Source: a virus. Taken from it: 41,988 nt of DNA. Positions 1 to 41,988 of the stretch are shown here, in pieces. Every line of letters begins with the position of its first letter. The stretch's first letter is position 1. The translations under genes and the position numbers were made by a program. The notes below the pieces were generated by a model. That model searched no databases. It was not told the DNA's origin and worked only from the letters and a program-made list of their open reading frames with translations. Location of the stretch: positions 1 through 41,988 of the IMG/VR virus record IMGVR_UViG_3300025030_000214; one strand, written 5' to 3'.

Positions 1-42
1 CCTCAGCGTGCGCAATGTCATATCAACAAAAGGGGGTCAAAA

Positions 43-504
43 GTGCCACCGCCGAAAAAACCGACCGCTTTGCATCTCATCGAAGGGACCGGCAGAAAGG
101 ACCGAATGAACCCTTCTGAGCCAAAGCCAAAGGTAGAAATTCCAGAAGCGCCGAAGCATCTCAGCAAAGAGGCCCGGGCCGAGTGGGATCGCATCACGCC
201 GCTTCTTGAAAAACAAGGCCTAGTCACTCATCTCGATCGCGCAGCCCTTGCCATGTACTGCACCGCATGGGGTGATCACGTCAAGGCCCAGAACATGATC
301 CGCAAACATGGGACCGTGGAGAAGACTAGCAACGGGAACCTCATTCAATCGCCTTACGTGAGCATGAGCAACCACGCGATGGAGATCGCCCGTAAGCTGC
401 TGGCGACGTTCGGCATGACGCCGGCGGATCGGTCGAAGGTTTCGGCAGCTCCGAAGGTTCCAGACGCTCCCGGCGCGAAGGACAAGGGCCGGTTTTTTAA
501 ATGA
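43..504 (+). CDS. terS: Terminase small subunit (P27-like)
   Basis: This is the DNA-recognition subunit of the packaging motor, which binds the packaging site and hands DNA to the large subunit. The start is GTG at 43 behind AGGGGGT. The 153-residue protein begins with a basic PPPKKPT segment and a LHLIEGT stretch typical of P27-family small terminases. A helical middle (about residues 35-115) and a basic tail ending KGRFFK follow. It overlaps terL by 4 bases (ATGA), as expected for a coupled pair. It is the first gene of the window, and an HNH gene at the far right end completes the usual HNH-terS-terL order if the ends are joined. Family assignment rests on pattern and context. Confidence 0.88.
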   Translation: MPPPKKPTALHLIEGTGRKDRMNPSEPKPKVEIPEAPKHLSKEARAEWDRITPLLEKQGLVTHLDRAALAMYCTAWGDHVKAQNMIRKHGTVEKTSNGNLIQSPYVSMSNHAMEIARKLLATFGMTPADRSKVSAAPKVPDAPGAKDKGRFFK

Positions 505-2246
505 CCGACCGTGCCACCACCTACGCCCTCGCCGTCACCTCTGGCAAGATTGCCGCCGGTCCCCACGTCCGCGATGCCTGCAAACGTCACCTGGACGACT
601 TAAGGACGGCAAAAGACCGCGGCCTCTGCTACGACAAACACGAAGCGGCCGAGGCAATAGCCTTCTTCGAGGAGTGCCTCTGCCTCAACGGTGGACAGTT
701 CGAGGGTAAGCCCTTCCTCCTCAACGGTTGGCAGGATTTCGTCACGGGAAATATCTTCGGATGGAAGCAGCTTGTCGATGGAACCCGCCGTTTCCGAGTG
801 GTCTACATCGAAACGCCGAAAGGAAGCGGCAAGAGCCCCCTCTGTGCAGGGATCGGCCTCAAAGGTCTGGTGGCTGACGACGAGCCGCGCGCCGAGATCT
901 ACGCTGCAGCGACCTACAAGGACCAGGCGATGGTCCTCTTTCGTGACGCGCTCGCCTTCTACGATCAGTCTCCGGAGCTCCAGTCTCGATTGACCGCATC
1001 CGGCACAGGGGCGAACCGCTGGAACCTTGCCTATCTCGATAAGGGCTCTTTCTTCCGCGTCATCAGCTCCGAGAAGAAAGGCCAATCCGGTCCCCGCCCT
1101 CACATGGCGCTCCTGGACGAGATCCATGAGCACCGAGACGGCACGGTTATCGAGATGCTTAGGGCCGGTTTCAAATTCCGCCGGCAACCGCTTAGTGTAA
1201 TGATCACGAACAGCGGACACGACAAGACAAGCGTGTGCTGGGAGTATCACGAGATGGGGGCCAAGGTCTGCGCGGGGCAGATCGTCAACGATGAGTTCTT
1301 CGCCTACATCTGCAGCCTGGATGAAGAGGATCTTGTCGATGCAGACGGCAAGCCTGACGACCACTTCCTAACCGACGAAAACCTGTGGCCGAAAGTGAAT
1401 CCCTCCCTGAAACCGAAAGGCAACCGTGGGCCGGATGGCGAGCTTGACGAAGGTATCCCCGGCTATAGCTACATCCGCGGCCAAGTAAACGAGGCGCTCG
1501 GGATGCCTTCAAAGATGGCGACCGTCAAGAGGCTGGCGTTCTGTCTCTGGACTGAGGCGGACAATCCTTGGATCTCCTCCAATGCGTGGTTCGCCTGCGA
1601 AGACAAGGAACCCGTCGACCTCACCGGCCGCCGTTGTTGGGGAGGGCTCGACCTCTCCGCAGTGAACGACCTGACCGCATTCGCGCTGATCTTCGAACCG
1701 TCCGCAGATGACCCTTTTTGGCGCCTCAAAGTCTGGTTCTGGATACCCGGTATCGGCCTGGTGCAAAAATCGAATCAGGACCGCGTGCCCTACGTCGCAT
1801 GGCGTGACGCCGGATATCTGACCGCCATCGACCGGAAAACGATTGATTACGAATTCGTCATCACCGACCTGGTGAAGATCCTGGAGCCCTTCGACTGCGA
1901 GCAGATCGCCTTCGACCGCTGGAACATTGCCAACTTCAAGAAGGACGTCGACCGGCTCGGCGTGGAACTGCCGGAGCTCGAAGAATTCGGCCAAGGTTTT
2001 CAGTCGATGGGGCCCGCCGTCAAACAGTTTGAGCGGATGATGGACGGTAAACTGAAGCACGACGGCAACCCGGTTTTGACCTGGTGCGCGGCGAATGCTG
2101 TAGCCGTCGAGGACCCGGCGGAAAACAAGAAGCTTGATAAGAGCCGGTCGACAGGAAGGATTGACGGAATTGTGGCCGCGGTTATGGCTGCAGGGATATT
2201 GGACCCAGAGGCCGGACAATGCGACACCCGCATCCGCTTCCTGTGA
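501..2246 (+). CDS. terL: Terminase large subunit, ATPase-nuclease
   Basis: This is the packaging motor: an N-terminal ATPase translocates DNA into the prohead and a C-terminal RNase-H-fold nuclease cuts the concatemer. Visible motifs are a Walker A-like TPKGSGKS (residues 105-112), Walker B MALLDE (202-207), and candidate nuclease aspartates D384 (GGLDLS), D472 (IAFDRW) and D555 (GRIDGI). The length of 581 residues fits the HK97-type (Terminase_1) family. The start overlaps the terS stop. Long antisense frames over this gene (for example 600-1364) are shadows. All catalytic features look intact, so it should be functional. Confidence 0.95.
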   Translation: MTDRATTYALAVTSGKIAAGPHVRDACKRHLDDLRTAKDRGLCYDKHEAAEAIAFFEECLCLNGGQFEGKPFLLNGWQDFVTGNIFGWKQLVDGTRRFRVVYIETPKGSGKSPLCAGIGLKGLVADDEPRAEIYAAATYKDQAMVLFRDALAFYDQSPELQSRLTASGTGANRWNLAYLDKGSFFRVISSEKKGQSGPRPHMALLDEIHEHRDGTVIEMLRAGFKFRRQPLSVMITNSGHDKTSVCWEYHEMGAKVCAGQIVNDEFFAYICSLDEEDLVDADGKPDDHFLTDENLWPKVNPSLKPKGNRGPDGELDEGIPGYSYIRGQVNEALGMPSKMATVKRLAFCLWTEADNPWISSNAWFACEDKEPVDLTGRRCWGGLDLSAVNDLTAFALIFEPSADDPFWRLKVWFWIPGIGLVQKSNQDRVPYVAWRDAGYLTAIDRKTIDYEFVITDLVKILEPFDCEQIAFDRWNIANFKKDVDRLGVELPELEEFGQGFQSMGPAVKQFERMMDGKLKHDGNPVLTWCAANAVAVEDPAENKKLDKSRSTGRIDGIVAAVMAAGILDPEAGQCDTRIRFL

Positions 2247-2252
2247 AAACAG

Positions 2253-2281
2253 TTGACATTCCCGCCAAATAAGCATATTGA
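2253..2281 (+). promoter_or_regulatory. Candidate sigma70 promoter
   Basis: TTGACA (2253-2258), a 17-base spacer and TATTGA (2276-2281) lie just after the terL stop. The following leader holds short inverted repeats (CCTAC/GTAGG and GTGAG/CTCAC, about 2286-2322) before the small gene at 2346. It could drive the small membrane protein and the head genes, or act as a moron promoter active in the lysogen. Predicted by eye only. Confidence 0.5.
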
Positions 2282-2345
2282 GTAGCCTACTGTGTAGCGG
2301 GTGAGTAGGTTTTGCTCACTGGACCGTCGTTGAGACAGGGCCAAA

Positions 2346-2522
2346 ATGAAAAAAGTTCTCTCCTCTATCGACCTGCAAGACGTTCAGCTCGTATCCGGCA
2401 TTTCCATGCTCGGCTACGGGCTGCACTGCGTTTACCCCCCTGCGGCGTTTATCGTCGTCGGCTCCCTCTTTCTCTCCCCCGCAGTCCTGCCGCCGCTGTT
2501 TAAGGCGTGGAGGGCCAAGTAA
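2346..2522 (+). CDS. Small two-helix membrane protein
   Basis: This is a 58-residue protein too short for most gene callers. It starts MKKVLSSIDLQD, has two hydrophobic stretches (about residues 14-27 and 30-48, joined by a YPP turn), and ends in a basic KAWRAK. The stop codon overlaps the portal start (TAATG), which suggests translational coupling. It lies in the normally tight terL-portal gap behind a candidate promoter, so it could be a moron-type gene or a membrane factor. A holin role cannot be excluded but nothing specific supports one. Similar short membrane proteins at this position are known in other siphophages; the function is unknown. Confidence 0.7.
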   Translation: MKKVLSSIDLQDVQLVSGISMLGYGLHCVYPPAAFIVVGSLFLSPAVLPPLFKAWRAK

Positions 2523-3829
2523 TGGGCCTCCTTTCGCGCATGTTTGAGGCACGCTCAGCATCCTATTCACCCAAAGATCCGGCCCTGGCTGAAATGTTTG
2601 GCGGACGCCCAACGGTGTCCGGTCAGCACGTCACCGCCGATTCCGCGTTGCGCGTTTCCGCCGTCTACGCCTGCGTGACCATCCTCGCCCAGACCGTCGC
2701 CATGTTGCCAAAGCACGTCAAGGCATTGCGTGAGGATGGCGGCAAGGATCTACTCCCGGCGCACAGCCGGTACAAGCTTATTCATAACCGCCCGAACCGC
2801 TGGCAGTCCTCTTTCGAGTTTTTCGAGATGATGGAAGGTCATAGGCTCCTGCGCGGCAACGCCTACGCCAAGATCGTCTTCAATCCCGGCCGTCAGCAAA
2901 ATGAACTTGTCCCGATACACCCTGATCATGTGCATCCGTTCGTTGTCACCCCTGAAGGCGTGGCCTATTACATGTCGGACGATTCCCCTTGCCCGACTGC
3001 CGGTTCAACGCTCTGGTATCAGTACTTCCCACAAAACGGCGGCACTGAGATTTTGAGCGCAGAGGATGTGCTGCATATTCGGGGCTACTCCGTCAACGGT
3101 ATCGTCGGCCTGGGCGTCATCAAGCGCGCCGCAAGAGAGGCCATAGGTCTAGCAATGGCCGCAGAAGAACACGGCGCGGCCATGCTCAACAACTCTGCGA
3201 ATGTGCCGGCCGCGATCAAACACCCGAAGAAGCTTAACGACGATGCCTTCAAGCGGCTGAAATCGGACCTCAGGGCGGGCGGGGAATACGCAGGCTCAAG
3301 CAACGCCGGAAAGACCATCCTGCTCGAAGACGGCATGGACATCGTCAAGCTCGGCATGACCGCCGACGAGATGCAGTACCTGGAGACGCGCAAGTTCCAG
3401 GTTGAGGACATCGCCCGCATCTTCAACGTGCCACTGATCCTGATCGGCCACGGCGACAAGGCGCCGACCTATGCCAGTGCGGAACAGTTTTTTATGAGCT
3501 TCAAAGTCCACACCGTACAGCCTATTGTGGTCCGATGGGAAGAGGCGATGATGCGCAGCCTGCTCTATCCATCCGAAGTAGGCCGCGTGATCATCGACTT
3601 TGACCTTGATTCCATGATGCGCGGCGACGCAGCTGCACGAGCCCTTTATCTTCGCGCCCGCTTTGAAATGGCCTCCATGACTCCGGACGAGGTGAGGGTT
3701 TACGAGGGCGAGAACCCGACAGGCAAGGAAGAGGCTGCACGGCTGTATCTGCAGTCCGGAATGATGCCCGCGAGCATGGCCGGGTCAAAGCCGCTGGCTC
3801 CCGGCGACAAAAAAGAGGTGAAGAAATGA
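2522..3829 (+). CDS. Portal protein, HK97 family
   Basis: This protein forms the dodecameric ring at the special vertex through which DNA enters and leaves the capsid. The 435-residue product (MGLLSRMF...) shows the HK97 portal pattern: SALRVSAVYACVTILAQTVA near residue 40, then a region rich in polar helices (about 190-330) containing the FNVP-LIG segment. A GTG five codons upstream (2507) would also be in frame, but the ATG at 2522 overlaps the preceding stop and gives the standard N-terminus, so I prefer it. The stop overlaps the protease start (ATGA at 3826), the usual portal-protease coupling. Confidence 0.94.
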   Translation: MGLLSRMFEARSASYSPKDPALAEMFGGRPTVSGQHVTADSALRVSAVYACVTILAQTVAMLPKHVKALREDGGKDLLPAHSRYKLIHNRPNRWQSSFEFFEMMEGHRLLRGNAYAKIVFNPGRQQNELVPIHPDHVHPFVVTPEGVAYYMSDDSPCPTAGSTLWYQYFPQNGGTEILSAEDVLHIRGYSVNGIVGLGVIKRAAREAIGLAMAAEEHGAAMLNNSANVPAAIKHPKKLNDDAFKRLKSDLRAGGEYAGSSNAGKTILLEDGMDIVKLGMTADEMQYLETRKFQVEDIARIFNVPLILIGHGDKAPTYASAEQFFMSFKVHTVQPIVVRWEEAMMRSLLYPSEVGRVIIDFDLDSMMRGDAAARALYLRARFEMASMTPDEVRVYEGENPTGKEEAARLYLQSGMMPASMAGSKPLAPGDKKEVKK

Positions 3830-4440
3830 ACAAGCCCACACTCCCGAGTAAAGAGCGCCGCGCTGTAGCAATCGAGATACGGATGGATGGGACAGGGGAG
3901 GGCGAAACCCCGATGATGCGCGGCCATGCAGCCGTCTTTGATTCCGCGTCGGCGCTGCTTTGTGGGTGTTTCCGCGAGGTCATCAAGCCTGGCGCGTTTT
4001 CCGACGCCCTCAAAAGCTCGGATGTCCGCGCGCTGTTCAACCATGATCCCAATCTGATCCTGGGCCGCACGTCCGCAGGTACGTTGAGAGTTGTTGAAGA
4101 TGCAACGGGCCTCGCAATAGAGATCGACCCGCCCGAAACCACCTACAGCCGCGATTTGCAGGTATCCATGAAGCGCGGCGATGTGAAGGAGATGAGTTTC
4201 GGGTTCACCGTTGCGGAAGACGGCGAAGAGTGGACCCGCGACCCTGACGGCAGCGGCAATTGGACGCGCACCATTACCAAGTTTGATCGGCTATGGGACG
4301 TCTCACCTGTCACCTTCCCCGCCTACGCTGAAACCGACTGCGCCATGAGGTCACTGGAAAAGATACAGGCGGCAGAAGTGCCGACCGTTGATAATAGCAA
4401 CGTCAGAATGAAAATCGACATAGAAGCCGCCGCACTATAA
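3826..4440 (+). CDS. Prohead protease, HK97/S78 family
   Basis: This serine protease matures the capsid by removing scaffold-like delta domains. The 204-residue protein has the family fold markers: GHAAVFD near residue 33, a GAF segment, the catalytic His in ALFNHD (H73) and the nucleophile Ser in EMSFGF (S124), followed by a WDVSPVTFPAY segment common to the family. It overlaps portal by 4 bases and lies immediately before the capsid gene, the canonical position. The C-terminal tail after about residue 170 is probably autoproteolysed; that is family knowledge, not seen here. Confidence 0.94.
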   Translation: MNKPTLPSKERRAVAIEIRMDGTGEGETPMMRGHAAVFDSASALLCGCFREVIKPGAFSDALKSSDVRALFNHDPNLILGRTSAGTLRVVEDATGLAIEIDPPETTYSRDLQVSMKRGDVKEMSFGFTVAEDGEEWTRDPDGSGNWTRTITKFDRLWDVSPVTFPAYAETDCAMRSLEKIQAAEVPTVDNSNVRMKIDIEAAAL

Positions 4441-4487
4441 CCCCGAAAAAAGGACCATCGTGAGATAGGCCCGAAGGAGAAACAACC

Positions 4488-5702
4488 ATGTCCGTAAAAC
4501 TCCGCGAAATGCTGGAAAAAAGGAATCGCGCCGTCACCGAGGCTCGCTCCCTGGCTGACAAGGCCGACACTGAGAAAAGAAGCCTCACCGATGACGAGAA
4601 ACGGCAGGTAGACACGCACCTGAAGGAAGCGGGCGACCTGCGCGAATCCATCGACCGTGAAACCAAGATGCAGGAAGAGGAGCGTTCCGCCGCAGCTCTG
4701 AGCCTGCAAACCACCGAAGAACTGCGCGGCAAGGCTCCCGACAAGGACGCCGAACTGCGCACCGTCGCTTTCCGCAAGATGATCCTCAATGGGGCGCAGT
4801 CGCTCTCTTTCGAGGAGTCCCGTTCGCTCATGGCAAACAACGAGGTTCAGGGCGGATTCCTCAACGCTCCGCAGGATTTCACCGCGTCCCTCATCGCCAA
4901 GGTCAAAGATTCCGTCTTCCTGCGTGGGCTTGCTACCTCCTTCACCACCACCAGCGCAGAGGGTATGGGCTGGCCTTCCCTGGATGCCGATCTGGACGAT
5001 TTCGAGTGGTCGGACGAAATCAAAGAGGCTCCCGAAGATGAAGCTCTCCGCTTCGGCAAGCGCGAGCTGAAGCCGCACCCTGTCAAGAAACTCATCAAGG
5101 TTTCGGACAAGTTCCTGCGCACCGCCGCGATCAACCCCGAGTCCATCGTCATGGACCGCGCAGCCTACAAGCGCGGCGTCACCGAAGAAAAGGCGTTCCT
5201 CACCGGCACCGGCAATAAGCAGCCGCTCGGGATCTTCACCGCGTCCGCGCAGGGCATCAACACCGACCGCGATGTTGCTTCCGGCGCGGCTACCGGCTTC
5301 ACCGCCGACGGCCTGAAGCTGATCAAGTACAGCCTCAAAGCGCAGTACATGACCAAAGCGCAGTGGCTGTTCCATCGTGACGGCGTGGCGAAGATTGCAA
5401 CCCTCAAGGACGGCAACGGCCAGTACATTTTCGAGATGGCCGAAGCTCTCGGCGCGATGGACATCCTCATGGGCCGCCCGCTGAACATGAGCGAGTTCGC
5501 TCCCAACACCTTCACCACCGGCCAGTATGTCGGCATGTTCGGTGACTTCTCCTGGTACTACATCGCCGACTCCCTCAACCTGCGCATCAAGCGTCTCAAC
5601 GAGCTTTACGCAAGGACCGGCCAAGTCGGATTCATCTTCGATAGCGAGACGGACGGTATGCCGGTCCTCTCCGAAGCGTTCGCCCGCATCAAAACCAACT
5701 AA
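4488..5702 (+). CDS. Major capsid protein, HK97 fold
   Basis: This is the main shell protein. The 404-residue precursor starts with a charged coiled coil (about residues 1-95), the delta domain that acts as internal scaffold and is cut away by the upstream protease. The fold domain follows, beginning around the EVQGGFLNAP segment (near 118), the typical start of the mature N-arm/E-loop region in this family. A good AAGGAG ribosome-binding site lies before ATG 4488. Long antisense frames here (for example 4323-5624) reflect high GC3 and are not genes. A C-rich hairpin follows the gene. Confidence 0.95.
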   Translation: MSVKLREMLEKRNRAVTEARSLADKADTEKRSLTDDEKRQVDTHLKEAGDLRESIDRETKMQEEERSAAALSLQTTEELRGKAPDKDAELRTVAFRKMILNGAQSLSFEESRSLMANNEVQGGFLNAPQDFTASLIAKVKDSVFLRGLATSFTTTSAEGMGWPSLDADLDDFEWSDEIKEAPEDEALRFGKRELKPHPVKKLIKVSDKFLRTAAINPESIVMDRAAYKRGVTEEKAFLTGTGNKQPLGIFTASAQGINTDRDVASGAATGFTADGLKLIKYSLKAQYMTKAQWLFHRDGVAKIATLKDGNGQYIFEMAEALGAMDILMGRPLNMSEFAPNTFTTGQYVGMFGDFSWYYIADSLNLRIKRLNELYARTGQVGFIFDSETDGMPVLSEAFARIKTN

Positions 5703-5710
5703 CCCATGAC

Positions 5711-5732
5711 GCGCCCCTGAAATATGGGGCGC
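5711..5732 (+). other. Intergenic hairpin after capsid gene
   Basis: A 7-bp perfect stem GCGCCCC/GGGGCGC encloses the loop TGAAATAT. No T-run follows, so it is not an obvious intrinsic terminator. It may stabilise capsid mRNA or tune downstream expression. The ribosome-binding site of the next gene (GAGGAG) begins right after it. Confidence 0.55.
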
Positions 5733-5745
5733 AGAGGAGATAGAT

Positions 5746-6186
5746 ATGAACCTCTTGCAGAATGTGAAGGTCGATCAAGTCCTGGGCTACTATGCCGCAG
5801 GAACCACCAAGCGAACCAGCGACATCATCGACATGGCGAACTATGACGGCGTGATGTTCGTCTTCGAGCTCGGCACCGTTCTTGAGAACGGCACCATCGA
5901 CTGCTTCGTTGAGCAGAACACCGCCAACGCAACCAGCGGCATGGCGCGACTCGCTACCACCACCGTTCACACCGTGACCGCCGCAAACGCGACGGCGGCT
6001 AAATCGGCCATCGTGGTTGACGTGTTTCAGCCGCAGAAAAGGTATCTGCAAGCGAACATCACGCCCGCCGTTGCCAACGCCGTCATCCTGGGGATCACCG
6101 CAATCCGCTACAGTGGCCGCGTCAAACCGGACGCCAACGCCGGACTGCTGAAATCCACTCAGCTCATCTCGCCCGCACAGGCGTAA
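5746..6186 (+). CDS. Probable virion protein, unknown function
   Basis: This 146-residue protein lies directly after the major capsid gene with a strong GAGGAG site. It is rich in Ala, Thr and Val, has no membrane segment and no catalytic motif, and includes a GTVLENGTIDCFVEQN segment that looks beta-rich. Position and composition suggest a head decoration or accessory head protein made in large amounts. The family was not recognised with certainty. It is followed by a G/C-rich hairpin at 6200-6221, like the one before it, so this gene is bracketed by RNA structures. Confidence 0.75.
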   Translation: MNLLQNVKVDQVLGYYAAGTTKRTSDIIDMANYDGVMFVFELGTVLENGTIDCFVEQNTANATSGMARLATTTVHTVTAANATAAKSAIVVDVFQPQKRYLQANITPAVANAVILGITAIRYSGRVKPDANAGLLKSTQLISPAQA

Positions 6187-6199
6187 CACACAGCCGACA

Positions 6200-6221
6200 G
6201 GGGAGGGTTAACGCCCTCCCC
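6200..6221 (+). other. Intergenic hairpin
   Basis: An 8-bp perfect stem GGGGAGGG/CCCTCCCC with loop TTAACG is followed by TCTTTGGAGG. The short T-tract is weak for a terminator and overlaps the next ribosome-binding site, so partial attenuation or mRNA protection is more likely. Confidence 0.55.
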
Positions 6222-6235
6222 TCTTTGGAGGAACT

Positions 6236-6454
6236 ATGTACAACGGAAAAGTCTACAGGGCGCAGGGCGGCGATGAGCTGGTGGTGGCAACGGGCGGCAA
6301 GATCACCGCAGACGGAACACAGGCCGCACACATCGCCGACGTGGATGCAGCGGCAGGTGCAGCACCCGACAAGGCCGAATTCGACGCACTCGCAACCAAG
6401 TTCAACGCACTTCTCGCCGCGCTGGAAGGTGTCGGCATCCTGGCGGCTAGCTAG
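6236..6454 (+). CDS. Head fibre-like small protein
   Basis: This 72-residue protein starts with MYNGKVYRAQGGDELVVA and a GGKITADGTQAAHIAD segment, then a helical end (KAEFDALATKFNALLAALEG). The repetitive GG-x-ITADGTQA style resembles the short head-fibre family found in many siphophages, which projects from capsids. It starts at ATG 6236 behind TTGGAGG, after a hairpin. Assignment rests on motif resemblance and its place among head genes; a minor structural role is inferred. Confidence 0.6.
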   Translation: MYNGKVYRAQGGDELVVATGGKITADGTQAAHIADVDAAAGAAPDKAEFDALATKFNALLAALEGVGILAAS

Positions 6455-6469
6455 GGAAAGGAGCGCGAC

Positions 6470-6820
6470 ATGAAAAAGGCGTTAATCCTCATCTGCATCA
6501 TCTTCGCCGCGACTCTCGCATTTGCGGCGAAACCGGAACTCCCCACGGATGGCACAGGGGTAAAGGTTCACGACTTCGCCCCCTCCGGTCAAAAGTCCGT
6601 CGCGCTAACCGTCAACTCGCAGACCATCAACGCGTCCGATGATCTGCGATACAGCGTCTACAGCCCGACCGCTTGCATCTTCCGCATGATGACCACGGCG
6701 ACGAAATCGGGTATTGCGCACACGCTGCCGGCGAACGCTGTAACCGCCCGCGCCGTCAACCCTGCTACCCCTTTCCTCAACTTTTCGGGCTGCACATCCG
6801 GCGAACTACAGAGGCAATAA
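6470..6820 (+). CDS. Exported protein with signal peptide
   Basis: The 116-residue product begins with a clear Sec signal peptide: MKKA, a hydrophobic core of about 15 residues, and an AFA/A cleavage site near residue 20. The mature part (about 96 residues) is beta-rich and Thr/Asn/Ala-rich, with two cysteines that could form one disulphide in the periplasm. It has a good GGAAAGGAG site. The stop overlaps the connector gene start (TAATG). An exported protein between head and neck genes is unexpected, since virion head proteins are cytoplasmic. It may be a lysogenic-conversion or superinfection factor riding in the late operon. Family not recognised. Confidence 0.7.
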   Translation: MKKALILICIIFAATLAFAAKPELPTDGTGVKVHDFAPSGQKSVALTVNSQTINASDDLRYSVYSPTACIFRMMTTATKSGIAHTLPANAVTARAVNPATPFLNFSGCTSGELQRQ

Positions 6821-7422
6821 TGGCGCTCAAGCTCGTAACGCCCCCCACAGTAGAACCGCTCACCATGGCAGATGTCGAGGCGCAGACACGCGCCGATTTG
6901 ACCACGGAATCCGAACTGGTTGAGGGGTACATATCGGCAGTGCGGGCCCGGGCAGAGGTCGAACTGCGGCGGGCGATCTTGGCGCAGACGTGGGACTTGG
7001 TACTTGACGCTTTCCCCACTTCGACCGCTCGTAACCCTTATGCCGCGCTCGAAATCAACCTTCCCCCGCTGCAATCCATCACGCACATCAAATACCTGTC
7101 CACCGACAACGTGCTGACCACTCTCGCCGCGTCGGAGTATGTCGTGGACCTCGACAGCACGCCGGGAAGGGTGACGCCTGCATACGGCAAAGTGTGGCCG
7201 TCAACGCTCGATTACCCCGGCGCGGTGCGTATCCGCTTCGTGGCTGGCTACGGCGATGAGGTCATGGACGTGCCGCAGTGCATCCGCCATTGGATGTTGA
7301 TGAACGTGGCGACCCTCTACGAAAACCGCGAATCACTGACCATCGGCAACGGTGGAGTGATTGAACTGAAAACCCTTGCCGACTCACTACTTGATCCGGA
7401 ACGTTGGGAGGTCCGACTTTGA
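6820..7422 (+). CDS. Head-tail connector, gp6-like
   Basis: This is a likely neck protein that docks under the portal, of the HK97 gp6 / SPP1 gp15-like head-tail connector family. The chosen ATG at 6820 overlaps the preceding stop (TAATG) and gives 200 residues; an upstream in-frame ATG at 6673 would lie inside the preceding gene and is rejected. Family-like features are the N-terminal LTMADVEAQTRAD helix, the RAEVELRRAILAQTWDLVLD helix, then LPPLQSITHIKYL and a VRIRFVAGYGD beta segment before the C-terminal helix. It precedes the head-closure gene by one small gene. Confidence 0.9.
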   Translation: MALKLVTPPTVEPLTMADVEAQTRADLTTESELVEGYISAVRARAEVELRRAILAQTWDLVLDAFPTSTARNPYAALEINLPPLQSITHIKYLSTDNVLTTLAASEYVVDLDSTPGRVTPAYGKVWPSTLDYPGAVRIRFVAGYGDEVMDVPQCIRHWMLMNVATLYENRESLTIGNGGVIELKTLADSLLDPERWEVRL

Positions 7423-7700
7423 ACAGCAGCCACATAGAGCCATGCACGGATGTGACCGAATTGAAAACGACCGTAAGCAACGCAAGATGGGCGCTCGCAG
7501 CCGCAGCGGGCATCTTCTGCCTGATCTTCTCCTTTTTCGGATGGGTAGCCAACGACAACCTTGCAGGGATCAGGAGCGACCTCAAAGAAGCAAAGGGTAT
7601 GCTCCAATCCAACCAGCTCGTAATCGAGCGCATCAGGGCGGATGTGGACTACCTGAAGTCGTGGAAAACTGACGTCGATCTGCGCATGAGGGCGAGATGA
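7419..7700 (+). CDS. Single-pass membrane protein with coiled coil
   Basis: I take the TTG at 7419 as start: it overlaps the connector stop (TTGA) and has GGGAGG seven bases upstream, giving 93 residues. One strong membrane segment (about residues 22-45, WALAAAAGIFCLIFSFFGWVA) is followed by a charged helical tail (about 50-88) likely to form a coiled coil. XhlA-type lysis proteins also combine a coiled coil with one TM, but there the TM is C-terminal, so the match is only general. No other holin is evident near the endolysin, so this is one of several candidates. Confidence 0.65.
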   Translation: MNSSHIEPCTDVTELKTTVSNARWALAAAAGIFCLIFSFFGWVANDNLAGIRSDLKEAKGMLQSNQLVIERIRADVDYLKSWKTDVDLRMRAR

Positions 7701-8026
7701 AAGCCGGTCAACTCCGCCACAGGATCACCATCCAGCAACTCTCCACTACCCGCGACGATTACGGCGGAGTGGTCGAGGCGTGGGCCGATTTTGCCACTGA
7801 CATCCCCGCATCGGTGCAGCCGCTCTCAGGGCGCGAATTGATAGCGGCGCAGGCAGCAATGAGCACGGTAACGACCAAGTTTGGAATGAGGTACATCCAG
7901 GGCGTAACGGCGGCAATGAGGATTGTGTTCGGCGGGGAGGTCTATAACATGCTTCCCCCGATAGACCCTGAAATGCGCCACAAAGAGCTGATCATCATGG
8001 CCGGAACGGGACTTAACCAGGGGTAG
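7697..8026 (+). CDS. Head closure / head-tail adaptor protein
   Basis: This 109-residue protein matches the Phage_H_T_join (HK97 gp7 / SPP1 gp16-like) pattern: MKAGQLRHRITIQ at the N-terminus, then DDYGGVVEAW, an IPASVQPLSGRE segment, and MRIVFGGEVYN. Proteins of this family seal the DNA channel and form the interface with the tail. It overlaps the membrane-protein gene by 4 bases. Normally a gp10-like and a tail-completion gene would follow directly. Here they are displaced by about 4.5 kb of fibre genes. Confidence 0.92.
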   Translation: MKAGQLRHRITIQQLSTTRDDYGGVVEAWADFATDIPASVQPLSGRELIAAQAAMSTVTTKFGMRYIQGVTAAMRIVFGGEVYNMLPPIDPEMRHKELIIMAGTGLNQG

Positions 8027-8028
8027 CT

Positions 8029-8367
8029 ATGGAACCGGCAAATCACAAACTTAATATCTACATCGGCGCCGACTTCGAACAGAGCTTTGTCCTCACTGTC
8101 GGCGGCGTTGCTATGGACCTGACCGGCTATTCCGCAGAGTCTCAGATCCGCGACACTCACGGGCGGCTGATTGCAGATTTGGCCGTTGCGGTTGAAGCGG
8201 CAGAGGGCCGAGTGACTGTAAGCCTCCTCCGTGCAGACACTGCACTGATACAACGCAGCTCCGGTGAATGGGATTTATTCCTCATCAACCCAAGCGGCAA
8301 GGCTGAACCGTATATCTCCGGCTCCGTGGAATTCTGGCGCACATCAACGGTGGTGGCTGATGCCTGA
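8029..8367 (+). CDS. Beta-rich phage protein, possible fibre base
   Basis: This 112-residue protein contains an ADFEQSFVLTVGG start, MDLTGYSAESQIRD, an EGRVTVSLLRADTA segment and a final GEWDLFLINPSG strand. This pattern is like the N-terminal Ig-like domains of baseplate or receptor-binding-protein upper parts (BppU-type). It overlaps the next, fibre-like gene by 8 bases, which supports a structural partnership with it. No enzymatic motif is present. The exact family is inferred by shape of sequence only. Confidence 0.65.
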   Translation: MEPANHKLNIYIGADFEQSFVLTVGGVAMDLTGYSAESQIRDTHGRLIADLAVAVEAAEGRVTVSLLRADTALIQRSSGEWDLFLINPSGKAEPYISGSVEFWRTSTVVADA

Positions 8368-9862
8368 TATCGAGATTGCAGTTGAGACGACGAGCGTAAT
8401 CACGGTTGAGGTCGAGCGAACCGGGCCACAGGGACCGGGCGCATCCGTTTTGGGCCGCGCACTCTCCGGGGAAGCTATCACGCTGTACGGACTCGACAAC
8501 GGCGCGGGACTCCCTGGCGCAGTCCTGCAAGCGCAGATTGACGCCTATATCGCAGCGGGAGTGCCGGAAGCCGCTATAGGATGGTGGAGTACTGGCACTG
8601 AAGCGGCGGGCGGGGCTGTGTCGGATTCGATGGGAAGTCTCGCGCTCACGGCGTCGGCAACCTTGGCACTCTCCGCACTCTCTGGCGTGCAAACCGCCTC
8701 AATGGGTGTACTATCCCTCACCGCTCCGGCAACCCTCGCCCTTGGCACTCTCGCAGGCGTGGAAGTCTCAGAAGGATCCGCCTCTCTCGGCGCTCTCTCC
8801 CTGACCGCATCGTCAACTCTCTCCCTCGGCACACTCTCAGGCGCCCAGAATGGCGATATGGGCGCGTTGGGTCTGACGGCAGGGGCAACACTGGCACTCG
8901 GCATCTTGGAGGGTGTGGAGGTGGCAGGCGGCACGAATGCGTCGATGGGTGCGCTAGGCCTGACCGCACCGGCTACGCTGGCACTTGGGACGCTGGCTAG
9001 TGGATCACCAGTACTTGATGCCCCGACCCTCTCTCCGGTGATACCAGGTGATGGGGTCAACACCCTGACATGGAGCGCAGTATCCGGTGCTGGAGTTAGC
9101 TCATATCGGATTTACTGGACTTCTGACGGAAGTAACCCAACGAAGTCATCTTCTGTCATTACACCAGTCTCTTCTCCATATCAACACATTGGGCTGACGA
9201 ACGGAATTACCTACAAATATGCGGTCACTGCCTCTGATGCAGCGAATCAGAAAGAGTCGGCACTGTCCAATGTTCTAAGCGGTACTCCTGCCGGTGCCTC
9301 TCTGGTCTTTAGCGATACGTTTAGTGAAGCTACTATAGATGCTGCCAAGTGGAACCCGATGGTGGTCACAGGTTCTATTACGAGTCCGGCTGCATCAATA
9401 GATGCAGGTAGACTGAAATTCACATGGAGTGGCAACATTCTGGTGGGTGGAAATCTTGACATGTTAACGGTACCTGAGTTCCAAGTTAACGCGAATATGA
9501 CGAGAGTGGTTTTAACTCCCCTAAGTGCTTCCCCAAGCCCTACTGCCTCGTATTACTTTCGCATAGCAGGGAGTCTAAATTCATCAACTATTACATTGCA
9601 GAACTATGATGATGGCGAAATGTGGGGTGTATTGGTATTCCTAAACGGGGTTATGTCTATGGACATAGCGGAAACACACACCGACAACAACCCCATAGAG
9701 ATCAAGATGCTTTCCAGAACATCTGTTCAACTTAAAATCTCTGGCAACACATTAAACAGTATTTCTATACCAGACATCGGTCCGACATATCAGTTAGGAT
9801 TAGTAGCAGGTCCTTGGAGCGGATCGCCCACCTACTTTGACAATGTGGAGGTCTATCAGTAA
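8360..9862 (+). CDS. Fibre-like protein: repeats, FN3, lectin-like end
   Basis: ATG 8360 gives 500 residues; an earlier in-frame codon at 8264 lies deep inside the preceding gene and is rejected. Domains in order: a short N-terminal beta segment with GPQGPG (residues 1-30); a helix (about 45-75); five tandem repeats around LTAPATLALGTL (about 90-215); a fibronectin type III domain (about 217-315, with LTWSAV and SYRIYW); and a C-terminal domain beginning DTFSEATIDAAKWN that resembles concanavalin-like carbohydrate-binding folds. From about 9010 onward the DNA is visibly more AT-rich than neighbouring genes, a sign of module acquisition. Likely a tail or head fibre with receptor-binding function; its position among neck genes is unusual. 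Confidence 0.75.
   Translation: MPDIEIAVETTSVITVEVERTGPQGPGASVLGRALSGEAITLYGLDNGAGLPGAVLQAQIDAYIAAGVPEAAIGWWSTGTEAAGGAVSDSMGSLALTASATLALSALSGVQTASMGVLSLTAPATLALGTLAGVEVSEGSASLGALSLTASSTLSLGTLSGAQNGDMGALGLTAGATLALGILEGVEVAGGTNASMGALGLTAPATLALGTLASGSPVLDAPTLSPVIPGDGVNTLTWSAVSGAGVSSYRIYWTSDGSNPTKSSSVITPVSSPYQHIGLTNGITYKYAVTASDAANQKESALSNVLSGTPAGASLVFSDTFSEATIDAAKWNPMVVTGSITSPAASIDAGRLKFTWSGNILVGGNLDMLTVPEFQVNANMTRVVLTPLSASPSPTASYYFRIAGSLNSSTITLQNYDDGEMWGVLVFLNGVMSMDIAETHTDNNPIEIKMLSRTSVQLKISGNTLNSISIPDIGPTYQLGLVAGPWSGSPTYFDNVEVYQ
8627..9004 (+). repeat. Five tandem fibre repeats (25-28 aa units)
   Basis: Five degenerate coding repeats with core S-[LM]-G-x-L-x-LTA-x-xTL-x-L-x-x-L and variable linkers (GVQTA, GVEVSEGSA, GAQNGD, GVEVAGGTNA). 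The units are about 75-84 bases each. The same unit recurs three times at the end of the neighbouring gene (11824-12050). The shared unit suggests a common stalk or a recombination platform. Confidence 0.85.
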
Positions 9863-9930
9863 TGGTAATTTATCTGCATGTGAATATACACCATGGAAAT
9901 CCCTGTAGGGTAGACACTAGGAGCTAGCAA

Positions 9931-12144
9931 ATGGCCGTATCACTATACGCAGCAAGGGCAATAGGGGCTTCAGTATATGATGCATCTGTAGCGATATTAG
10001 GTATCTACGAACCTTACGTTGACGGTGCGCGGATAGGCTACACGTCTGGGGGCTTGCCAGCCGGATACACGGATAAATTTTACGCCCATCACATTACAAT
10101 AACTCTGACCAACTATACAGACGCTATCCTTGCGGCAGAAACGACGAATGGGAACCTCACCACCATTACCCTTGCGGGTTTGGACAGTGGCCGAGATTAC
10201 TTCGTGGCGTGCGTCAGGTTCGATGCAAGCGGGGCCGCCGTCGCTATAAGCCCCTGTGAAATTATCAAAACCGTGACAGACCGGATAGAAGTACTCCCAC
10301 CTTTTGCGACTAAAACCGCAGATTGGTCCACCGCCAAGCTCAATGAGTGGTTTGTTCAACCTACTGCACCTTATGACAACAGCACCATGTTTTTCTCCTA
10401 TTACAAGCAGAATGACGCTGAAATGGGAAACTATCTAAGGGTAATGGACGATCGCCCAATTTACGTCCTTGATGCCAATGAGACAGAAACGCCATTTACA
10501 CACACATTTTCAGGTTTTGTCGGGTGCGATGGATTGTCGCCGAGGCATGGCTGGCATGTAGAGGCTCAGTTGAGGGTAGCGGACCGATACGTTCCGGGAT
10601 CATCTGGGCCGACGCAACTGGAATGTGGCGTGACTATGGGCGATCAGGCATCGGCAAAGGCTTCCTACGGCCTCTCCCACGCAATATATCCATCGATAGG
10701 TAACGATTACCCTGTAGGCACTGATGTTACAGCCGATTTCTCTGAACCTGAGGTGCTGCACTGGTCTACGTGTTATGGTGTGATGAAGGACCAGCTAGAC
10801 AAGAACCTGTTATATCCTTGGGCGGGTGCTGGGTGGAGAACCCATGCAGTCAGTGGTCCCAAGGGGTGGGCGAGAGACAAGCACACAGTTTCAGTGGAAT
10901 ACGATGCCGCAGTAAAAGAAGCTACCATCAAGTTTAACAACCAAACATTGGTGACGTTGGGGCAGATCCATGATACACCGTATCGCAGAAAGAAGTTTCC
11001 GCACGGTCATTACGCCCTCCCTGCTAGACTTTCTCTAGAATGGCAGTTTTTGGGTCCGGGGAATCCTCTCAGCTATTACGACATAGGGACTCTCTCATAC
11101 CAGAGTTCGTGCCCGATGTACTACGCCGGTTGGTCGGCAGAGACTCAAGTTCAGGGCGGGCTTCATGGTTATCTGGACAGATTCGCAGAGGTACCATATC
11201 ACGATCCCTCAAAGCACAGCCTCAATAACTTTTGGTATGTCGATAACGCAAATGACCCTACTTCTCGCGGCAGGTTCGGCTCGGCCATGCACGCGGGATA
11301 CACCGTCACGCCGAGTAGTCCATACTTATACGAAGCTCCAAGCCACAAGGTAATCCATTTTGAAGAGATGGAGCCGACGAACTGGAGCAACTATACAGTT
11401 CCTACATGGTCAACGGATTTGCACAGGGGGCGGACTTTACCCGTTCATGTCCCGGAGGGTACCAGATTAGCTTACGTGGTCCTACATGGCTATCAGCAGT
11501 ACGGCACCATAGTTGCTCGGGTGCTAGACCAGAATGGCGTGGCGATATCTACCGATCTGCCAATAATCAGTGTTGCAGATGCTCAACCTATCGCCATACC
11601 GGAGAATACAGCTACCTCCATACAGATAGAGGTAGATATACAGTATGACGGTACACCTATAGATTATACAACAATGGGTCCGGGAGGTTCGGGTTCTAGT
11701 AATAATGGAGACTGGCCCACCCAAGACATTTGGCGACCAGCCACACCTCCCCTCTTTGTGGGTTTTGAGGCGTACTTTGCGGACCCGTTGAACATACCGG
11801 AGTTTGACCCCACAGTGGACGCATCGCTTGGTGAACTCTCCCTTGCGGCCCCCGCTACCATGGCGCTTGGCACCCTTTCCGGCACATCCGGCACAGTCAG
11901 CGCATCCCTTGGCACCCTATCGCTCACGGCTCCTGCTATCGTTGCGCTAGGCACTCTCTCTGGCACGTATAGCGCAGGCTCAGCCTCTCTCGGCACCCTG
12001 GCACTCACCGCACCCTCAACGCTCGGACTCGGCGCACTGTCGGGAGTGACCACGGCGGCGAACCAGATCAGGGCGCCGAATGGTGATGTGCGGGTATTGC
12101 GGAACGTGGACGGCACGATCAGAACTTTTAATCTTTTAGCATAG
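9931..12144 (+). CDS. Large fibre-like protein with C-terminal repeats
   Basis: This 737-residue protein starts at ATG 9931 behind AGGAGCT after a 68-base gap. Residues about 1-115 look like a beta-sandwich (DYFVACVRFD near residue 90). Residues about 120-620 form a large region of no recognised family, rich in aromatic residues, Pro and Gly, with several Cys. The end (about 632-707) carries three of the same repeats as the preceding fibre, then an NQIRAPNGDVRVLRN tail. The DNA from about 9931 to 11800 is AT-richer with different codon use, then returns to local GC in the repeats. Probably receptor-binding or glycan-processing, but no catalytic motif was identified. Confidence 0.7.
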   Translation: MAVSLYAARAIGASVYDASVAILGIYEPYVDGARIGYTSGGLPAGYTDKFYAHHITITLTNYTDAILAAETTNGNLTTITLAGLDSGRDYFVACVRFDASGAAVAISPCEIIKTVTDRIEVLPPFATKTADWSTAKLNEWFVQPTAPYDNSTMFFSYYKQNDAEMGNYLRVMDDRPIYVLDANETETPFTHTFSGFVGCDGLSPRHGWHVEAQLRVADRYVPGSSGPTQLECGVTMGDQASAKASYGLSHAIYPSIGNDYPVGTDVTADFSEPEVLHWSTCYGVMKDQLDKNLLYPWAGAGWRTHAVSGPKGWARDKHTVSVEYDAAVKEATIKFNNQTLVTLGQIHDTPYRRKKFPHGHYALPARLSLEWQFLGPGNPLSYYDIGTLSYQSSCPMYYAGWSAETQVQGGLHGYLDRFAEVPYHDPSKHSLNNFWYVDNANDPTSRGRFGSAMHAGYTVTPSSPYLYEAPSHKVIHFEEMEPTNWSNYTVPTWSTDLHRGRTLPVHVPEGTRLAYVVLHGYQQYGTIVARVLDQNGVAISTDLPIISVADAQPIAIPENTATSIQIEVDIQYDGTPIDYTTMGPGGSGSSNNGDWPTQDIWRPATPPLFVGFEAYFADPLNIPEFDPTVDASLGELSLAAPATMALGTLSGTSGTVSASLGTLSLTAPAIVALGTLSGTYSAGSASLGTLALTAPSTLGLGALSGVTTAANQIRAPNGDVRVLRNVDGTIRTFNLLA
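11824..12050 (+). repeat. Three tandem fibre repeats, shared with upstream gene
   Basis: Three units, each with SLG-x-L-x-L-x-AP core and ALGTLSG-like end (SLGELSLAAP, SLGTLSLTAP, SLGTLALTAP), about 75-80 bases each. They match the array at 8627-9004 in protein and partly in DNA. The GC content rises sharply where the array begins. Confidence 0.85.
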
Positions 12145-12153
12145 GAGTACATC

Positions 12154-12582
12154 ATGGCAGATTTCGCAGCAGCAGGCGGGAAGAACATCAGGGCCGCGCA
12201 GATGAGCAGCGCACCGAGCGCGGCGCTTTACTACTTCGCAACACTTCACGACGCATCCGGCAGCGCACTTACCTCCGCATCGACCACCTACGCGGCTTCC
12301 GGCATCGGGGAGCTTTCCACCGCCAACGGGTACACGGCGGGCGGGAAGACGTGCGGGACCATGACCGCTACCGGCGCGGCTATCGACTGTCCAGATGTGG
12401 CATGGACCACCGGCACAGGGGAGACGCTGACGGCTTCATATTGCGCCGTCTGGGTTAACACCACCAACTCCATCACAGGGGCGCAGTGTCTGGCAGTCAA
12501 GGATTCGGCGGCAACCCCCGCAACTGCCAGCAACGGCGGGGCGCTCACGCAGCCGATTGCGAACCTGTTGACCATGACCTAG
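12154..12582 (+). CDS. Unknown virion-associated protein
   Basis: This 142-residue protein starts MADFAAAGGKNIRAAQM and is dominated by small and hydroxyl residues (Ala, Thr, Ser, Gly), with five cysteines spread through the middle. There is no signal peptide or membrane helix, and the composition suggests a beta-structured structural protein. It lies between the fibre genes and the tail-completion gene, with an AGGAG site 10 bases after the previous stop. GC returns to the genome norm here. Function unknown; a fibre cap or tail accessory role is possible. Confidence 0.65.
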   Translation: MADFAAAGGKNIRAAQMSSAPSAALYYFATLHDASGSALTSASTTYAASGIGELSTANGYTAGGKTCGTMTATGAAIDCPDVAWTTGTGETLTASYCAVWVNTTNSITGAQCLAVKDSAATPATASNGGALTQPIANLLTMT

Positions 12583-12591
12583 GAGGCTCAC

Positions 12592-12939
12592 GTGGCTGTA
12601 GAGGGAGACATCCAAACCGTACTCGGCGCACTCGTCGCCAACCGCTGTTATCCGCTGATTGCGCCACAGGAGACGGCATCGCCGTATATCATCTATCAGG
12701 TGATTTCGACAGTGCCGGAAACGAGTCTAGACGGTCCGACAGGCACAAACAGGCGGCGGGTACAGGTTGACGTGTACGCGGACACTTACGGCGCAGCGAA
12801 GGTGCTGGAGCAGAGCATCGGAGCGGCAATGCAAGCCGCCGACTTCACCAATCTCCCTCTATCAGCCACCGACTTGTTTGAGTCAGAGGTTCAGCTCTAC
12901 CGCGTGACAATGGATTTCGCAATATGGACAATGATTTAA
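12592..12939 (+). CDS. Tail completion protein, DUF3168-like
   Basis: The GTG start at 12592 lies behind AGGAGGCTCAC. The 115-residue protein fits the DUF3168 / gp17-like tail-completion pattern: a helix with VEGDIQTVLGALVANRCYP, an SPYIIYQVIS strand, RRRVQVDVYADTYGAAKVLEQSI and a C-terminal YRVTMDFAIW strand. Such proteins cap the tail tube and join it to the head. The position just before the tube gene is right; the distance from head closure is not. Confidence 0.8.
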   Translation: MAVEGDIQTVLGALVANRCYPLIAPQETASPYIIYQVISTVPETSLDGPTGTNRRRVQVDVYADTYGAAKVLEQSIGAAMQAADFTNLPLSATDLFESEVQLYRVTMDFAIWTMI

Positions 12940-12954
12940 GTTGATTACCGCTCA

Positions 12955-12982
12955 TTGAGAGAGTACTATCACACCCGATAAT
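12955..12982 (+). promoter_or_regulatory. Candidate promoter for tail tube gene
   Basis: TTGAGA (12955-12960), 16-base spacer, GATAAT (12977-12982), located 35 bases before the tube gene start in one of the few true intergenic gaps of the late block. An extra promoter would make sense for an abundantly made tube protein. Prediction by eye. Confidence 0.4.
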
Positions 12983-13017
12983 GCAGCGTCGTGATGACAG
13001 CTGCGAAGGAGCAAACC

Positions 13018-13692
13018 ATGAGTACCGCAGCTATCCCCTCCCAGGGTACCACTCTGCATATCGCAGGCACCGCAGCGACCCCCGAAGTGCTCACCGCTGT
13101 TACTGTCGGCTTCCCGACCATCCTTGCCATTACCGGACATGAAGGCGTTGCCAATGGCGATGTCATCGCGCTTGCTGGGTTCACTGGTGCAGATGCCGCA
13201 ACGCTCAACGGTCAAACCGCCGTGGTCAAGAACTACGCGACCGGCGCGACCAATGACACGTTTGCAATCGACATCAACACGGTGGGGAAGACAATCACCA
13301 TCGACGCCGGAAACACCACGGCAACCCCTTCCGCATGGATCAAGGTCGGGCAGTTGACCGATATCAAAAGCACATCCGACACCTCGCCGGATATCGAAGT
13401 AACCGACCTTGACAGCACGACCAAGGAGTACATCCCCGGCTTGCCTGATACCGGGGGGCTTACAGCTTCCGCTTACTGCGTTGACTCTGATGCAGGTCTC
13501 GCAGCGATGGAGGCCGCTTTTGACGCCCGTGTGGTCAAAGCGTTTAAAGTTACCTACTCCGCAGGCGCAACCCCTGTCCGCACTTTCAACGCCTACGTCA
13601 AGGGCTTCCCGAAAGTCGGGGATGCATCGAAAGATGGCGTGATCACTGGCAGCGTGGAGCTGAAGAGATCAGGCGTCGTCACCAAGTCGTAA
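13018..13692 (+). CDS. Major tail (tube) protein
   Basis: ATG 13018 with AAGGAG seven bases upstream is preferred over an in-frame ATG at 12991, giving 224 residues (MSTAAIPSQG...). The pattern IKVGQLTDIKSTSDTSPDIEVTDLDS, then a long gap to FNAYVKGFPKVGD and GVITGSVELKRSG, is typical of siphophage tube proteins (lambda gpV / TP901-1 type). An insertion around residues 35-100 (EGVANGDVIALAGFTGADAATLNG) looks like a surface beta domain. It would polymerise as rings around the tape measure. Position before the G/GT chaperones is canonical. Confidence 0.88.
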   Translation: MSTAAIPSQGTTLHIAGTAATPEVLTAVTVGFPTILAITGHEGVANGDVIALAGFTGADAATLNGQTAVVKNYATGATNDTFAIDINTVGKTITIDAGNTTATPSAWIKVGQLTDIKSTSDTSPDIEVTDLDSTTKEYIPGLPDTGGLTASAYCVDSDAGLAAMEAAFDARVVKAFKVTYSAGATPVRTFNAYVKGFPKVGDASKDGVITGSVELKRSGVVTKS

Positions 13693-13714
13693 ACCCCTAA
13701 AGGAGTAGCGAAAA

Positions 13715-13948
13715 ATGATGAGAGCAAAGATGAAGGTAATGGCAGTCACCTCGGCTTACGAGGGCGCGGAAATTCTCATGATGTATCCGGTCTGCGGGCA
13801 GCTCGACCAGGACGGCAACAGCGAGGACAACACGTATGCCAGATACACGCCGAGCGGGAGCCTGGAGCTCACAATCAACAACCCTGACCTGCGCGGCAAG
13901 ATCGAGCCGGGGCAGACCTTTTACGTCGACTTCACCTTAGTCGAGTAA
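13715..13948 (+). CDS. Small conserved-looking phage protein
   Basis: This 77-residue protein starts MMRAKMKVMAVTSAYEGAEILMMYPV and ends in beta strands (GSLELTINNP, GQTFYVDFTLVE). It has a strong AAAGGAG site and lies between the tube and chaperone genes. It lacks membrane or catalytic features. Small proteins of this kind at this position occur in many phages and bacteria, but their function is not known to me. A minor tail role is possible. Confidence 0.7.
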   Translation: MMRAKMKVMAVTSAYEGAEILMMYPVCGQLDQDGNSEDNTYARYTPSGSLELTINNPDLRGKIEPGQTFYVDFTLVE

Positions 13949-13953
13949 CCCTC

Positions 13954-13975
13954 GCCGCCCTTTAACCGGGGCGGC
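13954..13975 (+). other. Intergenic hairpin before tail chaperones
   Basis: A 7-bp stem GCCGCCC/GGGCGGC with loop TTTAACCG, followed by TTACT, lies between the small protein and the chaperone gene. It lacks a proper T-run. It may reduce readthrough so that tube protein is made in excess over chaperone. Confidence 0.5.
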
Positions 13976-14001
13976 TTACTCCCCACACAAAAAGGCACGA
14001 T

Positions 14002-14409
14002 ATGTCACTCAGCAGACAACAGATACTCGAAATGGCAGCACTGGAAACGGAGACGGTTGACGGCGTAATCGTCTCGGAGATTGGCGCAGAGGACAGCATG
14101 CGTCTCTGGCTCGCCCCTGAACTGAAGGCACCAGACGGCGGCGTTGACATGGTGAAATTCACCGTTGCGCTCGTCACCTGCGCCATCGTCGACGATGCAG
14201 GCAATCGCATATTCAACGATGAGGACCGCCCGCGCGTCGGCAGGTTTAAGCCCGCGAAGTTCAACAGGCTCTCGGCGGTAGCGAAGAAGCTCAACGGCCT
14301 GACAGGTGAAGAAGTAAAAAACTCCGAGGAGACGGACAGCGGCGATTTGCTTTCCGTCTCTGCCTCCACCTCGGATACCGACACCCAGACGAGCTGCTCC
14401 GAAGCCTGA
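14002..14409 (+). CDS. Tail assembly chaperone G-like (zero frame)
   Basis: This 135-residue protein is the normal-frame product of the tail chaperone locus. It begins MSLSRQQILEMAAL and contains an FTVALVTCAIVDDAGNRIF segment and NRLSAVAKKLNGL, as in lambda gpG-like proteins that coat the tape measure during tail assembly. A slippery heptamer at 14316-14322 lets a minority of ribosomes continue into the T domain. The acidic and Ser/Thr-rich zero-frame tail after that point (EETDSGDLLSVSASTSD) looks like unconstrained sequence. Confidence 0.85.
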   Translation: MSLSRQQILEMAALETETVDGVIVSEIGAEDSMRLWLAPELKAPDGGVDMVKFTVALVTCAIVDDAGNRIFNDEDRPRVGRFKPAKFNRLSAVAKKLNGLTGEEVKNSEETDSGDLLSVSASTSDTDTQTSCSEA

Positions 14410-14636
14410 CGGCTCGGCAGTTCGCGGAGTGGCAGGCATACGACGCAATCGAGCCTTTCGGCGAATACCGGCAGGAGCTCCGGCACGGACAGCAGATGCA
14501 GCTCCTGGACCGGGTGCACTTTAAGCGGAACAAGCCCTTGCTTCCGGTCGACTTCATGAACTTCACCGACAAGCCGGAATCCCTGAAGCCGGTGGATGAA
14601 TTCGAGCGGATAGACAGAGAGGTTTTCGGGTTATGA
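14002..14636 (+). CDS. Tail assembly chaperone GT (by -1 frameshift)
   Basis: A -1 shift on A AAA AAC at 14316-14322 fuses the first 107 residues of the G-like protein to 104 residues of the overlapping frame (codons from 14322, stop TGA 14634-14636), 211 residues in all. The -1 frame is open from 14310 and encodes LTARQFAEWQAYDAIEPFGEYR-type sequence, which matches minor tail protein T / tail-assembly T domains. No good independent start or ribosome-binding site precedes that segment, so fusion is the natural reading. GT bridges G-coated tape measure to tube subunits in lambda. The stop overlaps the next gene start (ATGA). Confidence 0.85.
14316..14322 (+). promoter_or_regulatory. Programmed -1 frameshift slippery site
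   Basis: The heptamer A AAA AAC is in the right phase (zero-frame codons GTA AAA AAC). Tandem slippage gives AAA AAA, and the -1 frame then runs open to 14634. It is a classical efficient prokaryotic slippery sequence. GC-rich DNA follows that could form a stimulatory structure, which I did not fold. Confidence 0.85.
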
Positions 14637-15133
14637 GCGACATCAAGACCGGCACCATCCAGATTACAGGGCTCGCCGATCTCGAGCGCCGGTTGCTCGA
14701 CTTTCCCGACAAGCTGGCTCGCAACATCCTCGGCGGGGCGATCAGGGCGGGCGCGGTGGTCATTCAGCGCGAGGCACGTCTACGGGCACCGGTCAGCGAC
14801 GCGCCTCACGTCCTCATCTCCAAACGCAGCAAGGGGATGAAGCTCAAGGGCAAGCAGTACATGGGTACCTGGATCATGCCGGGGAACCTTCGTCGCAACA
14901 TCAAGGTCCGTCCCGCGCCCAGAAAGAACAGGACCAGGGCGGAGCCGATCGAATATTGGGTTTACGTTTCCGGCAAAACGGCTTGGTACTGGAAATTTGT
15001 TGAGTTCGGCACAAAGAAGATGAGCGCAAAACCTTTTCTTCGCCCCGCCTTCGACAACCAGAAAGGGGTCGCGCTGAAGGCGATCCGCGATTACCTGGCG
15101 GCGCGAATCGAGAAAGAAGCCGCGAAGAAGTAG
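14633..15133 (+). CDS. HK97 gp10-like neck/tail protein
   Basis: This 166-residue protein shows the HK97-gp10 family pattern: ITGLADLERRLLDFP, a GAIRAGAVVIQREARLRAPV helix, a basic NLRRNIKVRPAP strand, YWVYVSGKTAWYWKFVEFGT and AKPFLRPAFDN near the C-terminus. These proteins sit at the head-tail interface or terminate the tube. It is coupled to the GT chaperone by ATGA overlap. In most HK97-like genomes this gene lies between head closure and tail completion; here it has moved to after the chaperones. Assignment to the family is firm from sequence; the function follows the family. Confidence 0.85.
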   Translation: MSDIKTGTIQITGLADLERRLLDFPDKLARNILGGAIRAGAVVIQREARLRAPVSDAPHVLISKRSKGMKLKGKQYMGTWIMPGNLRRNIKVRPAPRKNRTRAEPIEYWVYVSGKTAWYWKFVEFGTKKMSAKPFLRPAFDNQKGVALKAIRDYLAARIEKEAAKK

Positions 15134-15178
15134 AGCAGTTGTCACGACCGCCGTGAGGCAGGTCGGAAAAGGATCAAA

Positions 15179-17395
15179 ATGAGCGGACAACTCGGAGAAC
15201 TCGTTGTAAGCCTATCCGCCGATATCGCCCGATTTCAGTCGGACATGGGCAAGGCGAGTCGGATAGCGAACGACAACATGCAGCGGACGGCCAACGACGT
15301 GCACCGCAGCACTCAGGCGATTGAGCGATCGCTCGGCACCGTCAGCTCGAGCATTATCGGGGCATTCAGTGTCGGGGCCGTTGTCGCGTTCTCCCGCGAG
15401 CTCGTCAACGCAGGACTCGCAGCCGAAAAGCTCAACATGCAGTTCAAAGCCTCGGCGGGCAGCGCGCAGGCAGCGGCGCGAGAGATGGGCTACGTCAAGG
15501 ATCTCTCCAACACTCTCGGTCTTAACTTCCAAGTCACAGCCACCGCCTACGGTAAATTTCTCGCCTCCACTCGCAACACGGCCATAGAAGGCAACGCGGC
15601 CCGCAAGGTATTTGAGGGCGTCTCCGAAGCAGCGACGGCGCTCGGGCTCTCTGCCGACGAATCCAGCGGCATCTTCATGGCGCTCTCTCAGATGATGAGC
15701 AAGGGCAAGGTTTCGGCGGAAGAACTCACCGGCCAACTCGGGGAACGTCTCCCTGGGGCGCTCAAGCTCGCCGCCGACGCCATGGGCCTCACCACTGCCG
15801 AACTGATGAAGCAGATGCAGGAAGGCAAGGTTATGAGCGCCGACCTTCTGCCAAAGCTCGCCGCCGAGCTCCACAAGACGTATGGCACGGCGGCACAGGA
15901 AGCGGCGACCAAGGGCCAGTCGGGCATCAACCGTTTCAACAACGAGATCCGCGAGACGGCTTCCTTGATCGGCTCAAAAATGATGCCCGCCATCAACGCC
16001 GCAGCGAACGACATGGCCGAGCTTCTCCGTATGTCGCGGGATGCTAATTGGGGCTTCAATCCCGGCAACCTCATCACGCCGCTTCTCCCTGGCAACGCTT
16101 CAATCTCCGAACGCCTGGCGCTCCCGAAGACGGGGCAGGATGCCAGTCTTGCCGCGAGGAATGCACGGAATGCAGCCAGTCAAGCCGCAGCTATGGCAGC
16201 CGGTAGCACGGTAGACCCTCAGATGGCCCGCGTCGAGGCCGACCGTCGCGCCAAACAGGACCGCATCAACGCAAGTCGTGCGACGGCGGAAAAGGCCGCA
16301 GCGGGAGCATCGGCAAGGCAAGTCGCAGCAGACAAGGCCGCGAAGAAGGCGATAAGTGAGAAGGAAGAAGCACAGCGCCGACTCAACCAGCAAGTGCGGG
16401 ACATGAACACGCTGCTGGAGCAGGAGTTGAAAGGATGGGACGCGCTCGGCTTCGGGCAGACCCTGCTTGACAAACAGCTTGCCGCGCCTGCCACCTCTCC
16501 CCCGAAGTTCAGCCTGTCGGGAATGCCCGAAACGCTCTTTTACGGCGACAACAGCCAGTCAGCACCGCCCCCCGTCGATTACGCAGCCGCCCAACGAGCC
16601 GCGCAAGACCTCGCAGACATCCGCCTCGACACCTCCACGATTTCCGCCTCCGCTCCCGATGCTTTCGGCGGCGCCGATATCGCCGCGCAGATGCAAGCGG
16701 AATACGACCGCCACCAGACCCTGCTCGACGACCTCATGCTCGCACAGGACGTGCACCAGGAGGAAGGGCTGGCGAAGTATCAGGCATATGCCGATCAGCG
16801 GGCCGCGATCGATCAGAGGTACATCAAGGAGAAGAGGGCGCTGGAAAAAGCGCAGTGGGGCGACGCCGCGGCAATCGTCGGGAACAACATGGCCACCATC
16901 GGCGACATCATGATGAAAGGCAATAAGGAGCAGTTTGAGGCGGGTAAGAAATTCGCCATCGCTTCAGCCCTCATCAATACCTATATGGCGGCTTCCTCAG
17001 CGTTTGCGGGCGGCGTTAAAGCGGCTCCCGGTCCGTGGGGCGTTGCTCTCGGCGTGGCATCCGCAGCCGTAGCTGTCGGCGCGGGTATGGCGCAGGTAGC
17101 TGCAATCGACGCGCAACGGTACGAGGGGAGAGAGAAAGGCGGGCCGGTCAACGCGGGACAGACCTACATCGTCGGCGAGAAGCGGCCCGAGTTGTTCACT
17201 CCCAACCAAAGCGGCCACATCACGCCGTATGTGCCGAAGGGCGGGAAAACGGAAGTTACGCAGGTATTCCAGATTTCAACCGGCGTGGCTGACACGGTGC
17301 GGGCAGAGATTCAGCGATTCGCTCCCGCTATGGTCGAGATGTCCATTCAGGGCGTAAGGTCCGCCATGCGTTCCGGCGAGTTCCAGGGGGTTTAA
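15179..17395 (+). CDS. Tape measure protein
   Basis: This protein sets tail length and may help DNA pass the membrane. The 738 residues start MSGQLGELVVSLSADIARFQSDM and contain the tape-measure domain of about residues 65-250 (ESSGIFMALSQMMSKGKVSAEEL, then LPGALKLAADAMG), an alanine/lysine-rich coiled coil (about 345-425), and a hydrophobic Gly/Ala-rich segment (about 597-645) that could insert in the host membrane. It ends in a beta-like region with GRREKGGPVNAGQTYIVGE-like sequence typical of these proteins. By the usual rule of about 0.15 nm per residue, the tail would be near 110 nm. The start at ATG 15179 follows GGAAAAGGA. The stop overlaps the next start (TAATG). Confidence 0.93.
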   Translation: MSGQLGELVVSLSADIARFQSDMGKASRIANDNMQRTANDVHRSTQAIERSLGTVSSSIIGAFSVGAVVAFSRELVNAGLAAEKLNMQFKASAGSAQAAAREMGYVKDLSNTLGLNFQVTATAYGKFLASTRNTAIEGNAARKVFEGVSEAATALGLSADESSGIFMALSQMMSKGKVSAEELTGQLGERLPGALKLAADAMGLTTAELMKQMQEGKVMSADLLPKLAAELHKTYGTAAQEAATKGQSGINRFNNEIRETASLIGSKMMPAINAAANDMAELLRMSRDANWGFNPGNLITPLLPGNASISERLALPKTGQDASLAARNARNAASQAAAMAAGSTVDPQMARVEADRRAKQDRINASRATAEKAAAGASARQVAADKAAKKAISEKEEAQRRLNQQVRDMNTLLEQELKGWDALGFGQTLLDKQLAAPATSPPKFSLSGMPETLFYGDNSQSAPPPVDYAAAQRAAQDLADIRLDTSTISASAPDAFGGADIAAQMQAEYDRHQTLLDDLMLAQDVHQEEGLAKYQAYADQRAAIDQRYIKEKRALEKAQWGDAAAIVGNNMATIGDIMMKGNKEQFEAGKKFAIASALINTYMAASSAFAGGVKAAPGPWGVALGVASAAVAVGAGMAQVAAIDAQRYEGREKGGPVNAGQTYIVGEKRPELFTPNQSGHITPYVPKGGKTEVTQVFQISTGVADTVRAEIQRFAPAMVEMSIQGVRSAMRSGEFQGV

Positions 17396-18060
17396 TGGCG
17401 ATCAAGGATTTTCCCTCTACTGTCAAGATAAACGCCGCTGACTGGTCGATTGAGTCGCGCACTCAGCAATTCACGTCTGAGCTAAACGGCGTAGTTCAGA
17501 CCGTGGCGCTCCCCGGTGACAGGTGGGCGGGCGTGCTGACATTCAGCAACAAGACCGGTGCAGAGGCGCGGGCGCTCATCGCCTTTCTGGTATCACTTCG
17601 CGGGAGGCCCGGACGCTTCAGGATCCGCCCGCCAAGGATTGACCGCACAGGCAGCGCGACCAGTGGCGGCACCGTGACGGCAATCAACGCAGACGGCACC
17701 GTGACGGTAAGCGGCATCGTCTCCCCTATGCCGACATGTGACAGCACCCTCTTCACGGCTGACTATGACGGCGTGACGGTTGACGCGGCCACTGTAGCGC
17801 CGGTAGCCTTTGCCGCTGGCGACTACATCGGCATCAACGGGGAGCTGAAAATGGTCACAGAGGACGTTGACGCAGTATCGGGCGTGGCGGTTATCCCTGT
17901 TGCGCCAACTCCCCGCAGCGCAGCAACCGGCACAGCTGTCACAATCTCTAACCCCACTGCGGTCATGGCACTTGCCGACGATGATCAGGCACGGTGGAAC
18001 ACCTCGCCGCTCCCGATATACGCCATGAGCGTGGCGGTGGTGGAGGCAACGGATATATGA
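17395..18060 (+). CDS. Minor tail protein, distal-tail position
   Basis: This 221-residue protein follows the tape measure by TAATG overlap, where distal tail or minor tail proteins lie. It contains SNKTGAEARALIAFLVSLRGRPGRFRIRPP (about residues 51-80, shown in part), a fragment common in tail proteins that pair with a DUF2163-like neighbour. An inserted beta-rich domain (about 85-190, GTVTAINADGTVTVSG) precedes a short AVVEATDI end. No enzymatic motif is present. Likely part of the tail tip; exact family uncertain. Confidence 0.75.
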   Translation: MAIKDFPSTVKINAADWSIESRTQQFTSELNGVVQTVALPGDRWAGVLTFSNKTGAEARALIAFLVSLRGRPGRFRIRPPRIDRTGSATSGGTVTAINADGTVTVSGIVSPMPTCDSTLFTADYDGVTVDAATVAPVAFAAGDYIGINGELKMVTEDVDAVSGVAVIPVAPTPRSAATGTAVTISNPTAVMALADDDQARWNTSPLPIYAMSVAVVEATDI

Positions 18061-18644
18061 GGCCACTCACTGCTCAAATGTTGGCGGCGCTGGTCGAGCC
18101 GGTAGTTAGGATCGTCTACCTTGTGCGGATGGATCTGGACGCCGGAGTTGAGGCAATGAACAGCGGATTCCGTGACATCGTTTTCGACGGTGTGACTTAC
18201 ACGGCATCGGGGCGACTTGGCAGCGTGTCAGGCATTACCGAGACTCCAGGGGCGAAGTCATCGAGCGTCACCATCACACTGTCAGGAGTCCATGCCGACG
18301 CGATTTCGTCACTTGTGGATGTGCAGTACTTGGGGCGCAAGTGCCGCATATACATCGCACTAGTCAGCGAGGGCGGGGAGTTTGACGCGGACCTCTGCAC
18401 GCTCGTTTTTACCGGCTCTCTTGACTCCATATCCGGCTCGATAGGCAACGGGGCCAACGTGATATTCGCCGTGCGGTCAAGGCTGGCAGATTGGGAACGT
18501 GAACGAAAGATCAACTACACCGACGCGGACCAGCAAAAGTTATTCCCCGGCCAAGGTGACAAGGGCTTCGAATTCATCCCGCAACTCAGCCAGAAAAAGC
18601 TGATATGGCCGAGGGCAGCTTTCTTGCCCGACCCGAGGGTTTAG
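18057..18644 (+). CDS. Tail tip protein, baseplate hub-like
   Basis: ATG 18057 overlaps the previous stop (ATGA), giving 195 residues; a longer frame from 17994 is rejected. Features are RIVYLVRMDLDAG, then FDGVTYTASGRLGSVSGITET, a SSSVTITLSGV strand, CRIYIAL, and a C-terminal ADQQKLFPGQGDKGFEFIPQL segment. This combination (strand-rich N-terminal two-thirds, conserved GDKGFEF end) is seen in tail proteins between tape measure and the gpJ-like protein in many siphophages. Probably bridges the tail end and the tip fibre. Family named only loosely. Confidence 0.75.
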   Translation: MRPLTAQMLAALVEPVVRIVYLVRMDLDAGVEAMNSGFRDIVFDGVTYTASGRLGSVSGITETPGAKSSSVTITLSGVHADAISSLVDVQYLGRKCRIYIALVSEGGEFDADLCTLVFTGSLDSISGSIGNGANVIFAVRSRLADWERERKINYTDADQQKLFPGQGDKGFEFIPQLSQKKLIWPRAAFLPDPRV

Positions 18645-18647
18645 CCG

Positions 18648-20849
18648 ATGGGATTTTTCAGCGACCTACACCGATCAGTCAAAGACGCGTGGAAGGATGT
18701 TCACGACAGGTTCACGAACTTTGACAGCAAAATGGCACTCAACGCTGCTTTAGGCGGCGGGCTAGGCGCTCACCAATTCGCTTGGAACGCATCGGCGCGG
18801 CAGTGGGACATGATCAAGCAGTGGATACTCCCCGACACCCGCCGCGACAGGGAGACGATGACCAATAGCCCGACCACTCCCCGCACTCTGATTTTCGGGC
18901 GAGCGAGAGTCGCAGGGCAAATGGCCTATGCGGAGTCGGGCGGTGACAAGAACAAGTTCCTCCATTTGGTAGTTGTCCACGCCGGTCATGAGGTTGACGG
19001 CTTCGAGGGGGTCTATCTCGATGACCGGCTGATATCAACCTTCGGCGTCAATGCCGTGATTGAGCAGTACGACGGCACGCAGGCAACAGCCAGCACCGCG
19101 CTTGTGGCTGACTCAGCGGCATCGGTCCGCACTTACACCTACACCGGCAATACGGTCAATGGCGTGGCGCGTATCGGCGGGCTATCCGACACTGCCAACC
19201 TGTTTGTCGGGATGAGTGCGACCGGCGAGGGGATTCCCGGCGTAGGAGGGGTTTACACCACAGTCACAGCGATAGGTGATTCATACGTTGACCTATCCGC
19301 CAACGCGACGGCAGACGGCACAGCGGTACAGTTCACCTTTTCCGGAACTATCCCGATCTGGACAGGAGCTCACAAGCTGCTAGGGTGCGCCTACTCCTAC
19401 GTCAAGTTCACCTACTCTGACACGCTTTTCCCTTCCGGACTGCCTGTTCTTAAAGTGGTGGCAAGGGGCTTGAAAGTCTACGACCCGCGCACAGGGGTAA
19501 CAGCATGGAGCGACAACCCCGCACTCTGCGCTGGCTATTACATGGCGCTCCCTGAAGAGTTAGGCGGCATGGGATGCGCCGATGACGAGATTGATTGGCC
19601 GTCGATTGCAACCGCAGCCGACATTTGCGACGAGATGGTACCAAGAAGTGCAACCGACCCGACACTGGAAAAACGGTACACATGCAACGGGACACTGACA
19701 CTCGGCGGGACTCCTGCGATGCTGCTCAACAGCATCCTCTCCTCAATGGCTGGCACTCCTATCTATCGAGAGGGGAAATGGCATATCTACGCGGGAGCAT
19801 ACTACCCTGTCGAGCCAGTCACCATTGACGAGTCATGGCTTAACGGCGGCATCCAGTATTCCATCGGCAGCAACAAAAACGAGCGCGTGAACACCGTCAG
19901 GGGGCAGTTTCTCGACCCGACAGACCTTTGGGCCAGCAAAGACTTTCCAGTGGTCCATAGCGCGGCATACAAGGCCGAGGACGGCGGGGAAGAACTCAGC
20001 ATGAGCCTATCCCTTAACTTCACCACTTCCATCACCACGGCGCAGAGATTGGCACGTATCGCGATGGAGAGATCCAGGCGCGGGATGAAACTGAACTATC
20101 CCTGCAACCTTAAAGCGTTCAAAATTCCCGCTCATGCCATCGTCGCCGTGAACAACGCGCAGCTAGGGCTATCCGGCGCAACCTTTCGCGTTGCAGAGTG
20201 GACGTTTTCCGCAACGGGCGGCGTTGGTCTGCAACTGACACAGGAGGACGCGGGGATTTACGAATGGGCCGATGACATAACCGTCTCCCCGACAGTGCCA
20301 ACGCCGGTTGTGCTGCCTACACCGTGGACGATTGCGCCGCCGTCCGGACTGGCGATCAATGAGACCTCAATCACGGAACCCGGTCAAGCGTCCCGCTCTC
20401 AGGTGGTGCTATCGTGGGTAGGCAATGACGCGACTGCAACGCGGTATGTGGTGCAGCTTGACGGCATCGACTACGCAGCGGCGATCAGCGATACCACGTT
20501 TACATTCAACAACATCCTGCCTGGCACCTACACATTCGGCGTCATCGCGCTCAACTCCAGTAATGGCCGGTCGCTCCCCGCAACGCTGGTACATGAGGTG
20601 ACAACGGCAAGCCTAGAGATACCGGCAACGGTGCTACCTGTCTACGGAAGCGGCACGCTGACGGCTGGCACGTCCACCACCGTCACAAGTGCGGATTGCG
20701 TAGCCGGTTCAGCGGTCGTGCTGCAATCCACATCATCCGCCTTCCCCCCGCTGGATTGCTACGTGAGTGCGACCGGCACAGGCAGCTTCACAATCACTCA
20801 TCTCACGGCGGCGGGTACCGAAACTTTTGACTACGTGATTTTTAACTAG
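18648..20849 (+). CDS. Tail tip attachment protein, gpJ-like
   Basis: This 733-residue protein resembles host-specificity proteins. The N-terminal part (about residues 1-130) has TPRTLIFGRARVAGQ and FLHLVVVHAGHEVDGFEGVYLDD, hallmarks of the tail-tip hub in gpJ-like and gene-transfer-agent tails. The middle (about 270-545) contains hub-type beta domains. A fibronectin type III domain (about 565-650, with SRSQVVLSWVGN and TFNNILPGTYTFGVIALN) and a short C-terminal beta domain follow. It would close the tube and trigger DNA release on receptor contact. Good context: between tail-tip genes and a tailspike. Confidence 0.85.
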   Translation: MGFFSDLHRSVKDAWKDVHDRFTNFDSKMALNAALGGGLGAHQFAWNASARQWDMIKQWILPDTRRDRETMTNSPTTPRTLIFGRARVAGQMAYAESGGDKNKFLHLVVVHAGHEVDGFEGVYLDDRLISTFGVNAVIEQYDGTQATASTALVADSAASVRTYTYTGNTVNGVARIGGLSDTANLFVGMSATGEGIPGVGGVYTTVTAIGDSYVDLSANATADGTAVQFTFSGTIPIWTGAHKLLGCAYSYVKFTYSDTLFPSGLPVLKVVARGLKVYDPRTGVTAWSDNPALCAGYYMALPEELGGMGCADDEIDWPSIATAADICDEMVPRSATDPTLEKRYTCNGTLTLGGTPAMLLNSILSSMAGTPIYREGKWHIYAGAYYPVEPVTIDESWLNGGIQYSIGSNKNERVNTVRGQFLDPTDLWASKDFPVVHSAAYKAEDGGEELSMSLSLNFTTSITTAQRLARIAMERSRRGMKLNYPCNLKAFKIPAHAIVAVNNAQLGLSGATFRVAEWTFSATGGVGLQLTQEDAGIYEWADDITVSPTVPTPVVLPTPWTIAPPSGLAINETSITEPGQASRSQVVLSWVGNDATATRYVVQLDGIDYAAAISDTTFTFNNILPGTYTFGVIALNSSNGRSLPATLVHEVTTASLEIPATVLPVYGSGTLTAGTSTTVTSADCVAGSAVVLQSTSSAFPPLDCYVSATGTGSFTITHLTAAGTETFDYVIFN

Positions 20850-20857
20850 GAGCGACC

Positions 20858-22696
20858 ATGCAAAATATCAATGTGGGATCGGCTGCAAATGACGGGACCG
20901 GCGACAACCTGAGAACGGCGTTCACCAAGCTCAATAGTAACCTCAATTACATGCAGGAGGTTATGGACACCTTCACCCCTGGCGAAATGACAACAGGGCC
21001 GTGGGTTGACGTGCGAAAGTATGCCAGCCTTGCCGCAGCTCTTACCGCAATTGGCAGCGATAAGAAGTTGCTGCTCATTCCGGTGGATGTCACCGCGTCC
21101 GCGAACACAGATTTTGCCAATGTCGAAATTTTCCCTATCAATGGCGCAAGGGTTCTCCACGGGGCGTACACCATCACCTACAACAGCAGCACCGCCCGCT
21201 GGCCGCTGGCACAGGTATTTGACGGGACCGGTGCAGTCTCAGGACTGGAAGAATCCCGCCCTGAATGGTTCGGCAGCGATACGGCAGCGTTCGCCGCAGC
21301 CATTGCCGCGAGCGACGTAATTGCGGCTGGGGCTGCTACCTACTCCGTAGACTCCATCACCCTTCCCGCTGGCAAGACGCTGAAAACGGCAGGATTCGCC
21401 ACAGTGATCCAGCAGAACGCAGGAACCACAGCAGACACTCGAATCGTCAACATCACCGGAGGCAACGTCACGGTGGGCGACCTGACCGTAAAAGGGCAGA
21501 TCGCCGCGGATACGGGGGAGCAGCACCACGCCGTATTCATCCGGTCCGCTGCAGCTGCCATAGACAATGTTCGTATCGGAAACATCTACGCCGAAAACAT
21601 CAGAGGTGATGCCCTGTACATCGGCGGGTATACCGCAACGCCGACGAGCGGGATCAAGGTGGGGCGCGTTTACGGTAAGAACATCTATCGCCATGTGGTA
21701 GCGATAGCGCAGGGGCGAGATATCCAGATAGAGTCGATTGACGGCAGCCAGGTATCTCTGATGGCGCTGGATATCGAACCGGAAGCGACTTACGGGAAAG
21801 TCAGGGATGTGCGAGTCGGATACATTCGCGGCACGTCCCTGGGTATCCAGTCATCAAGCTCCACCAACAACATCGGCGGCGTGAAAATAGCGTTCGCGGA
21901 TATCGCAGCGGCAAATGACACGGGGTCCACTCCGGCATACGGCGGCGTGACTTGGGCTGCATCCACCATAGGGCTCACGCTCCGCAACTGCTTTGACGTG
22001 CGCTTCGGGACGCTCAAGCTGAACAATTACGCGGACCACGGGATCAAGTACGTTTGGAACGCGGGGGAGTTAAAGGGGTACGGCATCTCCGTTGACTGGC
22101 TTGAAATGGTGAATTGCAGCAAGACAGAGGCAACGTATAAAGCGTCAATACTCGCCGACAATATGACCGATATCACCATCAAGGCCGGGGTTGTTACACC
22201 TTACGACAGCACCCGCCGATTCATCTACGGCGCAAGCACCACGCTCATGAATATCGGCACGCTGGACTTCGGCACGGCGGCAACCGATAGCGCGGTTTTC
22301 GTCGCAGCTCCCGGCTCCACGTTTGACGGCATCAAGATGAACAACGCGGCGAACACTTACGCTTTTCAGTACATCGACGGATGCACGGTCAAAAACAGCA
22401 CCATTACCCTTGGCCGGTTCGTCGGCTACTCGGCGGGCTGCACCATCGAAAACAGCACTGTGACGGCTACGACCCTGTTCAATGTCGGATATGACAAGCA
22501 CCTGATACGCAACTCCACGCTGAACAGTGATTATTATGCATCGGGCGGGACCAGCACCGACGCAGCAACTAACTACCTGAGAGCTATCCGGTTCGGGAGC
22601 TATTACCTATGGCCCAGCAGCGACGGCAAATGGCGGACGAAATCAACGGCCCCTGCAAGTGACGCGGATGGGACGGTGATAGGCACTCAGGCGTAA
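20858..22696 (+). CDS. Beta-helix tailspike
   Basis: This 612-residue protein has the virion-anchoring start INVGSAANDGTGDNLRTAF (residues 4-22) found at the base of many tail fibres and spikes. A head-binding-like linker (about 25-130) precedes a long right-handed parallel beta-helix region (about 140-560) rich in repeated V/I-x-N/G turns (NITGGNVTVGDLTV, KVGRVYGKNI, KNSTITLG, ENSTVTA). Such spikes bind and often cleave surface polysaccharide; no catalytic pair could be assigned by eye. It is the last structural gene before lysis genes, with an AGGAGCGACC site. Confidence 0.85.
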   Translation: MQNINVGSAANDGTGDNLRTAFTKLNSNLNYMQEVMDTFTPGEMTTGPWVDVRKYASLAAALTAIGSDKKLLLIPVDVTASANTDFANVEIFPINGARVLHGAYTITYNSSTARWPLAQVFDGTGAVSGLEESRPEWFGSDTAAFAAAIAASDVIAAGAATYSVDSITLPAGKTLKTAGFATVIQQNAGTTADTRIVNITGGNVTVGDLTVKGQIAADTGEQHHAVFIRSAAAAIDNVRIGNIYAENIRGDALYIGGYTATPTSGIKVGRVYGKNIYRHVVAIAQGRDIQIESIDGSQVSLMALDIEPEATYGKVRDVRVGYIRGTSLGIQSSSSTNNIGGVKIAFADIAAANDTGSTPAYGGVTWAASTIGLTLRNCFDVRFGTLKLNNYADHGIKYVWNAGELKGYGISVDWLEMVNCSKTEATYKASILADNMTDITIKAGVVTPYDSTRRFIYGASTTLMNIGTLDFGTAATDSAVFVAAPGSTFDGIKMNNAANTYAFQYIDGCTVKNSTITLGRFVGYSAGCTIENSTVTATTLFNVGYDKHLIRNSTLNSDYYASGGTSTDAATNYLRAIRFGSYYLWPSSDGKWRTKSTAPASDADGTVIGTQA

Positions 22697-22711
22697 AAAA
22701 GGGGGGGGATT

Positions 22712-23113
22712 ATGCCGGAATTCAGCACAGCATCGGCGGCAGAACTGGCAACGTGTCACTCTGACCTTCAGCGGCTGTTTAACGAGGTCGTCAAGCACGT
22801 TGACTGCAAGATCATTGACGGATATCGAGGGAAGGCGGAACAGAACGCGGCAGTCGTAGGCGGGAGGAGTACGCTGAAATGGCCTCTTGGCAAGCACAAT
22901 AAGGCGCCCTCCCTTGCCGTGGATGTCATGCCCTATCCGGTGGACTGGTCCGACTCACCGGCCAACATCGAGCACCTGAATTACTTCGCCGGAATCGTGC
23001 GCGGCATCGCCTACATGATGGGAATCAACGTGAGGTGGGGGCATGACTGGAACAAGGACGGTAGGCCGGATGTAAGGGGGCTTGTGGATCGGCCTCATTG
23101 GGAGCTGATATGA
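22712..23113 (+). CDS. Endolysin, M15-type peptidase
   Basis: This 133-residue zinc peptidase cuts peptide stems of peptidoglycan (L-Ala-D-Glu or D-Ala-D-Ala carboxypeptidase type). The zinc ligands are visible: H62 (GKHNKAPS), D71 (LAVDVMPY) and H129 (DRPHWEL), with D126 as likely base and Y38/R39 in DGYRGKAEQN. A good GGGGGGGAT site precedes ATG 22712. It has no signal or SAR segment, so it needs a holin for release. The next gene, a lipoprotein, overlaps by 4 bases. Length is normal for a minimal globular M15 lysin without a binding domain. Confidence 0.92.
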   Translation: MPEFSTASAAELATCHSDLQRLFNEVVKHVDCKIIDGYRGKAEQNAAVVGGRSTLKWPLGKHNKAPSLAVDVMPYPVDWSDSPANIEHLNYFAGIVRGIAYMMGINVRWGHDWNKDGRPDVRGLVDRPHWELI

Positions 23114-23313
23114 GAGCGATAATCCTATTGGCAATAGTCCTACTTCTCCCCGGGTGCGCAGCTCTCGAAACGACCGACGCAATCCTCGACATCCTCTCCC
23201 CTGACCCTGTGCCGGTCTGCGAAGAGGGCGCGGCGGGCGTCCAATGGGAAGGGCGGCAGTGCGTAAAGCTTTCGGACGGCTCTTACGGGTGGATAACCGA
23301 TGAAAACGATTAA
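23110..23313 (+). CDS. Small lipoprotein, possible o-spanin
   Basis: ATG 23110 (overlapping the endolysin stop) gives 67 residues. The N-terminus MRAIILLAIVLLLPGC is a textbook lipoprotein signal with lipobox LPGC, so the mature protein is about 51 residues anchored through Cys16. The mature part has two further cysteines (PVCEEG and RQCVKL) that could form a disulphide. Position right after the endolysin suggests an Rz1-like outer-membrane spanin, but it is not proline-rich and no inner-membrane Rz partner is visible, so this is tentative. It overlaps the next gene by 14 bases. Confidence 0.75.
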   Translation: MRAIILLAIVLLLPGCAALETTDAILDILSPDPVPVCEEGAAGVQWEGRQCVKLSDGSYGWITDEND

Positions 23314-23698
23314 TCTCCTCTACGCTCCCGAAGGTTACTGGCAAGCTCTGCCGGAAGTGCTGAACCAGATCACCAACGGCTGCGGCACGTCCGGATGGAA
23401 GGGAGCGCTTGTTCCGGACACCATCTATCTGTTGGACATCAAGCCCGCCTGCAACATCCACGATTACATGTATGCCGCAGGGCTCACTCTGGCGGCGAAG
23501 AAGGAGGCCGACCGGGTATTCCTCAACAACATGCTGCGGATCATCGACGCCGCGGGCGGCTGCTCGCTGCTGAAAATGCTGAGGCGTCGACGCGCGCGGA
23601 TCTACTACGAGGCCGTGCACCACTTTGGCGGGCCTGCGTTCTGGGATGGAAAAAACGAACCCTGCACCACCCAGGCTCCGCAACTGCAACTCGCTTAA
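23300..23698 (+). CDS. PLA2-like / HD-motif lysis-region protein
   Basis: This 132-residue protein carries ACNIHDYMY (residues 50-58), the Cys-x-x-His-Asp signature of phospholipase A2 active sites, preceded by a Gly-rich NGCGTSGWKG stretch (26-35) that could act as a calcium loop and followed by a helix with the family-like Asp (EADRVFLNNML, D71). DUF1353 phage proteins share a similar HDWLY motif, so that family is the main alternative. A basic segment (LRRRRAR, 94-100) could contact membranes. It ends the late operon just after the endolysin and lipoprotein. A role in attacking membranes during lysis is inference. Confidence 0.6.
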   Translation: MKTINLLYAPEGYWQALPEVLNQITNGCGTSGWKGALVPDTIYLLDIKPACNIHDYMYAAGLTLAAKKEADRVFLNNMLRIIDAAGGCSLLKMLRRRRARIYYEAVHHFGGPAFWDGKNEPCTTQAPQLQLA

Positions 23699-23721
23699 CC
23701 CTCACCCCTCGCCATTTGGCA

Positions 23722-23759
23722 CCCGCTGCAGGCTCCTCCCCTGCGGCGGGCATTTTTTT
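23722..23759 (+). terminator. Strong intrinsic terminator of the late operon
   Basis: The stem CCCGCTGCAGG (23722-23732) pairs with CCTGCGGCGGG (23740-23750), 11 bp with one G-U pair and a 7-base loop, followed by CA and seven T (23753-23759). It lies 24 bases after the last late gene and faces the convergent integrase. Confidence 0.92.
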
Positions 23760-23883
23760 CAGTTTTCAAAGAACTTGTATCCAATTGTAGCAAATTATTT
23801 TTTGCAAGTTATTGAAATAATTATTGGTTCAGATAGGTCCAGTTCTCCAAGAACTGGGTGGGCGGATATTTGCTGAGTAAAAT
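23760..23883. other. Candidate attP region
   Basis: This AT-rich 124-base gap lies between the late terminator and the 3' end of the integrase gene, the usual attP position. It contains a perfect inverted repeat CCAGTTCT-CCA-AGAACTGG (23839-23857) and repeated short A/T motifs (TTGCAAG, AATAATTATT) that could be arm-type or IHF sites. No tRNA 3' end could be recognised as core. The inverted repeat could also be a terminator for integrase mRNA. Core not determined. Confidence 0.45.
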
Positions 23884-24954
23884 CTAGGTTTTATCTTCGC
23901 TTTTATTGGACACGGTAGAAATGTGGTGCATCTTCCGCATTTCCTCAATCAAATGAGTCGCGGCCATGTGCGTGTAAATCATCGTAGTTTGCACCTGGGC
24001 GTGTCCCATGATCGCCTGCTGTGCCGTGATCGACATTCCCAACTCGGCGGCTCCAGTGCCAAAGCCGTGGCGCAGCAAGTGAGGGTAAACGCGCATCGAG
24101 ACACCGGCCTCCCTAGCTGCGGCTCTCAGGCTGTCGCGCAAGTTTTTGTATGGCTTACCGGTTACCGGATTAACCCACAGGTAGCCGGTTTTTACTTCCT
24201 CAACCTTTCGCTTCAACTCCTCCAGCAGTCCCGGATGCTGCACCGGCACGATCCGCTGCTTATTCCCCTTTCCGAGCACGATGATTAAACCGCGATCCAG
24301 GAAGACGCACTCGGCAGTTATGTTCAGCGCCTCGGAGCGCCGCAGTCCCGCATAAAACTCCAGCATAGCAATACCCCTGACCTCCGGCCTTACCGCTGCC
24401 ACTATCGCCTCAAACTCGGCCCTTGTTGGCATCGAGGGGAAGGCCGACCGTGTGAGCTTAGACGGGAACTTCTCGCACTTTACCACCTCGCCGACCAGGT
24501 TCTCCTTCTGCGCCCAGGTAAGCAAGACATTAAGGTGAAATAGCTCGTTGTTTATACTGGCCGGCTTCATCCCGTCCGCGAGCCTGGCCCGCTTGTACTT
24601 GTCAATCACCTGAGTTGTGATTGCCGTCAATGGGAGTTGTCCCATGTGCTGACAAATCTTATTCAGGTGGCGGATCGCGCCTTCGACGGTGAGCTCTGCC
24701 CTGTCCAGCCGGTACCACTCGATGAAGTCGGGAACACAGGATGATAGAGGGGGGTTGACAGAGATCGGCGCCTTCCGTGCCATGCGGCGCGTCTCAAGGT
24801 CGAGCCGTTGCGCCTCAGCCTTCGTGCCTTCAAACAGCAGGTTCTCCTTGCCGCCCGCCCGTCCGTTGGGGTATGTGACGATATACCACCAGCGCTTTCC
24901 GGTCCAGCCTTCGGGAAGGTGGCGATTCTTTGTCGGGTGCGGAGTGATACTCAT
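23884..24954 (-). CDS. int: Tyrosine-family integrase
   Basis: This site-specific recombinase integrates the phage into the host chromosome and helps excise it. The 356-residue start at 24954 (MSITPHPTKNRHL) is chosen over a longer frame to 25044 because the upstream small gene ends only 2 bases before it. Domains: a short N-terminal arm-binding part with KRWWYIVTYPNG (21-31), a SAM-like core-binding domain (about 70-160), and a catalytic domain with R205 (AGLRRSE), K near 229-232, H292 and R295 (HLLRHGF), H318 (IMGHAQ) and nucleophile Y327 (TMIYTHM). All catalytic residues are present. Left-going, opposite to the late genes. Confidence 0.95.
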   Translation of the reverse strand: MSITPHPTKNRHLPEGWTGKRWWYIVTYPNGRAGGKENLLFEGTKAEAQRLDLETRRMARKAPISVNPPLSSCVPDFIEWYRLDRAELTVEGAIRHLNKICQHMGQLPLTAITTQVIDKYKRARLADGMKPASINNELFHLNVLLTWAQKENLVGEVVKCEKFPSKLTRSAFPSMPTRAEFEAIVAAVRPEVRGIAMLEFYAGLRRSEALNITAECVFLDRGLIIVLGKGNKQRIVPVQHPGLLEELKRKVEEVKTGYLWVNPVTGKPYKNLRDSLRAAAREAGVSMRVYPHLLRHGFGTGAAELGMSITAQQAIMGHAQVQTTMIYTHMAATHLIEEMRKMHHISTVSNKSEDKT

Positions 24955-24956
24955 GG

Positions 24957-25118
24957 CTACTTCAGCATCGCGCCCAGGAGCGCGCCAAGAAACATCACTA
25001 TAACCCAGATAATAATCGCGGCGGGTATTGTAGCAAAAGCCCACTTAATCATGAAGCCGACCATGTCCACGAACGGAATATCAACACCGACAACCTTTAC
25101 ACCTTTTTCCTCTTCCAT
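24957..25118 (-). CDS. Small membrane protein upstream of integrase
   Basis: The ATG at 25118 has GGAGAGG five to eight bases upstream on its strand and gives 53 residues (MEEEKGVKVVGVD...). An acidic start, a possible amphipathic stretch and one long hydrophobic segment (about residues 25-50, WAFATIPAAIIIWVIVMFLG) are seen. It is co-transcribed with the integrase (2-base gap), so it is probably expressed in the lysogen. Superinfection exclusion is a common role of such proteins, but this is inference. The leader carries a palindrome at 25138-25154 that looks like an operator. Confidence 0.65.
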   Translation of the reverse strand: MEEEKGVKVVGVDIPFVDMVGFMIKWAFATIPAAIIIWVIVMFLGALLGAMLK

Positions 25119-25137
25119 AACCTCTCCTTTTTTCTTT

Positions 25138-25154
25138 GTGACATATTCTGTCAC
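25138..25154 (-). promoter_or_regulatory. Operator-like palindrome in integrase-operon leader
   Basis: A perfect inverted repeat GTGACA-TATTC-TGTCAC. It contains GACATATT, the same 8 bases as the left half of the palindrome at 25891-25917 in the divergent control region. It lies about 20 bases upstream of the small membrane gene start, so binding there would block the integrase operon. Confidence 0.55.
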
Positions 25155-25258
25155 TTTAGCCGAATCATTGATGAATTTGTGTTGCTAATGAGAAAATCGC
25201 CTGATATCTTCCTTCACGTCAACGTGGCGCAGTACAAAAGTGCAAAACCGAGGGTGCT

Positions 25259-25507
25259 ATGCAGAGTGAGGAACTATCCAAAGTGTACATGAGTATGACC
25301 GACAGTGAGAAGAATGCGGCCCTGGACCACGTCCTTGATATGGATGTCGCACCGATCGACATGGTGGTTGCCTTTTACTGGATCTTGCGGCCAAACCGCG
25401 CCGAAGATCTGGCCGCAAAACTAAAGGCACGGTTTACTTGCCGTCTCGAAGATCCCGCATCACCTTTGAAAGAACCTCGCTCTTCTGAACCAGATCCGAC
25501 GAAGTAG
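25259..25507 (+). CDS. Hypothetical protein convergent to repressor
   Basis: This 82-residue frame starts at ATG 25259 behind CCGAGGGTGCT. It is a mostly helical acidic protein (SMTDSEKNAALDHVLDMD, then AFYWILRPNRAEDLAAKLKARF). Its last 74 bases overlap the 3' end of the repressor gene on the other strand, and the C-terminal part (after about residue 58) looks like antisense-derived sequence. The N-terminal two-thirds appears genuine in composition. No family recognised and no motif found; it could be a small regulator. It stands alone between the left-going integrase and repressor genes. Confidence 0.45.
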   Translation: MQSEELSKVYMSMTDSEKNAALDHVLDMDVAPIDMVVAFYWILRPNRAEDLAAKLKARFTCRLEDPASPLKEPRSSEPDPTK

Positions 25508-25781
25508 GGAATACCTCAGCAATCATTTCAAAAAGAAGCCTCAAATGCTCCGGCGTTTGGGGCTTTTCTTCTTTTCGCTCGCCTAGCCTCAAAGTCATTT
25601 CGTCAATAGCAAATACGTCGCACAACTTATCCCTCAAAGCCCTCCTCGGCTCCATAGTATCATTCTCAATTTTTGAGACGTGCTTCCTGTCGATCCCCAG
25701 CTTTTCCCCGAGCTCGCCCTGAGTCATTCCATGCTCAAGCCTCAACCTTTTTACATTCTTGCCAATCCCCGAATCTGCCAT
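25434..25781 (-). CDS. XRE-family repressor (CI-like)
   Basis: ATG 25781, behind AGGGGGACTT on its strand, gives 115 residues. An N-terminal helix-turn-helix of the Cro/CI type spans about residues 5-62 (VKRLRLEHGMTQGELGEKLGIDRKHVSKIEN). The C-terminal half is a short helical segment with no LexA-like peptidase (no Ser-Lys dyad region), so induction would not follow the RecA cleavage route. It is divergent from the early genes and is the obvious prophage repressor. Palindromes in the intergenic region and in the integrase leader are candidate targets. Confidence 0.85.
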   Translation of the reverse strand: MADSGIGKNVKRLRLEHGMTQGELGEKLGIDRKHVSKIENDTMEPRRALRDKLCDVFAIDEMTLRLGERKEEKPQTPEHLRLLFEMIAEVFPTSSDLVQKSEVLSKVMRDLRDGK

Positions 25782-25816
25782 AAGTCCCCCTGCTGCCGCA
25801 TAATTTGTTCCCACTT

Positions 25817-25844
25817 AGTATGCCAGTGATGCGATTTTTTGCAA
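25817..25844 (-). promoter_or_regulatory. Candidate repressor promoter
   Basis: On the minus strand, TTGCAA (25844-25839), a 16-base spacer and CATACT (25822-25817) lie 36 bases upstream of the repressor start. Positioned back to back with the early promoter at 25873, as in lambda-like immunity regions. By eye only. Confidence 0.5.
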
Positions 25845-25872
25845 GATAATATTTTTTTGTCTTATTTTAGCG

Positions 25873-25903
25873 TTGACACGTATCATGTTATATGAGACAT
25901 ATT
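25873..25903 (+). promoter_or_regulatory. Candidate early promoter
   Basis: A consensus TTGACA at 25873-25878 is followed after 18-19 bases by ACATAT or CATATT (25897-25903). It would start the right-going early operon. The -10 lies inside the palindrome 25891-25917, so a bound repressor would block it directly. Confidence 0.55.
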
Positions 25904-25917
25904 ACCCATGTCGCATA
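25891..25917. promoter_or_regulatory. Operator-like 10-bp inverted repeat
   Basis: TATGAGACAT (25891-25900), 7-base spacer ATTACCC, then ATGTCGCATA (25908-25917): the arms match at 9 of 10 positions. Related half-sites occur nearby (TTTGTCTTA near 25856, GAGACAAAA near 25922). It overlaps the early -10 region and is the best candidate binding site for the XRE repressor or the ribbon-helix-helix protein. Confidence 0.6.
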
Positions 25918-25947
25918 AAAAGTGAGACAAAAGGGGAGGTGATGGGC

Positions 25948-26124
25948 ATGGAAGGCGAAGTGATACCGGAGGAAAAGTGGGACACAATAACGATCAGACT
26001 GCCGGTGTCTAAGAAAAAAGAGTTGATCGATCTGGTGAAGGGCGCGGGGCAAGCGAACATTTCCGAAGTGGCCCGCCGGGGTATTTACCGTGAGATGGAA
26101 GAAATGAGAAAGGACGCGGCTTAG
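25948..26124 (+). CDS. Ribbon-helix-helix regulator (Arc/CopG-like)
   Basis: This is the first early gene. ATG 25948 lies eight bases after GGGGAGG and gives 58 residues; ATG 25942 would add two. A strand WDTITIRLPVSKKKEL (about residues 11-26) and two helices (KKELIDLVKGAG and NISEVARRGIYREMEEMRK) match the RHH fold, with DNA contact through the T-I-R-L strand. It faces the XRE repressor gene across the control region, so it plausibly acts as the Cro-like or Arc-like partner in the lysis-lysogeny switch. Confidence 0.7.
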   Translation: MEGEVIPEEKWDTITIRLPVSKKKELIDLVKGAGQANISEVARRGIYREMEEMRKDAA

Positions 26125-26136
26125 AGGAGGCTGGCG

Positions 26137-26364
26137 ATGGGCGAAATTCACGCAGCACGCATAGAAAAATCAGACCGGCTCCAGCGAGTGCTCCAGGTGC
26201 TCATGGCCATCGACAAGCCATCCTCACGACAGATCCAGGAAATCGCCAATGTCTGCGCGCCGTCCACCTGTATCTCGGAGCTGCGCAAATCGGGCTACCT
26301 GATCGACTGCGAGCGGCAGGGCAGCATCTGGTTTTTTAGGCTGCTCGGGCGGGTGACTGCATGA
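26137..26364 (+). CDS. Small HTH protein
   Basis: This 75-residue protein has a winged-helix-like core: DRLQRVLQVLMAIDKPSSRQIQEIANVCAPSTCISELRKSG (in part, residues 12-53), then a wing YLIDCERQGSIWFFRLL. This resembles the small phage helix-turn-helix domain family (HTH_39-like) that distinguishes early operons. RBS AGAGGAGG precedes ATG 26137. It overlaps the next gene by 4 bases. A DNA-binding role is well supported; target unknown. Confidence 0.75.
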   Translation: MGEIHAARIEKSDRLQRVLQVLMAIDKPSSRQIQEIANVCAPSTCISELRKSGYLIDCERQGSIWFFRLLGRVTA

Positions 26365-26573
26365 CCCCCGAGGACGAAAAGCGATTTCGTCTCATCATCC
26401 GCGAAGAGCTCACGGCCATTGTCGGACTCACCTTGGCGACACCCCCAACGGCCCTCTGCGGAGAGCCGACACTGACACAGAGGATAGCTGAGGCGAACGC
26501 GAGACATGAAGCGAAGAAGGCGCTCAGGCTGGAGCGCAAAGCTAAAAGGGAGGCCACATGCAAAGCGAAATAA
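26361..26573 (+). CDS. Hypothetical early protein
   Basis: This 70-residue protein is coupled by ATGA to the HTH gene and overlaps the next gene by 16 bases. It has an acidic N-terminus (MTPEDEKRFRLIIREEL) and a very basic helical C-terminus (RHEAKKALRLERKAKREA, about residues 48-66) that could bind nucleic acid. No family recognised. Overlaps on both sides and continuous coding support that it is real. Confidence 0.6.
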   Translation: MTPEDEKRFRLIIREELTAIVGLTLATPPTALCGEPTLTQRIAEANARHEAKKALRLERKAKREATCKAK

Positions 26574-26851
26574 CGATTGACCCGGTGCAGCTGGTGGCAA
26601 GAAAGGGAAGCGTCATTTACGACCTCACGCTGGCAGAGCTTCGCGTCCTGGCGCTGTTCATCGCGAACAAGGGGCGCATGGTGAGCCGCAAGGAGATTCA
26701 CGTCGCCATGCGGAGCGCGTGCAGCAAGCAGTTTTCCAACGTGCCCGATGTCTACGTCAAATACCTGCGGCGGAAGCTCGGCGCGGAGATGATCCAGACG
26801 GTGAGGGGGCAGGGGTACATCTTCGGTGGTGAGCTGGAGGTGGCGGCGTGA
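26558..26851 (+). CDS. Orphan OmpR/PhoB-type winged helix
   Basis: This 97-residue protein consists almost only of a Trans_reg_C output domain: an N-terminal strand sheet (ITIDPVQLVARKG), LTLAELRVLALFIANKGRMVSRKEI (helices 1-2), then the recognition helix VPDVYVKYLRRKLG (about residues 62-75) and wing MIQTVRGQGYIF. There is no receiver domain before it, so it cannot be controlled by phosphorylation in the usual way. RBS AGGGAGGCCAC precedes ATG 26558. It probably regulates phage early or host genes directly. Confidence 0.85.
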   Translation: MQSEITIDPVQLVARKGSVIYDLTLAELRVLALFIANKGRMVSRKEIHVAMRSACSKQFSNVPDVYVKYLRRKLGAEMIQTVRGQGYIFGGELEVAA

Positions 26852-27060
26852 TCAAGCGCAAACAAGGCGAAACAAACCGGCAGTTTGAGGCGCGGATAGA
26901 GGGCTATCTGCACATGGCGACGGCGGCCTGTCTGATCGTCGCGATCATGCTGCTCTATTCGCTGGCGGTTCCTACTCCGGCGCCGACGCTGCAGTACGAG
27001 CGGGATATGAACGGGGCGCTGCGGCACTCGGCGCAGGAGATAGCCAAGGGAGGTGAGTAG
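26848..27060 (+). CDS. Single-pass membrane protein
   Basis: A GTG start at 26848 overlaps the winged-helix stop. The 70-residue protein has a basic N-terminus (IKRKQGETNRQFEARIEGY), one membrane segment (about residues 23-42, MATAACLIVAIMLLYSLAV) and a short polar C-terminus, suggesting N-in topology by the positive-inside rule. It is in the middle of an early operon, so a holin role is unlikely. Function unknown; host takeover or exclusion possible. Confidence 0.65.
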   Translation: MIKRKQGETNRQFEARIEGYLHMATAACLIVAIMLLYSLAVPTPAPTLQYERDMNGALRHSAQEIAKGGE

Positions 27061-27254
27061 TGAAAGTCGACAATCCGACATTCGGTAAAAACAGCGGCGC
27101 GGTGGGCTGTATCGAGTGCCCGTTCGCGGATGTCCACGGCACACTGAATACGCGCGGCCTGTGCTCAGGGTGGGAGTGGGATCATGATGACGAGTGCCCG
27201 ACCGCGGAAACGTACCAGGAAGCGTGTGAGCTGGCGGAAAAGGCGGTGCAGTGA
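27060..27254 (+). CDS. Small Cys/acidic early protein
   Basis: GTG 27060 follows GGGAGGTGAGTA and gives 64 residues. Four cysteines (GCIECPF, GLCSGW, DECPTA) with an acidic WEWDHDDE stretch suggest a small metal-binding fold (C-x-x-C ... C ... C). Last four bases overlap the following gene. No family recognised. Confidence 0.6.
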   Translation: MKVDNPTFGKNSGAVGCIECPFADVHGTLNTRGLCSGWEWDHDDECPTAETYQEACELAEKAVQ

Positions 27255-27550
27255 TGACAACACGGAATCTTCCACGACTGCTTGAGGAAGGGCGTGTCGA
27301 GGTGAGGTTGTCGAGCATCGGCGGTACTCACGTTTTAGAGGAGTCAGGAATTGACCGGCTACTATCTCACCTGACGGAAGCAAAGAGCCTGTTGAGTCCG
27401 AACCGTAACGCCAAGGTGACCGTCAACGCATGCTCAAAATGCAACGGCTGGCAATTCTATACCGTGTCCGAGATCGACGGACGCGAGGGAGTCGTTTTGC
27501 AGTGCTCTAAGTGCAAAACCATTGAGCGGATCCGGCGCGATGCGGAGTGA
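27254..27550 (+). CDS. Zinc-ribbon early protein
   Basis: ATG 27254 overlaps the preceding stop (TGATG) and gives 98 residues. The N-terminal half (about 1-50) is charged and helical. The C-terminal half contains two CxxC knuckles, ACSKCNGW (about residues 60-67) and QCSKCKTI (83-90), a typical zinc ribbon. Likely nucleic-acid or protein binding. No enzyme motif. It overlaps the next small gene by 11 bases. Confidence 0.7.
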   Translation: MTTRNLPRLLEEGRVEVRLSSIGGTHVLEESGIDRLLSHLTEAKSLLSPNRNAKVTVNACSKCNGWQFYTVSEIDGREGVVLQCSKCKTIERIRRDAE

Positions 27551-27686
27551 GGAGTCAGAAGAGTTTACCAAGCTGCGCCGCGATCTGGAAGACGCTGAAG
27601 CGTTCAAGGCTAATCCGCATGGGCTCAAGAGAACCTGGTGGAAGTCGCCGCAGGTTATCGAGAAGGACCCGAGGGATCGGGATTAA
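27540..27686 (+). CDS. Small hypothetical protein
   Basis: This 48-residue frame runs from ATG 27540 to TAA 27686 and fills the otherwise empty gap between two genes. It is helical and charged (SEEFTKLRRDLEDAEAFKANP) and ends in a basic-acidic tail (QVIEKDPRDRD). It overlaps the zinc-ribbon gene by 11 bases; the ribosome-binding site (GCGGATCC upstream) is weak, so expression may depend on coupling. No family recognised. Confidence 0.5.
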   Translation: MRSEESEEFTKLRRDLEDAEAFKANPHGLKRTWWKSPQVIEKDPRDRD

Positions 27687-27698
27687 AAGGAGATCGAT

Positions 27699-27965
27699 AT
27701 GAGCACAGTAGCCGTAAGAGGGACATCTGGAATGTTGGCAAAGATAGCCGGTTTGCTGGGTATGGCGATAGGTGGACATAACGGACTGCCCGACCTGAAG
27801 CTGTCGACCATTCCCGCCGCGGGACCTTCCCGCATCAGCAAGGCGCTGCGGTCTCACAAAAGCTGCGCACCTCTCCGCAAGAACGGCGAGAAGGAAATGT
27901 GGTGCGTCGTTGCCGGCAGATGGCGAACGGGACTCACGGATTATAGGCAGCCACTCTTTTGCTAA
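27699..27965 (+). CDS. Hypothetical protein
   Basis: This 88-residue basic protein begins at ATG 27699 behind a strong AAAAGGAG. It starts MSTVAVRGTSGMLAKIAGLLGMAIGG, which could be a weak hydrophobic or amphipathic helix, and has three cysteines toward the C-terminus (KSCAPL, MWCVV, PLFC at the very end). No signal peptide lipobox and no recognised family. Continuous early-operon context and the good ribosome-binding site support it as real. Confidence 0.55.
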   Translation: MSTVAVRGTSGMLAKIAGLLGMAIGGHNGLPDLKLSTIPAAGPSRISKALRSHKSCAPLRKNGEKEMWCVVAGRWRTGLTDYRQPLFC

Positions 27966-27977
27966 AGGAGGCACCAC

Positions 27978-28286
27978 ATGCAAGTCTACACCGATTCAGA
28001 CGGTCCGTTTAACATCGTCATCGTCACCGAGCCGCCCTGCGCTGGCGAAAAGTTCCGCCATTCCGAGGTGTGCAACCATCGCCCCGAGGATTTCGCACGG
28101 GCCTCGCAGTGGGTTCACGGCCTGATGCGGATGATCGGGCAGGACAAGCCGACCGCTAGCCACATCGTTGACGCCTACATCGAACCCGCAACCTGTCGCC
28201 GGCCTATGACCGGAGAAATCCAGTCGATGTTGAGCCAGGAGGAGATTCGGCGCAACGAGGAGAGCTTAAATGCAGAGATACATTGA
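27978..28286 (+). CDS. Hypothetical protein
   Basis: This 102-residue protein starts at ATG 27978 behind AAAGGAGGCACC. It has an N-terminal beta stretch (GPFNIVIVTEPP), CNHRPEDFARASQWVHGLMRMIG, and an acidic end (QEEIRRNEES). Three cysteines and two histidines are present but do not form a classical zinc pattern. It overlaps the MazG-like gene by 17 bases. Family not recognised. Confidence 0.6.
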   Translation: MQVYTDSDGPFNIVIVTEPPCAGEKFRHSEVCNHRPEDFARASQWVHGLMRMIGQDKPTASHIVDAYIEPATCRRPMTGEIQSMLSQEEIRRNEESLNAEIH

Positions 28287-28557
28287 GGCGCTTAACGCCT
28301 TCACCACCACCCACCAAATTCCCCGCGACCTCGCAAGCCGCATTCGCAAGGCAAATGAGGAATTGGGGGAATTGTCGGAAACCATCATCAACGGGAACGT
28401 GTACGAGATAGAGGCCGAAGCTTGCGACCTCTGCAATGTGGCGTTCGACATCCTGCAGGTGCTTACGAATGACCCGCTGGCGGCGTTGCTCAGGAATTTG
28501 GAAGTGAAGGACGCGAAGTACAGGGAAGGGATGCAGAGGATTGAGGCGAGGAAGTAA
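28270..28557 (+). CDS. MazG-like nucleotide pyrophosphohydrolase
   Basis: This 95-residue all-alpha protein carries the MazG metal-binding pattern EExxE then ExxD: E30-E31-L-G-E34 in ANEELGELSE and E50-A-C-D53 in EAEACDLCN. This family hydrolyses (d)NTPs to (d)NMP and pyrophosphate and is common in phages, where it may adjust nucleotide or alarmone pools. The length matches single-domain members. It lies in the early operon ahead of DNA-recombination genes and is followed by a small hairpin. Confidence 0.8.
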   Translation: MQRYIEALNAFTTTHQIPRDLASRIRKANEELGELSETIINGNVYEIEAEACDLCNVAFDILQVLTNDPLAALLRNLEVKDAKYREGMQRIEARK

Positions 28558-28576
28558 AGCCCGCTGCGAACGGGCT
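28558..28576 (+). other. Intergenic hairpin
   Basis: A 6-bp stem AGCCCG/CGGGCT with a 7-base loop follows immediately after the MazG-like stop. No T-run, so not an intrinsic terminator. It may separate mRNA decay of the two halves of the early operon. Confidence 0.45.
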
Positions 28577-28600
28577 CAACCTACAACGCGAACAGGAGGA

Positions 28601-28648
28601 ATGATGCCACAAGAACAGGAAGAAATCAAGGGGGAGCCCAATGGGTAA
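28601..28648 (+). CDS. Possible 15-residue leader peptide
   Basis: ATG 28601 lies at the end of a very strong AACAGGAGGA site (overlapping spacing 2-5), and the frame MMPQEQEEIKGEPNG stops at 28648, overlapping the ATG of the next gene at 28641 by 8 bases. The downstream gene has its own GGGGGAG site inside this frame. This could be a translational-coupling leader or chance. Confidence 0.3.
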   Translation: MMPQEQEEIKGEPNG

Positions 28649-29525
28649 GGAGTTGGCGGTCAGAAACGCGGGCCAAACCGCAGAGTACAAGCCGAAAAGC
28701 CTGATCGAGTTGGCGCAGGGTAAGGCGGTCATTAACCAGATGATGAAGGCGATCATGAAGGGGCCGACCAAGGAGAACCCCCTGGGCGTCCACTATGGGA
28801 CCATCCCGGGGACTCCCAAGCCGACGCTCTTCAAGGCGGGGAGCGAGTTGATCCTTTCCACCTTCCGCATCTCGGTTGACGTGGAGGTCGAGGACCTCTC
28901 CACCGACGACTGCATCAGGTACCGCGTCAAGTCCATCGGGCGAATCCCTGACGGGACCGTCGTGGGCTATGGCATCGGCGAATGCTCCACCGACGAGGAG
29001 AAGTATCGCTGGAAGAAGCCGGCCTGTGATGAGGAGTGGGAGGCGACGGATCCGACCTTGCGCCGCGAGAAGTGGGGCAAGGGTTTCAAGGCCAAGCAGA
29101 TCCGCACCGTTCCCGCAGACCTCGCAAACACGGTCCTGAAGATGGCTAAGAAGCGGTCACAGATCGATCTCACCCTGACGGCCACCGGTGCGAGCGACGT
29201 GTTCGACCAGGACCTCGAAGACCTGAAGGATGTGATCGACATCACCGAGTACGAAAAGCCGAAGGGCGGCAAACCGGAAGTGAAGGCGCCGCAGTCGACG
29301 AGCCAGGCGCAGGGAAGCACAGGGGCGGCCGGCGGTGGAGATAAGGACCCGGCGGCCAAGATCTCAGCCGGCGGCGCGGTGTACCTCACCAAGCAGCTCG
29401 ACGCCAAGAGCATACCTCACGCGGATTTCTGCGAGTTCATGAAGGTGTCCGCCATCGCCGACATCACCAACGCCGACTTCAACGCGGCGTGTGCAGCTGT
29501 CAAGAAGTGGGAAGCGCAGCCGTGA
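28641..29525 (+). CDS. Conserved phage DNA-metabolism protein, role unknown
   Basis: This 294-residue protein has a recognisable widespread pattern: PTLFKAGSELILSTFRIS (about residues 61-78), GTVVGYGIGECSTDEEKYRW (105-124), and ANTVLKMAKKRSQIDLTLTATGASDVFDQDLED (about 162-194). The same signature occurs in many uncharacterised phage and plasmid proteins, usually near single-strand annealing or nuclease genes. A linker rich in Gly, Ser and Gln and a C-terminal helical domain (about 245-294) follow. I infer a role in recombination or single-strand DNA handling; no catalytic residues identified. It overlaps the nuclease-like gene by 4 bases. Confidence 0.6.
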   Translation: MGKELAVRNAGQTAEYKPKSLIELAQGKAVINQMMKAIMKGPTKENPLGVHYGTIPGTPKPTLFKAGSELILSTFRISVDVEVEDLSTDDCIRYRVKSIGRIPDGTVVGYGIGECSTDEEKYRWKKPACDEEWEATDPTLRREKWGKGFKAKQIRTVPADLANTVLKMAKKRSQIDLTLTATGASDVFDQDLEDLKDVIDITEYEKPKGGKPEVKAPQSTSQAQGSTGAAGGGDKDPAAKISAGGAVYLTKQLDAKSIPHADFCEFMKVSAIADITNADFNAACAAVKKWEAQP

Positions 29526-30154
29526 CAACCCTTGATCTTGCCTTCGACCCGATAGCGCACCATTACTTCCTGAACAAGGAGCGCCTCCCTTCGGTGTCGG
29601 AGATCAAGGAGCCGCTGACCGATTTCAGCATGGTCTCTCCGGACGTGATGGCTCGGGCCTCGGCCTTCGGCACAGCAGTTCATCAGATGGTGGAGCTCTA
29701 CCTCTCCAACGAGCTCGACTATGCCAGCCTGGACGAAAACCTTTATGGCTCCCTGGAAGCGTTTGAGCGCTGGCTTGACGAGGTGAAGCCTTTCCAGTCT
29801 GGCCCCGCGCTCATCGATGTCAAGAGCCGGAAGTACGACCGCGTTGCCGATCCGGTGCAGCTCGCCGCTTACAACCAGCTGGTGCAGGAGAACGACATTA
29901 GGGAGGTCACCATCGAGCGCCCCCTTGCCAGCATCAAGCACCGTTACGCCGGGACTCCGGACATCATCATTCCCGCGAAGGACGGCAGCCTCATTACCAA
30001 CCTTCGCATCCTCTACCTCGGGCAGGATGGGCGCTACGCCTACACTCCCGCCTATGACCCGAACGCATGGCCGGTCTTCGGCCGACTGCTCGCCGACTAT
30101 CACCGGCGGCAAATTACCAATCAAATGATCCATTCCTGGAGGAATCGCATATGA
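29522..30154 (+). CDS. PD-(D/E)XK-like nuclease with permuted motifs
   Basis: GTG 29522 overlaps the previous stop and gives 210 residues. Family marks are AFGTAVHQMVELY (alpha 1, about residues 45-57), ALIDVKSRKYDRV with PVQLAAYNQL (the D/E-x-K strand and Q helix, about 98-121) and YAGTPDIII (metal-binding Asp, about 141-149), then an LYLGQDGRYAYTP ending typical of phage exonuclease-like proteins. In relatives the GTPD segment comes before the IDVKS segment; here the order is reversed. Likely a RecB-type exonuclease acting with neighbouring recombination genes, if still active. Confidence 0.6.
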   Translation: MTTLDLAFDPIAHHYFLNKERLPSVSEIKEPLTDFSMVSPDVMARASAFGTAVHQMVELYLSNELDYASLDENLYGSLEAFERWLDEVKPFQSGPALIDVKSRKYDRVADPVQLAAYNQLVQENDIREVTIERPLASIKHRYAGTPDIIIPAKDGSLITNLRILYLGQDGRYAYTPAYDPNAWPVFGRLLADYHRRQITNQMIHSWRNRI

Positions 30155-30888
30155 GCAGCAATCTCGCCGAGAGAATCGAAATAGAGCAACCGCCGATGGA
30201 TAACGCGCTGACGGCGTACCAACAGATCCTGGTGTTGGAGATCAACAATCAGGAGACCATGGGCCACATGGCCGACCTGGTTAAGCAGATGAAGACCGGC
30301 ATCAAGGGAATCAAGGAGTGGTTCAAGCCGCTCAAGGAGAGCGCGGCCAAGGCGCACAAGGATATCTGCGCTCGGGAAAACGAGACACTGGCCCCCTTCG
30401 TGGAGGCAGAGACCGCCGGACAGAAGGCGATCAACACTTTCCTCAACGAGGAGAAGAAGAAAGCGGACGCCGAGGCGCTGCGCCTGCAGCAGGAAGCGGC
30501 AGAGAAGAAAAAGAAGGAGCAGGAAGGACTGGAGGCTTCCGCGAAGGCTCTCGAAGAGCTTGGCAGCACGACGGCTGCAGCGGCACTCAGGCAGGAAGCC
30601 GAGCGCGTTATTGAGGCTCCCGTGTTCACTCCGACCGTCGACCGCACCGTAAGAGTCGGTGGCGGAAGCGCCGGCGGCGGAACAACCCTTTCTGCTCAGA
30701 CCGAGCTGGTCGTTCAGGTCACCAACGTCAAGGCCTTCCTGCGCTACCTGGTGGAGAAGGATAGTGCGGCGACCTTCGTTGAATTTCCGGTCCGCGCCCT
30801 CACCAACTGGGTGAAGGCGAACGGCTTGAAGGCAGGCGACGTGCCCGGCCTCGCCATTGAAGAGCGGCTCAAGTCGAGCATTCGCTAA
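30151..30888 (+). CDS. Coiled-coil protein of the recombination cluster
   Basis: ATG 30151 overlaps the previous stop and gives 245 residues. The N-terminal half (about 15-160) is a long coiled coil with a TGIKGIKEWFKPLKESAAKAHK segment and a highly charged Lys/Glu stretch. The C-terminal part (about 185-245) begins RTVRVGGG and has VTNVKAFLRYLVEKD. This two-part layout is common in phage proteins lying beside annealing-protein and nuclease genes. No enzymatic motif. Probably a scaffold or DNA-end factor; function unproven. Confidence 0.6.
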   Translation: MSSNLAERIEIEQPPMDNALTAYQQILVLEINNQETMGHMADLVKQMKTGIKGIKEWFKPLKESAAKAHKDICARENETLAPFVEAETAGQKAINTFLNEEKKKADAEALRLQQEAAEKKKKEQEGLEASAKALEELGSTTAAAALRQEAERVIEAPVFTPTVDRTVRVGGGSAGGGTTLSAQTELVVQVTNVKAFLRYLVEKDSAATFVEFPVRALTNWVKANGLKAGDVPGLAIEERLKSSIR

Positions 30889-30898
30889 GGAGGATTTC

Positions 30899-33529
30899 GT
30901 GACCAACGAATCAACAGCAATAAAAACCGCCGAGCGCCTGCACCATCTCGTAAACCTCCCCTCCGATCTGGCAGAGGTGGAGCGCCTGAGGCTGATCGGC
31001 GTCGGCATCCATCGGCAGATCGCGGAGACTGACGAGCAGTTGCACGTTCTGGCGACGACCAGGACAGAGCTGGAGCAGGCGCAGCTCGCAAACTCCGAGG
31101 CGCTGCTTTCCGCGATCCAGCGCGTTGACGATGTGCTGGGGGCTTTGTACCGGCCTGCAGAGGTAGTTGTCGAGAACGTTGTCAAGGTGACGCGCACCAA
31201 AAAGAAGGAAGAAGCCCCGGCCCCTCCCGCTCAAAGGGAGGCTTCCACCCCCGCCGAAAAACACCCCTGCCACCTCTGCGAAGATGTCTTTTACCACAAG
31301 GTCGATCTGGTGAAGCATCTGCGCCTTAGCCACAAGCTCTCCATGGAGGAATCGGTTAAGCCTGTAGAGACCATCGAGGATCACGGCTTTAACACCGACG
31401 CTCGCAGGGCCCAACTCGTAGCCGAGAAGGCCGACCGGGATTCGAAGTGCGACAAGTGGCTTGACTGCGAGCATGCCAAAGCCTGCTTTGATCCTGATAA
31501 GGCCGCATTGCAAGGCACGTACTGTATGCCCAAAACCGCCCTCTCCCTCAATATCCACATCTGCGATTACTGCCGCGCCGCTCACCCTGGCTGCACCGAT
31601 TGCTGCGACACCTGCAATACCGCGTGCAATTCCATTCAGGGTTGCCGCATGGCGGAGATGCGTGAGCAGTACGAGGCGACGGCGGAACCCAGGATACCGA
31701 TTGAGGATTTCATCCAGGAGTACAAAGTCAATCATGGGCTAACTTACCAGATCGTCAAGGGTGGAGCTTCTTCACCGTCCGCCCCCTGCTGGAACTCCTC
31801 TTGCGCCTGGGCCGATCTCGCCCAACCTGACCACTGCGACGCTGACGGGCAGTTTCGCGCGGGGCGTCCGGTGGCCGAGTGCAAATGCTTCGTGAACGGC
31901 ATCGGCCCGACCAAGGGTCAGGATGCGGCCGCCTGCTTCAACACGAACTGCCCTTCGAATGATCCGACGTTGCCGACTTGCTGCGAAGAGTGGGAAGAGG
32001 TGTGGGAGTGCCCTGAGGTGGTTACGGCGGGATGGGGGGCTGCGAAGGAAGCTGACGTGCTGAGCGGCAACGATGACGCCGCGCTGACCGACGATTTAAC
32101 CCTGAGTCGCCACGAACCGGCAGAGGCGATCCTTCCGCGCGGTGAATTTAAAGCGGCAGACGTTCCCAAGGGCAAGAAGAAGCAGCTCGCAATGCTGGAG
32201 GCGCTCAGGGCGGATGTGGCCAAGCTGGTTGCGAGGCGCATCGATCTGTTCAAACGCGGCAGCGCGGCTGTTAGCGATTATGACAAGGGCATGGGGTATG
32301 ACCTCGATTACAACCTGACGCAGAACAAGATCCAGCTCGGCTACGCGCTATCGCAATTCAACGGCCTGAACGAGTTGCTGAACCCTTCAGCTCCCGCCCC
32401 AGCAAGAGAAGTCGAAAAACAGGAAGCCGCACAGCCGGTGGACGAATCACCCGCGCAGGCCTCAGAAATCGTCCGCTGCGACAACCCCGCCTGCGAATAC
32501 TCCGACCCGTCCGCTCTCGACGGCTGCTTCGTCCCGGCAGAAGAGCGCCACGGCAAGCCCCTCAACAAGTGCCCCAATTTCAAGGAGACCCCCGATGAGA
32601 CAGCTACGCAGGAAACGGGACCGGAGAGCGATGAGACGGAACAAAGCGGCGCTGCTGATGCTGTTCCTGCTTCTGAACCGGTAGCCTTCGCCCCCCTTGA
32701 CGCCCCCCTGGGCGACTGCGAACTCTGCCACGGCTACGGCGTTATCGACGGGGAGCTTTACGGCGAATTTGCGCTGGTCCCCTGCACCTGTGAGGCGGGG
32801 GAAAAAGTAGCCGGTCACGCACCTGAGGAACCGCTGCTCAAGTGCTGCCAGGATTGCAGTATTAAGGACCCCGCTTGTGCAGACTGCCACCTTCCCGACA
32901 TGGAGTCGCCGTTTGAGGTGGAGGGAGAGCCCGTCACCTATCCGCCACTGACCGCCGAAAGGGCGAGCGCGGACGTGAACGCAATGCTCAAGCTCGCCGA
33001 AATCCCCAAGTGCGCCAACGGCCCCTGCACGGCGACCGGTAAGAAGCCGAAGGACATTTGCCTGCGCGTCCAGGGGAAGGAGTGCAAGAACTTTGTCCCG
33101 CTTGAAAAGTGCACTCACCACATGATGAAGCGGTCGACGGTCGACGGCGCCACCGTCTGCGACCTCTGCGGCTTCGTGCTCCACGAAGCTCCCAAGGTCG
33201 AGCCGGTGAAGTGCGGCAACAAGCATTGCAGCACCTACGACGCCTCCAAGAACAGCAACTGCGGCGCTATCGAGGACCTCCTGAAGACTTCCGGCGAGCA
33301 GCGGATGGCCTCGGGTTGTAAGGAGTACAAGCCTGTCAACCTCGCTAACGCCGAACCGGTAAAACCAACCCTCACCCCCATGCAGCAGAAGTGCACTCAT
33401 CCGAAGGTATTCCGCGAACAGACGGAAGCCGGGGAGGTCTGCAAGGTGTGTAAGCTGGTTCTCTCCGGGGGGGGCAACCGGGACTCTTTTCGGCTAGAGG
33501 CTGAGGTATGGGATGGGGTGCGACACTGA
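30899..33529 (+). CDS. Giant cysteine-rich multi-zinc-module protein
   Basis: GTG 30899 with GGAGG five bases upstream gives 876 residues with about 51 cysteines, nearly all in clusters. The N-terminus (about 1-110) is a coiled coil. A classical C2H2 finger pattern lies at residues 124-145 (C-x2-C-x12-H-x4-H, HPCHLCEDVF). Cys-rich modules follow at about 180-255. At least five copies of a module C-x-N-x-x-C ... C ... C-K/P-x-F/Y start near residues 297, 346, 527, 705 and 772. A DnaJ-like CELCHGYG/PCTC pair lies near 602-630. Two zinc-ribbon-like CTH...CxxC units start at 738 and 832. A helical spacer (about 420-500) splits the arrays. No known family matched the whole. It may be a multi-metal scaffold for DNA or protein binding. 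Confidence 0.8.
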   Translation: MTNESTAIKTAERLHHLVNLPSDLAEVERLRLIGVGIHRQIAETDEQLHVLATTRTELEQAQLANSEALLSAIQRVDDVLGALYRPAEVVVENVVKVTRTKKKEEAPAPPAQREASTPAEKHPCHLCEDVFYHKVDLVKHLRLSHKLSMEESVKPVETIEDHGFNTDARRAQLVAEKADRDSKCDKWLDCEHAKACFDPDKAALQGTYCMPKTALSLNIHICDYCRAAHPGCTDCCDTCNTACNSIQGCRMAEMREQYEATAEPRIPIEDFIQEYKVNHGLTYQIVKGGASSPSAPCWNSSCAWADLAQPDHCDADGQFRAGRPVAECKCFVNGIGPTKGQDAAACFNTNCPSNDPTLPTCCEEWEEVWECPEVVTAGWGAAKEADVLSGNDDAALTDDLTLSRHEPAEAILPRGEFKAADVPKGKKKQLAMLEALRADVAKLVARRIDLFKRGSAAVSDYDKGMGYDLDYNLTQNKIQLGYALSQFNGLNELLNPSAPAPAREVEKQEAAQPVDESPAQASEIVRCDNPACEYSDPSALDGCFVPAEERHGKPLNKCPNFKETPDETATQETGPESDETEQSGAADAVPASEPVAFAPLDAPLGDCELCHGYGVIDGELYGEFALVPCTCEAGEKVAGHAPEEPLLKCCQDCSIKDPACADCHLPDMESPFEVEGEPVTYPPLTAERASADVNAMLKLAEIPKCANGPCTATGKKPKDICLRVQGKECKNFVPLEKCTHHMMKRSTVDGATVCDLCGFVLHEAPKVEPVKCGNKHCSTYDASKNSNCGAIEDLLKTSGEQRMASGCKEYKPVNLANAEPVKPTLTPMQQKCTHPKVFREQTEAGEVCKVCKLVLSGGGNRDSFRLEAEVWDGVRH

Positions 33530-33773
33530 GAAACCTAAGCGCCCTCGCCTGGCCGATCTGACGCCGGAAGAAAGGGAATACCGAAAATTCCGGACCGGCT
33601 ACAGCTACCGGGAAGTGTCGGACATGCTCTGGTATCAAGATGAATGGCATCCGGCGCACCACGCCAGGCGGAGAAGCGCAGTGCTTGGGAAGTGGAAGGA
33701 GATCAAGAAAGAGATGTTCGAGCACTACCAGAACTTAAAGGCCAGAGACGAGGCGCACGATGTCCCATTCTGA
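33513..33773 (+). CDS. Small basic hypothetical protein
   Basis: ATG 33513 follows TGAGGTATGGG and overlaps the Cys-rich gene end by 17 bases; 86 residues. Rich in Arg, Glu, Trp and His (TPEEREYRKFRTGYSYREVSDMLWYQDEWHP in part), mostly helical. It may be a DNA-binding or adaptor protein; the GYSYREVSDMLW segment loosely resembles a helix-turn-helix. No family recognised. It overlaps the KTSC gene by 14 bases. Confidence 0.6.
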   Translation: MGCDTEKPKRPRLADLTPEEREYRKFRTGYSYREVSDMLWYQDEWHPAHHARRRSAVLGKWKEIKKEMFEHYQNLKARDEAHDVPF

Positions 33774-34233
33774 AGTATTACGAAAAGCCTTGATGGAGAT
33801 CGGCAACCTCCCTCTCGAATTCAACACGCGCGCTCGAGCACTCGCCCAGCGCGCAATCAATCGCACAGGGTACGCCGTCGACTGGCGGGACCCTCTCACG
33901 GATGAGCAAATTTACAAGGTCATTGACCGCGGCGGCATGTATGCCATGCCCGCCTACGAGGAGAGAGCAGTGAGCGCTGAAACGAAAGAGGCAGTAGAGT
34001 CCCCCTACCTCCCCCCCCCCGCTATCGAAATGATACCGGTGGAAAGCTCCAACCTGAAAGGCTTCGGCCACGACGGCGAGAAGACCCTGCGCGTCTGGTT
34101 CCTGAACGGGACCGCTTACGATTACGTCGGCATCGAGGAGGGCAAGTTCTTCGACCTGGTCAATGCTCCGAGCGCAGGGAAGGCTTATAACGCGCTGGTG
34201 AAGGAGACGGGGATTAAGGGGATCAAGCTGTAG
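33760..34233 (+). CDS. KTSC-domain protein
   Basis: This 157-residue protein has an N-terminal helical part (about 1-80) and a C-terminal KTSC domain (about residues 90-155): EMIPVESSNLKGFGHDGE, then KTLRVWFLNGTAYDYVGI and FFDLVNAPSAGKAYNALVKE. KTSC domains are small beta-alpha folds found in phages and next to nucleic-acid enzymes, with an RNA-binding or processing role suspected but not shown. The DNA has a run of ten C between the two parts (34011-34020), a place where frame errors could arise; the frame is intact here. Followed by a terminator. Confidence 0.75.
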   Translation: MSHSEVLRKALMEIGNLPLEFNTRARALAQRAINRTGYAVDWRDPLTDEQIYKVIDRGGMYAMPAYEERAVSAETKEAVESPYLPPPAIEMIPVESSNLKGFGHDGEKTLRVWFLNGTAYDYVGIEEGKFFDLVNAPSAGKAYNALVKETGIKGIKL

Positions 34234-34244
34234 CAGTTGCAATG

Positions 34245-34281
34245 CCGCTGCATTCCGCCCTCCGGGTGCAGCGGGTTTTTT
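34245..34281 (+). terminator. Intrinsic terminator inside early region
   Basis: The perfect 8-bp stem CCGCTGCA (34245-34252) / TGCAGCGG (34267-34274) with a 14-base loop is followed by G and six T (34276-34281). It separates the cysteine-rich/KTSC transcript from rdgC. Since genes downstream are needed, early antitermination or partial readthrough is likely. Confidence 0.85.
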
Positions 34282-34305
34282 ATCTAACTCCAAAGGAGCT
34301 ATGCC

Positions 34306-35472
34306 ATGGGCATCTTAAGCAATACCGTCAACATCTGCCACTTCCGCGTGATGGGGGAATGGGCCTCAGATCTCGACTTTTACTTCGAAGCGCCGCAGCT
34401 GCTTACCCACAACCGCTTCAACTCCATCGATGACACCACTGACGAACTCTCCCTCGGATGGGTCCATCTGGACGATCCGAAGGCGAACAACTTCAACCCG
34501 CCCCACTGCTGGCGCGACCACTACCTCATGTTCTCGCTGCGCCGCGATCAGCGCAAGATTCCGGCCGCGCTCCTGAAGGAGCACATGGAGAAGGCGCAGG
34601 ACAAGTTCCTGGCCGAAAATCCCGGATACACCCGCGTTCCGAAGTTGAAGAAGGAAGAGATCAAGGAAGCCGTCCGCCTCAAGCTGCTCGCAAAGACGCT
34701 ACCCGACCCTAAGACCTATGACGTTGTGTGGGATACGCAGCGCAATCTGGTCACCTTCACCACTCTTTCACAGAAGACCGTCGAGCTTTTCCAAGACCAC
34801 TTCAAGAAGACCTTCGAGGGACTGCGCCTTGTCGCCTTCCATCCCTACGAGCGCGGCATGTTGTGCCTCGACAGCAACGGTCAGCTTCTCCTCAGGCAGG
34901 CGAACAAGGCCGGCGGCGATAGCTACCTGGAACTGATCCAGGAAAATCAGTGGATCGGCAAAGACTTCCTGCTCTGGCTGCTCTATCAGACCATGAACAA
35001 GGCGTCCGAGTATCGCGTCAACCAGAACGGTCCCACGTTGAAAGGCGAGCAGTTCGTCGCCTACATCAACGACAAGGTGGTGCTGACCGGCGAGGGCGAA
35101 GGCGGGACACAGATGATCACCGTCAACGGTCCTCAGGATCGGTTTATCGAGGTCAAGAGCGCGCTTGGATCCAAGAGCATTACCGAGGCAACGATTCACC
35201 TGGAGGCTGCAGACGAGAGTTGGTGCCTGACCCTCAAGGGCGGCATCTTCCACTTCGCTTCTTTCAGTTCCCCCGCGGTGAAGATCGAGAAGGACAACAC
35301 GGTCGATGAGCAGACGGAGCGCGAGGCGGTTTTCTTCGAGAGGATGGCGCTGCTGGAAAAGGGCCTGCAGCTTTTCGATTCCCTCTTCCACACCTTTCTG
35401 AATGCGCGACTTGGTGGCGACTGGGGCTTCATCTCGACTGGCATCAACGAGTGGGTGGGCGGAGATCAGTAA
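34306..35472 (+). CDS. rdgC: RdgC-like recombination-associated protein
   Basis: The 388-residue protein starts at ATG 34306, seven bases after GGAG. RdgC forms a ring around double-stranded DNA and limits RecA filament action. Family features are a LGWVHLDD segment (about 49-56), the long KIPAALLKEHMEKAQ helix with KLKKEEIKEAVRLKLLAKTLPDP, YDVVWDTQRNLVTFTT (beta hairpin, about 139-154) and a C-terminal beta domain. It is longer than the roughly 300-residue E. coli protein, with an extra C-terminal part (about 290-388). In phages, RdgC-like proteins often lie in replication/recombination blocks, as here beside RusA. Confidence 0.82.
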   Translation: MGILSNTVNICHFRVMGEWASDLDFYFEAPQLLTHNRFNSIDDTTDELSLGWVHLDDPKANNFNPPHCWRDHYLMFSLRRDQRKIPAALLKEHMEKAQDKFLAENPGYTRVPKLKKEEIKEAVRLKLLAKTLPDPKTYDVVWDTQRNLVTFTTLSQKTVELFQDHFKKTFEGLRLVAFHPYERGMLCLDSNGQLLLRQANKAGGDSYLELIQENQWIGKDFLLWLLYQTMNKASEYRVNQNGPTLKGEQFVAYINDKVVLTGEGEGGTQMITVNGPQDRFIEVKSALGSKSITEATIHLEAADESWCLTLKGGIFHFASFSSPAVKIEKDNTVDEQTEREAVFFERMALLEKGLQLFDSLFHTFLNARLGGDWGFISTGINEWVGGDQ

Positions 35473-35915
35473 TGGTCACCTTCTTCGTGCCAGGGGTTCC
35501 TATCCCCAAGGGGAGTGCCAAAGGGTTCTACAACAAAGCCCTCGGCCGCGTAATGATCGTCCAGGACAACAAGGAAAAGCAAGCACCCTGGGCGTCGATG
35601 ATAGCCGTCGTCGCTCAGGAGTTTTTCTCTAAGCCTATCGAGGGGCCGGTGATGGTCAGCCTGGCCTTTAAGATGCCGCGCCTAAAGGGCCACTTTGGGA
35701 GCGGCAAGAATGCAGGGGTCTTGAAGGCTTCCGCGCCGATCTACCACACCGTAAAACCTGACGTGGACAAGCTGGAACGCTGCATCTACGACGCTCTGAC
35801 AGGCATAGCTTGGAAGGATGACTGTCAGGTATCCGTGGTCGCCCACAAGAGTAAGAAATACGGCGACAAGCCTGGATGCTGGATCAAGATCAGTGAAATC
35901 AAGGAGGGGTTTTGA
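35472..35915 (+). CDS. rusA: RusA-type Holliday junction resolvase
   Basis: ATG 35472 overlaps the rdgC stop (TAATG) and gives 147 residues. The RusA pattern is clear: a FFVPGVPIPKGSAKG start and KPDVDKLERCIYDALTGIAWKDDCQV-type active site with aspartates D97, D99 and D116/D117 and K100. The enzyme resolves four-way junctions made during phage recombination and replication. It is followed by an overlapping small gene (TGATG). All catalytic positions seem present. Confidence 0.92.
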   Translation: MVTFFVPGVPIPKGSAKGFYNKALGRVMIVQDNKEKQAPWASMIAVVAQEFFSKPIEGPVMVSLAFKMPRLKGHFGSGKNAGVLKASAPIYHTVKPDVDKLERCIYDALTGIAWKDDCQVSVVAHKSKKYGDKPGCWIKISEIKEGF

Positions 35916-36583
35916 TGGCGCCGGATCTCAAGCTTTTCACCTGCCACCGCCTAAGGGCAACCATCACAGAGCGCCAATGCGGGCTTAACCGCAACGGCTA
36001 CCGGTCGAAGGGGCTGAACGTCGCCCCGATCATTTCATGTAAGGGCTGCTTCGGGCTGGGAGAGTCGGCGCAGATCCCGCTACCAAAGGAGGAAATTGTG
36101 AAAAAGAAAAAGATTGAATGCGGCCGGGATGGCTGCGGTTACGGAGTAAAGAAAGAGGGCGACTTCTGCAAGAAGCACCAGGAGCCCGTCACTATATCGG
36201 AAGAGAAGCAGCAGCGCGGGCTTGATGACGGGCCGCTGCTGCCCCGCAAGTACGCGTCTGACCTGTCCAGCGTTATCACTGACGCGCCGGTAAAGAATCA
36301 GGACGCCGAGATTGTCGAGCACAAAAGCATTGACGAAGCCACGCCGGAAGAATGGGACTCTGCAGCAGCGGCAGTGAGGGAAACCTCTGACCTCCAAATT
36401 TCGCCCGTAACACTTCCCGACCCTGAAAAGCAGACAGACCCCTGCGCCGAATCCGTTTCGCCCCTTTTCCGCCTGCTGGCGGTCGCCGTACCACCACCAC
36501 CGCCCATGCCCCCCCTGTTCATTTGTGGTAACTCTCGACGCCTACCGATATTCGAAGTTTGTAGAAGCGGAGATCAACGCTGA
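35915..36583 (+). CDS. Zinc-finger-like protein with probable frameshift
   Basis: ATG 35915 overlaps the rusA stop and follows AAGGAGGGG. The frame as sequenced gives 222 residues. The N-terminal part has Cys patterns: CHRLRATITERQCGLN, SCKGCFGLG (about 7-50) and ECGRDGCGYGVKKEGDFCKKH (about 69-90). A Pro/Asp-rich linker leads to AVAVPPPPPMPP. After the run of seven C (36509-36515) the sequence in this frame becomes nonsense, while the frame one base on reads VVTLDAYRYSKFVEAEINAEDVARLV... to TAA 36653. One C fewer would give about 245 residues. So this is a frameshift, a sequencing error or programmed slippage. Confidence 0.6.
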   Translation: MAPDLKLFTCHRLRATITERQCGLNRNGYRSKGLNVAPIISCKGCFGLGESAQIPLPKEEIVKKKKIECGRDGCGYGVKKEGDFCKKHQEPVTISEEKQQRGLDDGPLLPRKYASDLSSVITDAPVKNQDAEIVEHKSIDEATPEEWDSAAAAVRETSDLQISPVTLPDPEKQTDPCAESVSPLFRLLAVAVPPPPPMPPLFICGNSRRLPIFEVCRSGDQR

Positions 36584-36639
36584 GGATGTAGCGCGATTGG
36601 TCACCTATCTCCTCAATGGCGAGCTGCAGAGGGTTAACC

Positions 36640-36804
36640 GTGCTGCTAGTTAAGCCGGTGCCCTACAAGCACGATCCGGGTCACTCCCTCCCGCCGGAAG
36701 AATTCGAGAAGGCGGCGAAGGAGGCGACGCCAATCGACAGGATCAAGAGTCGTAGCTGCTGGCGGGAAAGCACGAATGACAGGTATCGGTTGGGTCGGAA
36801 ATAG
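36640..36804 (+). CDS. Small hypothetical protein
   Basis: GTG 36640 follows GAGAGGGTTAACC-like sequence (GCAGAGGG, six-base spacing) and gives 54 residues; an ATG at 36616 in the same frame would extend into the preceding coding frame and lacks a ribosome-binding site. The protein is basic (MLLVKPVPYKHDPGHSLPPE, then a Lys/Arg-rich end, GRK). It overlaps the shifted frame ending at 36653, which supports that frame being the real end of the previous gene. No family recognised. Confidence 0.45.
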   Translation: MLLVKPVPYKHDPGHSLPPEEFEKAAKEATPIDRIKSRSCWRESTNDRYRLGRK

Positions 36805-36820
36805 ATTTTAAGGAGCGGGG

Positions 36821-37570
36821 ATGAAGTGGTTTAAACACATGACAGACTCACAGGATGATGAAAAGCTGGCCGCAATGCTGGCTGAACATGGGGTTGCTGG
36901 CTACGGGTTTTGGTGGCTTGTTGTCGAACTCGTTGCAAAGCAAATTCCGAGCAAAGGGACAGAGGCGAACGTGACCTATCCTGTGTCATCCTGGCTCCGA
37001 ATGACGGGCGTATATCACCACCGGAAATTTCGGATCTACGTTCAATCTCTGCACAATCTCCGACTAATCTCTGTAGTATCTCCGAACAATCTCTGTACTA
37101 TCTCCGACCTATCCACGAAGGATCTTTTAACTATCTCTATCCCTAACATACTGAAATTTCGGGATGAATACTCAAAAAAATCCGGACAAAATCCGGAGAG
37201 TGTCCGGAGTAAGAAGGAGAAGGAGAAGGAGAAGGAGAAGGAGAAGGAGAATAAACCTATTACTGCTGGGGAAAAGGTGTTGGAAACGGGAGCAGAGGAA
37301 GGGTCGGCAACACCAGCAGCAAGCACAAAAACTGAGCTCGCGTTTCGTTCTGTTTTCGCTGAAAAGGAAACGCGAATCAGGGAGCTCTACCCTAACCACA
37401 ACTACGAAGCGGAAATGGAGACATGCATCGCCCATTACCGCAACAATGCCAGCGCAGGGCTTGACCCTTACCAACTGATCCTCAAGTGGTTCAATCGGGC
37501 GCAGACTTCGGCGATCACCTGGCAGCGTGAAGACCCGATGGCGTTTTTGAAGGAGATGGAATCGACATGA
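36821..37570 (+). CDS. Replication initiator, DUF4373/O-like
   Basis: ATG 36821 follows AAGGAGCGGGG and gives 249 residues. The N-terminal domain (about 1-115) matches the Lin1244/Lin1753 (DUF4373) winged-helix pattern: WFKHMTDSQDDEKLAAMLAEHG and GYGFWWLVVELVAKQIP. A short Lys/Glu repeat (KEKEKEKEKE, about 133-142) and an acidic linker lead to a C-terminal helical domain (about 175-245, RELYPNHNYEAEMETCIAHYR). Such proteins act as phage replication initiators. Its gene contains three 22-bp iterons (37044-37110), just as lambda O contains the origin. It overlaps the following gene by 4 bases. Confidence 0.75.
   Translation: MKWFKHMTDSQDDEKLAAMLAEHGVAGYGFWWLVVELVAKQIPSKGTEANVTYPVSSWLRMTGVYHHRKFRIYVQSLHNLRLISVVSPNNLCTISDLSTKDLLTISIPNILKFRDEYSKKSGQNPESVRSKKEKEKEKEKEKENKPITAGEKVLETGAEEGSATPAASTKTELAFRSVFAEKETRIRELYPNHNYEAEMETCIAHYRNNASAGLDPYQLILKWFNRAQTSAITWQREDPMAFLKEMEST
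37044..37110 (+). repeat. Three tandem 22-bp iterons (candidate origin)
   Basis: Units at 37044-37065, 37066-37087 and 37088-37110 share AATCTCTG-Y-A-NN-ATCTCCGA. Each unit is itself two half-repeats around ATCTC. Because 22 is not a multiple of 3, the encoded protein is not repetitive, so the selection is on DNA. Degraded half-units (ATCCACG, ATCTTTT, ATCTCTA) continue to about 37143. Located inside the replication gene, as in lambda. Confidence 0.75.
37177..37209 (+). repeat. Three 11-bp repeats next to iterons
   Basis: AAAATCCGGAC (37177-37187), AAAATCCGGAG (37188-37198), AGTGTCCGGAG (37199-37209). Like the iterons, 11 bp is out of register with codons. They lie 3' of the AT-richer stretch that follows the iterons and could be extra initiator or host-protein sites. 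Confidence 0.55.
37211..37250 (+). repeat. AAGGAG hexamer microsatellite
   Basis: About six copies of AAGGAG encode the KEKEKEKEKE linker of the replication protein. The purine-only strand is reminiscent of asymmetric purine tracts near phage origins but may simply be a flexible-linker repeat prone to slippage in 6-base steps. Confidence 0.7.
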
Positions 37571-38127
37571 GCGAGGAAATGGCAACACGGGCCGTCAAGG
37601 TTCTCGTCGAGAATTTCAAGCGGAACTTTCCCAAGGATGGCATGAAGGCGATCTGGTCGGAGTTGGTGAAGCAGCCGGAGAAGGCCATTGAGGCCGCAGT
37701 AAACAGTATCTGCCTCAACAGCAGTTACCTCCCGGCTCCCGCGATGCTCCTGGAAAAGGTAAAAACTGAAGCCAAGATGATGGCCGCGAAGGCCGCGAAG
37801 GAGCGAGAGGAGGAATGGGCCAAGGAGAAGGGCGGGGGCTCCAGGAAGGACATGGAGCACTCAGGCTCGATCTTCACGGCCGAGCAGCAAGACGCTCACG
37901 GCCGGCACTCGCTGCAGGCGATCCGGCTGATGTTGGGGTCGGCGTCGCGGAAGGACAAGCTTGAGTGCTTCAAGGTGATGGATCAGCAATACCCCGGCGT
38001 CGGATGGGCAATGGAAGGGATGAGGCTACAGAAGGAGTGGGAGCGACTAGACAAGCGCCCCCACTGGAGAGACGTGTCGGAAGCTTCGCCGCAGTTTCAG
38101 GCGAGTTATGAGAGGCAGCAGGCATAA
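37567..38127 (+). CDS. Probable replication partner / helicase loader (P-like)
   Basis: This 186-residue protein is coupled to the initiator gene by ATGA. It starts MSEEMATRAVKVLVENFKRNFPKDGMKAIWSELVKQPEKAIEAAV, typical of the N-terminus of lambda P-like or related phage replication proteins, with a SSYLPAPAMLLEKVKTEAK segment (about 52-70). The C-terminal half (about 100-186) holds HSLQAIRLMLG and an aromatic/charged end. No ATPase motif, so not a DnaC-type loader. O/P-like gene order is the main support. The stop codon lies inside a hairpin (38121-38170). Confidence 0.6.
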   Translation: MSEEMATRAVKVLVENFKRNFPKDGMKAIWSELVKQPEKAIEAAVNSICLNSSYLPAPAMLLEKVKTEAKMMAAKAAKEREEEWAKEKGGGSRKDMEHSGSIFTAEQQDAHGRHSLQAIRLMLGSASRKDKLECFKVMDQQYPGVGWAMEGMRLQKEWERLDKRPHWRDVSEASPQFQASYERQQA

Positions 38128-38170
38128 CGGTTTGGGAGTTGGCCCGGAGGGCCGAACGACGGGTTATGCC
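38121..38170 (+). repeat. Stop-codon hairpin element 1
   Basis: GGCATAAC (38121-38128, containing the TAA stop) pairs perfectly with GTTATGCC (38163-38170). Inside, GTTGGCCC (38138-38145) pairs with GGGCCGAAC (38149-38157) with one unpaired G, loop GGA. Left single-stranded spacer is 9 bases, right is 5. A second palindrome TGCCAA/TTGGCA (38167-38181) overlaps the right arm, so the two could alternate ahead of the next gene's start. Confidence 0.7.
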
Positions 38171-38193
38171 AAATGTTGGCAAGGGGGGGGTAA

Positions 38194-39114
38194 ATGGCAC
38201 AGATAGACAGGACGGGAGTGGTCAGTTTCGGGGATGCTACCTTGAGCGTGTGGGAGGAGGGGATTAGCACCGCTCGGGCCAACGGTGGGTTTAAGGGCGC
38301 AGCCGAATGGGAGCGGAGTTTCAAAAGACAGGTATTCATCCGAATTGTCCAGACTCTCAACCGCACCGGCTGGACCTGCGTTGTCCCTGAAGAGATGGTT
38401 GAGCAGTACGGTCTGTCATTCGCGAGGAATTACCGCTACTGCGTCAAAGGCAACCTTAAAGCCGCCCTTTCCGTCTCTGGTCGGTGCATCAAGCTTGAGA
38501 TGTTCCAGAACGTAAACGCACCTGACAGGCCGGATCATGAAGGGCGTTACCAGTTCGACAAAGAGCGCCATATGCCTTACGTACTGCGCCTGGAGATGGA
38601 GAGGACGAGGAGAAAGATCAGAGCTTACCTCTGCAACGTCTTCGCCGGTTACACCTTCAAGGCTGACCGCGCCGACGGCCGGCAGAACAAGTGTGGCCCT
38701 GGGCACCTCACCAACATGGAATGGCTTGCTGGGCGATATGAGGAATGTTGGCATTTCAAAGGAGACCTGACTACCTACAAGATCAGCGACTCCAACCGCA
38801 AGTCTGCAGACGGTCAAGAACTCCAGCACGGCCAGCGTGTTTGGTTCTTTGACTGGAAGGGACGGGTGCAGACCGGCGTTGCCTACTACAACATCAACAA
38901 CATGTGGTGGGTGCTCTGGGGTAAATATGGACATACCAACGAGGCTTCTTTTAAACTGTTCACGGCTCCCCCTGCCGATGTCAGGCGCAAGCAAAACGAC
39001 AAACTGCGCGAAAAACGGCTGAAGGCGCTCATGGATAAGGCAGTAGCGGATATGAAATTTGAGAGGGCTGCGCTGCTTCGGGATCTTCTGTACCCGGAAC
39101 GTGAGGCGGCATAA
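38194..39114 (+). CDS. Unknown protein with C-terminal UVR motif
   Basis: This 306-residue protein starts at ATG 38194 behind AAGGGGGGG. The N-terminal domain (about 30-170) is basic and aromatic (EWERSFKRQVFIRIVQTLNRTGWTC, then RRKIRAYLCNVFAGYTFKADRAD). The middle (about 205-260) is beta-rich. The C-terminus contains LMDKAVADMKFERAALLRDLL-type sequence, the UVR motif by which UvrB and UvrC interact. It lies between two stop-codon hairpins. No known family matched the whole; interaction with host nucleotide-excision repair is inference from the motif. Confidence 0.6.
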   Translation: MAQIDRTGVVSFGDATLSVWEEGISTARANGGFKGAAEWERSFKRQVFIRIVQTLNRTGWTCVVPEEMVEQYGLSFARNYRYCVKGNLKAALSVSGRCIKLEMFQNVNAPDRPDHEGRYQFDKERHMPYVLRLEMERTRRKIRAYLCNVFAGYTFKADRADGRQNKCGPGHLTNMEWLAGRYEECWHFKGDLTTYKISDSNRKSADGQELQHGQRVWFFDWKGRVQTGVAYYNINNMWWVLWGKYGHTNEASFKLFTAPPADVRRKQNDKLREKRLKALMDKAVADMKFERAALLRDLLYPEREAA

Positions 39115-39155
39115 CGGAACGGTCTTCGAGCTGTCGAAGACGAGCGAGGGGTTAA
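39108..39155 (+). repeat. Stop-codon hairpin element 2
   Basis: GGCATAACGG starts at 39108 with the TAA stop of the preceding gene inside; TAAC (39112-39115) can pair with GTTA (39151-39154). The inner stem GTCTTCGA (39122-39129) / TCGAAGAC (39134-39141) is perfect, 8 bp, loop GCTG. The right side GAGCGAGGGGTTA resembles element 3. The outer stem is weaker than in element 1. Confidence 0.65.
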
Positions 39156-39170
39156 ACCCTGGGAGGGGAT

Positions 39171-39677
39171 ATGACTAAAACTGAGGCGATGGAAAAACTG
39201 AAAGCTGCAGGGCTTAATGACGTGGCCACCGCCGTTGACACGGTGATCTCCGGGCTGGCAGTGGAGGTGCAGCGGCTGACGGCCCAGGTGAATGACCTGG
39301 AAAAGACCAACGACTTCAACGCAAAGCGCCTGCGTCGCCTCGCTACCCTAGTCGGCGCTTCCACGCCTGAATCGGATGAGACGCTGCTTGGCTGCGCGGG
39401 AACCGTGATCGGTTCCATTTGTCGCCAGGTTGAGGGACTGTTCAAACGGTCTGCGGACGGTTGGATAGCAACTAAAGACCAACTGCCGCAGGAAGGGCGG
39501 GAAGTGACAATCAGGATGATGCATGGGCAGATCCGCCAGGCCGTGAAGGATAAGGGCTACGCAGGCGGCTGGCGGCAACCAAACTGCGCGGGGTGGGAGA
39601 TTGTCACTTGGCAAGGTGACATCATTACCCACTGGCGGCCCGAGATATTTGAGCGCCCGAGTAAAGACGGATATTGA
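39171..39677 (+). CDS. Coiled-coil plus DUF551-like protein
   Basis: ATG 39171 follows TGGGAGGGGAT; 168 residues. The N-terminal half (about 1-60) is helical with heptad-like spacing (AVDTVISGLAVEVQRLTAQVNDLEKTN), a likely coiled coil. The C-terminal part (about 95-165) resembles the small phage DUF551 domain: GWIATKDQLPQEGREV near the start and a GDIITHWRPEIF ending. DUF551 proteins are common in phage early regions with unknown function. Not essential-looking; accessory region. Confidence 0.65.
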   Translation: MTKTEAMEKLKAAGLNDVATAVDTVISGLAVEVQRLTAQVNDLEKTNDFNAKRLRRLATLVGASTPESDETLLGCAGTVIGSICRQVEGLFKRSADGWIATKDQLPQEGREVTIRMMHGQIRQAVKDKGYAGGWRQPNCAGWEIVTWQGDIITHWRPEIFERPSKDGY

Positions 39678-39739
39678 TCGGTTTAACTAATGATTATGCA
39701 ATTCACCATGGTCACAAGGGATTACAGGAGGTTACGAAA

Positions 39740-39970
39740 ATGGGTGACATCACCTACGCAGTTGAGCAGCGGCTTCGCTTCATTGATTTCCTCCTGCATC
39801 AGTACGGCACTTTGAACCGGAGCGCCGGGATGGACTATTTCGGTATCTCTAGTCCGCAGGCGTCAAGAGACATCCAGGACTACATTGCGATGGCACCTGA
39901 AAATATCGTGTATGACAAAAATGCCAAGATGTACCAGCGTGGTGTGAACTTCAAGCGGGTGTTCGCATGA
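39740..39970 (+). CDS. Stand-alone winged helix like BrxR/CapW N-domain
   Basis: ATG 39740 with AGGAGG eight bases upstream gives 76 residues; a TTG frame from 39674 is rejected. The sequence RLRFIDFLLHQYGTLNRS, then FGISSPQASRDIQDYIAMAP and NIVYDKNAKMYQRG, matches the N-terminal winged helix of BrxR/CapW-type WYL regulators that control defence systems. The WYL and C-terminal dimerisation domains are absent; the gene ends after VNFKRVFA. The next gene overlaps by 4 bases. Whether it represses phage or host genes is not known. Confidence 0.7.
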   Translation: MGDITYAVEQRLRFIDFLLHQYGTLNRSAGMDYFGISSPQASRDIQDYIAMAPENIVYDKNAKMYQRGVNFKRVFA

Positions 39971-40239
39971 CGCCGGATTTTATCAATGCTTCTTTCGAGT
40001 TCATCGCCGCTTTCATGCTGGCTCGGAACTGCTGGTTTACCTACAAGGCGAAAGGGACTGAAGGGATCAGTATCCTGTCGAGTATATTCTTCGCGTCGTG
40101 GGGATACTGGAATCTCTTTTACTATCCGCACATGGGCCAGACCCTTAGCTTTGTGGCTGGTGTTCTGGTGACAACCATTAACACCGTGTGGGTATGGCAG
40201 ATGATTTATTACCGGAGGGGGAATTATGCAAAAACCTGA
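39967..40239 (+). CDS. Small polytopic membrane protein
   Basis: This 90-residue protein has about three hydrophobic segments (about residues 8-26, 36-55 and 60-83) with a FASWGYWNLFYYPHMGQT motif between the second and third. It resembles a family of short phage and bacterial membrane proteins with a semi-SWEET-like look; a transporter function is not shown. Overlaps neighbours on both sides (ATGA start; 14 bases at the end). It is too far from the endolysin to suggest a holin on position, but a role in membrane changes is possible. Confidence 0.65.
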   Translation: MTPDFINASFEFIAAFMLARNCWFTYKAKGTEGISILSSIFFASWGYWNLFYYPHMGQTLSFVAGVLVTTINTVWVWQMIYYRRGNYAKT

Positions 40240-40486
40240 CAAGGTAGATGAGTGGAAGCAGGGCAGAATGAGAGGGTTTCAAGGCCTTGCTGGTGAGGAA
40301 CACCGGGAAATCGAAAAACTGAAAGACCGGGTCGTGAAAGGCATGACTCCTGGTGAGGCAAGCCAGGCCGATAGAGCCGTTGAACAGCTCCATGCTGCAA
40401 TACGAGCAAAGTTTCTGCGGAAGTGCGCGGAAGTAGAGGAATGTGAGACGGTGAAGCAGGTAGACCAGAAAGCCTGGTCTGCATAA
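40226..40486 (+). CDS. Small charged helical protein
   Basis: ATG 40226 follows CGGAGGGGGAATT; 86 residues. Almost entirely charged and helical (AGEEHREIEKLKDRVVKGM, then DRAVEQLHAAIRAKFLRKCAEVEECE), with two cysteines in a row-like CAEVEEC. No domain recognised. The stop codon TAA is part of hairpin element 3 (40481-40522). Confidence 0.6.
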   Translation: MQKPDKVDEWKQGRMRGFQGLAGEEHREIEKLKDRVVKGMTPGEASQADRAVEQLHAAIRAKFLRKCAEVEECETVKQVDQKAWSA

Positions 40487-40522
40487 CGGTTTTCGAGTTC
40501 ACGAAGTGCAACGAGGGGTTAT
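40481..40522 (+). repeat. Stop-codon hairpin element 3
   Basis: GCATAAC (40481-40487, includes the TAA stop) and GTTAT (40518-40522) form the outer stem via ATAAC/GTTAT. Inner stem GTTCAC (40497-40502) / GTGCAAC (40506-40512) has one unpaired C and loop GAA. Spacers of 9 (left) and 5 (right) bases match element 1 exactly. The first 12 bases (GCATAACGGTTT) are identical in elements 1 and 3. Confidence 0.7.
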
Positions 40523-40554
40523 CCCCTCCTGATCAACTACAAAGGAGAAGGACA

Positions 40555-41145
40555 ATGAGCGTGATTGACAGGAAATTCCAGATTCAGGCAGTCAACCCGG
40601 TGAACGGCAAAAGATACGACGAAACGAATTCCCTTCTGCTCTGCGCAAAGGATGCTGCTGTACCTGCCGCACTGAACGCCTACTACAGCGAGTGTGTCAG
40701 GATCGGGGCCAACCATGAGCACCAAGAGAGCGTTTTGTTCCTCCTGGACCGGGTGATCGACTTTCAGAAAACGGCGGGTGGCGGGCGTACCCCTGATACC
40801 ATCGGCGCGGAGATCCCGCGCTGCCTCAATGGCGAAGGGCTCGATGACCCGAAGCCGCAGGGCCAGTGGGCCATCGTGGAAATGTTCGGCCACCAGCGCG
40901 TTGCTGGTCTGATCAAAGAGGTTACTTTTGGCGGCTGCAACTTTGTCCGGGTCGATGTGCCACAGGTGGGCGCAACGCCGGCCTTTACCAAGATGCTCGG
41001 CCAAGGAGCCATCTACTGCATCAATTTCGTTTCCGAAGAAATCGCGCGCGGCTCGGCTCAGTATAACCGCTCTGTCCCGGTCCAGTCTTACGAGTTGCCG
41101 AAGGTCGCCTTCAGCGCAGCCGATGGGGAAGACTGGCAGGGATAA
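40555..41145 (+). CDS. Hypothetical accessory protein
   Basis: This 196-residue protein starts at ATG 40555 behind AAAGGAGAAGGAC. Two parts: residues about 1-75 (DRKFQIQAVNPVNGKRYDETNSLLLCAKDAA, helical) and about 105-165 with QWAIVEMFGHQRVAGLIKEVTFGGCNFVRVDVP and AFTKMLGQGAIYCINFVSEEIAR. The second segment is a recognisable widespread phage module of unknown function with a beta-rich fold. No catalytic motif seen. It could interact with host proteins. Confidence 0.65.
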   Translation: MSVIDRKFQIQAVNPVNGKRYDETNSLLLCAKDAAVPAALNAYYSECVRIGANHEHQESVLFLLDRVIDFQKTAGGGRTPDTIGAEIPRCLNGEGLDDPKPQGQWAIVEMFGHQRVAGLIKEVTFGGCNFVRVDVPQVGATPAFTKMLGQGAIYCINFVSEEIARGSAQYNRSVPVQSYELPKVAFSAADGEDWQG

Positions 41146-41203
41146 CTAAGGACTATCCTGCCACTCTCTGGCGGCATATCCCCTGCCCCAATCACCCTCA
41201 ACC

Positions 41204-41228
41204 CCGCGCCGGTAGCGATACGGCGCGG
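41204..41228 (+). other. Intergenic hairpin before HNH gene
   Basis: A perfect 8-bp stem CCGCGCCG/CGGCGCGG, 9-base loop, then ATAACGG. A second bulged stem GGCAGGGATA/TATCCTGCC lies at about 41136-41163 across the preceding stop. These two structures fill the 105-base gap, with no other gene visible there. Confidence 0.6.
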
Positions 41229-41250
41229 ATAACGGAAAGAGGAAAAGCAG

Positions 41251-41724
41251 ATGCCAGTAAAACCAAAACGCCCATGTAGCCAACCAGGATGCCGCGAACT
41301 GGTTGACAAAGGGAAGTGTCAAGCTCACCAGGTGAAAGCAGCCGAGCAGTCTAAGATAGAGGTCAGGCGCTACGACCAGCAGCGAGGGACGGCTGCGAGT
41401 CGAGGTTATGATTCGCGGTGGGCGGCTTATTCCCGGCAATATCGCAAGGAGCACCCGCTGTGCGTTGACTGTGAGGCGCGAGGCGTGCTAACTAGCGTGG
41501 AGCATGGCGGGCATGTGGATCACATTGTGGCGGTTAGTGGGCCGGATGATCCGCTGTTTTGGGAGCCGTGCAATCACGCCTCCAGATGCCAAAGTTGCCA
41601 TTCGCGCAAGACGGCATCAGAAGACGGCGCATTCGGTAATGCTAGGGGAAAGGGTAGGGTGAGGGCTGATTGTGGCCTTGACGGGGTGCCTGTGGATCAG
41701 GGACATCATTGGAGGAAGGGGTAA
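41251..41724 (+). CDS. HNH endonuclease (packaging-associated)
   Basis: ATG 41251 follows AAAGAGGAAAAGCAG; 157 residues. Zinc knuckles at both ends of the motif (CSQPGCRELVDKGKCQAH near the N-terminus, CVDCEARG about 71-78, and CQSCHSRKT about 112-120) bracket the HNH core HVDHIVAVSGPDDPLFWEPCNH. HNH nucleases next to terS are needed for cos cleavage with the terminase in HK97-like phages. It is at the right end of the window, next to terS if the ends are joined, the expected place. Active-site histidines H91 and H94 appear intact. Confidence 0.9.
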   Translation: MPVKPKRPCSQPGCRELVDKGKCQAHQVKAAEQSKIEVRRYDQQRGTAASRGYDSRWAAYSRQYRKEHPLCVDCEARGVLTSVEHGGHVDHIVAVSGPDDPLFWEPCNHASRCQSCHSRKTASEDGAFGNARGKGRVRADCGLDGVPVDQGHHWRKG

Positions 41725-41933
41725 TGGACAAGGATTACAAAAAAGCTACCGACGTTATCGTTGAACACGCCGTAGCTTCGAACATGCATCCATTGGGCGT
41801 GTTAAGCGTGATGGCGCAGATCATACCCGAGGAACAAAGGGGCGCAGTGATTAAAGGCATATGCCACGAACTGTGGTTGCGAAGGCATACCTTGCCGTGG
41901 GCCATACCGAGGCCCGACACCGACCCTGCGTAG
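41724..41933 (+). CDS. Small conserved-looking protein before packaging site
   Basis: ATG 41724 overlaps the HNH stop (TAATG) and gives 69 residues. Helical, with MDKDYKKATDVIVEHAVASNMHPLGVLSVMAQIIPEEQRGA (in part) and a C-terminal HELWLRRHTLPWA segment. No recognised family. It may be a small factor of the packaging complex or unrelated. It is the last gene before the noncoding end of the window. Confidence 0.55.
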   Translation: MDKDYKKATDVIVEHAVASNMHPLGVLSVMAQIIPEEQRGAVIKGICHELWLRRHTLPWAIPRPDTDPA

Positions 41934-41988
41934 CGTTAATGAGAGAGGGGGGGCGGGTCAAATCTCTCCAGCCTCTTCGCTAAAGACT
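41934..41988. other. Candidate cos/packaging-site region (right end)
   Basis: This noncoding 55 bases holds an inverted repeat GAGAGA (41941-41946) / TCTCTC (41963-41968) around a run of seven G and CGGGTCAA. Together with 42 noncoding bases at the left end it would form the roughly 100-base intergenic space between the HNH/small gene and terS, the usual location of cos. No terminal repeat longer than a few bases is shared by the two ends. The exact cut site is not determined. Confidence 0.4.

Follow-up and report, generated by a model that had tools for sequence, protein, structure and literature searches.

Metallothioneins are small proteins of about 30% Cys that lack distinct modules. The Ros/MucR prokaryotic zinc-finger regulators, the subject of a review (PMC9779718), are small proteins of about 140 aa with a single C2H2-like finger. 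The protein considered here, P0001, has 876 aa and 51 Cys and is encoded on the + strand at 30899–33529 of a 41,988-bp virus record in IMG/VR, the whole of which is called the window. PHROG matches to terminase, portal, major head protein, tape measure, tail fibre J and integrase indicate that the window is a temperate tailed phage, probably a siphovirus. The P0001 gene begins with GTG, preceded by the ribosome-binding sequence TAAGGAGG (30886–30893, +), and its translation bore out the reading frame, length and number of cysteines given in a preliminary description of the locus. Its GC3 of 0.74 is similar to that of its neighbours, which excludes a spurious frame. The cysteines make up 5.8% of the protein, compared with 0–2.4% for most other window genes tested and 4.5% for a second Cys-module gene at 35912. 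All 51 lie inside 12 compact modules that occupy 35% of the protein, with none stray. On these patterns P0001 is probably an array of more than 10 metal-binding modules, with zinc as the presumptive metal, and the earlier suggestion of ten or more metal sites thus gains probable support.

The chain opens with a Cys-free segment of 122 residues (30899–31264, +), which has a counterpart in the L309 orthologue described below (DQQLQVLANDKAALE...) and which, judged by inspection, is probably a coiled coil. An internal duplication of this segment was considered and is unsupported (181/1000 shuffles). The modules, all on the + strand, begin with a finger at residues 124–145 (31268–31333), where the preliminary description had placed a C2H2 finger; it follows the pattern C-x2-C-x3-F-x5-L-x2-H-x3-5-H and has, besides the ligands, the core residues Phe131 and Leu137. 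Against the Pfam model zf-C2H2 (PF00096) it scores 17.6 bits, under the gathering cut-off of 25.2, and the claim is therefore limited to a C2H2-like finger. Three units had been overlooked: module B (C-x2-W-x2-C-x5-CF-x11-C; residues 184–209, 31448–31525), the 8-Cys module C (CxxC-x6-CxxCCxxCxxxCNxxxxC; residues 222–249, 31562–31645) and module C' (CxxC-x6-CxxC; residues 649–663, 32843–32887). As C' equals the first half of C, it suggests two separate sites in C, which would probably bind two metal ions. The five C-x-N-x-x-C starts reported earlier match, to the base, those of modules A1 (residues 297–330, 31787–31888), A2 (residues 346–371, 31934–32011), A3 (residues 527–558, 32477–32572), A4 (residues 705–729, 33011–33085) and A5 (residues 772–807, 33212–33319). 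Also present as described are a DnaJ-like CxxC...CxC site, module D (residues 607–631, 32717–32791), and two CTH...CxxC ribbons, E1 (residues 738–757, 33110–33169) and E2 (residues 832–851, 33392–33451); E2 reaches 15 bits with A2L_zn_ribbon, under the cut-off. The idea of a tandem-repeat array holds as far as the array goes, but a single repeat does not, as there are at least six module types and they vary between orthologues. The P0001 gene contains no long DNA-level repeats, which rules out recent tandem duplication as the origin of the modules and indicates that they, the A copies included, are old.

None of 20,000 shuffles of P0001 reproduced the five A modules, the 8-Cys module C or module B. 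Of these shuffles, 3 gave two E ribbons, 29 gave at least nine CxxC and 145 gave the C2H2 pattern by itself. Whole P0001 found no family match in Pfam, NCBIfam or PADLOC, chance-level matches only in PHROG and no sequence match in the PDB; it matched no non-metal-binding family with confidence. Profile searches of the PDB with modules A, B and C likewise gave chance-level matches only, and these three modules are new to Pfam, NCBIfam and solved structures. A literature search of incomplete coverage found no description of a protein like P0001. AlphaFold gave weak models of module C (mean pLDDT 67.8) and of a relative, P0005 (mean pLDDT 46.6), and three Foldseek searches returned nothing significant. 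A mixed-fragment alignment intended for AlphaFold was dropped, as MAFFT had placed unlike module types on top of one another.

Direct queries with the P0001 sequence gave no match among 50,697 phage records and 72,556 plasmids or in a first IMG/VR scan, and orthologues were located only through a synteny search with the neighbouring RusA. They are in L309 (3300025030_000241) and L310 (3300028558_000079), whose RusA proteins are 90% and 82% identical to that of the window. In both, the module gene has the same position and neighbours as in the window, and the Cys of shared modules are all retained. The L309 protein has 605 aa and is about 51% identical to P0001. Eight modules are common to the two, with 31/31 module Cys retained and a non-Cys identity of 61%, so that the preserved Cys spacing expected of homologues is what was found. 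The C, C, F, L, H and H of the finger, including His 140 and 145, are all kept in L309, as are 29/34 residues and Cys 5/5 of A1, 22/26 residues of A2, 23/25 residues and Cys 4/4 of D, 22/25 residues and Cys 4/4 of A4, and Cys 3/3 of each ribbon together with His740 (E1) and His834 (E2); C' is present too. Non-Cys identity is 74% within modules versus 56% outside them. From A1 onwards, dN is about 0.19 and omega about 0.13 at a dS of about 1.4, which is near saturation; omega is 0.09 for modules and 0.17 for linkers. The gene is thus under purifying selection, and the modules are more constrained than the linkers.

The orthologues differ from P0001 in which modules they have. L309 lacks A3 and A5, each as a clean module-sized gap, and another Cys segment, CTRESICGNAEDCNNGEPC, replaces B plus C. 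The L310 protein, ended by the contig edge, has a different set: B, an A3-like module, two D-like sites where P0001 has one, C', a variant ribbon and E2. This gain and loss of modules, with Cys kept, among the three proteins shows that the modules are whole evolutionary units. Since its relatives gain and lose whole modules yet keep the ligand Cys, P0001 looks like a binding hub of interchangeable parts, not an ordinary enzyme.

More distant relatives extend this picture. In phages whose terminases are 78–81% identical to that of the window, a protein of 357 aa contains a single A module and a single B module, and further module proteins were found, some of them in Geobacterales/Deltaproteobacteria MAGs; a possible host link to Geobacterales comes solely through these relatives. 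Seven relatives, P0002–P0008 (228–415 aa), share an N-domain weakly matching phrog_12688, followed by the module sets A-B (P0002–P0004), A-C-B (P0005, P0007), A-A (P0006) or A-B then C (P0008). A phrog_12688-like N-domain with a different Cys module occurs in L293. These Geobacterales-type phage proteins resemble P0001 in the Cys spacing of A, B and C, in acidity and in their place in a replication/recombination block, but have the conserved N-domain and two or three modules where P0001 has 12 modules and no such domain. Hhalign aligned module A2 alone (E 1.6e-5), and comparisons with the N-terminal and linker regions of P0001 were not significant; linker 373–526 has a marginal likeness to the N-domain (17–162/1000 shuffles), for which no homology is claimed. 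Profiles built from relatives only, with P0001 left out, recognise its A2 (31.3 bits), B (14.7 bits) and C (37.9 bits), compared with maxima of 8.8, 5.2 and 7.8 bits, respectively, in 1000 shuffles. A1, A3, A4 and A5 are individually not significant against the relatives-only profile, A3 and A5 agreeing with the relatives in pattern only. A protein of L225, retrieved by the C-module pattern alone, matched also in its A and B modules, in a search whose E-values, like some others from module profiles, rest partly on the modules of P0001 itself.

DNA-pattern scans of viral contigs, followed by a profile, traced module C through other proteins, and nine of its columns are invariant across 20 sequences. 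It forms the C-terminal end of phage ParB-like proteins in L048 and L241, identified by family matches, and in L191, L216 and L250, identified by sequence. In these five proteins the terminal 8-Cys module, CxxC-x6-CxxCCxxCxxxCNxxQxC, lies outside the ParB-type family matches. In a MuA-type transposase (phrog_310; L232:5307-8168, 954 aa) module C is near the N-terminus, after an NDNHDNHD repeat. It occurs too in proteins from Mu-like neighbourhoods (L043, L072, L171, L286), in small proteins of L085 and L093, and in L199. A module C+B protein (L102:1091-1948) is encoded directly after a sliding-clamp gene (phrog_947). Modules A, B and C therefore recur in unrelated phage proteins: those of Geobacterales-type phages, ParB-like, MuA-type and clamp-adjacent proteins. 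The L102 protein starts with MATDFVQMDLLAWAG, resembling a clamp-binding motif, and the small C-module protein of L093 ends in the clamp-motif-like QLELFDL. A sliding-clamp motif sought in P0001 gave just a poor QLAML at residue 429, and no motif is claimed.

The preliminary description placed the gene between recombination genes, and the order is indeed exonuclease, P0001, RdgC and RusA. Upstream, on the + strand, are a phrog_10048 protein that may be an annealing protein (28641–29525; the L309 segment is 76% identical), a PHROG exonuclease of PD-(D/E)XK-like type with a weak Pfam match (29489–30154; 71%) and a protein of phrog_10477, a family labelled exonuclease (30067–30888; 57%). Downstream, on the same strand, are an RdgC-like recombination protein (34306–35472; 77%), the RusA Holliday-junction resolvase that served as synteny anchor (35451–35915) and the second Cys-module protein (35912–36583), which has 10 Cys and an F module, C..LRATIT..QC..N...CxxC.GLG. 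Homologues of this last protein occur in L310 (54%) and L035 (36%), and the L225 DUF3310 protein has a module resembling its F module. The gene order of L309 is that of the window: phrog_10048, exonuclease, phrog_10477, module protein, KTSC (51%), RdgC and RusA. A helicase-methylase-like gene is inserted directly after the module gene in L309. It encodes an apparent helicase and DNA-methylase fusion of 835 aa (L309:3664-6171) and starts inside the end of the module gene; L199 carries a similar gene and the window none. L199 carries its module gene between those for exonuclease VIII and for a RusA that shares 54% identity with the RusA of the window; the L225 block runs RusA, Sak4, SSB-like, module gene, helicase, DUF3310, Cas4-like nuclease and primase. 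In L309, L025 and L225 the downstream helicase gene shares between a few and about 50 bp with the module gene; none adjoins it in L031, L032, L035 or the window. Module genes are thus placed in the recombination/replication blocks of several phages.

Some other genes of the window may be recorded here. Two long genes, at 8264–9862 (532 aa) and 9931–12144 (737 aa), lie between the head-completion and the tail genes. PHROG has no match for either, and their GC3 of 0.52–0.54 is much lower than that of their neighbours (about 0.7), as if they were recently acquired. A 306-aa protein (38194–39114) has a very strong match to phrog_7674 and a C-terminal UVR motif above the Pfam cut-off. Within 27060–27550 are two small Cys-containing ORFs of 64 and 99 aa, the latter zinc-ribbon-like with weak Pfam matches.

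P0001 is thus a genuine array of modules, conserved, cassette-like and probably zinc-stapled, within a recombination/replication block. We tentatively suggest, at something just short of even confidence, that it serves the phage recombination/replication machinery as an acidic, multi-zinc scaffold for protein interactions, probably in oligomeric form. The Cys-free N-terminal segment, probably a coiled coil, is followed by about twelve small modules, which would be strung along flexible acidic linkers, each held by one metal ion and module C by two, giving about 13 sites. Each module would be a stapled knob that docks a partner, candidates being the annealing protein, exonuclease, RdgC, RusA and helicase/primase, and P0001 would gather these partners at recombination or replication intermediates. 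In its evolution, modules are added and deleted whole. If the modules dock in this way, they would reveal how the partners in recombination and replication are connected in phages, and they would amount to a kit of tiny protein-binding parts that can be swapped.

The strongest alternative, though an unlikely one, is that P0001 binds nucleic acid, as a multi-finger array contacting DNA or RNA at recombination or replication intermediates in the manner of tandem zinc fingers. Its C2H2 finger has a classical core, its gene lies among those for exonuclease, RdgC and RusA, and module C is fused to ParB-like and MuA-like DNA-binding proteins; module C there and the finger would fit DNA contact too. 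But P0001 has a net charge of −46 and a pI of 5.0, and most of its modules are neutral or negative, only A4 being positive. Its relatives are similarly acidic (pI 4.5–4.9 for those of the P0002–P0008 type, 4.4 for the L199 protein), and the pI of 4.5–5.0 across P0001 and its relatives disfavours non-specific nucleic-acid binding by the array, although acidity alone does not bar DNA contact by single modules. Moreover, ParB and MuA bind DNA through domains of their own, and module C there may make a protein contact. Given the charge, a scaffold for protein interactions is favoured above both a DNA-binding array and a zinc sink. Together with the heterogeneous modules, constrained non-ligand residues and constant placement, the charge argues for a scaffold rather than a general nucleic-acid-binding array. 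Of the possibilities raised in the preliminary description, a DNA or protein scaffold or a zinc sink, the protein scaffold is favoured; the other two are disfavoured by the acidity and by the conservation of non-ligand residues.

It is quite unlikely that P0001 is instead a multi-specific decoy or anti-defence hub binding host factors, with rapid module turnover tracking a host repertoire that changes. Such turnover is seen between close orthologues, several of whose flanking genes are 70–90% identical, and the modules are missing from nearly all host-group genomes searched: among 277 Desulfuromonadia genomes the profiles found A in 2 and C in 4. In a further search, 395 genomes of the phylum held no prophage orthologue of P0001 or the L309 protein, a P0010 query giving 0 matches. 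Yet P0001 matches no PADLOC model of a known anti-phage defence protein, no host target was identified, and the gene keeps a constant position within the recombination block, not with the early accessory genes.

It seems improbable that the modules hold iron-sulfur clusters in place of zinc, with which they would sense or tune redox state in anaerobic hosts. Geobacterales are anaerobes, and relatives come from Geobacterales MAGs; modules A, B and C are all-Cys, and the run C-x2-C-C-x2-C-x3-C of module C is somewhat ferredoxin-like in spacing. The C2H2 finger and the two Cys3His ribbons are, however, zinc-type designs, and structural zinc sites typically show such a Cys density and spacing. A metallothionein-like sink or buffer for zinc or thiols, suggested by 51 thiols and about 13 possible sites, is very improbable for a protein of just 5.8% Cys with at least six distinct module designs and better-conserved non-ligand module residues than linkers, encoded within a recombination operon.

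The protein-interaction scaffold can be set against the known systems. Metallothioneins share with P0001 many Cys in metal-ligand-like motifs, but P0001 departs from them with 876 aa, a low Cys content and non-Cys module residues that are 74% conserved. The eukaryotic-type C2H2 finger (PF00096) has the same ligands and the hydrophobic core F and L, but in P0001 it is a single, sub-threshold finger embedded among other modules. Unlike the Ros/MucR regulators, P0001 has eleven further modules and no whole-protein match in Pfam or NCBIfam. The ParB-like proteins of L048, L191, L216, L241 and L250 and the MuA-like protein of L232 share module C with P0001, but in those proteins it is a single appendage to a large known domain, whereas in P0001 it is one of 12 modules with no known domain. 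Phage annotation usually passes over small Cys modules, whose shortness puts them out of reach of family models, and a module pool would let annotators recognise many 'hypothetical' phage proteins. It is possible, though doubtful, that P0001 represents an undescribed class of phage hub, a recombination/replication scaffold built from a common pool of mini metal-binding modules that phages swap as whole units between unrelated proteins such as hubs, ParB, MuA and clamp-linked proteins. If so, this class would be the prokaryotic-virus counterpart of the eukaryotic multi-zinc-finger interaction proteins.
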